Source: a bacterium HR11 (GTDB lineage: Bacteria; Acidobacteriota; HRBIN11). From it: a DNA stretch of 64,000 nt. The notes under the pieces were generated by a model. It did no database searches. It was given only the letters and a program-made list of their open reading frames with translations, and was not told the origin of the DNA. The position numbers and the translations under genes were made by a program. The stretch's first letter is position 1. Each line of letters begins with the position of its first letter. This document shows, piece by piece, positions 1 through 64,000 of the stretch. The stretch is from contig BEHN01000013.1 in NCBI GenBank assembly GCA_002898535.1, forward strand, positions 1 through 64,000, given 5' to 3'.

Positions 1-528
1 CCGCCTCGCCTCCTCGCTCCCCGCCGCCCACTCCAACCCCGCATACACGTCCTCCGTGTTCTCCCGAAACACCACCATGTCCACCTTCTCCGGCTCCCGA
101 AGCGGCGAGGGCACACCCCGAAAATACCGTACGGGCCGAATGCAGGCGTAAAGGTCGAAGATTTGCCGAAGGGTCACGTTCAGGCTCCGGAATCCGCCGC
201 CGACGGGCGTCGTCAGGGGACCCTTGAGGGCGACCCGGTAGGTCCAAATCGCCTGGATCGTGTCTTGAGGCAGAAGCTCGCCGTATAGGGCTTGAGCCTT
301 CTCGCCGGCGTAGACCTCGAACCAGACGATTTCCCGGCGGCCGCCGTAGGCGAGGCGGACGGCCTCGTCGAGGACGAGGCGGGCGGCCCGCATGATGTCG
401 GGTCCGATGCCGTCGCCCTCGATGAAGGGGACGATGGGCCGGTCGGGCGGGACGACCCGACCGTCCCGAATCTGGATGACTTCCCCCCTCGTAGGAGGCG
501 TGATTTTTTGAAATATATATTGCACCAT
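1..528 (-). CDS. icd: NADP-type isocitrate dehydrogenase, N-terminal 176 residues
   Basis: The reading frame is open from an ATG at 526-528 to the window edge, so the C-terminal part is missing. The translation begins [16 protein letters not shown] and contains [12 protein letters not shown], the family signature [17 protein letters not shown] with the substrate-binding serine (the residue phosphorylated by AceK in enterics), [14 protein letters not shown] and [11 protein letters not shown]. These match the prokaryotic homodimeric enzyme that oxidises isocitrate to 2-oxoglutarate in the TCA cycle. A GGAGG stands 8 nt before the ATG, which fixes the start. Cofactor choice is inferred from family resemblance, since the deciding C-terminal residues are not in view. 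Confidence 0.93.
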
Positions 529-699
529 GATAAACCTCCACCAATATGAGGGTACCGGGAGCCATGGGAAACGCGATGATGGCCCCCTCCGTCATCGCTA
601 TGCTTGAAAAACTGGCCTTTCCGACCGATGAAGAAGGCCCATTGACAACCGTTCTTTCGAACTGAGGCGTTCTATTTTAGCCCAAACGGGCCGGGATGA

Positions 700-1221
700 C
701 TATGGGGCAGGGGACCGCTCCCATCGGGTCTGGCCCGTCGTACCGTTCCAGACCAGACACCACCGTTCCCGCAGGGCCGGGACCGCCCAGCAGGTCGTCG
801 CCGACGTGCAGAGGCCCCACGCGTTGCAGATGATCATTCGGTGAGCGCCCCAGCGTAATTCGACGACCTGAACCCAGGGCGACTGCTCTAATCGTATTTC
901 CGATTCGGTGCAGACGTCTAAGCCGGTCTGGATATCGGAACGGGAGAGGCCGTCGCCGTTCGTGTCGATGCAGACCCGGTAGCCCCTGGGGTCGGGTAAT
1001 CCCAAGACGAGGCCCACGGACCGTCCCTGCCGCAGGGCCATTCCCTGGGCGTAGACGATATCGGCGGTCAGGACCTGCGGAATCTCCAGGACTTTGGAAC
1101 GGACCTGCCAGGTGTGCACGACACTCAGAGCGAACCCGGCCAGCAGACCGATGAGGCCGAGGCTGATCAGGATTTCTGTCAGGGTCCAGCCGGGCTCGGG
1201 GAGGTGCAGAGGGCGTTTCAT
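700..1221 (-). CDS. type IV pilin-like / GspH-FimT family pseudopilin
   Basis: A 173-residue protein with a prepilin N-terminus: a short basic leader ending in Gly, then WTLTEILISLGLIGLLAG. Cleavage after Gly would leave Glu at mature position 5, as in processed pilins, followed by a single hydrophobic helix. The rest (GYRVCIDTNGDG, conserved-looking cysteines, a C-terminal beta-rich region) fits minor pseudopilins of type II secretion or type IV pili. No other pilus or secretion gene lies in the window, so the system it serves cannot be named. It starts at the first ATG. It is followed on the same strand by icd after about 170 bp. Confidence 0.75.
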   Translation of the reverse strand: MKRPLHLPEPGWTLTEILISLGLIGLLAGFALSVVHTWQVRSKVLEIPQVLTADIVYAQGMALRQGRSVGLVLGLPDPRGYRVCIDTNGDGLSRSDIQTGLDVCTESEIRLEQSPWVQVVELRWGAHRMIICNAWGLCTSATTCWAVPALRERWCLVWNGTTGQTRWERSPAP

Positions 1222-1264
1222 GGGTGCACTTTCTCAAAGTAACGGAGTGACGAAAGGGACGGAG

Positions 1265-1328
1265 TTCGGCCGATGGGCATTTGGCAGATGGGCCGATGGG
1301 CAGATAGGCAGGTGGGCAGATGGGCAGG
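1265..1328. repeat. octamer array, unit TGGGCAGA
   Basis: About eight imperfect 8-nt units (TGGGCAGA, TGGGCCGA, TAGGCAGG and similar) in tandem. Most variation is A/G or C/A at fixed unit positions. A short stretch of the GTGACGAA octamer type precedes it (about 1237-1262). Confidence 0.8.
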
Positions 1329-1355
1329 TTGAGAGACGGGCGTCTATCTCCGGAA

Positions 1356-1509
1356 CACCGGCCGTCATGCCGGTGGCTTCCGTAGAGAGCCGGCCGTCCT
1401 GCGGGCGTCCTCCTCATGCACCGCCCGTCATGGCCGGGTCGATCCCCTCCGAACACCGCCCGTCATGGCGGTGTCAGATCCCCTCTGAACACCGCCCGTC
1501 ATGGTGGTG
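1356..1509. repeat. three copies of a 7-bp hairpin with a CGTCAT loop
   Basis: Hairpins at 1356-1375, 1454-1473 and 1490-1509 share the loop CGTCAT. The stems are CACCGGC/GCCGGTG in the first copy and CACCGCC/GGCGGTG in the second, a compensatory base-pair change. The third has one G-T wobble. The same hairpin recurs at 38247-38266, 38345-38364 (other loop) and 43769-43788. Confidence 0.7.
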
Positions 1510-1515
1510 TCATTC

Positions 1516-1594
1516 TTAACAAGCTTGAAACATCGAGATGGCCGGGCCACCGTTTTCCCGGATGGGAACTGCATTTCTCCCAACCGAACGGACC
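1516..1594. repeat. solo end of a family C element (GATGTTTCAAGC variant)
   Basis: This segment runs from AACAAGCTTGAAACATCGAG to CTCCCAACCGAACGG. It matches the right end of the element at 38080-38454 and, inverted, the left end at 43619-43690. The terminal CTCTG is absent here. Confidence 0.7.
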
Positions 1595-2258
1595 CGTCCG
1601 CCGAGGGTCGGCTCGGCCGATGGGTCGGCGGTGGATGGAGAGAACATACAGCGTGCCATAGGGGCAACGCTTCCGGTGAAGCCTTCAGGCGGGGACGTCA
1701 GCGTTGAGTTTCCGGACCGACCCGGAATACCAATGGTCAGGGACCCGACTTCAGGTGTTTAATTTTCTGAACACTTCTGTCCATCGCGTTAGACACCTCA
1801 GGCCTGAGGCGGAGGCGGGAGGGCCGAGGAAGCGAAGAATTCGAGCCATCGGGAGGGGCGTCCGACGTCACTGGCACGCCGGTTGCATGGTCCCAGGGGA
1901 CGTTCCGTCGGCCGAGACGGCCGGTGCGCGCAACGACGTTTTCGGCGGCGGGTGGCCGCACGCCGAGACCCCGATGCGGGTGGGCGGGAGGCGTCTATCC
2001 TGCGGTGGTGGTCCAGAGTGTCGGCGGTGGCGGCGGGGGCGGGCCCGCAAATCCGGCGGGCCGGTCTGGGCCGAGTCCGGTGCCTTCCCGCTGAAGCGGA
2101 GCGTGAGACTGTTCCATTTTTGGTGGGCGAATTAGTCAGATATGTAGATCTGAAGAGGTTTTTCTTGGAATCCGCCTCCAGGTCCGAGCCGCGGCCAGCT
2201 GGGATGAGCTTTTCCGGCCTTTCACCCACCTTGGAACAGTCTCCGGAGCGTCGAAGGA
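1595..2258. other. gap without a recognisable gene
   Basis: I find no protein with recognisable sequence or plausible codon structure on either strand. The open frames are Arg/Pro-rich shadows typical of GC-rich noncoding DNA. The stretch holds a sigma-54-type promoter match at 1871-1887. It could carry an unrecognised RNA gene or a decayed gene. Confidence 0.5.
1871..1887 (+). promoter_or_regulatory. candidate sigma-54 (-24/-12) promoter
   Basis: CTGGCACGCCGGTTGCA fits the RpoN consensus TGGCACG-N4-TTGCW exactly. The GG at 1873-1874 and the GC at 1885-1886 have the required 12-nt periodicity. Transcription would run rightward from about 1898 into the unannotated gap and then towards the AAA+ gene at 2321. 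No enhancer-binding protein is encoded nearby. Confidence 0.45.
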
Positions 2259-2288
2259 TTGCCCCTGCGGGGCGGGCCTGGCTAAAAT
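2259..2288 (+). promoter_or_regulatory. probable sigma-70-type promoter of the AAA+ gene
   Basis: TTGCCC at 2259-2264 and TAAAAT at 2283-2288 are separated by 18 nt. The expected transcription start near 2295 leaves a leader of about 25 nt before the ATG at 2321. Confidence 0.45.
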
Positions 2289-2320
2289 GACTCCACGGGC
2301 GAATCGGCCGGGAGACGGTC

Positions 2321-3802
2321 ATGGACCTCTGGCAAGAGCTAACCCACGCCTGGCAGAGTCGGTACCCCCTCGTGTGGGTCGCCTCCTGGGACGAGGCGAG
2401 GGTCGAACAGCGGCTTCAAGCCCTCGCTCGGGCCATCTTCCAGAAGCCCGACAGCCTGTATGTCTGGACCTGCATCGCCGGATTCGGCGGAGCCTCTTCC
2501 GATACGCGGGACCCCCTCCAGGCCCTCGAATTCATCGAGGCCCACCCGGCGGGCGGGATCTTCATGCTGAAGGATTTTGCGCCGTGGCTGAACGGGCATC
2601 CGGGCCTCGTCCGCAAGCTCCGGGACCTCTACTACCGCCTGCGGACCCAGCCCAAGATGGTCGTGATGGTATCGCCGGACGCCCGGGTCCCGGAGCTCCT
2701 CAAGCGGGAGCTCTACCTCGTTCCCGTCGATATCCCGACCGAGGCCGAGATCGTTCAATACCTGCAAGCCCTGTTCCGGACCCAGGCCGCCCTCCAGCCC
2801 TGGCAGGCCCTCGTCCCCCGGTTGGCCGCCACGATGCGGGGCCTGACATTCAACGAAATCTTCCACCTCGTCCAGCGCCTCGCCCAGCGGCCCCTCCAGC
2901 ATGAACAGGACCTGTTCGAGACTGTCTTTGCCGAAAAGGAACAGCTCGTCCGCAAAGAAAGCGCCCTTGAATACGTGCCTCCCCGGTGGAGTCTCGAAGA
3001 CCTCGGTGGGATGGACGTCCTGAAAGACTGGCTCCGCAAGCGGGCCGTCCTGTTTACTCCCGAGGCCCGCCGTCAGGACCTGCCTCGTCCCAAGGGCATC
3101 CTGATCATGGGCATCAGCGGATGCGGCAAGAGCTTGGCCGTCAAGTGCGTCTCGTCCCTGTGGAACTTACCCCTCTTCCGACTGGACATGAACCTGATCT
3201 TTTCAGGTGCATACGGAGAACCCGAATGGGTCTTCCACCAGGCCCTCCGCCAGGTCGAGGCCATCGCCCCGGCCGTCCTCTGGATCGACGAAATCGAGAT
3301 GGGCGTCGGCCGCTACCACGAGACGGGCGGCGAGGGTCGGAGCCACATCTTTTCCAGCTTCCTGACGTGGCTCCAGGAGCGGGCCGGGGACGTCTTCGTC
3401 GCCGCCACGGCCAACCGGATTCATCTCCTCCCGGCCGAACTCCTCCGGAAGGGCCGTTTTGACCAGATCTTCTACGTCGACCTCCCCGACGACGAGGAGC
3501 GGAAGGAGATCTTTCGGATCCACCTCCGCAAGCAGGGCGCCGACCCGGCGGGCTTCGACATGGTCGCCCTGGCCGCCATGACGAAGGGTTGGACAGGCGC
3601 CGAAATCGAGCAGGCCGTCGTGTCAGCCCGCATCGAGGCCCTCCACGAGGGCGTCCCGATGACGATGGACCACCTCGTCACGGCCATCGGTCAGATCGTC
3701 CCCCTGTCCAAGACGATGGAGGACCAGATCAAGGCCATCAAGGCCTGGGCCTACGACCGGGCGCTCCCGGCTTCCTCCAGCGCCGCCAAGCGATACCGGT
3801 AG
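2321..3802 (+). CDS. Ycf46-like AAA+ ATPase
   Basis: A 493-residue cytoplasmic ATPase. Residues 1-210 match the N-terminal domain of cyanobacterial/plastid Ycf46-type proteins (MDLWQELTHAWQSRYPLVWV, then a variant P-loop-like region). The AAA+ module follows RKESALEYVPP at about 211: Walker A GISGCGKS at 264-271, Walker B VLWIDEIE at 319-326, sensor region FVAATANRI and the arginine-bearing LLRKGRFDQIF. The C-terminal lid carries TKGWTGAEIEQAVVSA. Ycf46 has been linked to regulation of photosynthesis and inorganic carbon use in cyanobacteria; the role in other bacteria is not known. It stands alone between the pseudopilin region and a convergent lipoprotein gene. Confidence 0.85.
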   Translation: MDLWQELTHAWQSRYPLVWVASWDEARVEQRLQALARAIFQKPDSLYVWTCIAGFGGASSDTRDPLQALEFIEAHPAGGIFMLKDFAPWLNGHPGLVRKLRDLYYRLRTQPKMVVMVSPDARVPELLKRELYLVPVDIPTEAEIVQYLQALFRTQAALQPWQALVPRLAATMRGLTFNEIFHLVQRLAQRPLQHEQDLFETVFAEKEQLVRKESALEYVPPRWSLEDLGGMDVLKDWLRKRAVLFTPEARRQDLPRPKGILIMGISGCGKSLAVKCVSSLWNLPLFRLDMNLIFSGAYGEPEWVFHQALRQVEAIAPAVLWIDEIEMGVGRYHETGGEGRSHIFSSFLTWLQERAGDVFVAATANRIHLLPAELLRKGRFDQIFYVDLPDDEERKEIFRIHLRKQGADPAGFDMVALAAMTKGWTGAEIEQAVVSARIEALHEGVPMTMDHLVTAIGQIVPLSKTMEDQIKAIKAWAYDRALPASSSAAKRYR

Positions 3803-3825
3803 GGGAGACCGGTGCCGGGCCCGAC

Positions 3826-4341
3826 CTACTCCTGAGAACGACGCCCCTCCTGGCTCACGACGACGCGGGTTTTACTCCCCTTGACGGCCCCGACCAGCAG
3901 GCCCAACCCACTGCCGAGGGGAACGAAGAGAATCGAGCCGACCAAGAAATAGCCGAGGAAATTCTTCTCAGGCCTATCGGAACAAAACCAAGAGGGGGGA
4001 TTGCACGGGGAGGTGGCGGCCATCGCACCCAGCGCGATGGCCCCGGCCAATCCAAGCCCAGCCCCAATCCTCAGGCCCTCTAAGGCGCCCCGGCTACGGC
4101 TCCGGTGCTCCACGGCCCGGATCTCGCTCCACGAGATGCCTCCGACGCCTTCGGCCGTGACCCGGGCCTTCGGGACCCGGACCTCCGTGCCGTCCGTGCG
4201 CAGGACCTTCAGGTCCTTTCCGTCCAGCCGCCGCTGAAGAGCCGGCAGGGTCTCGGGCCGGGTCGGGTCCGTCTGAAGGGTATGGGTGCAGGCGGTCACT
4301 ACGAAGACGGGTAGGAACAGCCATCCGCTGAGACGCCACAT
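3826..4341 (-). CDS. small lipoprotein with glycine-rich hydrophobic segments
   Basis: A 171-residue protein starting MWRLSGWLFLPVFVVTAC, a lipoprotein signal with Cys18 as the lipidated residue. The following domain (DGKDLKVLRTDGTEVRVPKA, then ISWSEIRAVEHRS) looks like a small beta-rich module. Two glycine-rich hydrophobic stretches (GLRIGAGLGLAGAIALGAM and FLVGSILFVPLGSGLGLLVG) could form a membrane hairpin. No function is recognised. An upstream in-frame ATG at 4482 exists, but the lipobox start at 4341 is much better. It is convergent with the AAA+ gene, 24 nt away. Confidence 0.65.
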   Translation of the reverse strand: MWRLSGWLFLPVFVVTACTHTLQTDPTRPETLPALQRRLDGKDLKVLRTDGTEVRVPKARVTAEGVGGISWSEIRAVEHRSRSRGALEGLRIGAGLGLAGAIALGAMAATSPCNPPSWFCSDRPEKNFLGYFLVGSILFVPLGSGLGLLVGAVKGSKTRVVVSQEGRRSQE

Positions 4342-4484
4342 CGGTGGGCCTCCGGGGTCTGAAAGTCGGTCAACGCACCCGTCGGGTATAATTACATACG
4401 TACAGAACCCAAAAGGCGTCAAGAAGCGAGCGCTCATAGGGCGGAGGCCCCATCCAAAGTCTTCCACGACCCCTTGGATCAAAA

Positions 4485-5570
4485 ATGCGCAGATCGGCCC
4501 CGATCGCTTGGCTTTTCCTCGGCGTGGCGGCCTTAACCCATCCGACCCCCCCGTCCTCCCCGGACGCCGCGCGGGACCACGTCGGGTTCCTCGGCGACTA
4601 CCGACTCCCCCACGTCCAGTGCGCCTTCCGCCGGCTCGGCCTCCGATGGGCCCGCGTCGACTTCCGGTGGGACCAGATCCAGCCGGCCCGTGACGTCTTT
4701 GACTGGAGCGGCCCCGACAGCCTCGTGCGGACGGCCCGCGTCCTGGGTCTTCGCCTGATGGTCAACCTCGTCGGCACGCCGGCCTGGGCCAACGGCGGCC
4801 AGACGCCCAACGTCCCGCCCCGGGACGTCCGGGACTGGGAAGACTTCGTCCGGGCCGTCGTCGCCCGCTACGCCCGCTTCGAGGGTTCCGACTACGGCGT
4901 CCACCACTGGCTCATCTGGAACGAGCCGAACCTGCATAAATTCTTTACGGGCACGGAGGACGAATACCTGGACCGCATCCTGATTCCCGCCGCCCGGCTG
5001 ATCCACGCCCTGGACCCGACGGCCCAGGTCGGCGCCCCCGAGATGACCCACCACTGGCTCCGGCAATTGCCCCGGTGGAACCTCCTCTACGTCGTCCATC
5101 GGGCGCTTCCATACATCGATATCATCACCCACCATACCCTCGCCCGACCCGACGAAATCGCACAGGTCGTCGACGGCATCGTCGGGCCGACGGCCCGAGG
5201 CCTGGGCCGGCCCCTCTGGCTGACCGAGGTCGGATGGGATACCTGCGATAGCCCTTGCGGCCTCGACTGGCAGGCCCACGCCTACCGGTGGACCCTGGAA
5301 TACCGGCAGGCCCGGAGCGACTGGCTCCCGATGGTCGTCTTCTACGTGATGTGGACCGGCCTGCCCTGCCACCACGACGTCCTCATGCCGGACTTCACGT
5401 GCGAGAACGGTCGCGTCCGGCCCGCCTTCGGGACCGTCCTCGACTTCCTGGAAGGCCGTCCCTTTCGAGACCCCTTCCCGGCATGCCACGAGTCATCGGG
5501 TCTCTGTGACGTCGGACCGAGGACCCCGCCCCGGTCCCTGCCGCCCGAGTGCCGTCCCCGGGGACCCTGA
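4485..5570 (+). CDS. secreted clan GH-A glycoside hydrolase-like protein
   Basis: A 361-residue protein with an N-terminal signal (MRRSAPIAWLFLGVAALTHP). The body is a (beta/alpha)8 glycosidase: LGLRWARVDFRWDQIQP near the start, the acid/base motif HWLIWNEPN with Glu147, and the nucleophile motif LWLTEVGW with Glu248, about 100 residues apart as in clan A. It most resembles GH39- or GH5-like sequences; the substrate cannot be told. Several cysteines (DTCDSPCG, CENG, CHESSGLCD) suggest disulfides outside the cytoplasm. It is a single gene, and family C repeat DNA begins just after its stop. Confidence 0.75.
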   Translation: MRRSAPIAWLFLGVAALTHPTPPSSPDAARDHVGFLGDYRLPHVQCAFRRLGLRWARVDFRWDQIQPARDVFDWSGPDSLVRTARVLGLRLMVNLVGTPAWANGGQTPNVPPRDVRDWEDFVRAVVARYARFEGSDYGVHHWLIWNEPNLHKFFTGTEDEYLDRILIPAARLIHALDPTAQVGAPEMTHHWLRQLPRWNLLYVVHRALPYIDIITHHTLARPDEIAQVVDGIVGPTARGLGRPLWLTEVGWDTCDSPCGLDWQAHAYRWTLEYRQARSDWLPMVVFYVMWTGLPCHHDVLMPDFTCENGRVRPAFGTVLDFLEGRPFRDPFPACHESSGLCDVGPRTPPRSLPPECRPRGP

Positions 5571-5582
5571 AAGGGGCCATCC

Positions 5583-5939
5583 AGTCGGGAATTCGGGAGT
5601 TCGGCAGTTCGGGAATTCGGGAATTCGGCCCTTCGGGAAGGCCGTTCGGCGGCCGACGTAGAAAGCGAGGGGGTATGTATCGTTCCAGGTCCCCGCGTCT
5701 TCCTGAAGTTTTCCCGACTCTTCGCCGCATGGGCTCATGGCTCACGTTGGCTCATGGGTCATGACTCATAGGCCCATGAGCCATCAGCTATGAGCCATGA
5801 GCCAATAAGGGCCATGAGCCCATAGCGGTTATGAACCATCCATCACCCTGGCTCGTCCCTCCGTCCCTTTGAAAAACCGTGCTTCCCGAGTGTTGGACAA
5901 GATTGTTCCGAGGCCATTCTCACGAACCGAACGGCTCTG
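5583..5939. repeat. family C element, left end missing
   Basis: It begins with a GGAATTCG octamer array (5583-5640). A module of about 90 bp shared with 20284-20375 and, inverted, with 35168-35290 follows. Next comes a palindromic array of TCATGGC heptamers (5728-5830), then the standard right end from TTTGAAAAACCGTGCTTCCC to GAACCGAACGGCTCTG at 5939. The heptamer array and right end closely match the copy at 40593-40944. Confidence 0.8.
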
Positions 5940-5972
5940 TCAACTCTTTACTCTTTATCTTATACTTATACT

Positions 5973-7655
5973 TTACCAGCGGCCCGAACGCAGGACCTGA
6001 AACCCCAGGACGAGGGCCATCAAGAGGGCGGTCAGCCAGCCTATCGCTCCGACGACGGGAATGCCGTACCAGACCGGTCCGACGGGCCGGATCATCAAGA
6101 GGGCCGATGCCACCAGGAGGCTCCCGATGACCATCGCCCAGGCCATCCGGTGAAACCCCCGTTGGACCGAATCCTCCAGGGACGTCAGGTTCCGGACCTC
6201 CATCGGGAGGGGCCACTGGCCCCGGCTGAACTGTTGCCAGAACCACTCGAACTCCAGGGGCGTCGAGGCCGCCATCGAGAGGACCTGTTCGGCCTGCTGG
6301 ACGATCCGACGCCCGTACCGAAGGGGGCTGTACCGCCGGCGGACCAACTGCTGGACGAAGGGCCGGGCGACTTCCACGGTCTGGAGGTCGGGGTCCAGCT
6401 TTCGGGCCAGGGCGTCCAGGGCCAAGAGGGCCTTGAACATGAGGGCCAGGTCGGTCGCCAGAAACAGGTGGTACCGCCGGAGGTGGGCCAGGACCTCTTC
6501 CAGGACCATGCGCAGGGACACCCGCTCGATGGGAATCCGGCTGTACCGGCCGATGAAGTCATTTAACTCTTGGAAAAACGCCGGCGGCGGGGGCTCCTGG
6601 ATGACGTTCAGCCGGATCAGGCCCCGGACGACCGACCGGGTGTCCTGCCGGACGACGCCGATGAGGATGTCGGCCAAGACCTCCCGGATCGTTTCGTCGA
6701 GGGTCCCCATGATGCCAAAGTCGATGACGGCGATGCGGTCCGGCGGGAGGACGAAGAGGTTGCCCGGGTGGGGGTCGGCGTGAAAGAAGCCGTCGATGAA
6801 GACCTGCTTCAGGACGGCCCGGGCGCCGATCTGCGCGATCCGCCCCGGGTCGACGCCGTGGCGGACCAGCTCATCGACCCGGTCGATACGGATGCCCTCG
6901 ATGCGCTCGACGACCAGGACGGCGTCGCCGTGGACCGTCCAGTCGACAGCCGGGACGACGATCTCGGGAAAGTCCTGAAAGTTCCGACGGAACCGCTCGA
7001 TCTGCTGAGCCTCGATACGGAGGTCCAGCTCCCGCTCCAGGACCTGCCGGGCCTGAGCCACCAGGACGGGGAGCCGGAGGGGTCGAAGTTCCTCGATATG
7101 CCGGTCGGCCAGGTCGGCCAGGAAGGCCAGAATGTCCAGGTCCGTCCGGATGAGGCGCTCGATGTGGGGGCGTCGGACCTTGACGGCGACGGTCCGGCCG
7201 TCGGCCGTGCGGGCCGCGTGGACCTGGGCGATGGAGGCCGAGCCCAGGGGCGTGGGGTCCAGTTCGATGAGCCATTCAGACCACTTGGGATGGGTCTGAT
7301 CTAAGACCAGCTGAAGTTCCTCCCACGGTTGGGGGGCGACCCGGTCCTGCAATTGCTCCAGCTCGTGGACCCATTCGACGGGGAGAAGGTCCGGCCGCAG
7401 GCTCAGGAACTGGCCCAGCTTAATGAAGGTCGGACCCAACTCCTGGAGGGCCGCTCGGACCCGCTGGGGCGTCGTCCCGTGGACCAGCTCCGGCGTCGTC
7501 CGGCGCCGCCAGGGCCAGCGAAGCCGTTCGTAAGATCCCGCCAGACCCATCCGGTCCAGGACGTCCCAGAAGCCGTACCGGGCCAGGACCTGTACGATCT
7601 GACGAAACCGCCGGAGCTGGCGGTATGCCTTAGGAATCTGAACGAGCCGCATCAC
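5973..7655 (-). CDS. ubiB: UbiB/ABC1 (AarF) family atypical kinase
   Basis: A 560-residue member of the ABC1/UbiB family of protein-kinase-like ATPases that support quinone biosynthesis. It shows the family opening ALQELGPTFIKLGQFLSLRPDLLP, the A-rich nucleotide loop replacement (TPLGSASIAQVHAA), VAVKVRRPHIERLI, FHADPHPGNLFV and the DFG-equivalent VIDFGIMG. Two C-terminal hydrophobic helices anchor it in the membrane. The first codons are GTG-ATG, so the start may be 7655 or 7652. It overlaps the upstream phasin-like gene by 26 bp, so the two are translationally coupled. Here the quinone is presumably menaquinone. Confidence 0.92.
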   Translation of the reverse strand: MMRLVQIPKAYRQLRRFRQIVQVLARYGFWDVLDRMGLAGSYERLRWPWRRRTTPELVHGTTPQRVRAALQELGPTFIKLGQFLSLRPDLLPVEWVHELEQLQDRVAPQPWEELQLVLDQTHPKWSEWLIELDPTPLGSASIAQVHAARTADGRTVAVKVRRPHIERLIRTDLDILAFLADLADRHIEELRPLRLPVLVAQARQVLERELDLRIEAQQIERFRRNFQDFPEIVVPAVDWTVHGDAVLVVERIEGIRIDRVDELVRHGVDPGRIAQIGARAVLKQVFIDGFFHADPHPGNLFVLPPDRIAVIDFGIMGTLDETIREVLADILIGVVRQDTRSVVRGLIRLNVIQEPPPPAFFQELNDFIGRYSRIPIERVSLRMVLEEVLAHLRRYHLFLATDLALMFKALLALDALARKLDPDLQTVEVARPFVQQLVRRRYSPLRYGRRIVQQAEQVLSMAASTPLEFEWFWQQFSRGQWPLPMEVRNLTSLEDSVQRGFHRMAWAMVIGSLLVASALLMIRPVGPVWYGIPVVGAIGWLTALLMALVLGFQVLRSGRW

Positions 7656-7956
7656 CCCGGGTCTTTCGGGTCAGGCGGGTTTCCAGCTCATCGACACGCT
7701 GGTGGAGACGCTGGGTTTCTTGCAAGGGTGTAACGCCCACGGTGTAGTACAGGTGGGTCGCCAGCTCTTGAAAAGTCTTGCGGGTCGATTCCGTCCATCG
7801 GCCGAAGCGGACGCGAACCCTCTCGACGGGGTTATCGGGCCGCTCCAAGACCTGCCGGCCCTCGGCCTCCAGACGCTGGACGACGTCCTGCACCCGCCGG
7901 ACGGCCAGGGCTCCTAAGCCGACGCTGACGTGAAAGGCTCTACGAAGCCAACCCAT
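7630..7956 (-). CDS. phasin-like coiled-coil protein
   Basis: A 108-residue protein starting MGWLRRAFHVSVGLGALA, with an AGGAGA 7 nt upstream. After a short N-terminal segment it is charged and helical and ends VGVTPLQETQRLHQRVDELETRLTRK. This resembles the C-terminal coiled coil of polyhydroxyalkanoate-granule phasins (PhaF/PhaI type). No PHA synthase is nearby. Overlap with ubiB suggests a role linked to that kinase or to membrane lipid/quinone handling; that is inference. Longer in-frame starts upstream run through repeat DNA and are not credible. Confidence 0.55.
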   Translation of the reverse strand: MGWLRRAFHVSVGLGALAVRRVQDVVQRLEAEGRQVLERPDNPVERVRVRFGRWTESTRKTFQELATHLYYTVGVTPLQETQRLHQRVDELETRLTRKTRGDAARSDS

Positions 7957-7974
7957 GGTCGTTCTCCTGAAGAA

Positions 7975-8015
7975 TCGGCAGTTCAGGAGCTCGGCAATAA
8001 GGCAGATAGGCAGAT
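7975..8015. repeat. short octamer array, unit GGCAGATA
   Basis: About five imperfect 8-nt units (GGCAGTTC, GGAGCTCG, GGCAATAA, GGCAGATA twice), just upstream of the phasin-like gene. Confidence 0.55.
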
Positions 8016-8148
8016 AGGTCTGAGGCGATTCCATGTCATGGACGAGGGGCTCCATCTCCAAGGACAAAGTGACAAGGTAAGAGGGGACCCCTGTCCCCCA
8101 TCTGCCCACTTACCCAATGGCCGAACTGGCGAATTCCCAAATGACCGC

Positions 8149-9084
8149 TTAGAAGTCATACGAATAGTAGAGGGCGATACCTTTGTTCCGGGCGTAAGCC
8201 TCGACGTCGGCCGCCGTCGTCATGTGCGTGACCAGGACCGGAAAGAGCCGACCCGGCAGGGCGCCCTCCAGCCGCTTCAGTTTTTTCCGGATGAAACGGT
8301 CCACGTCATTTTTGGACAACTGGACCTTGGCCTCCCCGACGATCGTGACCGATTCGCCGTCTTGGGAAGCATGTCCGATGATGTTGACCTCCAGAAGATC
8401 GCCCTCTCGGTCGATGACATACTTCCGGCGGAGAGGCTCATGGACTCTCAGGCCAAAGTCCCGGGCCAGGAGGCGGGGCAGGGCCTTGAAAGCCTCATTT
8501 TCCAGGGTATATCCCACCGTCATGGCCAGACCGCCCAATTGCTGACGGGTCTCCCGAAGCTCTCCCGTCAGCTCCTTGACACTCCGAGACAGGCTGAGGA
8601 CCTCCGCTTCCGTTTGCCGTTGGACTTCAGCCAATTTCTCTACTTGCTGGGCCAGGCCGTCGACCCGAGCCGTCAGGGCCTGAAGCCGTTGCTCCGTCTG
8701 CCGCTGGGCCTCGGCCAGCTCCTCGACCCGCTGGGCCAGGCCGTCGACCCGACGGCCCAAGGCCTCCATCTGGGCCGTCAGGGCCTGGATCTGCTGTTCC
8801 GTCTGCCGCTGGGCCTCGGCCAGCTCCTCGACCCGCTGGGTCAGGCCGTCGACCCGACGGCCCAAGGCCTCCATCTGGGCCGTCAGGGCCTGAAGCTGTC
8901 GCTCCGTCTGCCGCTGGGCTTCCGCCAGTTCGGCCATGGCCCGCTGGAGGTCTTGGAATTCCGTCCGCGTGATGCCCTGCTGAAGTTCTTCGTAGACCCG
9001 GCCGATGATTTCAGCGACCCGCCGGGCCGCCTCCGGGGGAAGGACCTCTTGGAGTTCCTGGAAGACTTGGAGCGTATCGATCAC
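8149..9084 (-). CDS. coiled-coil protein with C-terminal nuclease-like domain (DUF3782 type)
   Basis: A 311-residue protein from a GTG start preceded by GAGGGAA. Residues 1-45 form a helical head, about 45-150 a long heptad-repeat coiled coil, and the rest a globular domain with EVNIIG and VTIVGEAKVQL. That arrangement resembles the restriction-like PD-(D/E)XK fold of many DUF3782-type proteins. The coiled coil is built from a 35-residue (105-bp) repeat opening QALTAQMEALGRRVDGL, present about two and a half times and nearly identical at DNA level. The last copy lacks 14 residues. A paralogue lies at 56738-57571. Nuclease activity is unproven, and no partner gene adjoins. Confidence 0.7.
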   Translation of the reverse strand: MIDTLQVFQELQEVLPPEAARRVAEIIGRVYEELQQGITRTEFQDLQRAMAELAEAQRQTERQLQALTAQMEALGRRVDGLTQRVEELAEAQRQTEQQIQALTAQMEALGRRVDGLAQRVEELAEAQRQTEQRLQALTARVDGLAQQVEKLAEVQRQTEAEVLSLSRSVKELTGELRETRQQLGGLAMTVGYTLENEAFKALPRLLARDFGLRVHEPLRRKYVIDREGDLLEVNIIGHASQDGESVTIVGEAKVQLSKNDVDRFIRKKLKRLEGALPGRLFPVLVTHMTTAADVEAYARNKGIALYYSYDF

Positions 9085-9161
9085 GGACGTTCCCTCGGTC
9101 CAGGGTTGAGTCGTCTCATTGCATAGTTTATGAGCCCATCGGCCCGGCGTCTACTGGAAGG

Positions 9162-9194
9162 GGACCGTAGACCATAGACCATGGACCATAGACC
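9162..9194. repeat. ACCATRG heptamer array
   Basis: Four to five heptamers (ACCGTAG, ACCATAG, ACCATGG, ACCATAG) of the kind that forms the arms of family B hairpins. The rest of 9085-9237 holds nothing I recognise. Confidence 0.7.
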
Positions 9195-9237
9195 TGTGGG
9201 GGAAAGCCCGCTTACCTCATCATGAGAAAATCAAAAT

Positions 9238-9579
9238 CAGAGCCGTTCGGGAGGTGAGAAGTGCGATGGGAAGCGGAAAGGGCACCTCCACGAAAGCACG
9301 ATGTTTCAAGCATTCGGCAGATGGGTCCGGGAGACGGGAAAAGCCGTCGCCGAGGCTCCCCGCCCCTCGCATCCCGTATTTTTATAATCAATATGACCAC
9401 AGACCATAGACCGGCTTGGGCCCCAGGGGGTCTATGGTCCATAGTCCATGGTCTGGGGTCGGATATCGAGGGTCCGATCCCGGTCCCGTCGGATTGATGA
9501 GACGGGTCCTAAAAAACCGTGCCTCTCAGACGGTGGGAAGAGCCGTCCCGACGCCCTTCTCACGAACCGAACGGCTCTG
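9238..9579. repeat. family C element carrying a nested family B hairpin
   Basis: Left end CAGAGCCGTTCGGGAGGTGA at 9238, with an internal GAGGTG/CACCTC inverted repeat and CACGATGTTTCAAGC. Right end CACGAACCGAACGGCTCTG ends at 9579. The interior contains a complete family B hairpin (9393-9514), so B appears to have inserted into C here. No coding sequence is present. Confidence 0.75.
9393..9514. repeat. family B hairpin element
   Basis: Heptamer arm (GACCACAGACCATAGACC), core GGCTTGGGCCCCAGGGGG, then the inverted arm (GGTCTATGGTCCATAGTCC) and the conserved tail GGATATCGAGGGTCCGATCC followed by GTCGGATTGATGAGAC. Confidence 0.75.
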
Positions 9580-9655
9580 CTATAGAGGAGGGACTGGAGA
9601 TCGGCTCTCACCCATCCTCTCCAGCCGAGGCGACCCCCGTCGGCCTCAGCCGGTC

Positions 9656-9703
9656 TAAGGTCTAAGGTCCATGGTCCATGGTCTATGGTCCATGGTCCAC
9701 CCC
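9656..9703. repeat. GGTCYATG heptamer array at the 3' end of tnaA
   Basis: About six heptamers of GGTCCAT/GGTCTAT. On the minus strand the array encodes the last residues (VDHGP) and the TAG stop of tryptophanase. Confidence 0.75.
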
Positions 9704-11107
9704 CGCCAGGGGGAGTTCCCAGTCGGTCGGGGACGGGAGCGGTCCCGTCGGGGTCAGATGAGCTGTAAAGTGGCGCAGGACGGCCGGGGCCCGGACGACC
9801 CGGAAGCCGGGCCACGCCCGGGGCCGCTCGGCGATAGCCGCCAGGACCCGCACGACGTAAGCCAGGTGCTCGTCCGTGTAAACCCGGTGGGGAATGGCCA
9901 GTCGGACGAGCTCGTGGGGCGGCCGTTCGTCGTCCCCCATCAGCAGGCTCCCGATCTCGCAGGCCCGGACCCCACCGGCGCAGTAGAGGGCGACCGTCAG
10001 GGCCTGGCCCGGAAAGGCCTCGACCGGGACGTGGTCCATCAGACGCTCCGCCACGACGTACACGGCGTGGCCCCCGGCCGGCCGGACGACGGGGATGCCC
10101 CGACGGTGCAGTTCGTCTACCATCGTAGCAACTTGGCCAACACGGTAGGCCAGGTAGGCCTCGTCCAGGGCCTCTCGGAGGCCGACGGCCATCGCCGCCA
10201 GGTCGTGGCCCGCCAGACCCCCGTAGGTCAGAAAGCCCTCATGGAGGACAAGGAATGGAGCGACCGCTTCATAGACGTCCGCATGCCGTGTGACGATGAA
10301 GCCCCCGATGGGGACGAGGCCGTCCTTCTTGGCGCTCATCAGACACGCGTCGGCATACTCGAACATCTGGCGGGCGATGTCCCGCAGGGGCGTAGACCGG
10401 AAGGCCGGCTCCCGTTGACGGATGAAGTAGCAGTTTTCGGCAAAGCGGGCGATGTCCATCACGAGCCGGGCCCCGTACCGATGGGCCAGTTCGGCCGTCT
10501 GGCGGATGTTTTCCATCGAGACGGGTTGGCCCCCCAGGGCGTTGTTCGTGACGGTCAGCATGACGATGGGGACCTGGCCCGGGGCGGCCTCCCGCAAGAG
10601 GCGGGCGAGCCGCTCGACGTCGAGGTTGCCCTTGAAGGGCGCCTCCGAGTCGGGGTCGGCGGCTTCGGGCACGGGCAGGTCCACGGGCGTCGCCCCGACG
10701 GCCCGGATGTTGGCCCGGGTCGTGTCAAAATGCGTATTCGACGGCACGACTTGGCCGGGTCGGAGGAGGGCTTTGAAGAAGACGTGCTCAGCGCCCCGGC
10801 CCTGATGGACCGGCAGGACGTACGGCATCCCCGTCAGGTCCTCGACGACGGCCCGCAGGGCCTCAAAGCTCTGAGAGCCGGCGTAAGCCTCGTCGCCCAT
10901 GACGAGGGCCGCCCACTGGGCGTCGCTCATGGCACCCGTCCCGCTATCGGTCAGGAGGTCAATGAAGACGTCCCGGGACCGCAGGTAGAAGACATTCCAG
11001 TGGGCTTCTTCCATACGGGCCCAACGGTCGGCCGCCGGCAGACGACGGATCGGTTCGACCATCTTGATACGGAAGGGTGGAACACGAATCGGTTTCCATT
11101 CCGACAT
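9683..11107 (-). CDS. tnaA: tryptophanase
   Basis: A 474-residue PLP enzyme of the beta-eliminating lyase family, which splits tryptophan to indole, pyruvate and ammonia. It has FRIKMVEPIR at the start, DLLTDSGTGAMSDAQW, the phosphate-binding HQGRGAEH, and the PLP lysine in MSAKKDG (second Lys, Lys261). GGQPVSMENIR, MDIARFAEN, EGFLTYGGLAG and GGVRACEIGSLL follow. The SAKKDG and EIGS motifs are tryptophanase-like rather than tyrosine phenol-lyase-like (SGKKD, ERG). Specificity still needs assay. A GGAGG precedes the ATG. The final residues and stop come from heptamer repeat DNA. Confidence 0.88.
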   Translation of the reverse strand: MSEWKPIRVPPFRIKMVEPIRRLPAADRWARMEEAHWNVFYLRSRDVFIDLLTDSGTGAMSDAQWAALVMGDEAYAGSQSFEALRAVVEDLTGMPYVLPVHQGRGAEHVFFKALLRPGQVVPSNTHFDTTRANIRAVGATPVDLPVPEAADPDSEAPFKGNLDVERLARLLREAAPGQVPIVMLTVTNNALGGQPVSMENIRQTAELAHRYGARLVMDIARFAENCYFIRQREPAFRSTPLRDIARQMFEYADACLMSAKKDGLVPIGGFIVTRHADVYEAVAPFLVLHEGFLTYGGLAGHDLAAMAVGLREALDEAYLAYRVGQVATMVDELHRRGIPVVRPAGGHAVYVVAERLMDHVPVEAFPGQALTVALYCAGGVRACEIGSLLMGDDERPPHELVRLAIPHRVYTDEHLAYVVRVLAAIAERPRAWPGFRVVRAPAVLRHFTAHLTPTGPLPSPTDWELPLAGVDHGP

Positions 11108-11341
11108 GAGAGCCTCCAGCCAGCCTCTCGCCCCGTGATGGGGCCTTCAGGGTTCGTCGCTTCCCGCCAGGACCATAGCTCATTACTGCGTGGGAAACAA
11201 GGGACTTGGAGGCCGCGAGACCGACCGTCGAGAGAATGAGTGCGGCTTTCTCGGTCATGTGCAGGGCACTTTTACCCGGTTGACCCTCCCCGGGACAAGG
11301 GAATACACTGTCTCGATCCCGAGGCTCCCAGAGGTCCGGCT

Positions 11342-12577
11342 ATGACGAGGCCTGACCATTTTTCATGCAGTGGCTTTGTATTTGGGCGATGGCTCGGTGG
11401 AGGCCTCTTGCTTTTAATGGCTGTCGCCTGCGGGCAGGTCGACTTCACGGCCCCGACGGGGTCGGTCCTCCAGATATTCGTGAAGCCCGAGTGGGTCCCG
11501 GCCAACGGCGGGACGGCGACCGTGACGGTCCTGGGCTTCCGCTCGACGGGAGCGCCCCTCCCGGACGGTACGCTGATCACCTTCACGACGACCCTGGGCC
11601 GGATCGACCCACCGTCGGCCAAGACGAAGGATGGCCGTGTGGAGGTCCTGTTTATCAGCGACGAACGGAGCGGCGTCGCCAAGATCCAGGCCTTCTCAGG
11701 TCCTGAGGCCAAGGCCGAGGCTGAAATCACTGTCGGGACGGCCGTCGTCGCCAATCTGGAACTTCGGGCGACCCCCAGCTACGTCCCCGCCGGCGGCGGG
11801 ACCGTCCGGCTGATCGCCCGGGCGACGGCCCAGGACGGAAACCCCGTCCCGAACGTGCCCATCGTCTTCCAGGCCAGCGCCGGGACATTGGCCTCGGGGG
11901 GCCAGCCCGTCTTGACGAACGCCAACGGCGAGGCCGAGGACAGCCTCTTTACTCGCCAGAAGACGGAGGTCAAGGCCTCCATCGGGACGAAGACGGCGAC
12001 CCTGACGCTCCCCTATGCCTGCGAGCAACGGCCGACGCCGCGGCTGAACTTCTCCCCCCAGACGCCCGTCGCCGGCCAGCCCGTGTTCTTTAATGCTAAC
12101 GGGTCTTTTGACCCGACAGGCCCTATCGTCCGATACGAATGGAACTTTGGCGACGGCGGGAGTGGCTTCGGTCCCGAAGTCGTCCACGTCTACAGCACGG
12201 TCGGTGTGTTCAACGTGACCCTGACGGTCACTAACGACCGGGGTTGCGACAACAGTACCAACAGCTTTCTGAATGTATCCTCTGGCCCCAACCAGCCGCC
12301 CCAGGCCGTCTTCACGGTCGACGACCGCCTCCCGGGCGGCAACGGGGACGGCATCCTGCGCGTCGGCGAGACGCTGACCTTCGATGCCTCGGCTTCCTTT
12401 GACCCCGACGGGACGATCGTGGCCTACACGTGGGACTTTGGGGATACGGGCGCGGGTTTCGGGAAAGTGACGACCCACGCCTATACGGCCGCCGGCAACT
12501 ACACGGTCCGGCTCACGGTCCGAGACAACCTGGGGGCCATCGCCACGGCCGAACGCCTCATCACGGTCCAGCCGTAA
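11342..12577 (+). CDS. surface lipoprotein with Ig-like and PKD domains
   Basis: A 411-residue protein with a lipoprotein signal ending MAVAC (Cys30). Two bacterial Ig-like (Big_1/invasin type) domains cover roughly 38-145 and 146-235 (VKPEWVPANGGTATVTV, then ATPSYVPAGGGTVRLIA). Two PKD domains follow at about 240-325 (YEWNFGDGGSGFG) and 330-411 (YTWDFGDTGAGFG). Such tandem folds make extracellular stalks for adhesion or polymer binding. Many asparagines and prolines link the domains. The chosen start has GAGG upstream; the frame is open earlier but without a ribosome site. It is a single gene, convergent with the next. Confidence 0.75.
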   Translation: MTRPDHFSCSGFVFGRWLGGGLLLLMAVACGQVDFTAPTGSVLQIFVKPEWVPANGGTATVTVLGFRSTGAPLPDGTLITFTTTLGRIDPPSAKTKDGRVEVLFISDERSGVAKIQAFSGPEAKAEAEITVGTAVVANLELRATPSYVPAGGGTVRLIARATAQDGNPVPNVPIVFQASAGTLASGGQPVLTNANGEAEDSLFTRQKTEVKASIGTKTATLTLPYACEQRPTPRLNFSPQTPVAGQPVFFNANGSFDPTGPIVRYEWNFGDGGSGFGPEVVHVYSTVGVFNVTLTVTNDRGCDNSTNSFLNVSSGPNQPPQAVFTVDDRLPGGNGDGILRVGETLTFDASASFDPDGTIVAYTWDFGDTGAGFGKVTTHAYTAAGNYTVRLTVRDNLGAIATAERLITVQP

Positions 12578-12608
12578 GTTCCCACAAGTGAGACACCTGC
12601 GCTCCTCG

Positions 12609-13673
12609 CTACACGACGTATTCCGTCCGCGTGAAGAGGAAATGGTCGAAGTAGTAGTGGATGAGGAGCGTGCTGAGGATGACGATGAAGTAGCTCTGGT
12701 CGGGCGTCAGGGGCGTCACGAGCCGGATGAGCAGGACCAGGAGGACGACGGCCCCCGTCACGCCGACGAAGAACAGATAATAGGGAAGCATCGAGGGCTT
12801 GCTCACAAGTCGCTGGACGAGCGTGTTGTCGACCTCGCCCCGCTCATACCGCAGGCGGTTGATGAGCCAGAACAGGAACATGTACTGGAACGAGTGCCAC
12901 GTGTTGTACCCCTGAAAACCGACGTCCATGTTGGAGGCCATCGGCAGGAAGAACGACACGGTCGCCGTCACGGCGATGAGGAGCGTCTTCGGGTAGCTGA
13001 CCCGGTCCTGCCAGATCTCGACGGCCGTCTTGGCGACCCACGCCAGGAGGAGGCTGAAGAATACGACGGCCGCCAGCTCGGGGATCGGGAAGGGCCGCAG
13101 GAAGTCCGGATAGGGCAGGACGACGCCGGCGACCCGGAACTGCCCCTGGGACAGCTTGTACAGGCCGATGGGATACAGGCCCGTCAGGATGACGCCGTAG
13201 TCAAGGAGGCGCGACCATAGGGGCTCCTGAAAGCCGGCCCGGACCCGGTAGCAGTCGGTGATGTAGATGATTTGGTGCAGGACGTGAATCGAAGCCCACG
13301 TAAAGAACATGAAGATGAGGACCGTATAGTGGTACAGGCCCAGGTAGATGACGACGGCCGGGAGCAGGGCCGACGCCCCGGCGTAAATAGGATGCCGTCG
13401 GAGGAACGACCGGTTCAGGTAGGTCAGCGTGAACGTGCTATACAGGTGGGGGCCGCCGATGAGGCCGGCGACGAGGATGTTGACGATGTCGATGGCCTGA
13501 TTGCGGGTCAGCCAGCCGGTCCGTTCGGCCAGTTCGGCGAACAGCAGGGGTAGGGGGACCAAGAGGGCGCTGAAGATCAGCAGGGACAGGTCCCAGCCCT
13601 TTTTATAGATCCAGCCCGGTTCCCGGGCCCGGAGGACGGAAAAAGTCGAAGCGGGGGTGACGGTCGCCTGCAT
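12609..13673 (-). CDS. polytopic membrane protein with conserved-looking histidine motifs
   Basis: A 354-residue integral membrane protein with about nine hydrophobic helices. The ATG at 13673 has AGGAGG 7 nt upstream; an earlier in-frame ATG lacks one. Histidines sit next to helices in GGPHLYSTF, WASIHVLHQIIYITDCYR, NTWHSFQYMFLFW and LLIHYYFDHFLF, a spacing that could bind metal or haem. I do not recognise the family. It lies alone between a surface lipoprotein gene and tRNA-Gln. Confidence 0.6.
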   Translation of the reverse strand: MQATVTPASTFSVLRAREPGWIYKKGWDLSLLIFSALLVPLPLLFAELAERTGWLTRNQAIDIVNILVAGLIGGPHLYSTFTLTYLNRSFLRRHPIYAGASALLPAVVIYLGLYHYTVLIFMFFTWASIHVLHQIIYITDCYRVRAGFQEPLWSRLLDYGVILTGLYPIGLYKLSQGQFRVAGVVLPYPDFLRPFPIPELAAVVFFSLLLAWVAKTAVEIWQDRVSYPKTLLIAVTATVSFFLPMASNMDVGFQGYNTWHSFQYMFLFWLINRLRYERGEVDNTLVQRLVSKPSMLPYYLFFVGVTGAVVLLVLLIRLVTPLTPDQSYFIVILSTLLIHYYFDHFLFTRTEYVV

Positions 13674-13880
13674 GAGGGACCTCCTGGAGCCAGTAGGGTT
13701 TTCCATGCAGATACAGGATGCAAGTAAAAAAGCCCCGCCTGCCCGGTGCCGGGTCACAGAGACTGAAGCTTCGGGCCAGGAGGCATCAACTTTTCGAGAG
13801 GACCTACCCTCAGTTCCTAACGCTGAGAGCTGTCAGGCCGGGGCCGGCACCTGGGGCCTGGAGCTGTTTTCATCGCCGCA

Positions 13881-13955
13881 TGGCTGGGGCGGGAGGATTC
13901 GAACCTCCGAATGTGGGATCCAAAGTCCCATGCCTTACCGCTTGGCGACGCCCCA
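13881..13955 (-). tRNA. tRNA-Gln (anticodon TTG), CCA encoded
   Basis: The acceptor stem pairs TGGGGCG with CGCCCCA, followed by discriminator G and an encoded CCA. The anticodon stem TGGGA/TCCCA encloses the loop CTTTGGA. The T arm contains GGTTCGAATCC. All features fit a bacterial glutamine tRNA of 75 nt. Confidence 0.93.
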
Positions 13956-14165
13956 GCCCGGCGTCCCGTCCTTGATATTATAAGTGGGACCCGAGGGTCG
14001 GGCCAAGACCATCGACGCGGGCGGGCCGAAGGGCCTTCCCGGGCGGCGGGGTGGAGTCGGTCCGACGCCATTCTCAAAGTCGGCCGCCGCCGTGCCGGGC
14101 GGTATTCCGCCCCTATCGGCCGACCTGCCCATCCGTCTATCTGCCCAAGACCCTTCGGCCCCCGA

Positions 14166-14193
14166 TTGACAATCGATATGGCGGGCCTATTAT
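14166..14193 (+). promoter_or_regulatory. sigma-70-type promoter of moeB
   Basis: TTGACA at 14166-14171 and TATTAT at 14188-14193 with a 16-nt spacer, about 90 bp before the moeB start. This is one of the best promoter matches in the window. The remaining upstream gap (13956-14165) is GC-rich and holds only a scrap like the family C right end (CGACGCCATTCTCA). Confidence 0.6.
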
Positions 14194-14281
14194 TCATCCC
14201 AGGTACCTCACACGCTTCCGCCGCCTCGCGAATGCGCCGACCGAAGACCCCCTACCGCTGGCCCAGGAGAGGACACGACCC

Positions 14282-15430
14282 ATGACCCTGACCAAAGAAC
14301 AGTATCTACGGTACAGCCGTCACCTGATCCTGCCGGAGATCGGCCTCCGGGGGCAGAAGCGGCTCCTGGAGAGTAAGGTCCTGATCATCGGGGCCGGGGG
14401 TCTGGGCTGTCCCATCGCCCAGTACCTGGCGGCCGTCGGCGTCGGGACCATCGGCCTCGTCGACTTCGACCGGGTCGACGAGTCGAACCTCCAGCGGCAG
14501 GTCCTGTTCACGACCCACGACGTGGGTCGCTTGAAGGTCGAGGTGGCGGCCGAGCGTCTGCGGGCCATGAACCCGGACGTCCAGGTCCGGACCTACCCCG
14601 TGCGGATCACGTCGGAGAACGCCCTCGACATCATGAAGGACTACGACGTCATCATCGACGGCACGGACAACTTCCCGACCCGCTACCTGACCAACGACGC
14701 CTCCGTCTTCCTCGGCAAGCCTTACATCTACGGGTCCATCTTCCGCTTCGAGGGTCAGGTCACCGTCTTCAAGCCCAAGGAGGGTCCCTGCTACCGGTGC
14801 CTCTTCCCGGAGCCCCCGCCGCCGGGCCTCGTCCCGAGTTGCGCCGAGGGCGGCGTCCTGGGCGTCCTGCCGGGGATCATCGGCCTGATCCAGGCGACGG
14901 AGGCCATCAAGCTCATCGTCGGGGCCGGCGAGCCCCTCATCGGCCGCCTGCTCCTGTACGACGCCCTGGACATGAGCTTCCGGACCGTCCGGATCCGGCG
15001 AAACCCCGACTGCGTCGTGTGCGGCGACCGGCCGACCGTGACCCAGCTCATCGACTACGACGCCTTCTGCGGCATCCGGCCGGACGTCAACGAAGCGGCC
15101 TACGCCGACATCCAGGTGAACCCCGTGGACGTCAAGCTCCGCCTCGAGCAGGGTAACGACCTCGTCCTGATCGACGTCCGGGAGCCCTTCGAGTATGAAA
15201 TCGCCCGTATCGAGGGCGCCCGGCTCATCCCCCTGACGGAATTCGTCCTCCGGCTTCCGGAACTGGAGCCTTACAAGGACAAGGAAATCGTCGTTTACTG
15301 CCACCGGGGCGGGCGAAGCCTCATGGCGGCCCAGATCCTGCTGGCCCGGGGCTTCCGGAAGGTCCGGAGCATGTACGGCGGCATCGACGCCTGGGCCGAA
15401 CAGGTCGACCCCCAGATGCCCCGGTATTGA
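14282..15430 (+). CDS. moeB: MoeB/ThiF-type adenylyltransferase with rhodanese domain
   Basis: A 382-residue E1-like enzyme that adenylates the C-terminal glycine of a ubiquitin-like sulfur carrier such as MoaD or ThiS. The nucleotide site is IIGAGGLGCP at about 35-44, with DFDRVDESNLQRQ. Two CxxC pairs (Cys170/173 and Cys244/247) form the structural zinc site, and Cys187 lies in PSCAEGG. A rhodanese domain covers about 275-380 with active-site Cys340 in VYCHRGGRS, so it may also deliver sulfur. The ATG has AGGAGAGG upstream; the frame is open further 5' but without a site. moaD and moaE lie 40 kb away, so the cognate carrier is inferred. Confidence 0.9.
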   Translation: MTLTKEQYLRYSRHLILPEIGLRGQKRLLESKVLIIGAGGLGCPIAQYLAAVGVGTIGLVDFDRVDESNLQRQVLFTTHDVGRLKVEVAAERLRAMNPDVQVRTYPVRITSENALDIMKDYDVIIDGTDNFPTRYLTNDASVFLGKPYIYGSIFRFEGQVTVFKPKEGPCYRCLFPEPPPPGLVPSCAEGGVLGVLPGIIGLIQATEAIKLIVGAGEPLIGRLLLYDALDMSFRTVRIRRNPDCVVCGDRPTVTQLIDYDAFCGIRPDVNEAAYADIQVNPVDVKLRLEQGNDLVLIDVREPFEYEIARIEGARLIPLTEFVLRLPELEPYKDKEIVVYCHRGGRSLMAAQILLARGFRKVRSMYGGIDAWAEQVDPQMPRY

Positions 15431-15431
15431 T

Positions 15432-15552
15432 CCACAGACCATGGACCACCGACTATAGACCGGCTTGGGCCCAGGGGGTCCATGGTCCATGGTCTGTGGT
15501 CGGATGTCGAAGATACGATCCCGGCCCCGTCGGATTTACGAGACTGGTTCTA
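15432..15552. repeat. family B hairpin element between moeB and lptD
   Basis: Heptamer arm, core GGCTTGGGCCCAGGGGG, inverted arm, then tail GTCGGATTTACGAGAC and GGTTCTAAAAA. It starts right after the moeB stop, and its tail supplies the TAG stop of lptD on the other strand (15550-15552). Confidence 0.8.
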
Positions 15553-17667
15553 AAAATACAATCCCCCCAAGCCGGGCACGAAGTTCAGAAGGTTGCCGAC
15601 CTTCGGGATCGACAGGGAGAAATGAAATTGCAACTCGGGTCGGGGCCCCAGTTGGTAGCGCACGACCTGCACGCCCAGGGAGAAGCAGTCCTGGTTCCAG
15701 ATGAGGCCCCCGACGGCGTTGTACCACTGCCGGCGGGTCACGTCGTAAGCGCCCGATACCTGAAACTGAAGGACTCGACCCGGCGGGGTCGTCAGGCTGA
15801 AGCGGACCTGCTGGGAGGCCGGCGTCGTGACGGGCGTCGAGTCCTGAAAGGAAAGGCCCCGCTGGTAAAGCCAGGCGACCGAAAGGGCGGCGTTTTCTGA
15901 AAAGCGCCAAAGGCTCGATACGTTCCACTGCGTGACCTTCCACCCCCGGGGATGAACGAGGAGCCCGGCGTCCAGACTGAAGTCGTCCGTCGGTGTCAGG
16001 CGCCATAGCGACTGGACCAATCCGGTCCTGGGTATGCCCGGCTGGATGAGGGGCGACCCCGGCAGTTGCAAGCTGTGGGCGATCGACCAGGAAAACCACT
16101 CCCGGGGCGAGCTCCGACCGTCGGGGCTCATCCGACGGACGAAGAACCGATGGGTCAGACCATAGGCGACCTGGTGCTGGCCCGTCGAGAGGTCGCCGGG
16201 GTCGAAGAGGGGCGGTGACACGCCGGCCGGCCGATACGTGTGACTCCAGTCATACCGGACAAAGGGCTCGATCGTGTGCTTCAACCGAAACGACGCGCCC
16301 AAGCCGTAAATCCGATAGAACACCGGTCCGACGGCTTGGACGTTAAAGGCCACACGGCCCCGGGCCAGGGGCCGGGCTTCTAAGACGTTCCCGGTCGGCG
16401 CCTGCCGATGGCTGTCCAGGGTCCCCCGGAGCGCCAGCGTCGGCGTGACCGACAGCCAGGGCAGGCGATTCCAGGGGAGGGACCACCGGGGGAAGGCGTC
16501 CAGCCGGTGAAAAGCCTGAAGCTGACCGGCCTGGCGTCGGTACAGAAAACTATAGGACCCGTCGAAAGCCATGACGGCGGGGCCCATCCGGTAGTTGTAG
16601 ATGAACGCCTGGGCCGTGGGAAGCCGTCCGAAGAGGACCGTCGAGCCGTCCCCCAGGGCGACGCTCTGCACGTCCGCCTGCACGTAAAGCTGGGCGACGC
16701 CCCACCGGGTCGTCAGATAGGAACGGGCAAAACGCTGGACCTGGGTCCGGCGGGCAAAGTCGCCCCCAAAGGTCTGAATAAAACTGTAGCTCGAAAACCA
16801 GTCCGCGCTGACGGCCCAGGTCCAGAGGCCCCACCGGGCCGTGTGGTTCCACCGGACCTGCCACTGAGTCCCCAGCAGGTCGTCCCGGAAGAAATCTCCA
16901 TTGGCCTGGCCGGAGCTTTGGGCGCTCAGGACATAGCGGTATTCGGCGTTGAACCCGAGGCCCCGTTTGGAGAACCACTGCCCGGCCAGGGTCAGGTCCT
17001 GGCTCCGGCTGATGGCCCAGAAAAAGGCTTGCTCGAAGAAAAAGCCCTTCTGGCTGTTCGGCCCGAATCGGGGAAAGAGGAAACCCGTCGTCCGCTCCCG
17101 CCGGATGGGAATCTGAAGCATCGGCAAGTACAAGACCGGCACGGACTTGACCCTCACGACGACATGGGTGAAGCGCACGTAGTCGTCCAGCTTGAGCTTG
17201 ACCCGATGGGCATGGAGACTCCAGTGCGGGGACCGGTAGCGGCATTCGGTGACCTCGGCCCCGGTCATCCGGTAGACGTCCTCGTCTTGCCGGTCGACCT
17301 GCCGGGCCGTCCCGAAGATGTGGGGCGTGTCGAAGGCAAAGGCATCGTACATCGTGCCCATGCGGGTCCGCAGGTCCAGCTCGAGGCGCTCGCCGGTGAG
17401 ACGGGTCTCTCCTTGAACGATCGTGACGTCGCCCTCGGCGACCAGGGCGTGGGCCTTCGTGTCGACCCGCACGTAGGCCGCCTGGACCGTCAGGTCCTCA
17501 CAGGTCAGCGTGACCCAGCCCTCCAGCTCTAAGATGTTGCCCTGGATGCGTTGGGTCGAGGCCCGGGCCCGGCACTGGGGTTCGGCGGCCCCCACGACGG
17601 CCGCTACCCCCCACAGGATGACGCCGAATCCGACGGCAATGACGGCAGTCTGACTCGCCCTATTCAT
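15550..17667 (-). CDS. lptD: LPS-assembly protein LptD
   Basis: A 705-residue outer-membrane protein that, with LptE, inserts lipopolysaccharide into the outer leaflet. A signal peptide ends near AAEPQ. Residues 30-140 form the OstA-type beta-jellyroll (VRVDTKAHALVAEGDVTIVQ, RLTGERLELDL). The barrel follows with diagnostic PVLYLPMLQIPI, RTTGFLFPRFGPNSQKGFFFEQ and many alternating strands, ending at FSLGVQVVRYQLG. Cys32 and Cys56 near the N-terminus, one in VTECRYR and one in NQDCFSL could form the barrel-domain disulfides known for the family. Family B repeats sit at both ends. Its presence shows a diderm, LPS-type envelope. Confidence 0.92.
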   Translation of the reverse strand: MNRASQTAVIAVGFGVILWGVAAVVGAAEPQCRARASTQRIQGNILELEGWVTLTCEDLTVQAAYVRVDTKAHALVAEGDVTIVQGETRLTGERLELDLRTRMGTMYDAFAFDTPHIFGTARQVDRQDEDVYRMTGAEVTECRYRSPHWSLHAHRVKLKLDDYVRFTHVVVRVKSVPVLYLPMLQIPIRRERTTGFLFPRFGPNSQKGFFFEQAFFWAISRSQDLTLAGQWFSKRGLGFNAEYRYVLSAQSSGQANGDFFRDDLLGTQWQVRWNHTARWGLWTWAVSADWFSSYSFIQTFGGDFARRTQVQRFARSYLTTRWGVAQLYVQADVQSVALGDGSTVLFGRLPTAQAFIYNYRMGPAVMAFDGSYSFLYRRQAGQLQAFHRLDAFPRWSLPWNRLPWLSVTPTLALRGTLDSHRQAPTGNVLEARPLARGRVAFNVQAVGPVFYRIYGLGASFRLKHTIEPFVRYDWSHTYRPAGVSPPLFDPGDLSTGQHQVAYGLTHRFFVRRMSPDGRSSPREWFSWSIAHSLQLPGSPLIQPGIPRTGLVQSLWRLTPTDDFSLDAGLLVHPRGWKVTQWNVSSLWRFSENAALSVAWLYQRGLSFQDSTPVTTPASQQVRFSLTTPPGRVLQFQVSGAYDVTRRQWYNAVGGLIWNQDCFSLGVQVVRYQLGPRPELQFHFSLSIPKVGNLLNFVPGLGGLYF

Positions 17668-17674
17668 AAATTTC

Positions 17675-17850
17675 GGTGTTCAGAACCGGTCTCATCAATC
17701 CGACGGGACCGGGATCGGACCTTTGATATCAGACCATAGACCACAGACCCTGGACCATAGACCCCCCTGGGCTCAAGCCGGTCTATGGTTTGTGGCCTGT
17801 GGTCTATGGTCTATGGTCTATGGTCCATGGTCTGTGGTCTGTGGTCCATG
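17675..17850. repeat. family B hairpin element upstream of lptD (inverted)
   Basis: The reverse orientation of the copy at 15432: the tail (AGAACCGGTCTCATCAATCC) lies next to the lptD start, followed by the heptamer arms and core. The outer arm is extended to about nine heptamers (17780-17848). Any lptD promoter must lie in or across this element. Confidence 0.75.
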
Positions 17851-17879
17851 CGAGGTGTGGGTAGAGCCCGACACCGCTT

Positions 17880-18572
17880 TTACCGAAACCGTTTCTCGGG
17901 AAAATAGCAGAGGTCCTCGATGGGACAGCCCGTGCAGACGGGCCGGGGCGCCTTGCAGTGCCGCCGCCCGTGGAAGGCGATGAGGGGACTCGCCTCGACC
18001 CAGGACGCCGGTGGGATCAGCGCCCGAAGCTCCTCTTCCATCTTGTCCCGGTCCCGCTCGTGAGACCAGTCCAGCCGTTGGGCGACCCGATGCATGTGCG
18101 TGTCGACGACGATGCCGCTGGGCTTCCCAAAGGCGTGGTTCAGGACGAGGATAGCCGTCTTCTTGCCGACACCCGGAAGCTGGGTCAGGTCCTCCAAGCG
18201 GTCGGGGACCTCGCCGTGGAAGCGCTCGACGATGGCCCGACAGCACTCGATGAGGAACCGGGCCTTCTGCCGGTAATAGCCCGTCGGACGGATGAGCGCC
18301 TCCAGTTCGGCCGGGTCCGCCTCGGCCATGTGGCGGGGCGTGGGATACTTCTGGAATACGGCCGGCGTGACCTGGTTGACCCGCTCGTCGGTCGCCTGGG
18401 CCGCCAGGATGGCGGCGACCAACAGTTGATACGGGTTCTCAAAGTTCAGGATCAGCCGGGCATCTGGGTAGTAGGCCCGCAGGGCCCGCAGGATGGCTTC
18501 CACCCGCTCGGGCTTCCGATTTAAGCCCGTCGACCACGGCGGCAGGCCGGATCCCCTCCGAGACATGCCCAA
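17880..18572 (-). CDS. nth: endonuclease III
   Basis: A 230-residue base-excision-repair DNA glycosylase/AP lyase that removes oxidised pyrimidines. It has the helix-hairpin-helix LPGVGKKTA with catalytic Lys138, catalytic Asp157 in VVDTHMHR, and the C-terminal 4Fe-4S ligands Cys206, Cys213, Cys216 and Cys222 (C-x6-C-x2-C-x5-C). It carries about 18 extra residues before the usual core, so the true start may be slightly downstream. Family B DNA follows the stop within 30 bp. Confidence 0.93.
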   Translation of the reverse strand: MGMSRRGSGLPPWSTGLNRKPERVEAILRALRAYYPDARLILNFENPYQLLVAAILAAQATDERVNQVTPAVFQKYPTPRHMAEADPAELEALIRPTGYYRQKARFLIECCRAIVERFHGEVPDRLEDLTQLPGVGKKTAILVLNHAFGKPSGIVVDTHMHRVAQRLDWSHERDRDKMEEELRALIPPASWVEASPLIAFHGRRHCKAPRPVCTGCPIEDLCYFPEKRFR

Positions 18573-18755
18573 GCCTCCTGGGCCGTGGATTGCATTCAGT
18601 CAGAGTATAGGATGCAGAATGCAGGATGTCACTTTGGGGTAGGAGGTAGGGAGATAGGCAGGTCGGCAGTCGGCAGATAGGGCGCCATTCGCCAGAGGAC
18701 CGCACGCCCGACCCTCGAGACCCCGGATTCTGGATCTTGCATCCACATCTTGTAT

Positions 18756-19014
18756 CAGAGCCGTTCGGTTCGGGAGAATGGCGTCCGATCAGCTTTTCCC
18801 ACCACCCCGGAAGCACGATTTTTCAAGGATACGGGATACGAGATGCGAGATACGGGATACAGGGGGGCTTTGGGCCTCGGGGACGGCTTTTCCCGTCCCG
18901 TGGCCCATCTGCCGACTGCCGACCTGCCTATCGGCCGGATGCTTGAAAAATCGTCTTTCCCGAAGGGTGGGAAAAGCTGAATTCATGAGGCTTTTCACGG
19001 ACCGAACAGCTCTT
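18756..19014. repeat. complete family C element with GTAT flanking repeats
   Basis: Left end CAGAGCCGTTCGGTTCGGGA, right end GGACCGAACAGCTCTT. The 4-bp direct repeat GTAT flanks it at 18752-18755 and 19015-19018 if the last base has changed from G to T. The interior holds a GATACGG heptamer array (18827-18862) and a CTGCCGAC octamer array. It lies between divergent nth and the enolase-superfamily gene. Upstream, 18600-18750 holds scattered CAGATAGG units only. Confidence 0.75.
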
Positions 19015-19037
19015 GTATCCTGGATCGAGGCCGTAGG

Positions 19038-20165
19038 ATGATGGTCCGCATCTATCCCGAAGCCGTCGAATTACTCCTGATCCGCCTCCCTTTGGCCGAG
19101 CCCTTCGAGACGAGCTTCGGCCGGACGGACGTCCGGGAAATCCTGCTCGTCCGGGTCTTCCAGGACGGCCTGGAAGGCTGGGGCGAGTGCGTCACCGACC
19201 ACGCCCCCTTGTACAGCCCGGAGTGCAACGGAACGGCCCGGTATATCCTGGAGGCGTTCCTCATCCCGGCCCTGTTCCAAGCGCCCCTCCGGCACGTGCA
19301 GGAGTGGCCCCGGCGGGTCGCCTTCGTCAAGGGTCACCCGATGGCGAAGGCGGCCGTCGAGATGGCCCTGTGGGACCTCTACGGGCAGATGGTCGGCCGA
19401 AGCCTGCGGGACCTGTGGGGCGGGACGAAAGACCGCGTCCCGGCCGGCGTCAGCATCGGCATCCATCCAGACGTCCCGTCGCTCCTGCGGACCGTCGAGC
19501 GGTACCAAGCAGAGGGCTACCAGCGCATCAAACTCAAAATCAAGCCCGGTCACGACCATACGGTCCTGACGGCCGTTCGGCAGGCCTTCCCCGACGTCCT
19601 CCTGACGGCCGACGCCAATGCCGCCTACCGGTGGCCCCGGGACCGGGCCGTCCTCGTCTCGATGGACGCTTATCGGCTCCAGATGCTGGAACAACCCCTC
19701 CCGTCGGACGACTGGCTCGGCCATGCCCGGCTTCAGCGGGCCGTTCAGACGCCCGTCTGTCTGGACGAGTCGGTCACGAGCCTGGCGACCCTGCGGCTGG
19801 CCCTGCGCCTGCGGGCGGCGCGCATCATCAACGTCAAGCCGGGCCGGGTCGGAGGCTACACGGTCGCCCGCCGGATTCACGACGTCTGCCGCCGCCGAGG
19901 CGTGCCCCTCTGGTGCGGCGGCATGCTCGAAACGGGCATCGGGCGGGCCGCCAACGTGGCCCTGGCGTCCCTCCCGGGGTTCACGCTCCCGAACGACCTG
20001 TCGGCCAGTCGCCGGTACTGGGTCGAAGACATCGTCGAGCCGGCTTTCGAGCTTCAGGCCGGCGGCTACCTGGCGGTCCCCACGGGACCCGGCCTCGGCG
20101 TTCGGGTCGTCCGGGCGCGCCTGCCCGTCCAATGGTCCCAGATATACCGGCGGGACGACGTTTAG
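19038..20165 (+). CDS. enolase-superfamily racemase/synthase (OSBS/N-succinylamino acid racemase type)
   Basis: A 375-residue muconate-lactonizing-subgroup enzyme. The capping domain has ETSFGRTDVREILLV and a GWGEC motif. The barrel shows the acid/base pair in IKLKIKPG (Lys165-x-Lys167), metal ligands Asp192 (TADANAAY), Glu218 (LEQPL) and Asp243 (CLDES), and the second base Lys267 (NVKPGRVGG). This is the o-succinylbenzoate synthase/N-succinylamino acid racemase branch. Because the window encodes futalosine-pathway genes, a menaquinone (MenC) role is doubtful and amino-acid racemisation is the better guess. No partner acylase or menE adjoins. Confidence 0.8.
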   Translation: MMVRIYPEAVELLLIRLPLAEPFETSFGRTDVREILLVRVFQDGLEGWGECVTDHAPLYSPECNGTARYILEAFLIPALFQAPLRHVQEWPRRVAFVKGHPMAKAAVEMALWDLYGQMVGRSLRDLWGGTKDRVPAGVSIGIHPDVPSLLRTVERYQAEGYQRIKLKIKPGHDHTVLTAVRQAFPDVLLTADANAAYRWPRDRAVLVSMDAYRLQMLEQPLPSDDWLGHARLQRAVQTPVCLDESVTSLATLRLALRLRAARIINVKPGRVGGYTVARRIHDVCRRRGVPLWCGGMLETGIGRAANVALASLPGFTLPNDLSASRRYWVEDIVEPAFELQAGGYLAVPTGPGLGVRVVRARLPVQWSQIYRRDDV

Positions 20166-20179
20166 GGGCGGCGTCTTAC

Positions 20180-20492
20180 CAGGGCCGTTCGGTTCGTGAA
20201 AACCCGTACAGATTCAGCGTGTTTGACCCTTCGGAGAGGACAGTTTTTCAAGCAAAGGGCAGTTCGGGAGTTCGGGAATCCGGGAAGGCCGTTCGGCGGC
20301 CGACGTAGAAGGCGAGGGGGCATCCATCGTTCCAAGTCCCCACGTCTTCCTGAAGCTTTTCTGACTCTTCGCCCCCTCCTGTCGCCGACTGCCGGCGCCG
20401 GCCGAAAAGACTCACCCCTCCCCCGGCCGGCCCCCGATGCCCGGGTTCCCGAACTCCCGAATTCCCGAATTGCCGAATTCCCGAGCTCCTGA
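20180..20492. repeat. family C element, right end missing
   Basis: Starts with the left end (GGCCGTTCGGTTCGTGAA), a GGAGTTCG octamer array and the module of about 90 bp seen at 5638 and 35168. It ends in the inverted octamer array (GAACTCCCGAATTCCCGAA) without the usual right end. It fills the gap between the convergent enolase-superfamily and FHA genes. Confidence 0.75.
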
Positions 20493-20509
20493 CCGACCCA
20501 TCGGCCCGC

Positions 20510-21739
20510 TCACGTCCGGACTTCCAGGACGTGGCCGGCGACCTGAATGCGGTCGCCCGGCTGAAGGACATGCTCGGCTACGACCGGCTGGCCGTTGACG
20601 AGCGTCGGGTTCGTCTGACTGAGGTTGACGAGGACGAACTGCCCCTGAGCGTTCCGCCGGATCTGGGCCTGCCGGCGGGATACGTGGGGGTCCGGGATGA
20701 CGACCTGGGCCGAGGCGGCGTCCCGCCCGATGACGACGCCCGTCGGGGGAACGGGGAAGCTTTGACCCTGGACGGCGCCCTGGACGCCGACGAGGGTCAG
20801 GACCGGCAGGGCGATGGTCTCTCCAGCAAAGGCCGCCGTCGGCTCGGCCGACGAGGCGGCCGGAGCGGCGACGGCCGACGCCCCGACGGGTGCCGCCGGC
20901 ATCGGAGCTGGCCCGATAGAGGCCCGGGCCGGAGCGGCCGGGACGGCGCGGACAGCGACGGGCTCGGCGGCGACGGTCGGCTTCGGGAGCCGGATCAGCC
21001 AGGTCGCTACGGCGACCAGACCGATCAGGCCTGTCACGACGGTCAGCACCCACGGCCATAGGCCCGGGTTCCGGACCGTCAGCGGCAGACCCAGCCGATA
21101 GGCCACGTTCCCTTCCTTGGGGTTGAATTCGATCCACCGGGCACCCGGCGGTAAGAGGATCGTGTCCGTCTCCATGTACTGCACGGTCTGACCGGCCGTG
21201 AAAGCATCGCTCTGGGTGTAAGCACAGCTCACGACGACTCGAGCCGCCTCCTGGGTGATGACTTTGCAGTCTTCCAAGAGTTCCGGGATCCGAAGACGCC
21301 ATCCGTCCGGCGTGTACCGGAAGAGGTCCACCAACGTCATGGTGAGATGCATCACCCGATTGGCGTCGTCGAATTCGATCTTCAGGCTCTTGCGGTCGAT
21401 GTAAAACCGGGGCTGGTTCTCCCCCGTCAGAGACCGGAATAAGACGTAAGGGTTGCTGGCATATAACTGCTTGACGGCGTTATACAGGTTGCCAGGATAC
21501 CGGTAATGCGTCTCAAGGACGCCCTCCCCCAACGGCGTGACCCGAAGGGTCCCCTCGACGTCGACCCGGGGGAGTTGCTGAGCGATGGCCGGCATAGAGC
21601 CCAGACCCCAGAGCACGACGCCCAGGGCCCATAAGTGGCGAATGGCGAATGGCGAGTGGCGAGTGGCGAGTAGCGAACGGCGAACGGCGGGTCCGTGGTC
21701 TGGGGTCCGTGGTCTTAGGTCTTGGGTCTTCCTCACCAT
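20510..21739 (-). CDS. secreted or membrane-anchored FHA-domain protein
   Basis: A 409-residue protein. About 35 N-terminal residues are encoded by repeat arrays, followed by a hydrophobic signal-like segment (LWALGVVLWGLGSMPAIAQQ). A soluble domain of unknown type follows to about 235, then a membrane helix (PWVLTVVTGLIGLVAVATWL), an Ala/Pro-rich linker, and a C-terminal FHA domain (VVIGRDAASAQ, HVSRRQAQI, NPTLVNGQPV), which binds phosphothreonine peptides. The FHA part should face the cytoplasm. The ATG overlaps the stop of the upstream transglutaminase-like gene (ATGGTGA), which supports this start and coupled translation. Confidence 0.7.
   Translation of the reverse strand: MVRKTQDLRPRTPDHGPAVRRSLLATRHSPFAIRHLWALGVVLWGLGSMPAIAQQLPRVDVEGTLRVTPLGEGVLETHYRYPGNLYNAVKQLYASNPYVLFRSLTGENQPRFYIDRKSLKIEFDDANRVMHLTMTLVDLFRYTPDGWRLRIPELLEDCKVITQEAARVVVSCAYTQSDAFTAGQTVQYMETDTILLPPGARWIEFNPKEGNVAYRLGLPLTVRNPGLWPWVLTVVTGLIGLVAVATWLIRLPKPTVAAEPVAVRAVPAAPARASIGPAPMPAAPVGASAVAAPAASSAEPTAAFAGETIALPVLTLVGVQGAVQGQSFPVPPTGVVIGRDAASAQVVIPDPHVSRRQAQIRRNAQGQFVLVNLSQTNPTLVNGQPVVAEHVLQPGDRIQVAGHVLEVRT
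21634..21730. repeat. GGCGAAT and GGTCCGT heptamer arrays inside the FHA gene
   Basis: 21634-21690 is eight units of GGCGAAT/GGCGAGT/AGCGAAC; 21691-21730 is a run of GGTCCGT/GGTCTTA-like units. Both lie within the coding frame of the FHA protein and encode its first 35 or so residues (for example LLATRHSPFAIRH). Confidence 0.8.
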
Positions 21740-22821
21740 GGGGATACGACTCCCAGCTTCCGGAGTTCATTGTAATCGGCCAAAATCAACGTACCCTGCT
21801 CAATACTCTTCTTGATAGCGGCCTCGGCCACGCGGACACTCTCCTCGAAAGTCACCCGGGGCGAGACGATCTCCGAGAAGTGGCTGTACGCGTACCTTTG
21901 GTCCACGAAGGTCGATTCGACGAAGATGTAGTCGCCGCTCTGCAAGCGGATCCACGGGATGGCGTGGCCCGGTATGAGGGCGATGCCGGCGTCGATGCCG
22001 ACGGCCTGGGCCATCGAGGCGAATAAGATGGCCAGGTCCAGGCACGTCCCGGCCTTCCGCTGGATCGAGTCCTTCGGGAACTGGACGTACTGGTTGAAGT
22101 GGGGCGTCCAGGCGTCGGACGGTTCCTGGATGTAGCGGACGCCGTAGTTGCGCAGACAGTAAAAGATGGCCGCCCAGGCCCGAATCCGGTCCTCGTCGTC
22201 GGACGACGTGTTGAGGCCGCTCGTGCAGGTCGCCGCGGCCGTCTTCGTGACCTCCTCGTTGGGCGTCATGAAGACGCCGACCAGGGGCCAGTTGGCGAAC
22301 TGGTCGTACCAGTTGACGATCTCGTCGTCGGGCATGCTCGTCCACGTCAGGTAGTTCCGGCCCATGACCTTGATGGGCCGGTCGAGGGCCTTCGTGACCG
22401 TCCGGCCGTTGGGCTGTCGGTAGGTGACCTCGATCTTGACCGGGAGCGAGCGGCCGGAGGTCTCCTTGGTGATGGACTCGTTCACGATGGGATAGTAGAA
22501 GTCCACGACCCGCTGGCCCTCCAGGACGATGTCGATGGTGTGGTCCGTCGGCGTCGTATAGTCGGTCATCGTATAGCGGACCCGGACGTCCCGGATGGCG
22601 CCGGGGCCCTTGTTGTGGATAAGAGTCCGGACGAGCCAGAGGCCGACCTTTTCGTCCCCATACAGTTTATAAGCGGCCCCCAGGAGCTCCGTCTTGTGAG
22701 CGACCTGAAGCTCGACCTGGGGCGTCCGGGCGTACAGGACCCACATCCCGACGGCCAGCAGGCCGAAGACAAAAAACATCCCCGTCAGACCGATTCGAAG
22801 GAGCCAGACGAACGCTCGCAT
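21733..22821 (-). CDS. transglutaminase-like membrane-anchored protein
   Basis: A 362-residue protein starting MRAFVWLLRIGLTGMFFVFG, a single N-terminal membrane helix, with GGAGGGG before the ATG. A beta-rich domain (about 35-190) precedes a transglutaminase-like cysteine-protease core: Cys in KAGTCLDLAILFASMAQAVG, His in PGHAIPWI and an acidic residue in YIFVESTFVD. Such proteins act as peptidases or cross-linkers outside the membrane. Its last codons overlap the FHA gene, forming a two-gene operon. A longer in-frame extension upstream runs through family B DNA and is rejected. Confidence 0.7.
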   Translation of the reverse strand: MRAFVWLLRIGLTGMFFVFGLLAVGMWVLYARTPQVELQVAHKTELLGAAYKLYGDEKVGLWLVRTLIHNKGPGAIRDVRVRYTMTDYTTPTDHTIDIVLEGQRVVDFYYPIVNESITKETSGRSLPVKIEVTYRQPNGRTVTKALDRPIKVMGRNYLTWTSMPDDEIVNWYDQFANWPLVGVFMTPNEEVTKTAAATCTSGLNTSSDDEDRIRAWAAIFYCLRNYGVRYIQEPSDAWTPHFNQYVQFPKDSIQRKAGTCLDLAILFASMAQAVGIDAGIALIPGHAIPWIRLQSGDYIFVESTFVDQRYAYSHFSEIVSPRVTFEESVRVAEAAIKKSIEQGTLILADYNELRKLGVVSPW

Positions 22822-22935
22822 CGCCCCTCCTCCCTGCCGAGTGCAACCATACCCATTATAAAGGACCCCTTCTCGCAAGTCCACCGACCAGACTGCGGAT
22901 GGCTTGACTTTTTTAGGGAGAGCTGATTTAAACTG

Positions 22936-23033
22936 CAATCCGACGGGCCCGGGATCGGACCCTCGATAGCAGACCACGGACCATGGACCATAGACCATAG
23001 ACCCACTGGGCCCGAGCCGGTCTATGGTTCCTT
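22936..23033. repeat. family B hairpin element (inverted)
   Basis: Tail AATCCGACGGGCCCGGGATC, heptamer arm CCATGGACCATAGACCATAG, core CACTGGGCCCGAGCC and a short opposite arm GGTCTATGG. Confidence 0.7.
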
Positions 23034-23084
23034 GGCGGAGCGGCATCGTCGCGCCGTTACGGCGGCAAGACGTCACGAAGCCCG

Positions 23085-23504
23085 TCACGGGAACGTAAAC
23101 GTCCAGTCGATCCAGAGGGCCGACAGGCCGCCGGGTCGGACAGTCCAATCCTGCAGGCTCGGCCCCAGGCGCTCGACGACGGCCTCCAGGGTCGACCGCT
23201 CGAGGACGTCCGTCTGGACGCTCAGCCGATGAGGCGGCCCGGCCGACCATTCGAAGGCTTGACCCCGGCAGGTCAGGATCATCCAGGAGACGAGAGCCCA
23301 CAGGTGGTCCCGGGGATCGCCCCGCCAGCGGAGCCGGACGAGGTCCCCGTAGGCCAGCCAGGCCCGCTGGTACTGGTCGGGAAACCACACGCAGGCCCGC
23401 CGCCGCTGGACCTCGGCCACGAGGCCGACGGCGTCGGCCGGCAGGCTCATTCGGCCCGGTCGGGGCCGGACCAGTTCCCCGACCCGCAGGAGTTCGTTTG
23501 TCAT
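23085..23504 (-). CDS. hypothetical protein
   Basis: A 139-residue protein, MTNELLRVGELVRPRPGRMS onward. It shows a short beta-rich start (VGLVAEVQRRRACVWFPDQYQRAWL), which could be an SH3-like barrel, and no signal or membrane segment. It is not recognised. It follows truA in the same direction by 19 bp, so the two are probably co-transcribed. Codon use matches the neighbours, which supports a real gene. Confidence 0.5.
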   Translation of the reverse strand: MTNELLRVGELVRPRPGRMSLPADAVGLVAEVQRRRACVWFPDQYQRAWLAYGDLVRLRWRGDPRDHLWALVSWMILTCRGQAFEWSAGPPHRLSVQTDVLERSTLEAVVERLGPSLQDWTVRPGGLSALWIDWTFTFP

Positions 23505-23523
23505 GGCGTCCCATCCCCACCCG

Positions 23524-24297
23524 TCATCGGTGATTCTCCGGATACAGGCGGTCCGGCGGGTAGGCGATGTAAGCCAGGCACAGGCCCTGGGGCGGGGCTT
23601 TCAGGCGGACCCAGTCGTGGAGCTGTTCGGCCAGGATCCGACGGACGGCGTCGACGGGCTTGCGGCCCATGCCGATCTCGACGAGGAGGCCGACGACGTA
23701 CCGGACCATCCCCCGCAGGAAGCCCGGGCAGGCGATGTGGAACACGTACAGGGGGTGTTGATTGTCCCATCGGGCCCAGAGGACCGTCCGGACGGCTTCC
23801 TGACCCGGCTGGAGGCCCTTCCCGAAGGGGGCATAGTTATACGTCCCCACGAGGTCCTGGGCCGCCTCGACCATGGCCCCGAAGTTCAGGGCGACGGGGA
23901 GCGACCACACGTAGGGATGCAAGTGCGGCGGGGTCACCTCGCCTGTATAGATCCGGTAGACATACTCCTTCCACAGGGCCGAAAAACGGGCATGGAAGTT
24001 CGGGGGGACCCGCTCGATGACCCGGACCCGAATGTCCCAGGGGAGCACGCTGTTCAGCGACCGGCGGAGGCGCGTCGTGTCGACGGGCCGGGGCAAGTAG
24101 AAGTGGGCGACCTGATAGTCGGCGTGGACGCCGGCGTCCGTCCGCCCGGCCCCCATCAGACGGACCGGGTGGTTCAGGATCATCTTCATCTTCTCTTCGA
24201 GGGTGCCCTGGACGGTCGGGCCGTGGGGCTGGTACTGCCATCCCCAGTAACGGGTCCCGTCGTACTGGATGATCATGCGGTACTTGAGTTGGGTCAT
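23524..24297 (-). CDS. truA: tRNA pseudouridine(38-40) synthase
   Basis: A 257-residue enzyme that converts uridines 38-40 of the tRNA anticodon stem to pseudouridine. It has YRMIIQYDGTRYWGWQ, the catalytic Asp54 in GAGRTDAGVHA, SALWKEYVYRIY and PGFLRGMVRYVVG, all diagnostic of TruA. The length is normal. Confidence 0.94.
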   Translation of the reverse strand: MTQLKYRMIIQYDGTRYWGWQYQPHGPTVQGTLEEKMKMILNHPVRLMGAGRTDAGVHADYQVAHFYLPRPVDTTRLRRSLNSVLPWDIRVRVIERVPPNFHARFSALWKEYVYRIYTGEVTPPHLHPYVWSLPVALNFGAMVEAAQDLVGTYNYAPFGKGLQPGQEAVRTVLWARWDNQHPLYVFHIACPGFLRGMVRYVVGLLVEIGMGRKPVDAVRRILAEQLHDWVRLKAPPQGLCLAYIAYPPDRLYPENHR

Positions 24298-24348
24298 GGT
24301 TCAGGAAAGGAGGGCCGTTCGGGAATTCGGCAGTTCGGCAGATTAGCA

Positions 24349-24617
24349 TAACCGTTCGGTTGGTGAAAACCCGCATGGATTCGGCTTTTCCGACCCTTCG
24401 GGGAGGACGGTTTTTCAAGCGAAGGGCAGTTCGGCAGTTGGGCAGTTCGGCCGAGCGTCCCGAAAAGCTCTGCCATCCAGGGCTCTATCGGCCCAAGGCC
24501 GTGGCTCGTCACTGCGTTCCTTCGTCACTCCGTCACTTCATCACTTTGAAAAATCGTACTTCCCGGGGGATGGGAAAGGTTGTGCCGACGCCATTCTCAC
24601 GAACCGAACGGCTCTGA
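24349..24617. repeat. family C element (same subtype as 59176-59451, opposite orientation)
   Basis: Left end ACCGTTCGGTTGGTGAAAAC (its first bases degraded), CAGTTCGG octamers, a shared middle (CGAGCGTCC, then GGGCTCTATCGGCC), GTCACTCC octamers and the right end to GAACGGCTCTG at 24617. The inverted sequence of 59176-59451 matches it over nearly its whole length. A further fragment (GGCCGTTCGGGAATTCGG) lies at 24312-24340. Confidence 0.8.
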
Positions 24618-24654
24618 TAGAAGAGAGGGATTTCTCGACGAACGACCCATCGGC

Positions 24655-25257
24655 CTACTGCCCACCGCCCATCGGGCTATGATTCGGGCCGTGACGGCTC
24701 CCGGGGGCGTTCAGGGGGACCTGGGCCTGACAGAGGGGGCAGTCGTCGGCCTCGAAGGTCGGGATCTCCATCCGGAGCAGGGCAACCTTCGGCCACGGGA
24801 AGGTCGCCTCCGGGACGCTCCGGTCCACGATGGCCGCACAGCCGGCGACCGTGCCGCCGCCCTGCTGGACGATGGCGGCGACCTCGTGAGTCGATTGACC
24901 CGTCGTGATGACGTCCTCGACGATCCAGTAGGCCCGGCCGGCCTCGATGCGCTGGTCCCGCCGGAGGGCCATCTTGTCGCCGAACCGCTCGGTGAATAGA
25001 AAGGGCGTCCCCAGGGCTCGGGCGACCTCGTAGCCGATCAAGATGGCCCCCAGGGCCGGGCTGATGACGGCGTCAGGGGTCCCGTGGGCTCGGATCGAGT
25101 CGCTCAGGCCTCGACCCAGCTCCTCGGCGTACCAGGGGAACTGCAGGATGCGGGCGCACTGCACGTACGTGTCCGAGTGGCGACCCGAACTCAGGAGGAA
25201 ATGGCCCTTCAGGATGGCCCCGTTCTGGTACAGGATGCGATACCACCGGTCCCGCAT
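24655..25257 (-). CDS. pyrE: orotate phosphoribosyltransferase
   Basis: A 200-residue enzyme of de novo pyrimidine synthesis, joining orotate and PRPP to give OMP. It has LKGHFLLSSGRHSDTYVQ, DAVISPALGAILIGYEVARAL, the dimer-loop FTERFGDKMALRR, and the PRPP motif YWIVEDVITTGQST. A CPLC pair near the C-terminus is unusual for the family and might bind metal. It follows hslU on the same strand by 82 bp. Confidence 0.92.
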   Translation of the reverse strand: MRDRWYRILYQNGAILKGHFLLSSGRHSDTYVQCARILQFPWYAEELGRGLSDSIRAHGTPDAVISPALGAILIGYEVARALGTPFLFTERFGDKMALRRDQRIEAGRAYWIVEDVITTGQSTHEVAAIVQQGGGTVAGCAAIVDRSVPEATFPWPKVALLRMEIPTFEADDCPLCQAQVPLNAPGSRHGPNHSPMGGGQ

Positions 25258-25339
25258 GAGTACAGTCTTCGGGGTTCGAGGCTCGGGCTCTCATCGGACC
25301 CGGGCCCGAGCGCCTGAGTTCCGGCACCGAACCCCCATT

Positions 25340-26737
25340 TTACAGGATGTATCGGCTCAGGTCTTGGTTCTGGACGATGTCCCGGAGCTGACGCTGGACG
25401 TACTCCCGCGTGACGGTGACCCGCTGGCCCCGAAGCTCGTCGGCATAGAAGGTGACTTCCTCCAGGACCTTTTCCATGACCGTGTGGAGGCGTCGGGCCC
25501 CGATGTTTTCGAGTTGCTCGTTCAGCCGGGCCGCCATGGCGGCGATCTCGTCGAGGGCGTCGTCGGTGAACTCGAGAGTGACGCCTTCCGTCGCCAGGAG
25601 GGCCTGGTACTGCTTGGTCAGGGCGTTCTCCGGCTCCTTCAGGATGCGCACGAACTCGGCGGCCCCCAGGGGCTCCAGCTCGACCCGGATAGGGAATCGA
25701 CCCTGAAGCTCGGGGATCAGGTCCGACGGCTTCGACACGTGAAAGGCCCCGGCGGCGATGAACAGGATGTGGTGGGTCCGGACGGGACCGTATCGGGTCA
25801 CGACCGTCGTCCCCTCGACGATGGGCAGGAGGTCCCGCTGGACGCCCTCCCGGCTGACGTCCGGGCCGTGACCCGTTTCCCGGCCGGCGATCTTGTCGAT
25901 CTCGTCGATGAAGATGATACCGTCCTGCTCGGCCCGCCGGATGGCCTCCTGGGTGACGGCGTCCATGTCGATGAGCTTTTCCTGCTCTTCCCGCTCGAGG
26001 TACTCGAGGGCCTCGGGGATCCGCATTCGCTGGCGCTTCGTCCTCTGGAAGACGTTCGGCGCCAGCTCCCGGAAGGCCGCTTCCAGTTCTTCCATGCCGG
26101 CCATCTGGGTCAGGAAGGCAAAGGCCGGGGGCGTCTTCTCCTGGACGTCCAGCTCGACCCACTGGTTGTCCAGCTCGCCCCGGAGGATCCGCTCCCGGAG
26201 CTCCCGCCGCTCGGCCCGATGGAGCTCCCGCTGGCGCTGTCGCTCGGCCGGCGACGCCCGGGGGTCCAACCGGAGGCTCGGGACCAGGAGGTCGACCAGG
26301 CGTTCCAGGGCGTTCTCCCGGGCCTTCGCCTGGACCCGCTGGATGTGCTCCTGCTTGACCATCTGGACGGCGATCTCGGCCAGGTCCCGGACCATCGACT
26401 CGACGTCCCGACCGACGTAGCCGACCTCCGTGTATTTGGTCGCCTCGACCTTCAGGAAGGGGGACCGCACGAGCCGGGCCAGACGGCGGGCGATCTCCGT
26501 CTTGCCGACGCCCGTCGGCCCGATCATCAGGATGTTCTTGGGGGCGATCTCCTCGGCGACCTCCGGGGGGAGCAGACGCCGTCGGATGCGGTTCCGGACG
26601 GCGATGGCCACGGCCCGCTTGGCCTTTTCCTGGCCGACGATGTACTTGTTCAGCTCCTCGACGATCCGCCGGGGCGTGAGGTAGTGGACGATTTCCTGCT
26701 GGGCCTCTTCCAGCCAGTCGGCCTTCGGTGCCTGCAT
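25340..26737 (-). CDS. hslU: ATP-dependent protease ATPase subunit HslU
   Basis: A 465-residue AAA+ unfoldase that feeds substrates to HslV. Walker A GPTGVGKT is at 73-80, the pore motif follows in [17 protein letters not shown], the long I-domain covers about 110-240, and Walker B IIFIDEID is at 274-281. The C-terminal ISRYIL-type tail (LSRYIL), which docks into HslV, is intact. It starts 2 nt after the hslV stop. Confidence 0.96.
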
Positions 26738-26739
26738 CG

Positions 26740-27306
26740 TCAGTCCTCGGCTTCCAGCGTCTCGATGATGATGTTTTCGTTCGTGTACACGCAGATCTGG
26801 GCGGCGATCTTCAAGGCCTCGCGGGCGATCTCCGCCGCCGACAGGGACGAAAACTGCATGAGGGCCCGGGCCGCCGCCATGGCGTAAGGCCCCCCCGAAC
26901 CGATGGCCAGGAGGCCGTCGTCGGGCTCGATGAGGTCCCCGGCCCCCGACAGGAGAAACATCTTCCGAGCGTCGGCCACGATCAGCAGGGCCTCGAGATG
27001 CCGCAGGACCCGGTCCGTCCGCCAGTCTTGGGCCAGCTCGACGGCCGCCCGCTGGAGATTGCCCCGGAACTCCTCCAGACGGGACTCAAAGCGGGTGAAC
27101 AAGGCGAAGGCGTCGGCCGCCGAACCGGCAAAGCCGGCCAGGACCTTGTCGTGGTACAGCCGCCGGATCTTCCGGGCCGTGTGCTTGATCTTCATGTCGT
27201 GCAGGGTCACCTGCCCGTCGCCGGCCATCGCCACCTGACCGTTGTGGCGGACGCAGACGACGGTCGTCCCGTGGAACTTCAGCTTTTCCCGATCGCCTGG
27301 TACCAT
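26740..27306 (-). CDS. hslV: ATP-dependent protease peptidase subunit HslV
   Basis: A 188-residue N-terminal-nucleophile hydrolase. The mature enzyme should begin at Thr14 in [20 protein letters not shown], after a 13-residue propeptide. [16 protein letters not shown] and the C-terminal NIIIETLE are typical. The ATG at 27306 is used; the open frame continues upstream through tRNA-Leu and cannot be coding. It is the first protein gene of a tRNA-Leu/hslV/hslU/pyrE run on one strand. Confidence 0.94.
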
Positions 27307-27365
27307 CTCCGATCCCCCATCCCAAATCGGCACCGGGCAGGGCCGGCACCCTATGCCACCCCGCG

Positions 27366-27450
27366 TGGTGCGGAAGGGGGGACTCGAACCCCCACGGGAG
27401 GACCCCATCGGATCCTAAGTCCGACGCGTCTGCCATTCCGCCACTTCCGC
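27366..27450 (-). tRNA. tRNA-Leu (anticodon TAG), CCA encoded
   Basis: Acceptor GCGGAAG/CTTCCGC with discriminator A and encoded CCA. The anticodon stem TCGGA/TCCGA encloses CTTAGGA. A long variable arm and GGTTCGAGTCC in the T arm mark a class II leucine tRNA of 85 nt. Confidence 0.94.
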
Positions 27451-27604
27451 ACCCCTAAGACCCGACCCGGCGGCCGGTCCCATATCGCCGTGGACGGAGT
27501 TTAGTTTATGCGGATTCCCCGGGGATGTCCATCGGGATGGAGCTGACCGTTGATCACCGTGGGGGAGGTCGGCGGATGGGCCGTCGGCAAGCAGGGAAAT
27601 AGGG

Positions 27605-27660
27605 CACCACTCGCCACGCGCCATTCGCTATTTGCCACTCGCCATTCGCCATTCGCTATT
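27605..27660. repeat. CGCCATT heptamer array
   Basis: About eight units (CGCCACT, CGCCATT, CGCTATT, TGCCACT) running into the 3' end of dcd, whose TAG stop (minus strand) is formed by a GAATAGC unit. Confidence 0.8.
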
Positions 27661-28207
27661 CCGGCCGGGGCGGCGTGACCCCCGTCTGGGCCTGGTACTT
27701 GCCCCGGCGGTCGGCGTACGACGTCTCGCAGACCTCGTCGGCCTTCAGGAAGACGACCTGGGCGATCCCCTCGTGGGCGTAAACGCAGACAGGGAAACGC
27801 CCGCCGTTGACGAGGGCCATCGTGATGTGACCCTCCCACTCGGGCTCCAGGGGCGTCACGTTCACGATGAGGCCGCACCGGGCGTAGGTCGACTTCCCGA
27901 ACACGAGGCCCAGGACGTGCCGGGGAATCCGGAAGTACTCTAGGCTCCGGGTCAGGACCGTCTCCCCCGGCTGAATCCAGAAGCGGTCGGCCGAGACCGC
28001 CTCGACGGACCCCTCAAACGGCCGCTTGGGGTCCCAGCCGTCGGTCGGGACATACCGGTGAAATTCCGGCGCCAGGCGCAGGTCGTACCCGTAGCCGGCC
28101 GTCCCGTACGAGATCACGCTCGCCCGGACGAGCGTCGGCTCGAAGGGCTCGATCATCCGATACTGCTCGACCAGAGCCCGGATCTGCCGGTCTGACAGGA
28201 CGCCCAT
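27656..28207 (-). CDS. dcd: dCTP deaminase
   Basis: A 183-residue enzyme making dUTP from dCTP for thymidylate synthesis. It has the start MGVLSDRQIRALVEQ, SYGTAGYGYDLRL, FGKSTYARCGLIVNVTPLEP with the catalytic glutamate, EWEGHITMAL and the C-terminal AQVVFLKAD. Whether it also carries dUTPase activity cannot be told. A GGAGGTGG precedes the ATG. Confidence 0.93.
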   Translation of the reverse strand: MGVLSDRQIRALVEQYRMIEPFEPTLVRASVISYGTAGYGYDLRLAPEFHRYVPTDGWDPKRPFEGSVEAVSADRFWIQPGETVLTRSLEYFRIPRHVLGLVFGKSTYARCGLIVNVTPLEPEWEGHITMALVNGGRFPVCVYAHEGIAQVVFLKADEVCETSYADRRGKYQAQTGVTPPRPE

Positions 28208-28221
28208 GAGCCACCTCCATG

Positions 28222-28269
28222 GGGATTACGGATTGGGGATTGGGGATTGCGGATTGCGGATTGCGAATT
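28222..28269. repeat. GGATTGS heptamer array
   Basis: Six to seven units of GGATTGG, GGATTGC and relatives. It lies on one side of the four-helix-bundle gene. The rest of 28270-28409 holds nothing recognisable. Confidence 0.85.
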
Positions 28270-28409
28270 TTAGCTTACTGGATGGGCTTACCTGCAGGCT
28301 GACAAACGGGGATTGCCTCAACACATAAGGGACGACTGACACCTGGATTCCGAATGACTTCAGTCGGCGCGATGGGCGACTACCCGGTCTGTAGATGACG
28401 AGATCGTTA

Positions 28410-28772
28410 TCATTTCGAAAGGCGGGATCTTACGGTCTTGCCGATGCGGGTGAAGATAGCCAAGAGCTCTCGACACTCTTGAAGCAGGGCGGTTCGCTCT
28501 TCGGGGTCCCCTATTTGCAAGGCCTCGATTAACTCAAGCCAGTATAAGGTTTCACTGGCCTCTTTCTCGACGACGGCGACCTTATGGAGGAAATCCTTTC
28601 TCGACTCAGCCCGGTTGGCCTCCCGATAATTGGCGCCTATCGACGTAGCGGCCCGGACCAATTGCATCTCCAAGACCTGCATCGACCGGCGGAAAGGCAG
28701 GGTTTGGGCAAACCGGAGGACCCGGACGGCAAAGGCCTGAGTTCTCTTTTCCGAGACTTGTGGAGTCATCAC
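28410..28772 (-). CDS. four-helix-bundle (S23/IVP-like) protein
   Basis: A 120-residue all-helical protein matching the small family first known from intervening sequences of 23S rRNA genes: FAQTLPFRRSMQVLEMQLVRA, ATSIGANYREANRAESRKDF, EKEASETLYWLELIEAL. Related bundles serve as accessory factors (Avd) in diversity-generating retroelements, but no reverse transcriptase or template repeat is near. The function here is unknown. It is flanked by different heptamer arrays on each side, which suggests it entered with or between repeats. Confidence 0.8.
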   Translation of the reverse strand: MMTPQVSEKRTQAFAVRVLRFAQTLPFRRSMQVLEMQLVRAATSIGANYREANRAESRKDFLHKVAVVEKEASETLYWLELIEALQIGDPEERTALLQECRELLAIFTRIGKTVRSRLSK

Positions 28773-28839
28773 CTGCTCCTATGGAAAGATCCTCGCCTTT
28801 CCTCCATGCAACTTCGGGAAAACCCATTCGGTAATCTCC

Positions 28840-28872
28840 CAATCCACAATTCACAATTCACAATTCACAATC
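28840..28872. repeat. CAATTCA heptamer array
   Basis: Four to five units (CAATCCA, CAATTCA three times, CAATCCC) between the four-helix-bundle gene and fumC. The AT-rich unit stands out in this GC-rich region. Confidence 0.85.
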
Positions 28873-28878
28873 CCTTCC

Positions 28879-30303
28879 CTATCCCCCCGCCCCCGGCAGG
28901 ACGTCGGCTGACGGCCCCAGGAGCCGGTCCGGCCGCAGAACCTCGTCGGCCTCGCTCGGCGTGAGGAGGCCCATCTCGACGACGACCTGTCGGACGGTCT
29001 TCCGCTCCCTGTACGCCCGGTAGGCGATTTCGGCCGCCCGGTCGTAGCCGACCCGCAGGGCCAGGGGCGTCACCAGGGCCATGGACCACTCCATCAGTTC
29101 CCGACAGCGGTCCCGGTCGGCCTGAATCCCGCGGACGCACTTCTCCGTCAGGACCCGGCAGGCGTTGCCCAGGAGGCGGACGCTCTCCAGCGTGTAGTAG
29201 GCCATCATCGGCTTCATGACGTTCAGCTCCAGGAGGCTCCCCTGGACGCCCATCGTGACGGCCACGTGCATGCCCATCACGGCGGCGGCGACCTGGGTCA
29301 TCATCTCCGGGATGACGGGGTTGACCTTCCCGGGCATGATGGAACTGCCCGGCTGAAGGGCCGGCAGGACGATCTCTCCGATGGCCGTCCGGGGTCCCGA
29401 ACTGAGCAGGCGCAGGTCGTTGGCGACCTTCATGAGGCTGGCGGCCACGGTGTTGAGGGCGCCCGTCGTCTCGATGAGGGCGTCCCGGCTGGCCAGGGCC
29501 TCAAAGAAGTTCTCGGCCGGCCGGAAGGGAATGCCCAGGCGGTCGGCGATCTTGGCGACCGTGCGGGCCGAAAACTCGGGATGCGTGTTCAGCCCCGTCC
29601 CGACGGCCGTCCCCCCGAGGGCCAGTTCCTCCAGGTGGGGGAACGTCGCCCGTAGACGGGCGATCCCCTTGCGGACCTGGGTCGCATAGCCGCTGAACTC
29701 CTGGCCCAGCGTCACGGGCACGGCGTCCTGCAGGTGAGTCCGTCCGATCTTGACGACGTCGGCGAACTCCTGGGCCTTCGCCGCCAGGGCCTCGGCCAGC
29801 TCGGCCAGGGCCGGCAGGAGGTGCCGTTCGAGTTCGGTCCGCACGGCGATGTGGATGGCCGAGGGGATCACGTCGTTGCTCGACTGGCCCCGGTTGACGT
29901 GGTCGTTCGGATGGACCGGATGTCGGCTTCCCCGGGGGTGGCCCAGGATCTCGTTGGCCCGATTCGCCAGGACCTCGTTCATGTTCATGTTCGTGGACGT
30001 GCCCGAGCCCGTCTGGAAGACGTCTACGGGGAAGTGGTCGTCCCATCGGCCCGCGTAGACCTCCTCGGCCGCCTGGATGATGGCATCGGCCAGGGCCCGG
30101 TCGATGAGACCGAGCTCGGCGTTCGTCTCGGCGGCGTAGCGCTTGATCAGGGCCAGGGCCCGAATCACGGGCGTCGGGATGCGGTAGCCGCTGACGGGAA
30201 AGTTCTCGACGGCCCGTTGGGTCTGAGCCCCCCAGAGGGCCCAGACCGGCACGGGCACCTCGCCCATCGAGTCCCGTTCCGTACGATATTCCGACCCGGA
30301 CAT
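28879..30303 (-). CDS. fumC: class II fumarate hydratase
   Basis: A 474-residue iron-independent TCA-cycle enzyme interconverting fumarate and malate. It has MGEVPVPVWALWGAQTQRA, the substrate loops GSGTSTNMNMNEV and HPNDHVNRGQSSNDV, KIGRTHLQDAVPV, and the superfamily signature GSSIMPGKVNP. The chosen ATG has AGGAGG 6 nt upstream. A longer frame upstream is translated repeat DNA. A role as aspartase is less likely given the fumarase-type N-terminal motif. Confidence 0.93.
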   Translation of the reverse strand: MSGSEYRTERDSMGEVPVPVWALWGAQTQRAVENFPVSGYRIPTPVIRALALIKRYAAETNAELGLIDRALADAIIQAAEEVYAGRWDDHFPVDVFQTGSGTSTNMNMNEVLANRANEILGHPRGSRHPVHPNDHVNRGQSSNDVIPSAIHIAVRTELERHLLPALAELAEALAAKAQEFADVVKIGRTHLQDAVPVTLGQEFSGYATQVRKGIARLRATFPHLEELALGGTAVGTGLNTHPEFSARTVAKIADRLGIPFRPAENFFEALASRDALIETTGALNTVAASLMKVANDLRLLSSGPRTAIGEIVLPALQPGSSIMPGKVNPVIPEMMTQVAAAVMGMHVAVTMGVQGSLLELNVMKPMMAYYTLESVRLLGNACRVLTEKCVRGIQADRDRCRELMEWSMALVTPLALRVGYDRAAEIAYRAYRERKTVRQVVVEMGLLTPSEADEVLRPDRLLGPSADVLPGAGG

Positions 30304-30329
30304 CCGAAGCCTCCTCTCAGAGTTCGATA

Positions 30330-30372
30330 TCAGGATGCAGGATACGGGATGCAGGATGCAAGATGCGGGATG
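30330..30372. repeat. GGATGCA heptamer array
   Basis: Six units (GGATGCA, GGATACG, AGATGCG) just upstream of fumC. Confidence 0.8.
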
Positions 30373-30419
30373 ACGATCCTGAGTACCGGGTGCTGGGTCC
30401 CAGGATAAGGACCGGAACA

Positions 30420-30528
30420 AGTTTCAAAACTCACCGCCGAGGCGCAGAGGACGCAGAAGACGAGGGTTTTTCTTCGATTTTTCTCTGCGTTCTCAGCGTC
30501 TCAGCGGTGGAATGGAGGTTTTGAAATA
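30420..30528. repeat. palindromic repeat with GTTTCAAAAC ends
   Basis: Outer inverted repeat TTTCAAAACTC / GAGGTTTTGAAA encloses a second pair, CACCGCCGAGGCGCAGAG against CTCTGCGTTCTCAGCGTCTC, with a T-rich centre. It resembles a widespread intergenic repeat of the CGCAGAGACGCAGAG type. It separates divergent fumC and the HAD gene and could act as a bidirectional hairpin. Confidence 0.7.
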
Positions 30529-30540
30529 CGATCCCCGTTC

Positions 30541-30590
30541 CCATCTTGCATCCTGCATCTTGTATCTTGCATCTTGCATCCTGAATCCTA
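30541..30590. repeat. CATCTTG heptamer array
   Basis: Seven units (CATCTTG, CATCCTG, TATCTTG), the reverse complement of the GGATGCA family at 30330, directly before the HAD gene. Confidence 0.85.
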
Positions 30591-30604
30591 ACTCTAAAAT
30601 CGCG

Positions 30605-31429
30605 ATGCTTCGCCTCGACGACATCGACGCCGTTTTGTTCGACCTGGACGGAACGCTGTACACACCGGCCGGCCTCGTCCCGGGTGCGGTCGAGGCCGTT
30701 CAGGCCCTCAAAGCCCAAGGTCTCGCCGTCCGGTTCGTCACGAACACGACGTCCCGGAGCCGGGCCGCCCTGGCCGAACGGCTGAAGGCCCTCGGCTTCT
30801 CCGCCGAGACCCACGAAATCTACAGCCCGACCTGGGCGGCCGGGGCCTTCCTGCGGTCTCGCGGGGCCCGGGCGTACCTCCTCGTCCCGCCGGGCGCCCT
30901 GGAAGACTTCGCCGGCATCCCCACGGACGATGAACATCCCGACTACGTCGTCATCGGCGACCTGGGCGAGGCCTGGACCTTCGAGAAGCTGAACCGGGCC
31001 TTTCGGCTCATCCTCGAGCGGAGTGCTCGGCTCATCGGCCTGGGTCGGACGAAGTACTGGCAGGGCCCCGACGGGCTCCGTCTGGACGTGGGCCCCTTCG
31101 TGGCCGCCCTGGAGGAGGCGACGGGTCGGCCGGCCCTGATCCTGGGCAAGCCCGACCCGGCCTTCTGGGAAGCCATCCTGCGGGACCTGAACCGGCCGCC
31201 GACACGGGTCGTCATGGTCGGCGACGACATCGAGGTCGACGTCGCCGGCGCCCAGCGGGTCGGCCTTCGGGGCGTCCTGGTCCGGACCGGCAAGTTCCGG
31301 CCGGCCGACCTGGAGCGGGGCATCCAGCCTGACGCCGTGCTGGCCTCGGTCGCCGACCTGCCGGCTTTAGTGCTGGGAAAGAAAGGCGAGGCCGCCCCTG
31401 GAAATCCAGGCGCGGCAGACTATTCTTGA
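30605..31429 (+). CDS. HAD-superfamily (NagD/LHPP-like) phosphatase
   Basis: A 274-residue class IIA HAD hydrolase. Motif I is FDLDGTLYTP with the nucleophile Asp, motif II VTNTTSRS, the motif III lysine lies in ILGKPDPAFW, and motif IV is MVGDDIEVDVAGAQ. The cap insert sits between motifs II and III, as in NagD and the phospholysine/phosphohistidine phosphatase LHPP. The substrate is unknown. A longer frame upstream is repeat-encoded. The TGA at 31427-31429 directly abuts a solo family C end. Confidence 0.8.
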   Translation: MLRLDDIDAVLFDLDGTLYTPAGLVPGAVEAVQALKAQGLAVRFVTNTTSRSRAALAERLKALGFSAETHEIYSPTWAAGAFLRSRGARAYLLVPPGALEDFAGIPTDDEHPDYVVIGDLGEAWTFEKLNRAFRLILERSARLIGLGRTKYWQGPDGLRLDVGPFVAALEEATGRPALILGKPDPAFWEAILRDLNRPPTRVVMVGDDIEVDVAGAQRVGLRGVLVRTGKFRPADLERGIQPDAVLASVADLPALVLGKKGEAAPGNPGAADYS

Positions 31430-31556
31430 CAGAGCCGTTCGGCTCGTAAGAATGATATCGAGATGACCTTTCCTACCGCCCGAGATAAAGGGCGGACGGC
31501 GAAGGGCGAGTGGCGAATAGCGAATAGCGAATGGCGAGTGGCGAATGGCGAGTGGG
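31430..31556. repeat. solo family C left end plus GGCGAAT heptamer array
   Basis: CAGAGCCGTTCGGCTCGTAA begins at 31430, the base after the HAD stop; no matching right end follows. 31497-31556 is eight or nine units of GGCGAGT, GGCGAAT and AGCGAAT. Confidence 0.75.
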
Positions 31557-31615
31557 AACCTATCTCCCTACCTGCCGATTGCCCATCGGCCGGATCGCTG
31601 ATCCGGAAGCTTCAC

Positions 31616-31704
31616 GCCGGAGTGGCGGAACTGGCAGACGCGCCAGACTCAAAATCTGGTGGGGTTCACGCCCCGTGCGGGTTCGACTCCCGCCTCCGGC
31701 ACCA
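31616..31704 (+). tRNA. tRNA-Leu (anticodon CAA), CCA encoded
   Basis: Acceptor GCCGGAG/CTCCGGC, discriminator A and encoded CCA. The anticodon stem CCAGA/TCTGG encloses CTCAAAA. A long variable arm and GGTTCGACTCC in the T arm give a class II leucine tRNA of 89 nt. Confidence 0.94.
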
Positions 31705-31790
31705 TCGCCCCCTTTATCGGGCCCCCAGCCGGACCTCGATGGGTGCTGACCCTGGCGCATATGGGCTCATAGGTCAAGCCAATGATAGAG

Positions 31791-32113
31791 CCCCTTTCCC
31801 GGCCGACGGGTCGTCGATGCCCTGGTGGACCCGCCCTTTGCCCTGCCCATCGCCGTGGCGGGCATCACCCTGAACGCCCTCTTCACACCTACAGATATCC
31901 GGGGCCTGACGAATATCACCACGCTCCACGTGCAGGAAGAGGCCCTGGAGGTGGCCGATCGCGTGGTCGTGATGAACGAGGGGGGACCTGATCGAGGCCG
32001 AACTGAGCCAGGAACGCTACCGTGAGCTAAAGTTCCGCGAGGGCGAGCGGGTATTCGTCAAGCCCCGCCATCTGCGGGTCTTTGTGCACGAGTCCCCTGT
32101 CCTCGACGTATAG
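31791..32113 (+). pseudogene. remnant of a sulfate transporter operon (cysT fused to cysA pieces)
   Basis: One frame reads FPGRRVVDALVDPPFALPIA and VAGITLNALF, the second-helix region of the CysT permease. It passes through IRGLTNITTL directly into HVQEEALEVADRVVVMNEG, the D-loop/switch region of the CysA ATPase (normally THDQEEA). A frameshift in a run of seven G at about 31978-31985 moves to the frame reading DLIEAELSQERYRELKFREG and then ERVFVKPRHLRVFV, ending at TAG 32111-32113 as CysA C-termini do. All of CysW, most of CysT and the CysA nucleotide site are gone. This is a decayed operon reduced to about 320 bp. Confidence 0.75.
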
Positions 32114-32172
32114 GCCGACCGGGCCGGTCGGCTCCATGCGCGCCCCGATCGGTTCGGCTTTCTGGACCCTTC

Positions 32173-32445
32173 GAGAACGGCGAACGGCGAGTGGCGAGTA
32201 GCGAGTGGCGAACGGCATAGGGTCCATAGCCCGCATCTCACGACCCCGCTGTAGCGAGCGGGACGGGGATAAAGGGCAAAGCGCAAAGAGCATAAAGCCC
32301 CGAACCCCTCAGCCTTCATCCCGGCCCCTGGGACCTCGGGCCCCATGCCCATCCTGCATCTTACATCCTGTATCTTGCATCCTGCATCGGCCTATCGGCC
32401 GACCTGTCCGATGGCCGAATTCCCGAACTCCCGTCAAGGCCGATC
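32173..32445. repeat. mixed heptamer/octamer arrays
   Basis: GGCGAAC units at 32175-32215, AAAGGGC/AAAGAGC heptamers at 32269-32300, CATCCTG heptamers at 32349-32389 and GAATTCCCGAACTCCCG octamers near 32415-32435. They fill the space between the operon remnant and the btuB promoter. Confidence 0.75.
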
Positions 32446-32455
32446 GCTCCTGGAT

Positions 32456-32485
32456 TTGACTCGGCCGGGGGTGACCGCCTATGAT
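32456..32485 (+). promoter_or_regulatory. promoter of the cobalamin riboswitch transcript
   Basis: TTGACT at 32456-32461 and TATGAT at 32480-32485 are 18 nt apart. The predicted start near 32492 lies just before the riboswitch closing stem. Confidence 0.6.
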
Positions 32486-32509
32486 AGGCGGTGCGATGTA
32501 AGCCAGCCG

Positions 32510-32680
32510 GGACCAGGTGCCCCGCAAGGGGTGAAAAGGGAAAGGGGTGCGAGTCCCCTGCGGTCCCGCCGCCGTGACCGGGGACGAAAGCGCCGGCACG
32601 CCACTGGGAGCGGCCCTGGGGGCCTCCCGGGAAGGCGGCGCGAGTAGGACGATCCGGAAGCCGGAAGACCTGCCTGGTCC
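32510..32680 (+). promoter_or_regulatory. cobalamin riboswitch
   Basis: The closing stem pairs GGACCAGG (32510-32517) with CCTGGTCC (32673-32680). Inside are the core elements AAGGGGTGCGAGTCCCCTGC, GCCACTGGGA, GGGAAGGCGG and the B12-box variant AAGCCGGAAGACCTGCC. The aptamer binds adenosyl- or methylcobalamin and should shut down btuB when B12 is ample. The 214 nt down to the btuB start, which include a self-complementary GTCTTCTCCGCGGAGAGAAG, would hold the expression platform. Confidence 0.93.
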
Positions 32681-32894
32681 TGCTCACCGGTCTTCTCCGC
32701 GGAGAGAAGCCGTGAGGCCGTGAAGGCACGCTGGGGCGACCCACCGACCTTCAGCCTCTCGCCGAATTTCTCCGTGGACGTCGGCCGCATCCTGGGTGGA
32801 GTCTTTCTGGGCCTGCGGACCGGGCCGGCGTCCGTCCCGAGAAGATCGGCCTCCTCGGCTGGCTGACCCCATCCTGCCGTGAGGAGGTCGAACG

Positions 32895-34928
32895 ATGCGC
32901 CACCTTCGTCGCATCCCGATTCACTTCGTTTTCGGACGGGGCGAGCGGGCGAAAGCCTTTCCCCGGACGTCCCATTCGCCGTTCCTCAAGTCGGCCTGCA
33001 CGCTCCTGGGCCTGGTCTGGGGCCTGACCCCGGCTGGGGGCTCCCTGAGGGCTCAAGAAGTCCCGAAACCCTATCCCCTGCCGATCCCCCATGAGACGGT
33101 CGTCGTCGTCGCCCAGGACGCGCCCGACGACGTCCGGACGACGGGCCGGGCCGTCCTGGTCATTCGGGCGGCCGAGGCCCAGGCGGCGGGCTTCCAGACG
33201 GTCGCCGACGTCCTGAAGTTTTACGGCGTCCTCAACGTCGTCACGACGGGCACGCTTCCGGGCTCGACGACGTCGCTGTTCGTCCGGGGCGGTCCGTCGA
33301 GCTACACGCTGGTCCTGGTCGACAACGTCCCCGTCAACCAGGTCGGCGGCTTCTACGAGTTCGCCTATCTGCCCCTGGACAACGTCGAGCGGATCGAAAT
33401 CCTCCAGGGGCCCGGGAGTAGCGTCTACGGGTCCGAGGCCGTGACGGCCGTCGTCCGGGTCTTCACCCGTAAGGGCGCCGGCCGACCCAAGGTCCGGTTG
33501 TCGGGCCTGGGCGGGAGCTTCCAGACGTTCGGCGGGACGCTCGCCTCCGACGGCGCTCTCGGGGGGGGATGGCACTACAGCGTCGGCCTCGGGGGCCTGC
33601 GGAGCGACCGTCAGCTTCCCGTCAACGACGAATACAAGGGCGGGACGGCCTCCGTCCAGGTCGGGGCCGACCTCCCGAACGGCCACGCCTGGGCCTTCCG
33701 CTACCGATTCGGCGATTACGATGTCCACTTCCCGACGCAGGGGGCCGGCGACCGCTTTGACGTCCTGGACCCCCATCAGTTCCAGCGCACGAAGGAGCAC
33801 ATCGCCGGCTTTGAATGGACGGCCCCCTGGTCGGCCCGGTGGACGACCCGTCTGGACGTCGGCTTCTATCGACGTTTGGGCCACTACGAAGACCCCGACG
33901 ACGGGCCGCCCGTCGACTTCTTCGGCCCCTACTGGAGCGACTTCCTCGACCGGCGCCTTCGGCTGAACGCCTTCACGGCCTACTCGGCTGGCGGCCACCG
34001 CCTCCTGCTGGGCGGCACCTACACGGTCGAGACGGGCGGCAACCGGGACATCTATCGGGACGCTTGGGACCGGCATACCCGCCGCAGTGGGACCCTTTAT
34101 CTGCGGGAGGACTACGAGGCGCCCGACCGGCGGTTCGGCCTGACGGCCGGCGTCCGCTGGGAGCGCCATTCGGACTACGCCGACGTCGTGGCGCCTGAGC
34201 TGAGCCTCGCCTACTGGCCCACCCGGACGCTGAAGCTTCGGGCCTCCGTCGGGTTCGGCTACAAGGCCCCGGCCTTCTTCGAGGTCTACGGCCTGGGCGG
34301 CATCGTCACGGGCAACCCCGACCTCAAGCCCGAGCGGAACGTCGGCTGGGACGTCGGCCTCGAGTACTGGGGCCGCTTCGCCTGGCCCCTCCTGCGGGTG
34401 ACCTACTTTGACAACCGGTTTGAGGACATCATCACCTTCGTGAACCGGCGAGACCCGACCCAACCGGACTACGAGAACCTCCGGACGGCCGTCGCCCGGG
34501 GCCTCGAGGTCGATGCCGAGTATCGGGTCGGCGGCCTCGTCGCCCGACTGAGCTACGCCTTCACGCACACGGCGGCGACCGACGTCGGCCTGGCCCCGGA
34601 CCTCAGCTTCGTCGAGGGCCAGCCCCTCCTGCGGCGGCCCAAGCATCGGGCGACGGCGTCCCTGGGCTACCAGACGGCCCGCCTGGGCGTCTGGGCCGAC
34701 GTCCTGTACCAAGGCCGCCGGTGGGACCTCGACTGGAGCCAATTCCCGGCCCGACGGGTCGAGATGGACTCCTACGTCCGGGTCGACCTCCGGGCCCGGT
34801 GGACCTTCTGGCGGCAGGTCGCCCTCGTCGGCCGGGTCGAGAATCTGTTCGACGCCCATTACGAGGAGGTCTACGGCTATACGGGTCAGAAACGGGCCGT
34901 CTATGCGGGCCTCGACATGACGTGGTGA
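32895..34928 (+). CDS. btuB: TonB-dependent cobalamin receptor
   Basis: A 677-residue outer-membrane receptor. A long N-terminal leader (to SLRAQ, about 52) is followed by a TonB-box-like ETVVVVAQ, the plug domain (GRAVLVIRAAEAQAAGFQTV, LFVRGGPSSYTLVLVDNVPV, RIEILQGPGSSVYGSEAVTA) and a 22-strand-type barrel ending RAVYAGLDMTW with the terminal aromatic needed for barrel insertion. GGAGG precedes the ATG. The riboswitch upstream identifies the substrate as cobalamin or a precursor. btuF and an adenosyltransferase follow on the same strand; TonB/ExbBD and BtuCD are not in the window. Confidence 0.92.
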   Translation: MRHLRRIPIHFVFGRGERAKAFPRTSHSPFLKSACTLLGLVWGLTPAGGSLRAQEVPKPYPLPIPHETVVVVAQDAPDDVRTTGRAVLVIRAAEAQAAGFQTVADVLKFYGVLNVVTTGTLPGSTTSLFVRGGPSSYTLVLVDNVPVNQVGGFYEFAYLPLDNVERIEILQGPGSSVYGSEAVTAVVRVFTRKGAGRPKVRLSGLGGSFQTFGGTLASDGALGGGWHYSVGLGGLRSDRQLPVNDEYKGGTASVQVGADLPNGHAWAFRYRFGDYDVHFPTQGAGDRFDVLDPHQFQRTKEHIAGFEWTAPWSARWTTRLDVGFYRRLGHYEDPDDGPPVDFFGPYWSDFLDRRLRLNAFTAYSAGGHRLLLGGTYTVETGGNRDIYRDAWDRHTRRSGTLYLREDYEAPDRRFGLTAGVRWERHSDYADVVAPELSLAYWPTRTLKLRASVGFGYKAPAFFEVYGLGGIVTGNPDLKPERNVGWDVGLEYWGRFAWPLLRVTYFDNRFEDIITFVNRRDPTQPDYENLRTAVARGLEVDAEYRVGGLVARLSYAFTHTAATDVGLAPDLSFVEGQPLLRRPKHRATASLGYQTARLGVWADVLYQGRRWDLDWSQFPARRVEMDSYVRVDLRARWTFWRQVALVGRVENLFDAHYEEVYGYTGQKRAVYAGLDMTW

Positions 34929-35001
34929 ATCGGGTCTCGGGTCTTGGGTATCGGGCGTTCGGGCCGGCCCCGATGATCGCCGAACTCCCAAAATCTCCCA
35001 A

Positions 35002-35436
35002 CAGAGCCGTTCGGTTCGTGAAAATCCGCATGGATTCGACTTTTCGACCCTTCGGAGAGGACGGTTTTTCAAGCAAAAGGGCCATTCGGCAGTTCGGGGG
35101 TCCGGGAATTCGGGAGCTCGGGCATTGGGGGCCGGCAGGGGGAAGGGATGAGGCCTGGAGGCCGGCGCCGGCGGTCGACGACAAGAGAAGGCGAAGAGTC
35201 AGGAAAGCTTTAGGGAGGCGTGGGGACTTGGAACGCTCCGTACCCTCTTGCCTTCTACGTCGGCCGTCGAACGGCCTTCCCGAATGGCCGAATTCCCGGA
35301 CTGCCGAATTCCCGAACCCCCGACCGGCCCATCGGCCGACCTGCCGACTGCCCATCTGCCGAATGCTTGAAACATCGTGCTTTCCGGGGATGGGGAAGGT
35401 TGTTCCGACGCCATTCTCACGAATCGAACGGCTCTG
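35002..35436. repeat. full-length family C element between btuB and btuF
   Basis: Left end CAGAGCCGTTCGGTTCGTGA at 35002, right end CACGAATCGAACGGCTCTG to 35436: 435 bp, the longest copy. Inside, GGCAGTTCGG octamers face their inverted counterpart and CTGCCGAC octamers, with the module of about 90 bp in inverted orientation between them. No clear flanking repeat is seen. Its right end stops 2 nt before the btuF ATG. Confidence 0.85.
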
Positions 35437-35438
35437 AT

Positions 35439-36347
35439 ATGCAAACCCAGAGAAGCCCTTGGGTCGTGCTCTGCGGGAGCCTCGTCGTCGGGGTCGTCGC
35501 CCTGGCCGCCGGGACTCCGACCCGCACGGTGACGGACCGCATGGGACGGGCCGTGACCGTCCCGGCCGGCGGACCCCGGCGGGTCGTGACGATGAACCCC
35601 TCGGTCGCCGAGATGCTCGTCTGGCTCGGCGTGGCCGACCGCATCGTCGCCGTCAGCGAGTTCACCGACATGCCGGGAGTCCGGGACCGACCCCGGGTCG
35701 GCGGCCCGATGACGCCGAACGTCGAACAGATCGTGGCCCTTCAACCCGACTTAGTCGTCCTGGACCGGCATCACAACCCGAAATCCCTGGCCGACCTCCT
35801 GGACCGGGTCGGCATCCCGTACTTCGTCCTGGCGACTCGGGGGATCGACGACGTCCGGGAGAACCTGCGGCTTCTCGGCGAGGTGTTCGACCGCCCCGAA
35901 CGGGCGCGGGCCTGGTGGGACCGGTGGACGGCGACGACGCAGTGTCTCGACGGAGCGGCCTGGAAGCGGAAACCCCGGGCGTTTTTCCTGCTCTCGGAGC
36001 GCCCCGTCTACACCGTCGGGCGGGGCTCGTTTATCCTGGAGGTCCTGGAGCACGCCGGCCTGGACGTCGTCACACGGACGGTGCCTCAGCCGTGGCCGCC
36101 GGTCGACATCGAGGCCGTCGTCCGGTGGGACCCGGAGGTCCTCCTCGTCCCGGCCAACCAGTACGCCTCGGTCCGGGCGACGCTGGCGGCCCTGCCGGCG
36201 TGGCGGTCTGTGACGGCCGTCCGGACGGACCGGGTCATCGCCGTGCCGACCCGCATCCTGCACCCCTCGCCGTACCTGCTGGACGTCCTGCGAGAGGTCG
36301 TCGAGCGGGTCCACGGAGACGGCCCGTGGATGCGGTGTTTCCAATGA
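35439..36347 (+). CDS. btuF: cobalamin ABC transporter substrate-binding protein
   Basis: A 302-residue periplasmic protein with a signal peptide (MQTQRSPWVVLCGSLVVGVVALAAG) and the helical-backbone binding fold: TVTDRMGRAVTVPAGGPRRVV, NPSVAEMLVWLGVADRIVAV, PNVEQIVALQPDLVVLD, and a C-terminal lobe with RVIAVPTRILHPSPYLLDVL. Placement after a B12-riboswitch-controlled btuB makes cobalamin the likely ligand; haem or siderophore binding is the alternative. No ribosome-binding sequence is visible, because a family C element ends immediately upstream. Confidence 0.85.
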   Translation: MQTQRSPWVVLCGSLVVGVVALAAGTPTRTVTDRMGRAVTVPAGGPRRVVTMNPSVAEMLVWLGVADRIVAVSEFTDMPGVRDRPRVGGPMTPNVEQIVALQPDLVVLDRHHNPKSLADLLDRVGIPYFVLATRGIDDVRENLRLLGEVFDRPERARAWWDRWTATTQCLDGAAWKRKPRAFFLLSERPVYTVGRGSFILEVLEHAGLDVVTRTVPQPWPPVDIEAVVRWDPEVLLVPANQYASVRATLAALPAWRSVTAVRTDRVIAVPTRILHPSPYLLDVLREVVERVHGDGPWMRCFQ

Positions 36348-36403
36348 GGCGACGGAGTGATGGAGTACAAGCCATCCCATAAAAGGCGCCTGGAAGCGCT
36401 CGC

Positions 36404-36506
36404 ATAAATCCGACCGCAGACCACAGACCATGGACCATGGACCATAGACTGTAGACCGGCTTGGGCCCAGGAGGTCTATGGTCCGTGGTCTGTGGCCTGT
36501 GGTCGT
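36404..36506. repeat. family B hairpin element
   Basis: Left end ATAAATCCGACCGCAGACC, heptamer arm, core GGCTTGGGCCCAGGAGG and inverted arm. The usual tail is replaced by GGTCGTAGATATAGGG. It separates btuF and the adenosyltransferase. Confidence 0.75.
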
Positions 36507-36561
36507 AGATATAGGGATCATCCCTATCTGCCGACTGCCCCTCGGACAAACGGAGGTACGG

Positions 36562-37128
36562 ATGAAAATTTACACTCGTCGGGGAGACACGGGCGAAACC
36601 CAACTCATGGGGCCGACCCGGGTCCCGAAAAGCCATGCCCGGGTCGAAGCTTATGGGAGCGTCGACGAGCTCAACGCCTGGGTCGGCTACGTCGTCGCCC
36701 TGGGGATCGAGCCGCCCTGGGACGAACGGCTCCGGCAGATTCAGCACGACCTGTTCGTCCTCGGGTCCTACCTGGCGATGGACCCGGCCGTGGCGGCGAC
36801 CCACGCCCGCCAGCTTCCGCCGCCGCCCGAGGACCGGGTCGCCGAGATGGAGGCCTGGATCGATGCCTGCGAGGAGCGGACGGGGCCCATGCAGTACTTC
36901 ATCCTGCCCGGGGGGGCCCCCGTGAGCGCCGCCCTGCACGTCGCCCGGACCGTCTGCCGGCGGGCCGAACGGCGGGTCGTCGCCCTCCATCGGCAGGAGC
37001 CGGTGCCCGACTGGGTCCTGCGGTACCTGAACCGACTGTCGGACCTGCTGTTCATGCTGGCCCGATGGGTCAACGCCGTCCACGGCGTCGCCGACGTCCC
37101 CTGGGACCGGTCGCCGCGGTTTGCGTGA
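36562..37128 (+). CDS. pduO: PduO-type ATP:cob(I)alamin adenosyltransferase
   Basis: A 188-residue trimeric enzyme that makes adenosylcobalamin. It has MKIYTRRGDTGETQLMGPTR, KSHARVEAYGSVDELNAWVGY, the nucleotide-binding FILPGGAPVSAALHVARTVCRRAERR and RYLNRLSDLLFMLARW. GGAGG precedes the ATG. With btuB and btuF it forms a B12 uptake-and-activation cluster. Confidence 0.93.
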   Translation: MKIYTRRGDTGETQLMGPTRVPKSHARVEAYGSVDELNAWVGYVVALGIEPPWDERLRQIQHDLFVLGSYLAMDPAVAATHARQLPPPPEDRVAEMEAWIDACEERTGPMQYFILPGGAPVSAALHVARTVCRRAERRVVALHRQEPVPDWVLRYLNRLSDLLFMLARWVNAVHGVADVPWDRSPRFA

Positions 37129-37162
37129 GACGCAGGATGCAGGATGAAAATGCGGAATGGGA

Positions 37163-37197
37163 GTCCCGGCCCCGCTGGGAGCGAGCGGGGCCGGGAC
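37163..37197. terminator. 14-bp hairpin between convergent genes
   Basis: GTCCCGGCCCCGCT pairs perfectly with AGCGGGGCCGGGAC around a 7-nt loop. It stands between convergent pduO and the cyclase-family gene. No T-tract follows on either side, so its role as a terminator is uncertain. Confidence 0.45.
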
Positions 37198-37233
37198 CGA
37201 TACGGGCGATGACGGGATTCGGCAACAGCCGGA

Positions 37234-38034
37234 TTACCGGCCCAGGAGGGCGATGATGCGAAGGGGGCCGCCGCTCCCGCCCTCGATCTTCATCGGCAGG
37301 GCGATGACCGTAAAGCCCCGGGGCGGCAGTCGGTCCAGGTTCGCCACGTTCTCGAAGATCGGCACGTTGTGCTCGGCCAGGACGACGTGACTTTCAAACT
37401 TCGTCGAGGGCCCATGGTCGATGCTGGCCGTGTCGATCCCGACGGCCCGGATGCGGCGCCGTTCGATGAGCCACCGGGCCGCTTCAGGATGCAGGCCCGG
37501 GAAGTGGAGCTCGGCGACGGCCTCGGGACCCCGGCGGTCCGTCCCCAGGTATTGCCTCCGGTCGGGCCAGTAGCGGCCGAAGCCCGTGCGGATCAGGACG
37601 ATGGCGCCCGTCGGGATGCGTCCGTGGCGCTTCTCCCACCGGCGGAAGTCCTCGACCTGCACGCGGTAGTCCCGGTCGGCGGCGCACCGGTCCGAGACGT
37701 CTACGACGACGCCGGGCCCGATCAGCCGGTCCAGGGGGATGACGTCGGCCGTCCAGCGGCCCTCATAGAAGTGGATCGGGGCGTCCAGGTGAGTGCCCCC
37801 GTGTTCGGCCGTGCAGAAGCGGTTGGCCGTATAGTAGTACCCCTGCTCCGTATAGCCCCGGTGGATGTTTTCCAGGACGAAGCCCCGCTCCTCGGTCGGC
37901 CAGAAGATCGTCTCGGCGCTGAACGGATACGACAGGTCGATGACCGGCCCCCGCCCGACCTGGGCCCATCCGGTCCGGTCGGCGAGCCCGCCGACCAGCA
38001 GGACGATCGAGGCGAAAAGGCAAACCTTTCTCAT
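37234..38034 (-). CDS. exported cyclase-family (kynurenine formamidase-like) hydrolase
   Basis: A 266-residue protein with a signal peptide (MRKVCLFASIVLLVGGLADR). The metal-binding signature EHGGTHLDAPIHF (His78 to His87) marks the cyclase/KynB fold, and TGFGRYWPD, GIDTASIDHGPSTKFESH and IEGGSGGPLRIIALL agree. The family hydrolyses amides and lactones such as N-formylkynurenine or isatin. Isatin and formylkynurenine both belong to tryptophan/indole catabolism, and tryptophanase is in the window, but export makes a different substrate possible. Confidence 0.78.
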   Translation of the reverse strand: MRKVCLFASIVLLVGGLADRTGWAQVGRGPVIDLSYPFSAETIFWPTEERGFVLENIHRGYTEQGYYYTANRFCTAEHGGTHLDAPIHFYEGRWTADVIPLDRLIGPGVVVDVSDRCAADRDYRVQVEDFRRWEKRHGRIPTGAIVLIRTGFGRYWPDRRQYLGTDRRGPEAVAELHFPGLHPEAARWLIERRRIRAVGIDTASIDHGPSTKFESHVVLAEHNVPIFENVANLDRLPPRGFTVIALPMKIEGGSGGPLRIIALLGR

Positions 38035-38079
38035 GGACGCCTCCGCATCGTTTTGGGAAGGGTATCGTAAACGATATAA

Positions 38080-38454
38080 CAGAGCTGTTCGGGAGGTGAG
38101 AAGTGCGATGGAGAGCGGAAAGGGCACCTCCACGAAAGCATGATGTTTCAGGCAGTCGGCAGGTGGGCAGGTCGGCAGATAGGCAGATGGGCAGGTGGGC
38201 AGGTCGGCCGATGGGCCGGTCGGGCGACGGGCGTCGATCCTCGGAACACCGGCCGTCATGCCGGTGGCTTCCATAGAAAGCCCGCCGTCCTGCGGGCGTC
38301 ACCCTCATGAACCGCCCGTCCTGGCCGTGTCGATCCCATCTGAACACCGCCAGGGATGGCGGTGTCATCCTTAACAACAAGCTTGAAACATCGAGATGGC
38401 CGGGCCGTCGTTTTCCCGGATGGGAGCAGTATTTCTCCCAACCGAACGGCTCTG
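38080..38454. repeat. complete family C element with ATAA flanking repeats
   Basis: Left end CAGAGCTGTTCGGGAGGTGA, right end CCCAACCGAACGGCTCTG, flanked by the direct repeat ATAA (38076-38079 and 38455-38458). Inside are a long CAGATGGG octamer array (38150-38220) and hairpins of the CACCGGC/GCCGGTG type. The remaining gap to proline dehydrogenase has a few GGATGCA-type units near 38535-38562. Confidence 0.85.
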
Positions 38455-38619
38455 ATAACGGGGCGGTTAAAACCGGCGAATAGCGCCGGACCGGCCCGTC
38501 GCCCGGCTTCCTCGCCGGGAACGGCTTCACGGATTTGCATCCCGTATCCCGCATCTTGCATCATAGATCTGTTCGGAGCGCCACGGAAGTTTTCGTGAGA
38601 CCCGTATGAGATCCCTGCG

Positions 38620-39528
38620 ATGCTTCGGTCCTTCTTTTTATACCTCAGCCGGAATTCGCAGGTCCAGGACTGGCTCGTCCGTCTGCCCATGTCCCGGCAA
38701 TGGGTCCGCCGGTTTGTGGCCGGCGAGCGTCTGGAGGACGCCCTGCAGGTCGCCGAGGCCCTCCAGCAGGCAGGCGCCAAGGCGGCTTTAGACTACCTGG
38801 GCGAGAACGTCCACTCGGTCGAGGAAGCCCGGCAGGCTCAGCAGGCGTATCGGGCGGCCCTGGACGAAATTCACCGACGGGGCCTGGACTGCAACATCTC
38901 CATCAAGCTGACCCAGATGGGCCTGGACCTCTCGCCGGAGCTGTGTCTCGAGCTCGTGCGCCCCATCGTGGCGCAGGCCCAGGCGTACGGCACGGACGTC
39001 GAGTTCGACATGGAAAGTAGCGCTTACACGGACGCCACCCTGACAATCGTGCACCGCCTGCGGGACGAGTTCGACCGGGTCGGCGTGGCCATTCAGGCGT
39101 ATCTCTACCGGAGTGAATCGGACGTCTGGGCCTTGATCCGGCGGGGTATCAAGGTCCGCCTCGTCAAGGGGGCCTACCGGGAGCCGCCCGACATCGCCTT
39201 TCCGACCAAGCGGCAGGTCAACGCCAACTTCGTCCACCTCATGGAAATCCTATTGGACTCGGGCCAGTATCACGCCATTGCGACCCACGACGCCCGCCTC
39301 ATCGCCCAGGCCATCGAGTACGCCCGTCGGAAGGGCCTTTCGCCGCGGGCCTTTGAATTCCAGATGCTGTACGGCATCCGGCGGGACCTCCAGGAGCGGC
39401 TCGTCCGGGAAGGCTGGACGCTCCGGGTCTACGTCCCCTATGGGACGCACTGGTACCCCTACTTCATGCGGCGGCTGGCCGAGCGGCCGGCCAACGTGTT
39501 CTTTCTGCTCCGTCATATCGCCCGTTGA
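38620..39528 (+). CDS. proline dehydrogenase
   Basis: A 302-residue monofunctional flavoenzyme oxidising proline to pyrroline-5-carboxylate and passing electrons to the quinone pool. It has CNISIKLTQMGLDLSPELC, KVRLVKGAYREP, ATHDARLIAQA, FEFQMLYGIRRDLQ and the substrate-contacting RVYVPYGTHWYPYFMRRLAERP. The length fits the small ProDH type found apart from P5C dehydrogenase. It overlaps the convergent histidine kinase gene by 16 bp. Confidence 0.92.
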   Translation: MLRSFFLYLSRNSQVQDWLVRLPMSRQWVRRFVAGERLEDALQVAEALQQAGAKAALDYLGENVHSVEEARQAQQAYRAALDEIHRRGLDCNISIKLTQMGLDLSPELCLELVRPIVAQAQAYGTDVEFDMESSAYTDATLTIVHRLRDEFDRVGVAIQAYLYRSESDVWALIRRGIKVRLVKGAYREPPDIAFPTKRQVNANFVHLMEILLDSGQYHAIATHDARLIAQAIEYARRKGLSPRAFEFQMLYGIRRDLQERLVREGWTLRVYVPYGTHWYPYFMRRLAERPANVFFLLRHIAR

Positions 39529-40511
39529 TGGTGCGCCATCCCGCAGGGCCACCAGACGCGAAACTCGACGCCCCGCGGCGAGACGGGCTGGGCCTCGATG
39601 CGGCCCCCGTTTTTCTCGACCAGGTAGCGGCAGATGGTCAGCCCCAGGCCGAAGTGGCCGGTCCCCGGCCGGGTCGTATAAAAGGGCTGGAAGACCCGAG
39701 TTCGCTGGTCCGGCGGAATGCCGGGCCCCGTGTCCCGCACGACCAGGGCGACGCCGCAGGGGACCCGTCCGGCGGCCGTGTCGGCGTCCCGGTCCCATAG
39801 GGGCGCAAAGTGGGTGAGACGGACTTCGACCCGCCGGTCCCCGACCGGGACCGTCTTCACGGCCTCGAGGGCGTTCATCAGAAGATTCCACAGGACGTGT
39901 TCCAGCTCCTCGCCCCGGATGTATACCGGCGGCAGGTTCGGTCGCTCGAACTCGACCCAGACGTCTTGAGCGGCCGCCAGTCGCCGGAAGGCCTGGAGGT
40001 TGCGCTCCAGCAAGACGCCCAGGTCCGTCCACTCGGGCGCGTAGACGGCCTGGGCCGGATGCTGACGAATCTCCTGAATGTAGTCGAAGACCCGCTGAAG
40101 CTGAGCCCGCACCGTCTGGAGGTCCTGCCGGGCGGCTTCGTCGGTGACCTGGCGTTCCAGGAGCTGGATGTACCCCTGCACGACCGTCAGGGGTTGCTTG
40201 ATCTCGTGGAGGACCTCATGGAGCAAAGCCTGGAGGGCCGTCTCGTACGGGGCCGGATGGGCCGTCTCCCCGGCCCCCGACAGGAAGGACCCTTCAGGAC
40301 CGGGCCCTGCCGGTCGAGAGACCGGACCCGCCTTCCGAACGGCGACATACGCCCCGAGGAGGGCCACGGCGGTCCCCAGGGCCAACCAGGTGGCCAGGAT
40401 CAGCTGTCGGTACGGCGGCCCAGGGAACCACAGAGCGAAGGGGACATTCAAAAGCAGGTTGACGCCCAGCCAGAGGCCCAACCATCGAACCACCGTGCCG
40501 GGACCGCGCAT
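39513..40511 (-). CDS. membrane sensor histidine kinase
   Basis: A 332-residue kinase from the ATG at 40511. Two N-terminal membrane helices (WLGLWLGVNLLLNVPFALWF and QLILATWLALGTAVALLGAY) are followed by a HisKA-type dimerisation helix with the phosphorylated His102 in EVLHEIKQPLTVVQGY. The ATPase domain has the N box VLWNLLMNALEAV, G1 VVRDTGPGIP, F box FQPFYTTR and G2 GTGHFGLGL. There is no sensor domain beyond the helices and no response regulator nearby. In-frame ATGs upstream (40592, 40676) lie in or near family C repeat DNA. Confidence 0.82.
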   Translation of the reverse strand: MRGPGTVVRWLGLWLGVNLLLNVPFALWFPGPPYRQLILATWLALGTAVALLGAYVAVRKAGPVSRPAGPGPEGSFLSGAGETAHPAPYETALQALLHEVLHEIKQPLTVVQGYIQLLERQVTDEAARQDLQTVRAQLQRVFDYIQEIRQHPAQAVYAPEWTDLGVLLERNLQAFRRLAAAQDVWVEFERPNLPPVYIRGEELEHVLWNLLMNALEAVKTVPVGDRRVEVRLTHFAPLWDRDADTAAGRVPCGVALVVRDTGPGIPPDQRTRVFQPFYTTRPGTGHFGLGLTICRYLVEKNGGRIEAQPVSPRGVEFRVWWPCGMAHHQRAI

Positions 40512-40592
40512 GACCTTCCCCACCCCACGATGGATCTCCTCGCAGAGAGGATAGCCTACGTCGTCCCGGCAGGGAAGGGGCCCTTCCAGCAT

Positions 40593-40944
40593 GAGAGGGC
40601 CGTTCGGTTCGGGAGAATCCGGTCGGTCTTTCGCCTCTCCCGGGACCTGGGACTGAGTTTTGAAATGAGTTGTCAAGCCCTTCGGTTCGTGAAAGCCCGC
40701 ATGGATTCGGCCTTATTGGCTCATGGCTCATAGCCGCATTGGCTCATAGCTCGTGGCTCACGGCTCATAGTCCCATGAGCCATCAGCTATGAGCCATGAG
40801 CCAACATGGGCCATGAGCCATGAGACCATGCGGCTATGAACCATAAATCGCCCTGGCTTGTCACTCCGTCCCTTTGAAACATCGTGCTTCCCGAGCGTTG
40901 GGAAAGGTTGTCCCGACGCCATGCTCACGAACCGAACGGTTCTG
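40593..40944. repeat. family C element with TCATGGC heptamer palindrome
   Basis: An outer left end (GGCCGTTCGGTTCGGGAG) and a second left end at about 40677 (CTTCGGTTCGTGAAAGC) precede a long palindromic array of GGCTCAT/ATGAGCC heptamers (40725-40850). The right end finishes GAACCGAACGGTTCTG at 40944. Array and right end nearly duplicate 5728-5939. Confidence 0.8.
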
Positions 40945-41019
40945 ATAGGATAGGGGAACCCGCCATGAGCGAAGGCGGGCCGAATCGCATCATGGCGGGC
41001 CTTGGCGGGGAAAACTCCG

Positions 41020-41232
41020 TTAAGTATGTTTGGAGAGCTGTTTCATCCGTCGCAGACGACGGCGCAAGCGTTTCCGGGCGAGGGCTTCTTTCGCCCGACG
41101 GCGTTCGCCGGGCTTCATGTAGACGGAGTGCTTCTTGATTTCCTTCATGATATCTTCTTCTTGGACCTTCCGCTTGAAGCGCTTCAACGCACTGTCGACC
41201 GACTCGTGCGGACTCACGATCACCGTGACCAA
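41020..41232 (-). CDS. rpsU: 30S ribosomal protein S21
   Basis: A 70-residue basic ribosomal protein: VIVSPHESVDSALKRFKRKV, KHSVYMKPGERRRAKEAL, RLRRRLRRMKQ. The start codon is TTG at 41232, supported by GGAGGAG 5 nt upstream; the GTG nine bases later is too far from that site. Confidence 0.92.
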   Translation of the reverse strand: MVTVIVSPHESVDSALKRFKRKVQEEDIMKEIKKHSVYMKPGERRRAKEALARKRLRRRLRRMKQLSKHT

Positions 41233-41459
41233 ACCGCTCCTCCGTCCAGGGCTTCCATCCTACATCTTACATCTTAAATACCCCTATCCCCTTTGTCAAC
41301 CCTTTGGGGGTTGGGGGCCGGGGTCCCCTGGACCCTGGAGTCGGGTCCAGACCGATCTTTCCCCGATACGACCCGACGCCTACCGTTGAATGGGGGATGC
41401 CTCTTATCACGCCGTCACGATGCTACGCCGTTACGCCACCCCGAATGGGAGGTTCGTCC

Positions 41460-41930
41460 ATGAAGGCGCTGACGATCGGCCAGGTCGCCCGGATGGCCGG
41501 CGTGCGGGTCGATACGATCCGGTACTACGAGCGGCAGGGGCTTCTGCCGCCCCCGGCGCGGCGGCCGACCCTGCACGGGCCGGGCTATCGGCGGTACGAC
41601 CCCGGGGTCGTCCGACGGATTCGGTTCATCAAGCAGGCCCAGCGGCTGGGTTTTTCGCTTCAGGAGATCGCCGAACTCCTGGCCCTGCGGGTGGACCCCT
41701 GGGCCGACCGGCGGGAGGTCCGCCGGCGGGTCGCGGCGAAAGTCGCCGACATCGAGGCCCGGATTCGGGCCCTGGAGGCCATGCGGCAGGCCCTGCAGAC
41801 GCTGATGGCCCGGTGCGAGGGCGCGGGGCCCGTCTGCGAGTGCCCCATCCTGGAGGCCTTGGAGGAAGAGGCAGATAGGCAATTCGGCAGTTCGGCAGTT
41901 GGGCCGATGGGGGTTGGGTGTTCGGTATGA
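41460..41930 (+). CDS. MerR-family metal-responsive regulator
   Basis: A 156-residue regulator. The winged-helix domain MKALTIGQVARMAGVRVDTI, RYYERQGLLPPP and GYRRYDPGVVRRIRFIKQAQ is followed by a dimerisation helix and a Cys-rich metal loop, CEGAGPVCECPILEALEEE, as in mercury/zinc/lead sensors. GGGAGG precedes this ATG. The last 20 or so residues (DRQFGSSAVGPMG) are encoded by octamer repeat DNA, an unusual appendage. No metal pump adjoins; the target operon is unknown. Confidence 0.85.
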   Translation: MKALTIGQVARMAGVRVDTIRYYERQGLLPPPARRPTLHGPGYRRYDPGVVRRIRFIKQAQRLGFSLQEIAELLALRVDPWADRREVRRRVAAKVADIEARIRALEAMRQALQTLMARCEGAGPVCECPILEALEEEADRQFGSSAVGPMGVGCSV

Positions 41931-41934
41931 AAGA

Positions 41935-42060
41935 CCACGGACCACCGACCATCGACTTGTTTCGGAAGCCGGGTTCGCTTCGTTTCGAGACGGGGTATCC
42001 CGGTGAGTTCATTCGGTCTATGGTCCCATGGCCGATGGTCTGTGGTCTGCGATCAGCCCA
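41935..42060. repeat. degenerate family B hairpin
   Basis: ACCACGGACCACCGACCATCG and a distant GGTCTATGGTCCCATGG / GGTCTGTGGTCTG arm, with the core replaced. It lies upstream of selA. Confidence 0.55.
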
Positions 42061-42119
42061 TCTACCCGCTTGCCCGGGCTACCCCAAAGTAGTAGGCTGG
42101 AAGCCACGGGCATCGGACG

Positions 42120-43532
42120 ATGAGCGAGGAAGTTCGCACGCCCCCGTCGCTCCCGGCCGTCCACGAGCTCATCCAGAGCTGTCAGCGCCAGGCCGACCTG
42201 CGGGACCTGCGGCCCGAGGTCGTCAAGCGCCTGGCCCGTCGGTTTGTCGAGACCTGGCGGGCCCGGGCCGCCGAAGCCCCGGCGTCCGTCGACCGGGCCG
42301 TCCTGGTCGAGCAGTTTCCCGACTACGTCCGCCAGCGGTTGGGGTCGGCCTATCGGCCCGTCATCAACGCCACGGGCGTCGTCCTGCACACGAATCTTGG
42401 TCGGGCCCCTCTCCCGTCCGAGGTCGTCCGCCGGTTTCAGGCCCTCCTGACCGGCTACCTCAACCTGGAGTACGACCTGGCGACGGGCCATCGGGGTCAT
42501 CGGGAGAAGCCCCTGGCCGAAAAGCTCCGGTGGCTCCTGGACGTCGAGGACGCCGTCATCGTCAACAACAATGCGGCGGCCGTCCTGCTCATCCTGACGG
42601 CCTTGGCCCGGGGCCGGGAGGTCCTCGTCAGCCGGGGCGAGCTCATCGAGATCGGCGGCAAGTTCCGGCTCCCCGAGGTCTTCGCCCAGAGCGGGGCCAT
42701 CCTCGTCGAGGTCGGGACGACGAACCGGACCCGCCTGGCCGACTACATCCAGGCCGTCACCGACCGGACCGTGGCCGTCCTCCGGACGCATCCCAGCAAC
42801 TACCGCATCGTCGGTTTCACGGAGCGCCCCGACCTGACCGACCTCGTCCGATGGACCCGGGAACGGGGCCTCTACCTGTGGGAGGACCTGGGGTCCGGTA
42901 TGATGGACGTCCCGGAGCTCCGGCGGCGGCTTCCAGACGAGCCGACCGTCCAGGAGGCCGTCCGAGCCGGCTGTGACCTCGTGTGCTTCAGCGGGGACAA
43001 GATTTTCGGGGGTCCCCAGGCGGGTATCATCGTCGGCCGGCATGGCCTCTGCGAATCTCTTCGGAAGCATCCCCTCTACCGGGCCCTGCGGGTCGACAAG
43101 ATGACCCTCCTGGCCCTGGACGTCGTCCTGGACCTTCACCTGCGGACGACCGTCCATGAGCGCCTGCCGGCCGTCCGGATGGTGGCGACGCCCGTCGAGC
43201 GTCTGCGGGCCCGGGCCCGACGGCTTCGGACGCTTCTCCTGCGGGCGCTGGGTCCCGTCGAGGGCTTGGCCGTGGAAGTCGTCCCGGATACGGCCTATGC
43301 GGGGGGCGGCCTGGCGCCCGTCGCCGAGATCCCCTCGATGGCCGTGGCGATTCGGTCGCCGACGGCCCATCGGTGGGCCGAGGCCCTCCGCCGGGGAGAC
43401 CCGCCCGTCATCGCCCGGGTCGAGGAGGGTCGGCTCGTCTGCAACGTCCACACCGTCGAACCCCGTCAGATTCCCGTCCTGGCCCGTTGCCTGGCCGAGG
43501 CGATCAAGGGCCATGAGGCAATAAGGCAGTAA
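42120..43532 (+). CDS. selA: L-seryl-tRNA(Sec) selenium transferase
   Basis: A 470-residue PLP enzyme that converts Ser-tRNA(Sec) to Sec-tRNA(Sec) using selenophosphate. It has VINATGVVLHTNLGRAPL, YDLATGHRGHRE, VNNNAAAVLLIL, SRGELIEIGGKFRLPEV, EVGTTNRT, HPSNYRIVGF and the PLP Lys294 in FSGDKIFGGPQAG. Its last residues (EAIRQ) and stop are encoded by a GGCAATAA octamer array. selB, selD, tRNA-Sec and a recognisable selenoprotein are absent from the window. Confidence 0.94.
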   Translation: MSEEVRTPPSLPAVHELIQSCQRQADLRDLRPEVVKRLARRFVETWRARAAEAPASVDRAVLVEQFPDYVRQRLGSAYRPVINATGVVLHTNLGRAPLPSEVVRRFQALLTGYLNLEYDLATGHRGHREKPLAEKLRWLLDVEDAVIVNNNAAAVLLILTALARGREVLVSRGELIEIGGKFRLPEVFAQSGAILVEVGTTNRTRLADYIQAVTDRTVAVLRTHPSNYRIVGFTERPDLTDLVRWTRERGLYLWEDLGSGMMDVPELRRRLPDEPTVQEAVRAGCDLVCFSGDKIFGGPQAGIIVGRHGLCESLRKHPLYRALRVDKMTLLALDVVLDLHLRTTVHERLPAVRMVATPVERLRARARRLRTLLLRALGPVEGLAVEVVPDTAYAGGGLAPVAEIPSMAVAIRSPTAHRWAEALRRGDPPVIARVEEGRLVCNVHTVEPRQIPVLARCLAEAIKGHEAIRQ

Positions 43533-43618
43533 GGCCTGTCGTCCCCATACCTGTGGGGATGAACGGCTGTATCGCAAACGGCAATGAGGCTCTATGCTCT
43601 CTGCCCTTGGACCGTTAG

Positions 43619-43865
43619 CAGAGCTGTTCGGTTGGGAGAAATGCGGCTCCCATCGGGGAAAACGGTGGCCCGGCGACCTCGATGTTTCAAGCTTCCTCCG
43701 GATGACCCGGCCAGGACGGGCGGTGCATGAGGGTGACGCCCGCAGGACGGCGGGCTCTCTCCGGAAGCCACCGGCATGACGGCCGGTGGGCCGGGGATAG
43801 ACGCCCGTCGCCCGACCGGCCCACTGCCCATCTGCCAACCTGCCGACTGCCCATCTGCCGATCCG
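43619..43865. repeat. family C left end with octamer arrays, running into family B
   Basis: Left end CAGAGCTGTTCGGTTGGGAG at 43619 to GATGTTTCAAGCTT, a CACCGGC/GCCGGTG hairpin at 43769-43788, then CTGCCCAT octamers (43813-43863). The right end is missing; a family B element begins at about 43862. Confidence 0.7.
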
Positions 43866-44018
43866 ACCGCAGACCACAGACCACAGACCATGGACCATAG
43901 ACCTTGGACCGGCTGGGGCCCAGGGGGTCTATGGGTCTATGGTCTGTGGTCTGTGGTCCATGGTCTGTGGTCGGATATCGAGGGTCCGATCCTGGTCCCG
44001 TCGGATGGATGAGACTGG
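43862..44018. repeat. family B hairpin element
   Basis: Arm of about six heptamers (GACCACAGACCACAGACC), core GGCTGGGGCCCAGGGGG, opposite arm, tail GGATATCGAGGGTCCGATCC and GTCGGATGGATGAGAC, ending just before the phosphoribosyltransferase gene. Confidence 0.8.
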
Positions 44019-44036
44019 TTCTTGGGATGGGGGCCG

Positions 44037-44675
44037 ATGGTCTTCCGGGACAGGGCCGAGGCGGCTCGGCGACTCGCAGAACGACTGGAGCCATTCAGGG
44101 GCGAGGACCTGGTCATCCTGGCGATTCCCCGCGGGGGCGTCGTCATCGGCGACGGTATCGCTCGAGCCATCGGCGGCCAGCTCGACGTGGTCGTCCCCCG
44201 GAAGTTGGGCGCGCCCTACGACCCCGAATTGGCCATCGGGGCCGTCATGCACGACGGAAGTGTCTTCCTGAATGAGGACGTCATCGAGGCGCTCGGCGTG
44301 CCCGAAGAGTACATCGAAAAAGAGAAGGCCGCTCAGATGAAGGAGATCGAGCGTCGGCTGATCCTCTACCGGGGGCACCGGGAATACCGACTCGAGGGTC
44401 GGACCGTCTTGCTCGTGGACGATGGGGTCGCCACGGGGGCGACGCTCCTCGTGGCGGCCCGGTGGGTCCGAACGCAGGCGCCGAAGAAGCTCGTGATTGC
44501 CGTACCCGTGGGCCCCCCGGAGACCATCGAGAAGCTTCAGGCGGTCGCCGATGAGGTCGTGGCTTTACTGATCCCGGCTCAATTCGGTGCCGTCGGCGAG
44601 TTCTACCGGGACTTCTCGCCGGTGACCGACGAGGAGGTCCGTCGCATCATGAGGCAGTACGGATACGGGGTTTAG
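44037..44675 (+). CDS. phosphoribosyltransferase-domain protein
   Basis: A 212-residue protein of the stand-alone PRTase type often annotated only by domain. It opens MVFRDRAEAARRLAERLEPF, has VILAIPRGGVVIGDGIARAI and the PRPP motif RTVLLVDDGVATGAT. A lysine-rich stretch (YIEKEKAAQMKEIERRL) sits between them. Related genes are fused or linked to dienelactone hydrolases or stress loci elsewhere; no substrate is known. An ATG five codons earlier (44022) is possible but lies nearer the end of the family B tail. Confidence 0.78.
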   Translation: MVFRDRAEAARRLAERLEPFRGEDLVILAIPRGGVVIGDGIARAIGGQLDVVVPRKLGAPYDPELAIGAVMHDGSVFLNEDVIEALGVPEEYIEKEKAAQMKEIERRLILYRGHREYRLEGRTVLLVDDGVATGATLLVAARWVRTQAPKKLVIAVPVGPPETIEKLQAVADEVVALLIPAQFGAVGEFYRDFSPVTDEEVRRIMRQYGYGV

Positions 44676-44840
44676 ATGCCGGGTACTTGAAAAGGACCTA
44701 ACGCCTAACTAACATCCAGCACTGGACACCGATTCCTCGCGGGGTCGGAAAAATCTGGATCCATCCGGATTCTCTCGAACCGAGCGGCCCTGTGGACAAA
44801 GCCTTACGAGCCACTTCGGACCGAGGAGGGACGTCGAGCG

Positions 44841-46223
44841 ATGGGGACAGAAGGGATTTCCCGTCGGTCGGGCCGGGCCTATGGGGCGGTGTGGGTCTTG
44901 TTTTTGGCTTCTCTGGGCATGACGTTGCTGACTCTTGTGGACATCCGGCGGGGGTTTCTTCTTCCAGAGTACGCCGTGAAGACTCCGTGGGTTTCCTTGA
45001 GCGAGCTTCATCTCGGAGGGCTGATCCTTGGATGTATGGGGCTGGTCCTCGCTTACTCTTCCCTACAGAGGGCCGAGACGGCGGGGGGCTTCGACAGGGC
45101 GCGTCTCCGGTCGGTCGGGAAGGCCGTCATCCTGGCTCTGGCGGTGCTCCTGGCGGCCGACACCCTGCTCCTCTACCGGGGCGTGGCGGCGGTCCGAATC
45201 GTCGAACGGGGCCAGATGGGCATCGGGGCATTGGGGCTGAGCCCCGGCCAGTTACCCGGCCAAGCTGAGCTTCTGCCCCTGGCCGGGACGCCCCTACTTT
45301 TACGGCCGGTGGCGATCGCCGTGAACTACTGGGCCATGGTCTGGCATGCGACCCTCCTGGCCCTTCTGTGGGCGGGCCTGGGCGTCGTGGCGATTCCCCT
45401 CTATTTCAGCTCTTGGATCCATCCCGTCGGGGCGGGTCGGCTTCGGGCGCTCCTGGGCGGGGTCGCCTACGCCGTCCCTCAGCCCTTTTGCTCCTGCTGT
45501 GCCGCTCCGATTGCCGCCTCGATTTATAAGGCCGGTCGGACGGAAAATTCTTTGGTCGCATCGACGGCCTTTTTACTGGCGTCGCCGGCCTTGAACGTCA
45601 CGACTCTCTTTTTGGCGGCCACGCTTCTCCCCCGGCCTTACGCCTTGCTCAGGATTTTGGGCGGGGCCTTCCTCGTCTTCCTGACGACGTATTTGGTCGC
45701 TACCGTTGCGGCCCGACTTCCCTGGCGGGTCGCTTCGGATGTACCGCTCCGTGGGATCGGAGGCCTCGTCGCAAGCTTGTTGAATCGATATAGCCGGCTT
45801 TTGCGATTCGAGCCGGTCGGGGAGCTGGCCGTCACGCCGGTGGGGCTGATCCGAGCTTGGCTCTGGAGCACCTGGCGAGTCGCCCGGGTCGTCGTCCCGC
45901 TCCTGATGGTCGGGAGCCTCGGGGCGGGGGCCATCGTCGCCTTTGTGCCTTCGGTGTTTACGAACACTGTCCCGGGGATCCTGCTGGCGGCGGGCTTGGG
46001 GACAGTCCTGATGGTGGCGACGTGGACTGAGATTCCCGTTGCCGCCGTCCTGGCGGCTCGGGGCTTGACCGGTCCGGCCGCCGCCCTTCTGATCACGCTT
46101 CCGGTCGTCAGTCTTCCCTGTCTCCTCATCTTTGGGGTGGCGCTTGGGAACAGCCGGGTTCCTCTCCTCCTGGGGGCGGTCACCTTTGGGCTGGGCGTGA
46201 TCGCCGGCTGGATGTTTATGTAG
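44841..46223 (+). CDS. ArsP/DUF318-type permease
   Basis: A 460-residue membrane protein. Two to three helices form an N-terminal extension (to about 190), then the permease core: PQPFCSCCAAPIAASIYKAG, the family signature with vicinal cysteines, and AFLLASPALNVTTLFLA. In the second half TWTEIPVAAVLAARG and ALLITLPVVSLPCLLIFGVA repeat the pattern. Homologues export trivalent organoarsenicals. The upstream gap 44676-44840 has no clear promoter or metal operator. The N-terminal extension is longer than in typical ArsP. Confidence 0.75.
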   Translation: MGTEGISRRSGRAYGAVWVLFLASLGMTLLTLVDIRRGFLLPEYAVKTPWVSLSELHLGGLILGCMGLVLAYSSLQRAETAGGFDRARLRSVGKAVILALAVLLAADTLLLYRGVAAVRIVERGQMGIGALGLSPGQLPGQAELLPLAGTPLLLRPVAIAVNYWAMVWHATLLALLWAGLGVVAIPLYFSSWIHPVGAGRLRALLGGVAYAVPQPFCSCCAAPIAASIYKAGRTENSLVASTAFLLASPALNVTTLFLAATLLPRPYALLRILGGAFLVFLTTYLVATVAARLPWRVASDVPLRGIGGLVASLLNRYSRLLRFEPVGELAVTPVGLIRAWLWSTWRVARVVVPLLMVGSLGAGAIVAFVPSVFTNTVPGILLAAGLGTVLMVATWTEIPVAAVLAARGLTGPAAALLITLPVVSLPCLLIFGVALGNSRVPLLLGAVTFGLGVIAGWMFM

Positions 46224-46276
46224 CCGGTGTCGGGTTTGGGGGGCGGACTCGACACCCAGTACCGGGCACCCAGGGT

Positions 46277-48370
46277 CTAACATCCATTCTTCGACGGGGC
46301 TCGCCGAATGCGAGTCCGGACAAGGGCCCGGAGCTGACGGACGGCCTCGGGGGAGGCCCGGTGGAACCGGAGGTCGTAGAACACCCGGGTGGCCTCTTGG
46401 AGGTCAGCGGCGATCTCCGGTCGGCGGGTCTGCGCTCGGCGGATGTAGGCCATCGGTGTCTCGGACGGCCGCCGGGGCCCGGCCCAGCGCTCGACCCATC
46501 GCAGGAGGACATAATAGTCCTGCCACGGCGATACAGTCCGGCCCCGCAGACGTCCGAGCCAGACGGCTCGCTTCTGCCACAGCCAGAGGAGGCCGACGAG
46601 GCCCACGAGGGCCAGGCCGACGGCCCAGGCCGTTTCCCGCCGGAAGAGTCGGCCGGCCTCCGGTCGCCAGGATGGGATCGAGGACCGGAGCCGGCGGAGC
46701 CAGCGTTCCAAGCCCTCGAAGAGACCCTGGCCCAGCTCCCACTGCTCCCGAGCCGAGTACAGGATGACCTGGCGGTCCCACCAGAAGGCGATGGCCGACT
46801 GCCATTCTCGGAGCCGGCGGAGCCAACCTGTGACCCCTGACCTGACAGGGGCGACGGCCGGCGGGGTCGGGTCGAAGGCGACCCACAGGCCGGCCCGGTC
46901 GTCCCAGACCTCGACCCAGGCGTGAGCGTCCTGATGGAGGACCTCCCAGAAGCCGCCCTGGTCGTTCCACTGGCCGCCGTGGTAGCCGATGACGACCCGG
47001 GCCGGGATGCCCAGGGTGCGAAGCATCAGGACCATCGCCGAGGCGAAGTACTCGCAGTAGCCGGCCCGGGTCCGGGTCAGGAACGTCCCGATGGGGTCGG
47101 CCGAATTACCGGCCAGATTGACCGTCGTATAGCGGAAGTGCCGGCGGAAGGCCTGCTCGATGGCGTGAGCTTTTTCGATAGCCGACGTTGCTCCGGCTGT
47201 CCATTCGACAGCGAACCGGCGGACGGCGGGGGATGTGAAACTCGGTAAGCTCAGCCATCGTCCCATGTGCCATTCTTTGTCGGAAGCCCACGGGTCTGGC
47301 CCGACGGCGTACCGACCCCGCGGGGGACGGATCCATAGGGACCGGACCGTATAAGACCGCACGCGGGTCGCCGGGAAGGTCAGGCCCGGGGCGACCCGCA
47401 GGGCGAGCCGGCCGGGGACGGCCACGATCAGGGGTTGAGATAAATGCAGAAGGGCCGGTTCCTCCCCGGCCGGCCAGATTTCCTGGTCGATGGCCTGACC
47501 CTTCAAGGCCAGAGACGGTTGGGGTATCTCCAGACCCCACAGACCTACGGAAGTCCGGAGGATCGGCCGCGGGTGACCCGGGTCCGACGACCGCCACTGG
47601 CGGCCGTCAAAGACGTCCAGGGTCAACCCCCGCCAGTACAACGCCTCCGGGAGCAAAGACCCCGGCCGCAGGTAGACCCGGAAGGCCACGCGGGCGTCCT
47701 GCTTCAAGCGGGTGATACTCCCCAGGTCGATCCGGTCCGACAGCCCCGTCCAGCCCTCTCCTTGGAGGGTCATCCGGTCCGTGTAAAGGAATCCGAAATG
47801 GGACCGGGGCAGGACTAAGAAGATCAGGGCACCCAGGACGGCCACCCCCAGGGTCATCCCGACGGCCAGGGGTCCAAGACGATACACCGGCTCTTCAGGC
47901 GTCCCGTCCCGCCATACTTGGAAGGCCATCAGAGCCCACAGGAAGGCGACCAGCGCCGCCAGTGAAACGCTCATGTAGTACGCGTCGTTGTTGGCGGCCC
48001 CGATGACGACCCACAGGGCAAAGACCAGGCCCAGCCGCTGACCGACCGTGCGGGGCGTGTCCGGCGTCCAGCTCCGGGCGATGATGAGAAAGGTCAGGAG
48101 GTGGGTCAGGGCGATCCCCATGTGGCGGGACACGAGGAAGACGTCGGCCCAGAAGAAGAGGAGATATAGAGCGCTGGCGACCTCCCAGAGCTTGGGGTTG
48201 GCCAAGAGCGTCCGGCGGGCCAGGGGCGTCAGCCCGAGGCCGATCAGGAGGAGCCACGCGAAGGGCGAGATCTTGGCGATGATGTATCCGACGGCGATGA
48301 CGAACGCCGGGAGCCACAAGACCCACCGGACCGAGCGAGCCTTAAGCGTCGGGAGGGCGGTCGCCGTCAT
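46277..48370 (-). CDS. TgpA-like transglutaminase membrane protein
   Basis: A 697-residue protein of the DUF3488/TgpA type. The first 200 or so residues form five to six membrane helices. A large extracytoplasmic domain has LYWRGLTLDVFDGRQWR and the transglutaminase triad: Cys in TRTRAGYCEYFASAMVLMLR, His in QDAHAWVEVWD, Asp in WVAFDPTPP. A later membrane helix (AWAVGLALVGLVGLLWLW) and a DUF4129-like cytoplasmic tail follow. It overlaps the upstream DUF58 gene by 29 bp, the usual neighbour of this family. Confidence 0.88.
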   Translation of the reverse strand: MTATALPTLKARSVRWVLWLPAFVIAVGYIIAKISPFAWLLLIGLGLTPLARRTLLANPKLWEVASALYLLFFWADVFLVSRHMGIALTHLLTFLIIARSWTPDTPRTVGQRLGLVFALWVVIGAANNDAYYMSVSLAALVAFLWALMAFQVWRDGTPEEPVYRLGPLAVGMTLGVAVLGALIFLVLPRSHFGFLYTDRMTLQGEGWTGLSDRIDLGSITRLKQDARVAFRVYLRPGSLLPEALYWRGLTLDVFDGRQWRSSDPGHPRPILRTSVGLWGLEIPQPSLALKGQAIDQEIWPAGEEPALLHLSQPLIVAVPGRLALRVAPGLTFPATRVRSYTVRSLWIRPPRGRYAVGPDPWASDKEWHMGRWLSLPSFTSPAVRRFAVEWTAGATSAIEKAHAIEQAFRRHFRYTTVNLAGNSADPIGTFLTRTRAGYCEYFASAMVLMLRTLGIPARVVIGYHGGQWNDQGGFWEVLHQDAHAWVEVWDDRAGLWVAFDPTPPAVAPVRSGVTGWLRRLREWQSAIAFWWDRQVILYSAREQWELGQGLFEGLERWLRRLRSSIPSWRPEAGRLFRRETAWAVGLALVGLVGLLWLWQKRAVWLGRLRGRTVSPWQDYYVLLRWVERWAGPRRPSETPMAYIRRAQTRRPEIAADLQEATRVFYDLRFHRASPEAVRQLRALVRTRIRRAPSKNGC

Positions 48371-49481
48371 GACCCGACCTCTCTGGGGGCATCCATCGTT
48401 CGACGGGGACCCAGTACCAATGGTCCGAGGGCGGCGGATAGGCACGGGCACTCACCCAGACGCCGGCCGATTCGGCCGGGACGTGGGCCGAAAGCGGCTG
48501 AGACGCCGGCTGGGCGAGGGCCAGGTAGGTCAGAGCGGCGTGCAAGGCCGACCGCGGGCGAACGGCGGCGGGTCCCCATCCCTGAGTCCAGAACATGACG
48601 TGCGTTTTCCGAGTAGTTAAGTGCCAAAGCCCTGTGGCGACCCACGAGAGGGCCCGCTCCAGGGCCGCCGGCTCCATCCGGCGGTCCAGGACGATCCACA
48701 GGGTCGGGTCTTCTTGAAGGGCCCACTGGCGCACTTGCAGACTTCCCGTCCGGGCCAGGCTCGGCCAGTGGACCCAGTGAAGGGGATCGCCAGGTTGATA
48801 GGGCCGCAGGCCGTAAAAGTCTTCCGAGGCCGCGGCATGGGGTCGGGCGACCGGGGTCGGCCGTCGAACCCAGGCGGCCGCTTCCGTCTCCCAGTCGGGC
48901 CACCGTCGGGGATACACGACGACCTCCCGACGGGGTTCGACCCACCCCCATCGGTAAAACCAGCCGAAGGGACCCCGGGAGCCGACCCGGACCCGCTCGA
49001 GGCGGTACCGACCCCGTTCCGGAAAGGCACCTACGAGGTGGACCTTCCGTCGTTGACCCGGAAGCAGGAGCGCCCGCTCGAGGCGGTACCCGGCACTCCG
49101 CCGGTAGGCATTCTCGGGCCGGTCCAAGGGACCCTGCCATTCGACAAACAGTTCCATGTGGATCAGGGGCCACACCCGACTCGCATTCCCCACGTGCAGG
49201 CGGACCCGCGTGGGTTCCCGCGCCCAGACCTCCGCCGGGAGGTCGACATGCAGACGGAGGCTCCGAAGCGAACGGCGGGAGACCTGACCCGAGACGACGA
49301 CGGCCGCCAGCAAGAAGCCCGTGATGAGGTACAGGATGTTGTTGCCCGAATTCAGGCCCGCGACTCCCAAGACGAGGGCCACGGCGCAGACGGCCCACCC
49401 CAGGGGCTCGACGTGGCGAAGGCGCGTCGGCCGGACCTTCAGGACGTCGTGACCTTCTCCCGCCGTTTGGCCTCTTCCCAT
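48342..49481 (-). CDS. DUF58 protein
   Basis: A 379-residue membrane-associated protein with two N-terminal helices (GWAVCAVALVLGVAGL and NNILYLITGFLLAAVVV). The DUF58 hallmark is FYGLRPYQPGDPLHWVHWPS, followed by ARTGSLQVRQWA. The C-terminal part resembles a degenerate von Willebrand A fold. DUF58, TgpA-like transglutaminases and MoxR ATPases usually work together; no moxR gene is present here, its usual place being taken by mazG. It overlaps mazG by 43 bp. Confidence 0.82.
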   Translation of the reverse strand: MGRGQTAGEGHDVLKVRPTRLRHVEPLGWAVCAVALVLGVAGLNSGNNILYLITGFLLAAVVVSGQVSRRSLRSLRLHVDLPAEVWAREPTRVRLHVGNASRVWPLIHMELFVEWQGPLDRPENAYRRSAGYRLERALLLPGQRRKVHLVGAFPERGRYRLERVRVGSRGPFGWFYRWGWVEPRREVVVYPRRWPDWETEAAAWVRRPTPVARPHAAASEDFYGLRPYQPGDPLHWVHWPSLARTGSLQVRQWALQEDPTLWIVLDRRMEPAALERALSWVATGLWHLTTRKTHVMFWTQGWGPAAVRPRSALHAALTYLALAQPASQPLSAHVPAESAGVWVSARAYPPPSDHWYWVPVERWMPPERSGHDGDRPPDA

Positions 49482-50248
49482 AGGCGGTCCATCTCCTCCA
49501 GGCTCACCTGCTCGGGCCGGAGGCCCCGCTCGGCCAGCTTCTCCTCGATGTAGGCGAACCGTCGGATGAACTTACGGTTCGCCTCCTTCAGGGCGACCTC
49601 CGGGTTGACCCGCAGACGGCGACTCAGATTCACGACGGCAAACAGCAGGTCCCCGACCTCCTCCTCCACGCGGGCCTCGGGTCCAGCCTCGGCTCGCTGT
49701 TCCAGCTCGGCGAGTTCCTCCCGGACCTTGGCGGCGATGTCCCGCCAGTCCTTCCAGTCGAAGCCGACCTGAGCGGCCTTCCGTTGGATGGCCCACGCCT
49801 CGGCCAAAGCCGGCAGGTGGGGGGCGATGTGCCGGAATCGGTCGGACAGTCGCCGGTGGCCCCGCTCCTGGGCCTTCAGGGCTTCCCAATGGCGGAGGAC
49901 CTCCTCGGGTGTCTCGGCCCGGACGTCGCCGAAGACATGAGGATGCCGCCGCTTCAGCTTATCGACGAGGCGCTCGGCCACGTCGGCGATCGTGAAAACG
50001 CCCCGTTCCTCGAAGATGCGGGCCAAAAAGACGACCTGCAGAAGGAGGTCGCCCAATTCTTCTAAGAGGGCTTCCGGCGAGCCTTCCGTCAGGGCGTGGG
50101 CGACCTCGTAGGCTTCTTCGATGACCGAACCCCGCAGGTCCTCCGGCCGCTGGGCCCGGTCCCAGGGACAGCCCGAGGGTCCCCGAAGGAAGGCAACCGT
50201 CTGGATAAGGTCCCACAAGGCCGAACAGACTTTCTTTTCATCCGCCAT
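49439..50248 (-). CDS. mazG: nucleoside triphosphate pyrophosphohydrolase MazG
   Basis: A 269-residue two-domain housecleaning NTPase. Repeat one has LRGPSGCPWDRAQRPEDLRG, EEAYEVAHAL and the metal-binding EELGDLLLQVVF. Repeat two has QVGFDWKDW, KVREELAELEQ and EEVGDLLFAVVNLSRRL. It is the first gene of a three-gene overlapping operon. Confidence 0.93.
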   Translation of the reverse strand: MADEKKVCSALWDLIQTVAFLRGPSGCPWDRAQRPEDLRGSVIEEAYEVAHALTEGSPEALLEELGDLLLQVVFLARIFEERGVFTIADVAERLVDKLKRRHPHVFGDVRAETPEEVLRHWEALKAQERGHRRLSDRFRHIAPHLPALAEAWAIQRKAAQVGFDWKDWRDIAAKVREELAELEQRAEAGPEARVEEEVGDLLFAVVNLSRRLRVNPEVALKEANRKFIRRFAYIEEKLAERGLRPEQVSLEEMDRLWEEAKRREKVTTS

Positions 50249-50271
50249 CGGACGTTCCCGAATGCGTCAAA

Positions 50272-50396
50272 TGCAGGATGCGAGATACAAGGTAGTGAGA
50301 TAGGCAGGTCGGCAGTCGGCAGGTCGGCAGATGGACAAGGGGGACAGACCGGCGCCTATCTTCCTGCTCTTTGCTCTTTGCCGGCCGTCATGCCGG
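50272..50396. repeat. heptamer and octamer arrays
   Basis: GGATGCG/AGATACA units (50272-50293), GGCAGGTC octamers (50299-50335), GCTCTTT heptamers (50366-50381) and half of a CCGGC hairpin with the CGTCAT loop. Fragments of family B heptamers (CCATAGACAATAGACC) follow at 50408-50432. Confidence 0.65.
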
Positions 50397-50532
50397 TGTC
50401 CCCCTCGACCATAGACAATAGACCATCGACTTGCCTGGGCAAACTGAGGTCTCCTCGTCTTGACCCCGTCTTGAGATGGTGGCTTAGAACCTTGGATGAT
50501 TCTACCGCCTATGGCCATGGTCCATAGTTTAA

Positions 50533-50801
50533 CAGAGCCGTTCGGGAGGTGAGAAGTGCGATGGGAAGCGGAAAGGGCACCTCCACGAAAGCACGATTTT
50601 TCAAGCACTCGGCAGATGGGCCAATCGGCAGGTTGGCAGATGGGCAGTCGCCCGACCGGCCCATCGGCCGACTTGCCTATCTGCCGACGGCCCATCTGCC
50701 CATCTGCCCACCTGCCCACCTGCCAAATGCTTGAAACATCGTGCTTTCCGGGGGATGGGAAAGATTGTTCTGACGCCATTCTCATGAACCGAACGGTTCT
50801 G
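50533..50801. repeat. complete family C element with TTAA flanking repeats
   Basis: Left end CAGAGCCGTTCGGGAGGTGA, right end CATGAACCGAACGGTTCTG, with direct repeat TTAA at 50529-50532 and 50802-50805. The interior is almost entirely a palindrome of GGCAGATG octamers (50608-50728). A second, partial element starts at 50806 right after the repeat (CAGAGCTGTTCGGGAGG). Confidence 0.88.
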
Positions 50802-50869
50802 TTAACAGAGCTGTTCGGGAGGCAAAAAGTGAGATGAAAAGGGGAAGAGAGACTCTTCCCAAAGCCGGG

Positions 50870-50934
50870 GTTCGTAGTGCGGCGATTCATCGCCGCACTG
50901 GATAAAACGCGCCATGGATGGCGCTACGACGAAC
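50870..50934. repeat. three-way-junction palindrome
   Basis: Hairpin one pairs AGTGCGGCGAT (50876-50886) with ATCGCCGCACT (50889-50899). Hairpin two pairs GCGCCAT (50909-50915) with ATGGCGC (50918-50924). An outer stem GTTCGT/ACGAAC (50870-50875, 50929-50934) closes both. The result is a perfect cloverleaf-like structure of 65 nt with no gene. Confidence 0.7.
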
Positions 50935-50967
50935 TTTAGGATGAGGGTCGATACTCTGGGGTCGACG

Positions 50968-51108
50968 CCGGCATGACTGCCGGTAAAGGGCAAAGAGCTA
51001 AGAGCAGGAGGATAGACGCCGGTCTGGCCACTAGCCCATCTCCCCCCATCTGCCGACCTGCCGACTGCCCATCTGCCTTGTATCTTGTGGCCTGCATCTT
51101 GTATCCTG
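50968..51108. repeat. arrays upstream of the cyclase-RDD gene
   Basis: A CCGGC hairpin with ATGACT loop, AAAGGGC/AAAGAGC heptamers (50986-51008), CTGCCGAC octamers (51046-51080) and CATCTTG heptamers (51079-51108). No promoter is evident. Confidence 0.65.
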
Positions 51109-51127
51109 AGGTTAGAGGCGGTGGCCT

Positions 51128-52279
51128 ATGGAGCACCGGATCTTGGCCATCGTCGTGACTGACCTCCAGGGGTTTACAGAGGCCGCCGGCCGGGCTGACC
51201 GAGAGGACCTCGAAGCCTTCATCGCCCGTCATCATGCCGAGGTCGGGGCCGTCGTCCGAGAGTACGGGGGGCGTCTGGTCAAGACCCTGGGGGACGGCAC
51301 GCTCAGCGTGTTTGCGACGGTCACTGACGCCGTCCGAGCCGCCGACGCCCTGCGGCACCGGTGCGACCTGACCCTGCCGGGGGTCGGCCCCCTCCCGATC
51401 CGGGTAGCCGTCCATGTCGGCGAGGCCGGCGTGGACGCCGAAGGGGACGTCCACGGTGACGCCGTCAACCTGGCCTTCCGGCTGGCCGAGGGCGTCCGGG
51501 GTGGAGCCGTCTGTCTGACCGAAGCGGCCTACCACGTGGGTCGCTGGGAAGGCGGACCGGTCCAGCGGGTCGGTGCCTTCGTGTTCAAGGGGATTGCCCA
51601 GCCGGTGACCGTCTATACCCTTCCGTCCCCGACGGGTGACGCCGAGCCGCCCATGCAGGCCTCTCCGGACGTGCGCCCCTTCTACCGGCCCAGCCCCTGG
51701 TGGCGGCGGCTCATCAGCTTTTACATGGACGTCCTGATCTTCAGCACGAGCTTTGGCCTCTTGGTCGGCTGGCTTCTGCGGCCCTGGTTCGTCCATTGGC
51801 AACCCCCGCCGGTAACGCCGGGGTCTGTATCGGCGGAATCGATGTCCACGTCCCCCTTCGTCCAGATGGAGACCCCCCTGGCGAAGGTCGAGGCCCAGGG
51901 CTCGCACGTCACCGTTGAAACGCCCATCGGTCGGGTCCGGGCCGAACCCGGGACGGTCGTCGTCGAGTCGCCCTACCGGACGCTCCTGCGCATCAACTAC
52001 CTGCGGCTCAGCGGCCTGGAAGTCCTCGTGTTTGCCCTCTACCTGAGCCTCTTTTGGGCGCTGGGCCGGGGCCGCACGCCGGGTAACTGGCTGACCCAGA
52101 CGGCCGTCGTCGACGTCGACACGGGTGTCCCACCGCCCTTCTGGCGAGCCTTGGTCCGGGCCGTCTTGTTGGTCCTCCTCGTCCTGCCCGTCGGCCTGGG
52201 TCTTATCATCCCCTTCCTGTGGGGCCGTCGGCTTCCCCACGACCGGTGGACCCAAACCGTCGTGGTCCTTCAGCGGTAA
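51128..52279 (+). CDS. class III nucleotidyl cyclase fused to an RDD membrane domain
   Basis: A 383-residue protein. Residues 1-165 are a class III adenylate/guanylate cyclase catalytic domain: ILAIVVTDLQGFTEAAG with the first metal Asp, VKTLGDGTLSVFATVTDA with Lys and the second Asp, IRVAVHVGEA and GDVHGDAVNLAFRL. From about 190 an RDD-type membrane domain follows (WWRRLISFYMDVLIFSTSFG, a variable extracytoplasmic loop, LEVLVFALYLSLFWALGRGR, TPGNWLTQTAVVD, and two more helices). Cyclases are usually joined to sensory modules; fusion to RDD suggests membrane-state or transport sensing. Product and signal are unknown. Confidence 0.8.
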   Translation: MEHRILAIVVTDLQGFTEAAGRADREDLEAFIARHHAEVGAVVREYGGRLVKTLGDGTLSVFATVTDAVRAADALRHRCDLTLPGVGPLPIRVAVHVGEAGVDAEGDVHGDAVNLAFRLAEGVRGGAVCLTEAAYHVGRWEGGPVQRVGAFVFKGIAQPVTVYTLPSPTGDAEPPMQASPDVRPFYRPSPWWRRLISFYMDVLIFSTSFGLLVGWLLRPWFVHWQPPPVTPGSVSAESMSTSPFVQMETPLAKVEAQGSHVTVETPIGRVRAEPGTVVVESPYRTLLRINYLRLSGLEVLVFALYLSLFWALGRGRTPGNWLTQTAVVDVDTGVPPPFWRALVRAVLLVLLVLPVGLGLIIPFLWGRRLPHDRWTQTVVVLQR

Positions 52280-52315
52280 TCCAATTCGGCGGTCGGTGTT
52301 GGACCCAAGACCGGA

Positions 52316-53338
52316 CTACGCCCTCGTCCGCTCGTGGACCCAATCGACGAGGGCCTGCAGGTGCTCGACGGGCGTCTGGGGGAGGACGCCGTGGCCGAGG
52401 TTGAAAACGTGGCCGGGCCGGCCGCCGACCCGGTCGAGGATGTCCTGCGCCGCCGCCTGAATCGTCGGGACGTCGGCCAGCAGGACGGCCGGGTCGAGGT
52501 TCCCTTGGATGCCGACGTCAGGCCCGACCTGCGCCCATGCCCAGTCGATGGCGACCCGCCAGTCCACGCCGATGACGTCCCCTCCGGCCTCTCGCAGGAG
52601 GGGCAGGAGCCCGGCCGTCCCGGTCGCAAAGTGGATGACCGGGACGCCCCGGGCTTGGATGGCCTGAATGAGCTGGCGGACATAGGGCAAGACGAGGGTT
52701 TGATACGCCGACGGCGATAGGGCGCCGACCCAGCTATCGAAGACCTGCACGACCTGAACGCCGGCCTCGACGAGGGCGACGGCATACTTCGTCAGGACGG
52801 CCGTCAACCACGTCATCAGGGCGTGCCACCGCGCCGGGTCCCGATACATGAAGGCCCGCGTGGCATGATAGTCCCGACCCGTCCGGCCTTCGACGAGATA
52901 CGTGGCGACCGTAAAGGGCGCCCCGACGAAGCCGATGAGGGGCACGTCCAGGACCTGCCGACACCGGCGGACCGTCTCGAGGACGTAGGGCACGCTCTCG
53001 GCCGGCTCCGGAACCTGCAGGCGCCGGACGTCCGCCGCCGTCCGGATGGGGGTCTCGACGACGAGGCCCTCGGCGTCGCGCACGGCATAGCGAACCCCCG
53101 TCCCCGTCAGCGGCGTGGCGAGGTCTGCAAACAGGATGGCACCGTCGACGCCCAGGCGTCGGACGGGCAGGACGGTCACCTCGGTGGCCAGGTCGGGATT
53201 TTGCAGGAGCTGGGCGAAGCTATACTTCTCCCGTAAACGTCGGTACTCTGGCAGGGCCCGACCGGCCTGCCGCATGAACCAAACCGGCGTGTACGGCACG
53301 GGCTCCCGACGGCAAGCCCGTAACAAGACGTCCCGCAT
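52316..53338 (-). CDS. hemE: uroporphyrinogen decarboxylase
   Basis: A 340-residue haem-pathway enzyme converting uroporphyrinogen III to coproporphyrinogen III. It has PVWFMRQAGRALPEYRRLRE, GVDGAILFADLATPL, FVGAPFTVATYLVEG, QVFDSWVGALSP, HFATGTAGLLPLL and NLGHGVLPQTPVEHL. The ATG at 53338 is chosen; an earlier in-frame ATG would add residues encoded by GGAATTCG repeat DNA. Confidence 0.95.
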   Translation of the reverse strand: MRDVLLRACRREPVPYTPVWFMRQAGRALPEYRRLREKYSFAQLLQNPDLATEVTVLPVRRLGVDGAILFADLATPLTGTGVRYAVRDAEGLVVETPIRTAADVRRLQVPEPAESVPYVLETVRRCRQVLDVPLIGFVGAPFTVATYLVEGRTGRDYHATRAFMYRDPARWHALMTWLTAVLTKYAVALVEAGVQVVQVFDSWVGALSPSAYQTLVLPYVRQLIQAIQARGVPVIHFATGTAGLLPLLREAGGDVIGVDWRVAIDWAWAQVGPDVGIQGNLDPAVLLADVPTIQAAAQDILDRVGGRPGHVFNLGHGVLPQTPVEHLQALVDWVHERTRA

Positions 53339-53416
53339 AGGGGCCTCAGCGATTCGGGATTTCGGAAACTCGGCAGTTCGACGCATGGGCAGTGGGAAGT
53401 AGCCCTCGGAATGCCG

Positions 53417-54340
53417 TCACGAGCCGTGACGCCGGAGCCAGTCCAGGGCCGCATGCCGGACCTTCAGGCTCTCGTCCGACCGGGCCAGTCGTTCGATGTT
53501 CTGCCGGAGCTCGGGGTCGGCCGCATAGGCGTCGGCGACCTGAATCACGTTCAGCAGGATGCCCTCGGCCTTGGTCGCATCTATCCGGGGAAGCCCCATC
53601 AGGTAATCTCGTCGGGAGAGCTGACGCAGGCCCGAGAGGGCCTCCGGGGCCTGAAGCTGGGCCAGGGCCAGGACGGCATTCATCCGGACCGAGGGGTTCG
53701 TGTCGTCCAGGCGTCGGACCAAAACGTCCCGGGCCGGTGCATACCGCAGGTTGCCCAGGACATAGACGGCCATCTCCCGGATACCGTCGTCAGGGTGCTC
53801 GGCGAAGGGGACCAGCCAGGCGCCGGTCTCAGGCCGACCGATCCGGCCGATGGCCCAGATCGTATAGAAGACCATCCGGGGGTCCGAGTCCTCCAGGCCC
53901 TCCCGCAAGACGGGCAGGCTCTCAGGGCGGGCCATCTGCCCGAGGGCCAAGGCCAGGTAGACTCGGATTTCCGGGCGGAACTCCTGCCGTCGTCGATACT
54001 GCTCCATGAGGGCTTGGAGGAAACGGTCGTCGTTCCGAATCTCGGGGCGGGTCTGGATCGTATACGTCAGGTCGTACAGGGCGTGCTCCCGGGTCGATGG
54101 ATAGGCGCTCCGCAGGTCCTTCAGAAGGTCTTCCGGCGACTTCTGCGTCCCCAGGAGCCACCCGAAGAAAACATAAAGGCCCAATACGGCCAGGACCAGC
54201 AGGAGGGGGATCACGAAAAAGCGGACGATCACCCGAGGCGGCGTCAGCCGCTCGGTCGGTTCTTCCGGGACGGTGATAGGTTCTTCCTCGAAACCCGATG
54301 AAGTTTCCAGACGCTGCGTTTCGGGCCGTACGTCGTCCAT
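53417..54340 (-). CDS. membrane-anchored HEAT-repeat protein
   Basis: A 307-residue protein. An acidic N-terminal stretch of about 38 residues precedes one membrane helix (VRFFVIPLLLVLAVLGLYVF). The rest is helical repeats of HEAT/PBS-lyase type (MARPESLPVLREGLEDSDPR, IGRPETGAWLVPFAEHPDDG, YAPARDVLVRRLDDTNPSVR, LQAPEALSGLRQLSRRD). It is a likely periplasmic or cytoplasmic scaffold of unknown partner, and shares direction with moaD-moaE upstream and hemE downstream but with gaps. Confidence 0.7.
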   Translation of the reverse strand: MDDVRPETQRLETSSGFEEEPITVPEEPTERLTPPRVIVRFFVIPLLLVLAVLGLYVFFGWLLGTQKSPEDLLKDLRSAYPSTREHALYDLTYTIQTRPEIRNDDRFLQALMEQYRRRQEFRPEIRVYLALALGQMARPESLPVLREGLEDSDPRMVFYTIWAIGRIGRPETGAWLVPFAEHPDDGIREMAVYVLGNLRYAPARDVLVRRLDDTNPSVRMNAVLALAQLQAPEALSGLRQLSRRDYLMGLPRIDATKAEGILLNVIQVADAYAADPELRQNIERLARSDESLKVRHAALDWLRRHGS

Positions 54341-54365
54341 TTCGATGCTCCTGCCATCGGGTGCT

Positions 54366-54552
54366 CGGCGAATCGCGAACGGCGAGTGGCGAATAGCGCC
54401 CTACCTCTCTATCTGCCCGCCTCCTATCGCCCCATTTTGGGGCAGGCACAAGGCTTGCCCCTACCCCCTCCTCCTATCTGCCGACCTGCCCACTGGCCCA
54501 CCTGCCGACCTGCCCATCTGCCCATCTGCCCATCTGCCGACCTGCCTATCTC
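54366..54552. repeat. heptamer array, hairpin and long octamer array
   Basis: GGCGAAT-type units at 54366-54399. A hairpin GGGGCAGGC/GCTTGCCCC lies at 54439-54461. A clean octamer array runs at 54475-54552, about nine units of CTGCCGAC, CTGCCCAT and CTGCCCAC. The last is the best example of strict 8-nt spacing in the window and runs up to the moaE stop. Confidence 0.85.
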
Positions 54553-54553
54553 C

Positions 54554-55024
54554 CTACCCTTCCCCGTCTCCTGTCGTCGAGCCCTCGGCCGGGTCGGCGA
54601 CCCAACGGTAGCCCGTGGCGAAGTACTCTTTCTTCCAGATAGGTACAGTCTGCTTGAGGGCGTCGATGACATAACGGCAGGCCTCGAAGGCCGGCACCCG
54701 ATGGGCGGCGGCCGCTCCGACGATGACGGCCACGTCCCCGACCCGCAGGTCACCGAGCCGGTGGTGGACCGCCAAGCGCCGGACTGGCCACCGACGGAGG
54801 GCCGTCTGGGCGATTCGCTCGAGTTCGTTTAAGGCCAGGTGTGTATGGGACTCGTAGTGAAGGCCCTCGACCGTCTGGCCCTCGGCAAAGCACCGGACCG
54901 TCCCGACAAAGAGGGCGATGCCGCCGACCTCGGCCATCCGAAGTTGCTCGAACACGGCGTCCAACGAAAGGGCCTCTTCCGTCAAGTACAGGTCATAGGC
55001 CTCCGCTGACCGGCGGAATGGCAT
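54554..55024 (-). CDS. moaE: molybdopterin synthase catalytic subunit
   Basis: A 156-residue large subunit that transfers sulfur from MoaD to precursor Z. It has GGIALFVGTVRCFAEGQTVE, LHYESHTHLALNELERIA, HHRLGDLRVGDVAVIVGAAA and the catalytic lysines in DALKQTVPIWKKEYF. The ATG lies inside the end of moaD (32-bp overlap). Confidence 0.94.
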   Translation of the reverse strand: MPFRRSAEAYDLYLTEEALSLDAVFEQLRMAEVGGIALFVGTVRCFAEGQTVEGLHYESHTHLALNELERIAQTALRRWPVRRLAVHHRLGDLRVGDVAVIVGAAAAHRVPAFEACRYVIDALKQTVPIWKKEYFATGYRWVADPAEGSTTGDGEG

Positions 55025-55244
55025 AGAGGACCTCCCCGTCCCGTAAGGGTTCATCGTCCCGGTCGATGTAAGCGTCTGCCCGGGCCCAGCGGACCCGCGC
55101 CCAGTAAAGCCGCAAGTCGGGCCGCCACGCCTCCAGGTAGGCTCGGAGGTCTCGAACCCGGGCCCCGTCCGGGAGCTCGACGACCGTGACGGCCTCGCCC
55201 ATCCGGTCCCGCAAGACGGCCATCCACCGAACCTGAACGTGCAT
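54993..55244 (-). CDS. moaD: molybdopterin synthase sulfur carrier subunit
   Basis: An 83-residue ubiquitin-like protein: MHVQVRWMAVLRDRMGEAVT, VELPDGARVRDLRAYLEAW and the tail LYAIPPVSGGL. Sulfur is normally carried as a thiocarboxylate on a terminal Gly-Gly. Here one extra Leu (CTA) follows the Gly-Gly before TGA, so the protein may need trimming, or the carrier may be inactive until processed. It overlaps moaE. Confidence 0.88.
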   Translation of the reverse strand: MHVQVRWMAVLRDRMGEAVTVVELPDGARVRDLRAYLEAWRPDLRLYWARVRWARADAYIDRDDEPLRDGEVLYAIPPVSGGL

Positions 55245-55403
55245 CGACGCCCCCGGTGTCCGTCGGACATTATGCGTCTTTCATCCCGCCTCCGCCAGTC
55301 CCCCGGAAGCCCCTCCGGATCGTAAATCGTGAAATGCAGAGGGGAGGGCCTTTCGTCCTGAGCGCCCACTCCGCGTTCGTGCCGTGGCCCGTGCCCTTTC
55401 GTC

Positions 55404-55409
55404 TATAAT
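55404..55409 (+). promoter_or_regulatory. candidate -10 element upstream of surE
   Basis: A perfect TATAAT about 80 bp before the surE start. No convincing -35 hexamer is found 16-18 nt upstream (GCCGTG), so this may be an activated or weak promoter. The rest of 55245-55487 holds no recognised feature. Confidence 0.4.
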
Positions 55410-55487
55410 AGGCCAAGTCGTGGATGGCCAGGGACGGATTCCCCGTCCGTCTCGCGCCGTCTGCCCATCCGAGGATGGAGTGAAACC

Positions 55488-56246
55488 GTGCGGATCCTGC
55501 TGGTCAACGACGATGGCTATCGGGCCCCCGGGATTCAGGCCCTCTATGAGGTCCTTCAGGCCGAGCACGAGGTCTGGATCGTCGCCCCGGACCGGGAGGT
55601 CAGTGCCGTCGGCCATGCCATCACCCTCCGGCATGTCCTCCGGACCTACCGGATTCATGAACGGTGCTTCAGCGTCGAGGGCAACCCGACGGACTGCGTG
55701 AACCTGGCCCTGTGGCAAATCCTGCCGGACCGGCCCGACGTCGTCATTTCCGGTATTAACGCCGGCTGGAACCTGGCCGAGGACGTGACCTACTCGGGGA
55801 CGGTCGCCGGGGCGATGGAGGGGACCATCCACAAGATCTTTTCCATCGCCGTCTCGCTGGCCCCCGACGTGGCGACGTGGGAGCGCTTCCTGACGGTGGC
55901 CCGGTGGCTCAACACGGCGCTACCGGCCCTGCGGGCAATCGGAAGCCCCCGGGTGTTTTTCAACATCAACTGGCCTCGAGTCCATCCCCCACGGGGCCTT
56001 CGGTGGACGCGGCTCGGCACCCGCCTTCACCCGAATCAGGTCTTGGCGCGGACGGACCCCCGAGGGGAGACGTACTACTGGATTTCCCGGGGGGAACCCG
56101 AATGGGAGGAAGGCGCCGACGTGGACGTCCACGTCGTGACCGAAGGCTTCGTGTCGATCACGCCCCTGACCATCGACTGGACTGACGAGGCAACCCTGGC
56201 CCGTTTACGACGGAGCCCCTTGGACCTGCCGGGACCATGGGCATGA
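55488..56246 (+). CDS. surE: 5'/3'-nucleotidase SurE
   Basis: A 252-residue survival-protein phosphatase acting on nucleoside monophosphates and short polyphosphate. Metal ligands are Asp8-Asp9 in LLVNDDGY, Ser39 in APDREVSAVGHA and Asn91 in ISGINAGWN. YSGTVAGAMEGTI and the C-terminal TEGFVSITPL agree. The start is GTG, supported by GGAG 7 nt upstream. It is a single gene followed by family C DNA and tRNA-Val. Confidence 0.93.
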   Translation: MRILLVNDDGYRAPGIQALYEVLQAEHEVWIVAPDREVSAVGHAITLRHVLRTYRIHERCFSVEGNPTDCVNLALWQILPDRPDVVISGINAGWNLAEDVTYSGTVAGAMEGTIHKIFSIAVSLAPDVATWERFLTVARWLNTALPALRAIGSPRVFFNINWPRVHPPRGLRWTRLGTRLHPNQVLARTDPRGETYYWISRGEPEWEEGADVDVHVVTEGFVSITPLTIDWTDEATLARLRRSPLDLPGPWA

Positions 56247-56277
56247 AGGGGGGCGGCGATTCCCTTCACGGTCTAAT

Positions 56278-56530
56278 CAGAGCCGTTCGGCCCGTGGAAA
56301 CCCGTATGGATTCAGCCTTTCCGACCCTTCGGGGCGGACGATTTTTCAAAGGGACGGAGTAACGAAGTGACGGAGTGACGAAGAAGTGACGAGCCATGGC
56401 CTTGGGCCGATGGGCCGGTCGGGATCATCCTTATATCATCACTCCATCCCTCCGTCCCTTTGAAAAATCGTGCTTTCCGGGCGATGGGAAAGGTTGTCCC
56501 GACGCCATTCTCCCGGGCCGAACGGCTGTG
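56278..56530. repeat. complete family C element with CTAAT flanking repeats
   Basis: Left end CAGAGCCGTTCGGCCCGTGG, right end CCGGGCCGAACGGCTGTG, flanked by CTAAT at 56273-56277 and 56531-56535. The interior has GTGACGAA octamers (56353-56395). At 253 bp it is the shortest complete copy, and it lies 12 nt before tRNA-Val. Confidence 0.88.
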
Positions 56531-56542
56531 CTAATATATTGG

Positions 56543-56614
56543 GGGCGGTTAGCTCAGCGGTAGAGCGTCGGCCTTACAAGCCGAAGGCCGGAGGTTCAAG
56601 TCCTCCACCGCCCA
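56543..56614 (+). tRNA. tRNA-Val (anticodon TAC), CCA not encoded
   Basis: Acceptor GGGCGGT/ACCGCCC with discriminator A, D stem GCTC/GAGC, anticodon stem TCGGC/GCCGA enclosing CTTACAA, and GGTTCAAGTCC in the T arm. The following bases are CCC, so CCA must be added, unlike the other three tRNAs here. Confidence 0.93.
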
Positions 56615-56737
56615 CCCCCGCCCCACGGGAATGCCGCTCCGTCGCTTGCCGAACTCCCCATGCCCCCTGGCCATTATCCCGGGTACGGCCGTCGGCCCTA
56701 TATATCCAACCGACTGCTAACAACTTAGCTTCCGGCT

Positions 56738-57571
56738 TCAGCCGATGTCGATGAATTTCTTCGGTGCGGCGAGTTCCCCATCAGGTCCCATGATGCCGAT
56801 ACCAAGGTCGATACCCGCTTCCACGGCACCCTTGTATACCCTCATCCCATACGCGTAGGGGACCGCCCGGCCCTCGATACCCTGGGCCCGGAGCCGCTCC
56901 TGAAAAGCCGGGTCTCCCAACTTTTCGGACCACTTCCGTACATCCGCCTCATGAAGTCGAAGCTTGGCCTCAATAAGGACGTAAAAAGGAGCCTCGTCAT
57001 CTCGCTGGACCCGAAAGACGACGTCGAGGTCGCCGTCCAGTTCAATCGCCCAAGGGCCTTCCAGTAACGCGAATCCCCGGCGCCGGAAGACACCTCCAGC
57101 GACGTCTCCGGCTTCCTCTTCGACGCTCATGCCCACGATATTAGCCAAACGGCCCAGGTCTTTGCGGAGTAAGGCGACCTGCGCCTCGGTTCGCTTCTGG
57201 GCTTCTGCCAGCTCTTCCACGCGGACCTCTGTCCTTCGCTGGGCTTCTGCCAGCTCTTCCACGCGGACCTCTGTCCTTCGCTGGGCTTCTGCCAGCTCTT
57301 CCACGCGGACTTCTGTCCTTCGCTGGGCTTCTGCCAGCTCTTCCACGCGAGCCGCCAAGCTCTCCAGGCGGACTTCTGTCCTTCGCTGGGCTTCCGCTAA
57401 CTGTCCGATGACCTCCCAGACACGTCGGAATTCCTCGTGCATCTCGGCTCGGAGGCTTTCCACCCGCGCCGGAAGGGCCAAGAGCTCGTCAGTCAAGATG
57501 AGGCGTCGGACCTCCTCTCGGAGGTCCGGATCCCGCCGCAGTCGCTGAATAAAAGAGGACTTCGCTTTCAT
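56738..57571 (-). CDS. coiled-coil protein with C-terminal nuclease-like domain (DUF3782 type)
   Basis: A 277-residue paralogue of the protein at 8149-9084. An N-terminal helical region is followed by a coiled coil made of a 14-residue (42-bp) unit, VEELAEAQRRTEVR, repeated about four times with almost no nucleotide change. The C-terminal domain has ELDGDLDVVFRV and FYVLIEAKLRL, a PD-(D/E)XK-like core, and ends with DLGIGIMGPDG. Function is unknown. The gap 57572-57771 upstream holds nothing I recognise. Confidence 0.72.
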   Translation of the reverse strand: MKAKSSFIQRLRRDPDLREEVRRLILTDELLALPARVESLRAEMHEEFRRVWEVIGQLAEAQRRTEVRLESLAARVEELAEAQRRTEVRVEELAEAQRRTEVRVEELAEAQRRTEVRVEELAEAQKRTEAQVALLRKDLGRLANIVGMSVEEEAGDVAGGVFRRRGFALLEGPWAIELDGDLDVVFRVQRDDEAPFYVLIEAKLRLHEADVRKWSEKLGDPAFQERLRAQGIEGRAVPYAYGMRVYKGAVEAGIDLGIGIMGPDGELAAPKKFIDIG

Positions 57572-57771
57572 AATCGTCCATCAATAGAGAGGTTCATCAC
57601 ATGATATGCGATTGATCATGGAGCGTCCAGTGAGTCAGGGAACTGATGGTTTATCCCTAATTCCCCCGATGCCAGGGGTATGAGAGGAGCCCTCATCTCA
57701 TCTTCTTTTTTCTGGGCCAACGGACGCTTGTAAGTCCCTAAGTCTATGAGGGGGACTCGATGGATTCTCCT

Positions 57772-58974
57772 CTATGGCCGATTGTCCGACCTCAGGAGGC
57801 CCAGGCGCCGGCGGTAGGCTTCGTAGGCGGCCCGGACGTCGTCCAGGCAGTCGCCCCCGAACTTCTCGAGCCAGGCGTCCGCCAGGACCCAGGCGACGAG
57901 GGCCTCGGCGATGACGACGGCCGGGACGACGGCGCAGACGTCGGACCGCTCGAAGGCCGCCTCGTGGGGCTCGCCGGTCTCGATGCTGACGGTCCGGAGG
58001 CGCTTCCGGAGCGTCGCCAGGGGCTTGAGGTAAATCCGGACGACGACGGGCGCCCCGTTCGTCACGCCGCCCTCGAGGCCGCCGGCCCGGTTCGTCAGGC
58101 GGTAGAAGCCCTGCTCGGGACTGTAGAAGATCTCGTCATGGACCAGACTGCCGGGGAGGTCGGCGGCGCGGATGCCGTCTCCGACCTCGACGGCCTTGAC
58201 GGAGGGGATCGACATCAGGGCCGCCGCCAGGCGAGCGTCCAGCCGCCGGTCCCAGTGGGTGTAACTCCCGAGGCCCGGGGGCACGCCGACGGCGATGACC
58301 TCCACGACGCCGCCCAGGGTGTCCCCGGCCTGTCCCGCCGCCTCGACGGCCTCGATCATCGCCTGGCGGGCCTGGGCATCGACGCAGGGCAGGGGGTCCA
58401 TCGGGTCGATACCCCGGATGACGTCCCACTCGACGGTCTGGTCCGGGGGGAGGCCGACGCCGCCGATCCGCCGGACGTGGCCCCGGACGTCCACGCCGAA
58501 CAATGCCAGGAAGCCCTTGCACAGCGCTCCGACGGCCGTCCGGACGGCCGTCTCCCGGGCGCTGGCCCGCTCCAGGACGTTCCGCAGGTCCGTGTGCCCG
58601 AACTTCAGGCCGCCCGCCAGGTCCGCATGCCCCGGCCGGGGGTGAATGACCCGACGCTTGTGCGCCGCCGGCGGGGGCTCGGCCGCCCAGGGGTCCATGA
58701 CCTCTTGCCAGTTCACCCAGTCCCGATTCTCGATGAGCAGGGCCAGGGGACTCCCCAGCGTGCGGCCGAAGCGGACGCCGGCCAGGAAGCGGACCTCGTC
58801 TCGTTCGATCTTCATCCGGGCGCCCCGGCCGATGCCGACCTGCCGCCGACGCAGGTCCTGCTGGATGCGCTCGAGGTCCACGGGCACGCCGGCCGGGAAG
58901 CCCTCGACGACGGCGACCAGGGCCGGGCCGTGGGACTCCCCGGCCGTCAGGACGCGAATCCGAAAGCCAGTCAC
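57772..58974 (-). CDS. aroC: chorismate synthase
   Basis: A 400-residue FMN-dependent enzyme forming chorismate from EPSP. It has LTAGESHGPALVAVVEGFPA, the RRRQVGIGRGARM signature, PRPGHADLAGGLKFGHTDLR, ERASARETAVRTAVGA, and the second histidine motif lies in the same region. It starts at GTG with GGGAG upstream. Chorismate also feeds the futalosine pathway encoded nearby. Confidence 0.96.
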   Translation of the reverse strand: MTGFRIRVLTAGESHGPALVAVVEGFPAGVPVDLERIQQDLRRRQVGIGRGARMKIERDEVRFLAGVRFGRTLGSPLALLIENRDWVNWQEVMDPWAAEPPPAAHKRRVIHPRPGHADLAGGLKFGHTDLRNVLERASARETAVRTAVGALCKGFLALFGVDVRGHVRRIGGVGLPPDQTVEWDVIRGIDPMDPLPCVDAQARQAMIEAVEAAGQAGDTLGGVVEVIAVGVPPGLGSYTHWDRRLDARLAAALMSIPSVKAVEVGDGIRAADLPGSLVHDEIFYSPEQGFYRLTNRAGGLEGGVTNGAPVVVRIYLKPLATLRKRLRTVSIETGEPHEAAFERSDVCAVVPAVVIAEALVAWVLADAWLEKFGGDCLDDVRAAYEAYRRRLGLLRSDNRP

Positions 58975-59031
58975 GGCCGCTCCCTACTCTTGGGCGGTAC
59001 GGCAGTCAAGGTCGAGCGTTTCTACAAGCGA

Positions 59032-59175
59032 TCTCATAAATCCGACCATGGACCATAGACCCCAGACCATAGACCGGCTTAGGCCCCCGGGGGTCCATGG
59101 TCCGTGGTCCATGGTCCAGGGTCCGTGGTCTGTGGTCTAATATCGAGGGTCCGATCCCGGTCCCGTCGGATTTAT
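59032..59175. repeat. family B hairpin cut by a family C insertion
   Basis: Left end TCTCATAAATCCGACC, arms, core GGCTTAGGCCCCCGGGGG, and tail to GTCGGATTTAT. Other copies continue GAGAC and GGTTCT; here a family C element begins instead, so C inserted into the B tail. Confidence 0.8.
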
Positions 59176-59451
59176 CAGAGCCGTTCGGTTCGTGAGAATG
59201 GCGTCGGAACAATCTTTCCCATCTCCCGGGAAGCACGATTTTTCAAAGTGACGGAGTGACGAAGTGACGCAGTGACGATCCACGACCTTGGACCGATGGG
59301 CCGGTCGGCCGATAGAGCCCTGGATAGCAGGGCTTCTTGGACGCTCGGCCGAACTGCCGAACTGCCGAATTGCCCTTTGCTTGAAAAACCATCCTCTCCG
59401 AATGGTCGGAAAAGCCGAATCCATGCGGGTTTTACCAACCGAACGGCTCTG
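59176..59451. repeat. complete family C element with TTAT flanking repeats
   Basis: Left end CAGAGCCGTTCGGTTCGTGA, right end CCAACCGAACGGCTCTG, flanked by TTAT at 59172-59175 and 59452-59455. The interior has GTGACGAA and GAACTGCC octamers. It is an inverted full-length relative of 24349-24617. Confidence 0.9.
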
Positions 59452-61107
59452 TTATTGCCTTACGGCCTTATTGCCTTTTTCCGACGGCGGCGGGTGGGCT
59501 TCCAGCCACTGAAGCGCCCGGGGGTCATGGGTCGCCTCGTAGTACTGCCGCATCCGGTCATAGGCGGCCTGGCGGTCGCCCCGCCGGTCCAGGAGAAGCG
59601 CTTCATAGTATATCAGGTCCGTTTTTCTGTATACCCAGGCCAGGGCGCCGAGGACGGCCTCCAGGCGGTCCAGTTCCCGGGGGCCGGTACTGACCTGCAT
59701 GAGGCGGTCGAGCCAGGCGTGGAGCTCTTCGGGCCGGGTCCACCCGCCGCCCTGGGCCGGGTCGTCGCCGGTGTCCGAGTTGCTCAGGGCCTCCCGGGGA
59801 CCCTCCCGTCGCCAGTAGGCCCAGTAGGGCGTACGGACCGGGATCCAGCGCCACTGCGTGTGGACCCAGCTCCGCCCGGGACCCTCCGGGAGCTGACCCC
59901 CCAGGGCATTCTGGGCCCACAGGTACAGCCACTGGGCCGACGTCCGGTCGTGGAGCCGGTCGGCCGCCCAGGCGGCGCCCACCAGGAGGGTCGGATGAAA
60001 CGTCGTCGGCCACAGCGTCGGGACGGCTTCCCGCACGTAGGGCCAGTCTTCGGTCAGTAGGGCTAACATCAGGCGATTCCAGGCCAGGACCGGGGCGTCC
60101 GGTCGGAGACGCAAGGCTCGGTCGATGTAATATCGGGCCTGGTCCGTCTGTCCCATGACGGCCAGGACGATGCCGAGGTCGTTCGAGATGACCGGGCCGG
60201 GGTCCTGCGTCGAGAGGTCCAGCAAGGTCTGCAGGGCGACAGGCCAACGCTGGCGAAGGTAGTGCCATGTGGCGACCCACAAGCGTTCCTGGGGATCCAT
60301 CGGCTGGGCGGACCGTTGCTGGACCCACTGGTCCAGGGCGGCGGCCGCCGCGTCGTCCAGGCCGTTCAGTTCCATCGCCGTCCAGACCTGCGCCCATCGG
60401 ATGTCCTCGAAAGTCGGGGCCAGGGTCGCCAGCCGGACGAGTCGGTCGAAGCGGTCGCTCGGCGGGTCCGTCCAGAGGGCCTTGACGTAAGGCTCGAACG
60501 ACTCCATCGGGACGGACGGCCAGAAGCGGTCGGCGACCCGGGCCGGGATGCCGGCTCGAGCCAGCCGGGAGCGCAGAGTTTCCAGGAGCCTTTGAAGCAA
60601 GTCGGGAAACCCCGCCAGGGTGCCCTGCACCGACCACTGCTCCAGGGGCCGCCGAGCCGCCGGGTCGGCCATCTGGACGGTAATCGTCAGGTCCGAGGCC
60701 TTCTCGCCGGACGACCGGTAGTACCCCGTGACGAGCAGGGCCGCCTGGCTCTGCCGGGCCAGCCATAAGGCCGTCGGGAGCGAAAGGGGAAGCGGATAGG
60801 TAAAGCCGTGGGCTTCGAAGACCTGCCGTCGGGTCCAGTGAGGCGGGATGACGTAGGGTCCGTCCAGCTCGACGTTGTGACCGACGACCTCGACGATGGC
60901 CTCCCCGAGCCAGAACAGGTCCGGCCGACCCGTACGATTTTCAAAGGGAAGAAGCAGGACGAAGGCCGGCGCATCGGTCTTCTCGGAGGGCGCTGGCGTC
61001 GGAGACGCCGGGCCCGAACCGGCCGGCATGGGGGAAAGGGCCGAGAGCCCCAGGCCGGCCATGACGGATAAGACCGACAGAAGCCGAAAGGGTCGATTCG
61101 GGAACAT
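59452..61107 (-). CDS. exported TPR-like protein
   Basis: A 551-residue protein with a signal peptide (MFPNRPFRLLSVLSVMAGLG). Residues 45-170 resemble a domain for building a periplasmic response from FVLLLPFENRTGRPDLFWLG, as in TolB-like or CsgG-like amino-terminal folds. The rest is helical with TPR-like repeats (NDLGIVLAVMGQTDQARYYI, AYDRMRQYYEATHDPRALQW). Its last residues (NKAVRQ) and TAA are octamer repeat DNA, and the stop codon lies within the duplicated target of the adjacent family C element. The longer upstream frame is rejected because it overlaps ubiX. Confidence 0.65.
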   Translation of the reverse strand: MFPNRPFRLLSVLSVMAGLGLSALSPMPAGSGPASPTPAPSEKTDAPAFVLLLPFENRTGRPDLFWLGEAIVEVVGHNVELDGPYVIPPHWTRRQVFEAHGFTYPLPLSLPTALWLARQSQAALLVTGYYRSSGEKASDLTITVQMADPAARRPLEQWSVQGTLAGFPDLLQRLLETLRSRLARAGIPARVADRFWPSVPMESFEPYVKALWTDPPSDRFDRLVRLATLAPTFEDIRWAQVWTAMELNGLDDAAAAALDQWVQQRSAQPMDPQERLWVATWHYLRQRWPVALQTLLDLSTQDPGPVISNDLGIVLAVMGQTDQARYYIDRALRLRPDAPVLAWNRLMLALLTEDWPYVREAVPTLWPTTFHPTLLVGAAWAADRLHDRTSAQWLYLWAQNALGGQLPEGPGRSWVHTQWRWIPVRTPYWAYWRREGPREALSNSDTGDDPAQGGGWTRPEELHAWLDRLMQVSTGPRELDRLEAVLGALAWVYRKTDLIYYEALLLDRRGDRQAAYDRMRQYYEATHDPRALQWLEAHPPPSEKGNKAVRQ

Positions 61108-61259
61108 GCGCTTCTCGTCCCGAGACGAGGTGGCGAGGGGGAAGAATAAGAGACGCGGGATGCACGATGCAAACCCCATGTGCGCGTTTGATAGCAAGCC
61201 GCCTGTCTTCCGGACCCCCGGGACCTGGGACCGGGCACCCGAGACCCGGCACCGGCCGC

Positions 61260-61826
61260 CTACCCCTCCATCTCCTCGGGCCGCCACAGGTCCGGCGTCC
61301 GCCAGCCCAGGACCGACTGGATCCGCAGGGCGTAGGCCCGGAGCAGGCCGTCCAAGTCTGACCCCAAATACAGGCTGAGGGTCATCGGCATGACGATGCC
61401 GCCGGCTTGGGCGACCCGCAGGGCGTTCTCGAGGTTCAGGACCGACAGGGGCGTCTCCCGGATACAGACGACCAGCTTCCGGCGCTCCTTCAGGGCGACG
61501 TGAGCGCATCGGGCGATCAACGTGTTGGTGAACCCGTGGGCGATGCGGGCCAGCGTGTTCATCGAACACGGGAGGACGACGACGGCCTCATAGTGGACCG
61601 ACCCCGAGGAAATCGGGGCATCGAGCTGGGTGTCGTCGAAAGTCTTCTTGACGAGCGCCTGCACATCTTCCAGCGTCCGGCCCGTCTCCTGTTCGAGGAC
61701 GGACCGGCCCCATCGGGAGACGACCAGATAGACGTCGACCGCCTCGTCTCGCAGGGACTCTAAGAACGCCAGCGTAAACGGGGCTCCCGACGACCCCGTC
61801 AACCCGACGACGACCCGCCGCCGCAT
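61260..61826 (-). CDS. ubiX: UbiX-type flavin prenyltransferase
   Basis: A 188-residue enzyme that prenylates FMN to give the cofactor of UbiD-type decarboxylases. It has RRRVVVGLTGSSGAPFTLAF, LVVSRWGRSVLEQE, ISSGSVHYEAVVVLPCSMNT and RKLVVCIRETPLS. GAGGTG precedes the ATG. In the futalosine pathway such an enzyme supports the UbiD-like decarboxylase (MqnL); its place beside ubiA, mqnD and mqnC supports that role here. Confidence 0.92.
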   Translation of the reverse strand: MRRRVVVGLTGSSGAPFTLAFLESLRDEAVDVYLVVSRWGRSVLEQETGRTLEDVQALVKKTFDDTQLDAPISSGSVHYEAVVVLPCSMNTLARIAHGFTNTLIARCAHVALKERRKLVVCIRETPLSVLNLENALRVAQAGGIVMPMTLSLYLGSDLDGLLRAYALRIQSVLGWRTPDLWRPEEMEG

Positions 61827-61834
61827 GGACACCT

Positions 61835-62701
61835 CTACGGCCGGATAATCTCGGCCACCCACGCCAGGACGACGAACCCGACGAAGGCGTTCACGTGAAA
61901 GAAGGCCGCCTCGATCTTACCACGCCGGGCCAGGCCGTGCTCGACGAGGAACATGCCCCCGAGCAGGAGCCACCCCCCGACCGCCGCCGGCGTCCACGCC
62001 CCGTGGCGGACGGCGATCCCCGCCAGACCGGCCAGACCGATCCCGTGCAGGAGGGCCGCTACGACGAGGCCGACCGGACGCCCGAAGCGGGCCGGGACAG
62101 AATACAGACCGACCGTCCGGTCGAAGTCTACGTCCAGAAGGGCATAGATGACGTCAAAGCCGGCGACCCACAGGAAGACAAAGCCGGCCAGCAAGAGGAC
62201 GTCGGCCAGTCGAGGGTGACCGAGCATCGCCGCCGGCGTCTTCACGACGGCCAGGAAGCCGCCCAGGGGCGCCAGGGCCAGGGCCGTCCCGACGCCCAGG
62301 TGGGCCAGGACGGTCCACCGCTTCATCTGCGGGTACACCCAGAAGACGAGGGCCGGGATCGGTGATAGGTAGAGGCACCAGGGCGAAAGCGCCCAAGCCG
62401 CCGCCGTAAACACGGCCAAGCCACCGACGATGAGGCCCCAGACCTCCCAGGGCGTGATGCGACCGGTCGGAAGTTCCCAATCCCGCGTCCGGGGATTCCG
62501 GGCGTCCAGGTCCCGGTCGAGCCAGCGGTTGAGCGCCATCGCCGCCGTTCGAGCCCCCAGCAGGGCCAGCAGGATGAGGCCCCAGTCCCCCCAGCGGACC
62601 TCCGGGCTCGCCAGCCAAGCGCCGGCGTAAGCATTCGGGAGCGAGAACACCGTGTGTTCAAACTTCACGAAACGGACGTAGGTCTGCAGACGGGCCTTCA
62701 T
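61835..62701 (-). CDS. mqnP: UbiA-family prenyltransferase, probably MqnP
   Basis: A 288-residue membrane prenyltransferase with eight to nine helices and both Asp-rich motifs: NRWLDRDLDARNPRT after helix 2 and DVIYALLDVDFDRTVGLYSV in the middle. This matches the 4-hydroxybenzoate/1,4-dihydroxy-6-naphthoate branch. Between mqnD and ubiX it most likely attaches the polyprenyl chain in menaquinone synthesis. The ubiX start lies 8 nt after its stop. The upstream gap is octamer repeat DNA without a ribosome-binding site. Confidence 0.88.
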   Translation of the reverse strand: MKARLQTYVRFVKFEHTVFSLPNAYAGAWLASPEVRWGDWGLILLALLGARTAAMALNRWLDRDLDARNPRTRDWELPTGRITPWEVWGLIVGGLAVFTAAAWALSPWCLYLSPIPALVFWVYPQMKRWTVLAHLGVGTALALAPLGGFLAVVKTPAAMLGHPRLADVLLLAGFVFLWVAGFDVIYALLDVDFDRTVGLYSVPARFGRPVGLVVAALLHGIGLAGLAGIAVRHGAWTPAAVGGWLLLGGMFLVEHGLARRGKIEAAFFHVNAFVGFVVLAWVAEIIRP

Positions 62702-62895
62702 CGTACGGGAATCCGGGAGTTCGGGAGTCCGGGAATTCGGCCATTCGGCAGGCCGGCCGTCTGGGAACTTCAGGGCTCGAGCGTCCCGTCGTCGAAAGAC
62801 CGATCTGTCGAAGTGCCCAGCACCTGGTCTCCCCAGTTCCCGAATGGCCGGGCTGCCGAACTGCCGGATTCCCGAACTCCCGAATTCCCGGACCG
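62702..62895. repeat. GGAATTCG octamer arrays facing each other
   Basis: 62704-62752 contains six units of GGGAGTTC, GGGAATTC and GGCCATTC. 62828-62888 contains the inverted type (CTGCCGAA, ATTCCCGAACTCCCGA). Between them is unique sequence without a gene. Confidence 0.8.
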
Positions 62896-62899
62896 CCGA

Positions 62900-63739
62900 T
62901 TATCCGACCGGGTCCAGGGCCGGCACGGTCGGGATGAGGCCCCGCTCGTGGGCCATCGCATAGAGCGTCCGCAGGGCCTGCTCCCCGTCCGGCTTCAGGC
63001 CCAGCGTGTCATCGTTGACGTACATCTGAACAAACGTCCGGCAGGTCTCGGCATCGACGCCTCGGCCAAAGAGCCGGGCATACTCGAGGGCGGCCTCCGC
63101 ATCGAGCATAGCGTACAAGATACTGTGCCGAAGTAAGCAGGCCACCGATTCGGCCATCGCCTCCCCCAAATCCCGACGGACGACGTTGACGCCCAAGGGG
63201 ATGGGCAGGCCCGTCGTGTCGGCCCACCACCGCCCCAGGTCGACGACTTCGTGAAGGCCCAGGGCCGGGTACGTCAACTGGCCCTCGTGGATGACGAGGC
63301 CGGCGTCGACTTCCCCCCGGGCCACGGTCGACAGGATTCGGTCGAAGGCCATGATCACGGGTTCAAAGTCCGGAAGATACAGTCGCAGGAGCAGAAAGGC
63401 CGTCGTATGCCGTCCCGGGACGGCGATGCGGTGTCCCCGCAGTGCGTCAGGCGCGGTGGGCGTCCGGGTTAGGACTTTTGGACCGTAGCGCCGTCCGACG
63501 GAGGCCCCGACCCGGAGAAGCCGATACGTCGAGGCGACCCAGGGATACAGGGCCGCCGAAATGGCCGTGACCTCCAGCTCGCCTCGGAGCGCCCGTTCGT
63601 TGAGCGTCTCGATGTCGGCCAAGACGTGCTCGACCGTCCAACCGTCGAGACCGACGACGCCCCGGGCGATGCCGAAGAACATGAAGGCATCGTCGGCGTC
63701 TGGGCTGTGGCCAATCCGCAATCTACGCCCCTCCGCCAT
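62900..63739 (-). CDS. mqnD: 1,4-dihydroxy-6-naphthoate synthase
   Basis: A 279-residue periplasmic-binding-fold enzyme that converts cyclic de-hypoxanthinylfutalosine to 1,4-dihydroxy-6-naphthoate. It has IGHSPDADDAFMFFGIARG, ADIETLNERALRGELEVTAI, GHRIAVPGRHTTAFLLLRLY, VIHEGQLTYPALGLHEVVDL and GLPIPLGVNVVRRDL, all typical of MqnD. GGAGGGG precedes the ATG. Confidence 0.92.
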   Translation of the reverse strand: MAEGRRLRIGHSPDADDAFMFFGIARGVVGLDGWTVEHVLADIETLNERALRGELEVTAISAALYPWVASTYRLLRVGASVGRRYGPKVLTRTPTAPDALRGHRIAVPGRHTTAFLLLRLYLPDFEPVIMAFDRILSTVARGEVDAGLVIHEGQLTYPALGLHEVVDLGRWWADTTGLPIPLGVNVVRRDLGEAMAESVACLLRHSILYAMLDAEAALEYARLFGRGVDAETCRTFVQMYVNDDTLGLKPDGEQALRTLYAMAHERGLIPTVPALDPVG

Positions 63740-63841
63740 GGTGCCCCTCCCGTGTAGGTGATCCGGCCGTAAGGCCGTCGGGCAGTAAAGCCATTCGGCG
63801 TTGGGTCCCGGGGGTGAGGTGTCGGAGGTTCGGTCGAGGCC

Positions 63842-64000
63842 CTATGGGCTTACCGCCCACTTCCGGATGACCTCGTACAGCGTCGTCCGCTGGGCCGGGA
63901 TGAAGCCGGCCTCCCGGATGAGGGCGACGACCTCCTCGACGGAAGACCGATTCACGTGGCCGGCCGCTTCGTGAACGTGCTCCTCCAACAGGACCCCACC
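63842..64000 (-). CDS. mqnC: cyclic dehypoxanthinyl futalosine synthase, C-terminal 52 residues
   Basis: The frame is open from the window edge to TAG at 63842-63844. It reads GGVLLEEHVHEAAGHVNRSS, then VEEVVALIREAGFIPAQRTT and LYEVIRKW. This is the characteristic C-terminus of the radical-SAM enzyme MqnC (MqnE ends similarly but less closely). The catalytic CxxxCxxC part is outside the window. Position upstream of mqnD on the same strand supports the call. Confidence 0.82.
   Translation of the reverse strand, partial: GGVLLEEHVHEAAGHVNRSSVEEVVALIREAGFIPAQRTTLYEVIRKWAVSP

Follow-up and report, generated by a model that had tools for sequence, protein, structure and literature searches.

We consider it probable (roughly 80%) that the repeats described here form a family of non-autonomous DNA transposons (MITEs), which spread within one genus of Acidobacteriota by transposition in trans and whose cores were then overwritten by recombination between copies. 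The family was studied in a window of 64,000 nucleotides, the whole stretch of DNA that was analysed, corresponding to contig C13 of the genome designated G000 (Acidobacteriota, 2.99-Mb draft, 49 contigs). The window contains some nine paired copies, of which one is weak, and about eight unpaired ends.

Identification and distribution of the family

The motif CAGAGCCGTTCGG marks a real mobile-element family. Over the whole G000 genome, 255 exact copies of these ends were found vs. 1 for the reversed control pattern, and two perfect ends stood at element spacing in 23 places. Scanning of the window with up to three mismatches yielded 78 end matches against 41.7 ± 6.5 expected by chance. Base-by-base reading covered 1.47 Mb of the 2.99 Mb of G000 and 0.45 Mb of G001, a sister of the window's organism from the same genus. 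The G000 stretches were partly picked for containing copies, and 181 of the 255 exact 13-mers lay within them. An end profile built from G000 (78-bp ends) located 390 ends in these 1.47 Mb (135 paired copies); scaled by the share of exact 13-mers, this corresponds to approximately 550 ends genome-wide. Paired copies alone made up 2.8% of the sequence read. The GC content of the elements was 60% vs. 66% for the genome.

The family is confined to one genus. Its ends occurred in 3 of 396 Acidobacteriota genomes, belonging to one genus of 210; the three carriers had 351, 138, and 1 end matches, and the control had none. In a pattern scan of named genomes, perfect two-ended copies were detected solely in an Acidobacteriota assembly, isolate JZ-1.bins.94.201901. 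A phage origin found no support in viral contigs, where no match to the family was present.

Structure of the elements

Full elements had a modal length of 258–259 bp, with most pairs spanning 221–531 bp. The inverted ends, perfect over 13 bp and imperfect over about 75 bp, flank a palindromic core, the centre of which consists of inverted short-period arrays with periods of 7–10 bp. The commonest form (258–259 bp) combines one type-A and one type-B end, and C- and D-type ends or hybrid forms occur in the remaining copies. The interior varied between copies and was built from arrays, as the preliminary description had reported. Copies in G000 were about 94% identical (median), with a maximum of about 98.4%, and therefore did not suggest that the elements had moved very recently. 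The predicted fold was one long hairpin, with a median of 84.5% of the pairs spanning the centre. The elements have no coding content above the shuffled level (median longest ORF 50.5 aa vs. 49 aa in shuffled sequence), so that the earlier statement that no copy encodes a protein held. Apart from an autonomous partner, the family fits the MITE definition against which it was compared.

Copies in the window

The copy at 59176..59451 (276 bp, + strand) was exactly as first reported, with the target duplication TTAT at 59172..59175 on the left and 59452..59455 on the right. It has a type-A left end, CAGAGCCGTTCGGTTCGTGAGAATGGCGTCGG...TTTTTCAA (59176..59250, +), and a type-B right end, read inward from 59451 as CAGAGCCGTTCGGTTGGTAAAACCCGCATGG...TTTTTCAAGC (59377..59451, −). 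Its interior consists of a GTGACG array, a GCC-rich core, and a GCCGAACT array. The 3' end of a long ORF lies right at this copy. Immediately before the element, positions 59037–59175 are occupied by hairpin arrays of another family, GACCATGGACCATAGACC ... GGTCCATGGTCC, with sequence resembling ATAAATCCGAC / GTCGGATTTAT at their borders; similar arrays were observed at 43871–44010 and within the element at 9238–9579, and G001 has no copy of the 59037 array at that site.

Three further full elements with identical flanks, also described earlier, were recovered at 50533..50801 (269 bp, +, TTAA/TTAA), 38080..38454 (375 bp, +, C...D end types, ATAA/ATAA), and 18756..19014 (259 bp, +, GTAT/GTAT). 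The end of a second copy (50806..50818, +) abuts the first of these across a 4-bp TTAA. The copy at 56278..56530 (253 bp, +) is likewise flanked by CTAAT on both sides, as had been noted. Both orientations were represented among the copies, in agreement with the original observation, and the copy at 24347..24616 (270 bp, −, TTAG/ATAG), previously placed at 24349–24617, is an inverted relative of the 59176 copy, with 84% identity over 281 aligned positions in opposite orientation. Full elements also occupied 9238..9579 (342 bp, +, C...A-like hybrid ends, unmatched flanks AAAT/CTAT) and 35002..35436 (435 bp, +, CCAA/ATAT), and a degenerate copy of 272 bp with a weak left end was located at 40673..40944.

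Unpaired ends were found at 5927..5939 (−) and 31430..31442 (+), both exact 13-mers, at 20180..20192 (+), and at 43619..43631 (+, D-type). The nearest end opposing the last of these is at 44792; the flanks are TTAG/TGGA, without duplication, and the two ends enclose a phosphoribosyltransferase-like ORF (44013–44672, +). Tandem small palindromes of the GACACCGGCATGACGGCCGGTGTC type, possibly another repeat family, were seen in G001 (L125:3500–3930) and inside C...D elements (window 38080–38454). The window also carries a cobalamin riboswitch aptamer at 32498–32691 (RF00174, 100.7 bits).

Target duplication and insertion sites

A match of exactly 4 bp between the two flanks was present in 44 of 92 copies, whereas shuffling gave a mean of 7.8 and a maximum of 17 in 2,000 trials, so the excess of flanking repeats over chance on which the claimed mobility depended was present across copies. 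An exact 3-bp match was found in none of the 92 copies and a 5-bp match in one (56278). The preliminary description had given the repeat as 4–5 bp; the duplication itself stands, and its length is to be corrected to a fixed 4 bp with the consensus HTAD on both sides (TTAA, CTAA, ATAA and so on). Identical 4-bp flanks were present in 59 of 135 copies in the larger G000 sample and in 11 of 37 in G001, the latter sampled from contigs with matches and scored with the end profile built from G000. Abutting copies served as an independent ruler: of the 19 junctions no longer than 30 bp, 16 measured exactly 4 bp. A wider duplication such as TA only was rejected because the outer bases match too. The frequent abutting of copies had also raised the idea that the ends target themselves; it was rejected as unnecessary, since just 9,808 suitable HTAD sites exist in the 1.47 Mb and such sites flank 390 ends. 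HTAD-compatible (NTAN) flanks on both sides were more frequent (62/92 copies) than identical ones.

The elements insert between genes, avoiding coding sequence: 11 of 95 copies lay inside coding-like ORFs vs. 67% expected at random (p = 3e-26). Their presence is polymorphic between the sister species, with empty sites in both directions. At the position of the 56278–56530 copy, G001 has one CTAAT in place of CTAAT-element-CTAAT, and a clean empty site in G001 also matches the G000 copy at L055:2012 (CTAA). Conversely, the G001 copy at L145:4665 is flanked by ATAA on both sides, and G000 is empty there, reading TCCTATAATCTCC straight through. Empty sites in a close relative, which the original reading needed in order to hold, were thus found, and together with the excess of flanking repeats they support both the MITE-like nature and the mobility of the family.

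The intergenic position, including that of the 59176 copy at the end of an ORF, and the single long hairpin fold would also be expected if the copies were kept as functional hairpins (e.g., transcription terminators or a binding site of a host factor), with transposition being merely their origin. We regard this as distinctly doubtful, because placement differs between the sister genomes, the sequence at shared sites is not conserved, and none of the copies in the window matched an RNA family in an Rfam search. Because of the same Rfam result, assignment to a structured RNA or riboswitch family was rejected.

Search for a transposase

The insertions would have been made by a DDE transposase that acted on the ends in trans and has probably since been lost or left out of the assemblies. 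The preliminary description had likewise called for a transposase elsewhere; this may still be so, and a search of the assembled genomes did not find it. The families PF01609, PF13546, PF13701, PF13358, PF13586, and PF00872 were absent from G000, G001, and G002. The sole rve gene (416 aa) belongs to a single-copy insertion sequence at L154:10442–11845 (G000 C2 ~215442–216845), which was rejected as the driver because it has its own 30-bp inverted ends, CTCGTTGCCTCACGAAAAGATCTTGCCGAA, unrelated to those of the MITE family. In the half of G000 that was read, the unpaired opposing ends enclosed no transposase-like ORF, as judged from ORF starts. Among the 25 most frequent of 136 families in a Pfam scan of ORFs between opposing ends 0.7–3.5 kb apart, only housekeeping genes were present, and no long direct repeat that could represent a multicopy insertion sequence exceeded 730 bp in 1.08 Mb. 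Overall, a transposase with matching ends was not found in the assembled sequence searched; the unread half of the genome and further families leave room for one.

The parent could have been an enzyme of the IS5 group, or a similar DDE enzyme with the target YTAR, lost from these lineages. The family ends start with CAGAGC, and IS5-group ends are not known to begin in this way. IS5 duplicates YTAR, a 4-bp target with TA in the centre (PMC10359306), and the broader HTAD of the present family resembles it without being equal to it: 29 of 59 duplications fit YTAR (TTAA 12, CTAA 11, TTAG 6), but half fall outside it, with ATAA, TTAT, and CTAT being common. In addition, no DDE_Tnp_1-type gene (PF01609 or PF13586) was present in the three genomes. 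On both grounds, classification of the family as an IS5-group derivative was rejected, and we consider such a lost parent unlikely.

Proposed recombination and exchange of cores

The type of core array is species-specific. GGCAG-type arrays were detected in 90 of 131 copies from G000 vs. 4 of 34 from G001 (p = 2e-9), and GGTGTTGG-type arrays in none of 131 vs. 11 of 34 (p = 7e-9). At three sites occupied in both species, L029:12602 / L109:10734, L021:12110 / L114:7651, and L029:15430 / L109:13483 (one locus from each species in each pair), the flanks and the outer ends align and the cores are unrelated. The first site has the private end variants CACAGCC... and ...CTAARCGGCTCTG, common to both species; the private variant is TAGAGCC at the second site and TTTACAGATCGG at the third. 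At a fourth site (L162 ~18450 / L125:5496), the right end is of type B in one species and of type A in the other, the pattern expected if the element had been inverted in place.

On this basis we tentatively propose, as a possibility that still falls well short of being probable, that the elements are insertion shells with exchangeable cores. The ends would stay in place, and the palindromic array core would be replaced in situ from other copies, fast enough for the sister species (~94% identity) to have sites in common but different cores; the cores would then represent a second layer of selfish DNA spreading without a transposase. This proposal relies on the three shared sites and on genomes assembled from metagenomes, where misjoining of repeats can occur.

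Short-read chimeras joined via the repeated ends might account for the core arrays themselves, or for the shared sites at which cores and flanks are unlike. Both genomes are fragmented, several contig ends fall inside element sequence, and some G001 contigs have low coverage (~2x for L016 and L017). However, the ends have diverged between copies (median 94%, none above 98.5%), and long k-mers resolve such divergence; the flanks on both sides are colinear across the shared sites at 94–97% identity; and species-specific cores are a genome-wide pattern rather than a matter of single joins. Misassembly is therefore a very unlikely cause.

Separate bursts of transposition would also produce cores specific to each species. 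In that case, each species would have amplified its own version after the split, the same target would have been hit independently at the shared sites, and cores would never have been exchanged. The divergence of the G000 copies (94%), which is about that of the two genomes, and the many sites occupied in one species only agree with such a history. It is nevertheless hardly probable, because the three shared sites carry the same private end variants, which independent insertions would not have in common.

In the reading that we prefer, transposition in trans was followed by recombination of the RecA type between dispersed homologous copies. The shared ends would then serve as anchors for gene conversion that overwrites the cores, and recombination between two copies would occasionally invert the intervening DNA. 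The palindromic arrays could also make the cores prone to breakage by hairpin cleavage and so promote exchange, which is speculative. Recombination between copies would explain the mismatched flanks that still fit HTAD, the hybrid ends, the species-specific cores, and the shared sites with different cores. One clear case speaks for recombination as the origin of unmatched flanks: relative to G001 C257 (L142) / C197 (L127), about 44 kb of G000 (C1 ~163.4k–207.7k, L023 and L024) are inverted. Both G001 junctions carry ends of the family, and at one of them the TTAG duplication is perfect; the G000 element at its junction has the unlike flanks TGGA and CTAT. For insertion sequences, it is accepted that recombination between copies can explain the loss of duplications (PMC11708052).

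Comparison with known repeat families

The interiors of ERIC and Correia repeats are fixed rather than interchangeable arrays, and their ends are different from those of the present family. REP/REPIN repeats, a class treated in PMC3733652, are driven by a Y1 transposase, consist of palindromes of 20–40 bp tagged GTAG or CGTC, and make no target duplication; with a 4-bp duplication and 258-bp elements, membership of our family in this class was rejected. High copy number is not unique to the family, since ERIC and Correia are also high-copy intergenic MITE-like repeats, ERIC reaching 711 copies in Photorhabdus luminescens (PMC10969869). Chunjie of Geobacter uraniireducens, an intergenic MITE of ~235 bp, is similar in its conserved ends, duplications, and many partial copies (38 full-range copies of 178–235 bp and 57 partial ones); the review describing it does not report core exchange between species (PMC10969869). 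Animal Foldback-type transposons (Galileo, FB, Tetris) have long, internally repetitive inverted ends, and Galileo causes inversions via recombination between copies (PMC3573991, PMC4079207). They are eukaryotic, kilobase-sized, and moved by different transposases, so the analogy to our family is structural only.

The nearest precedent for like ends with unrelated tandem-repeat interiors is provided by the Porphyromonas gingivalis MITEs BrickBuilt and 464/PgRS, which are non-coding and intergenic, with short inverted ends and tandem-repeat interiors, similar ends enclosing unrelated interior repeats (PMC4596501). They occur in ~20 copies each with direct repeats of 23 or 41 bp, their target duplications are inconsistent, and their ends are traceable to known insertion sequences (PMC4596501). 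In contrast, the present family has hundreds of ends, each ~75 bp long, palindromic arrays with 7–10-bp periods, a strict 4-bp HTAD duplication, cores that differ at shared sites, and a parent that was not found. The preliminary description had set the family apart from ordinary MITEs by its variable array interior; that feature is confirmed, and the contrast is softened by the P. gingivalis elements. For cores differing at shared sites, no precedent was found in the open-access literature searched.

Usually, the interior of a MITE is regarded as a passive relic of its parent transposon; in this family, the ends evolve separately from the core, and no resident parent was found in the sequence searched. 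Core exchange would also account for the many copies without matching target duplications. If it is confirmed, the family would offer a natural system in which to measure how often short repeats dispersed in a bacterial genome undergo ectopic gene conversion and inversion.
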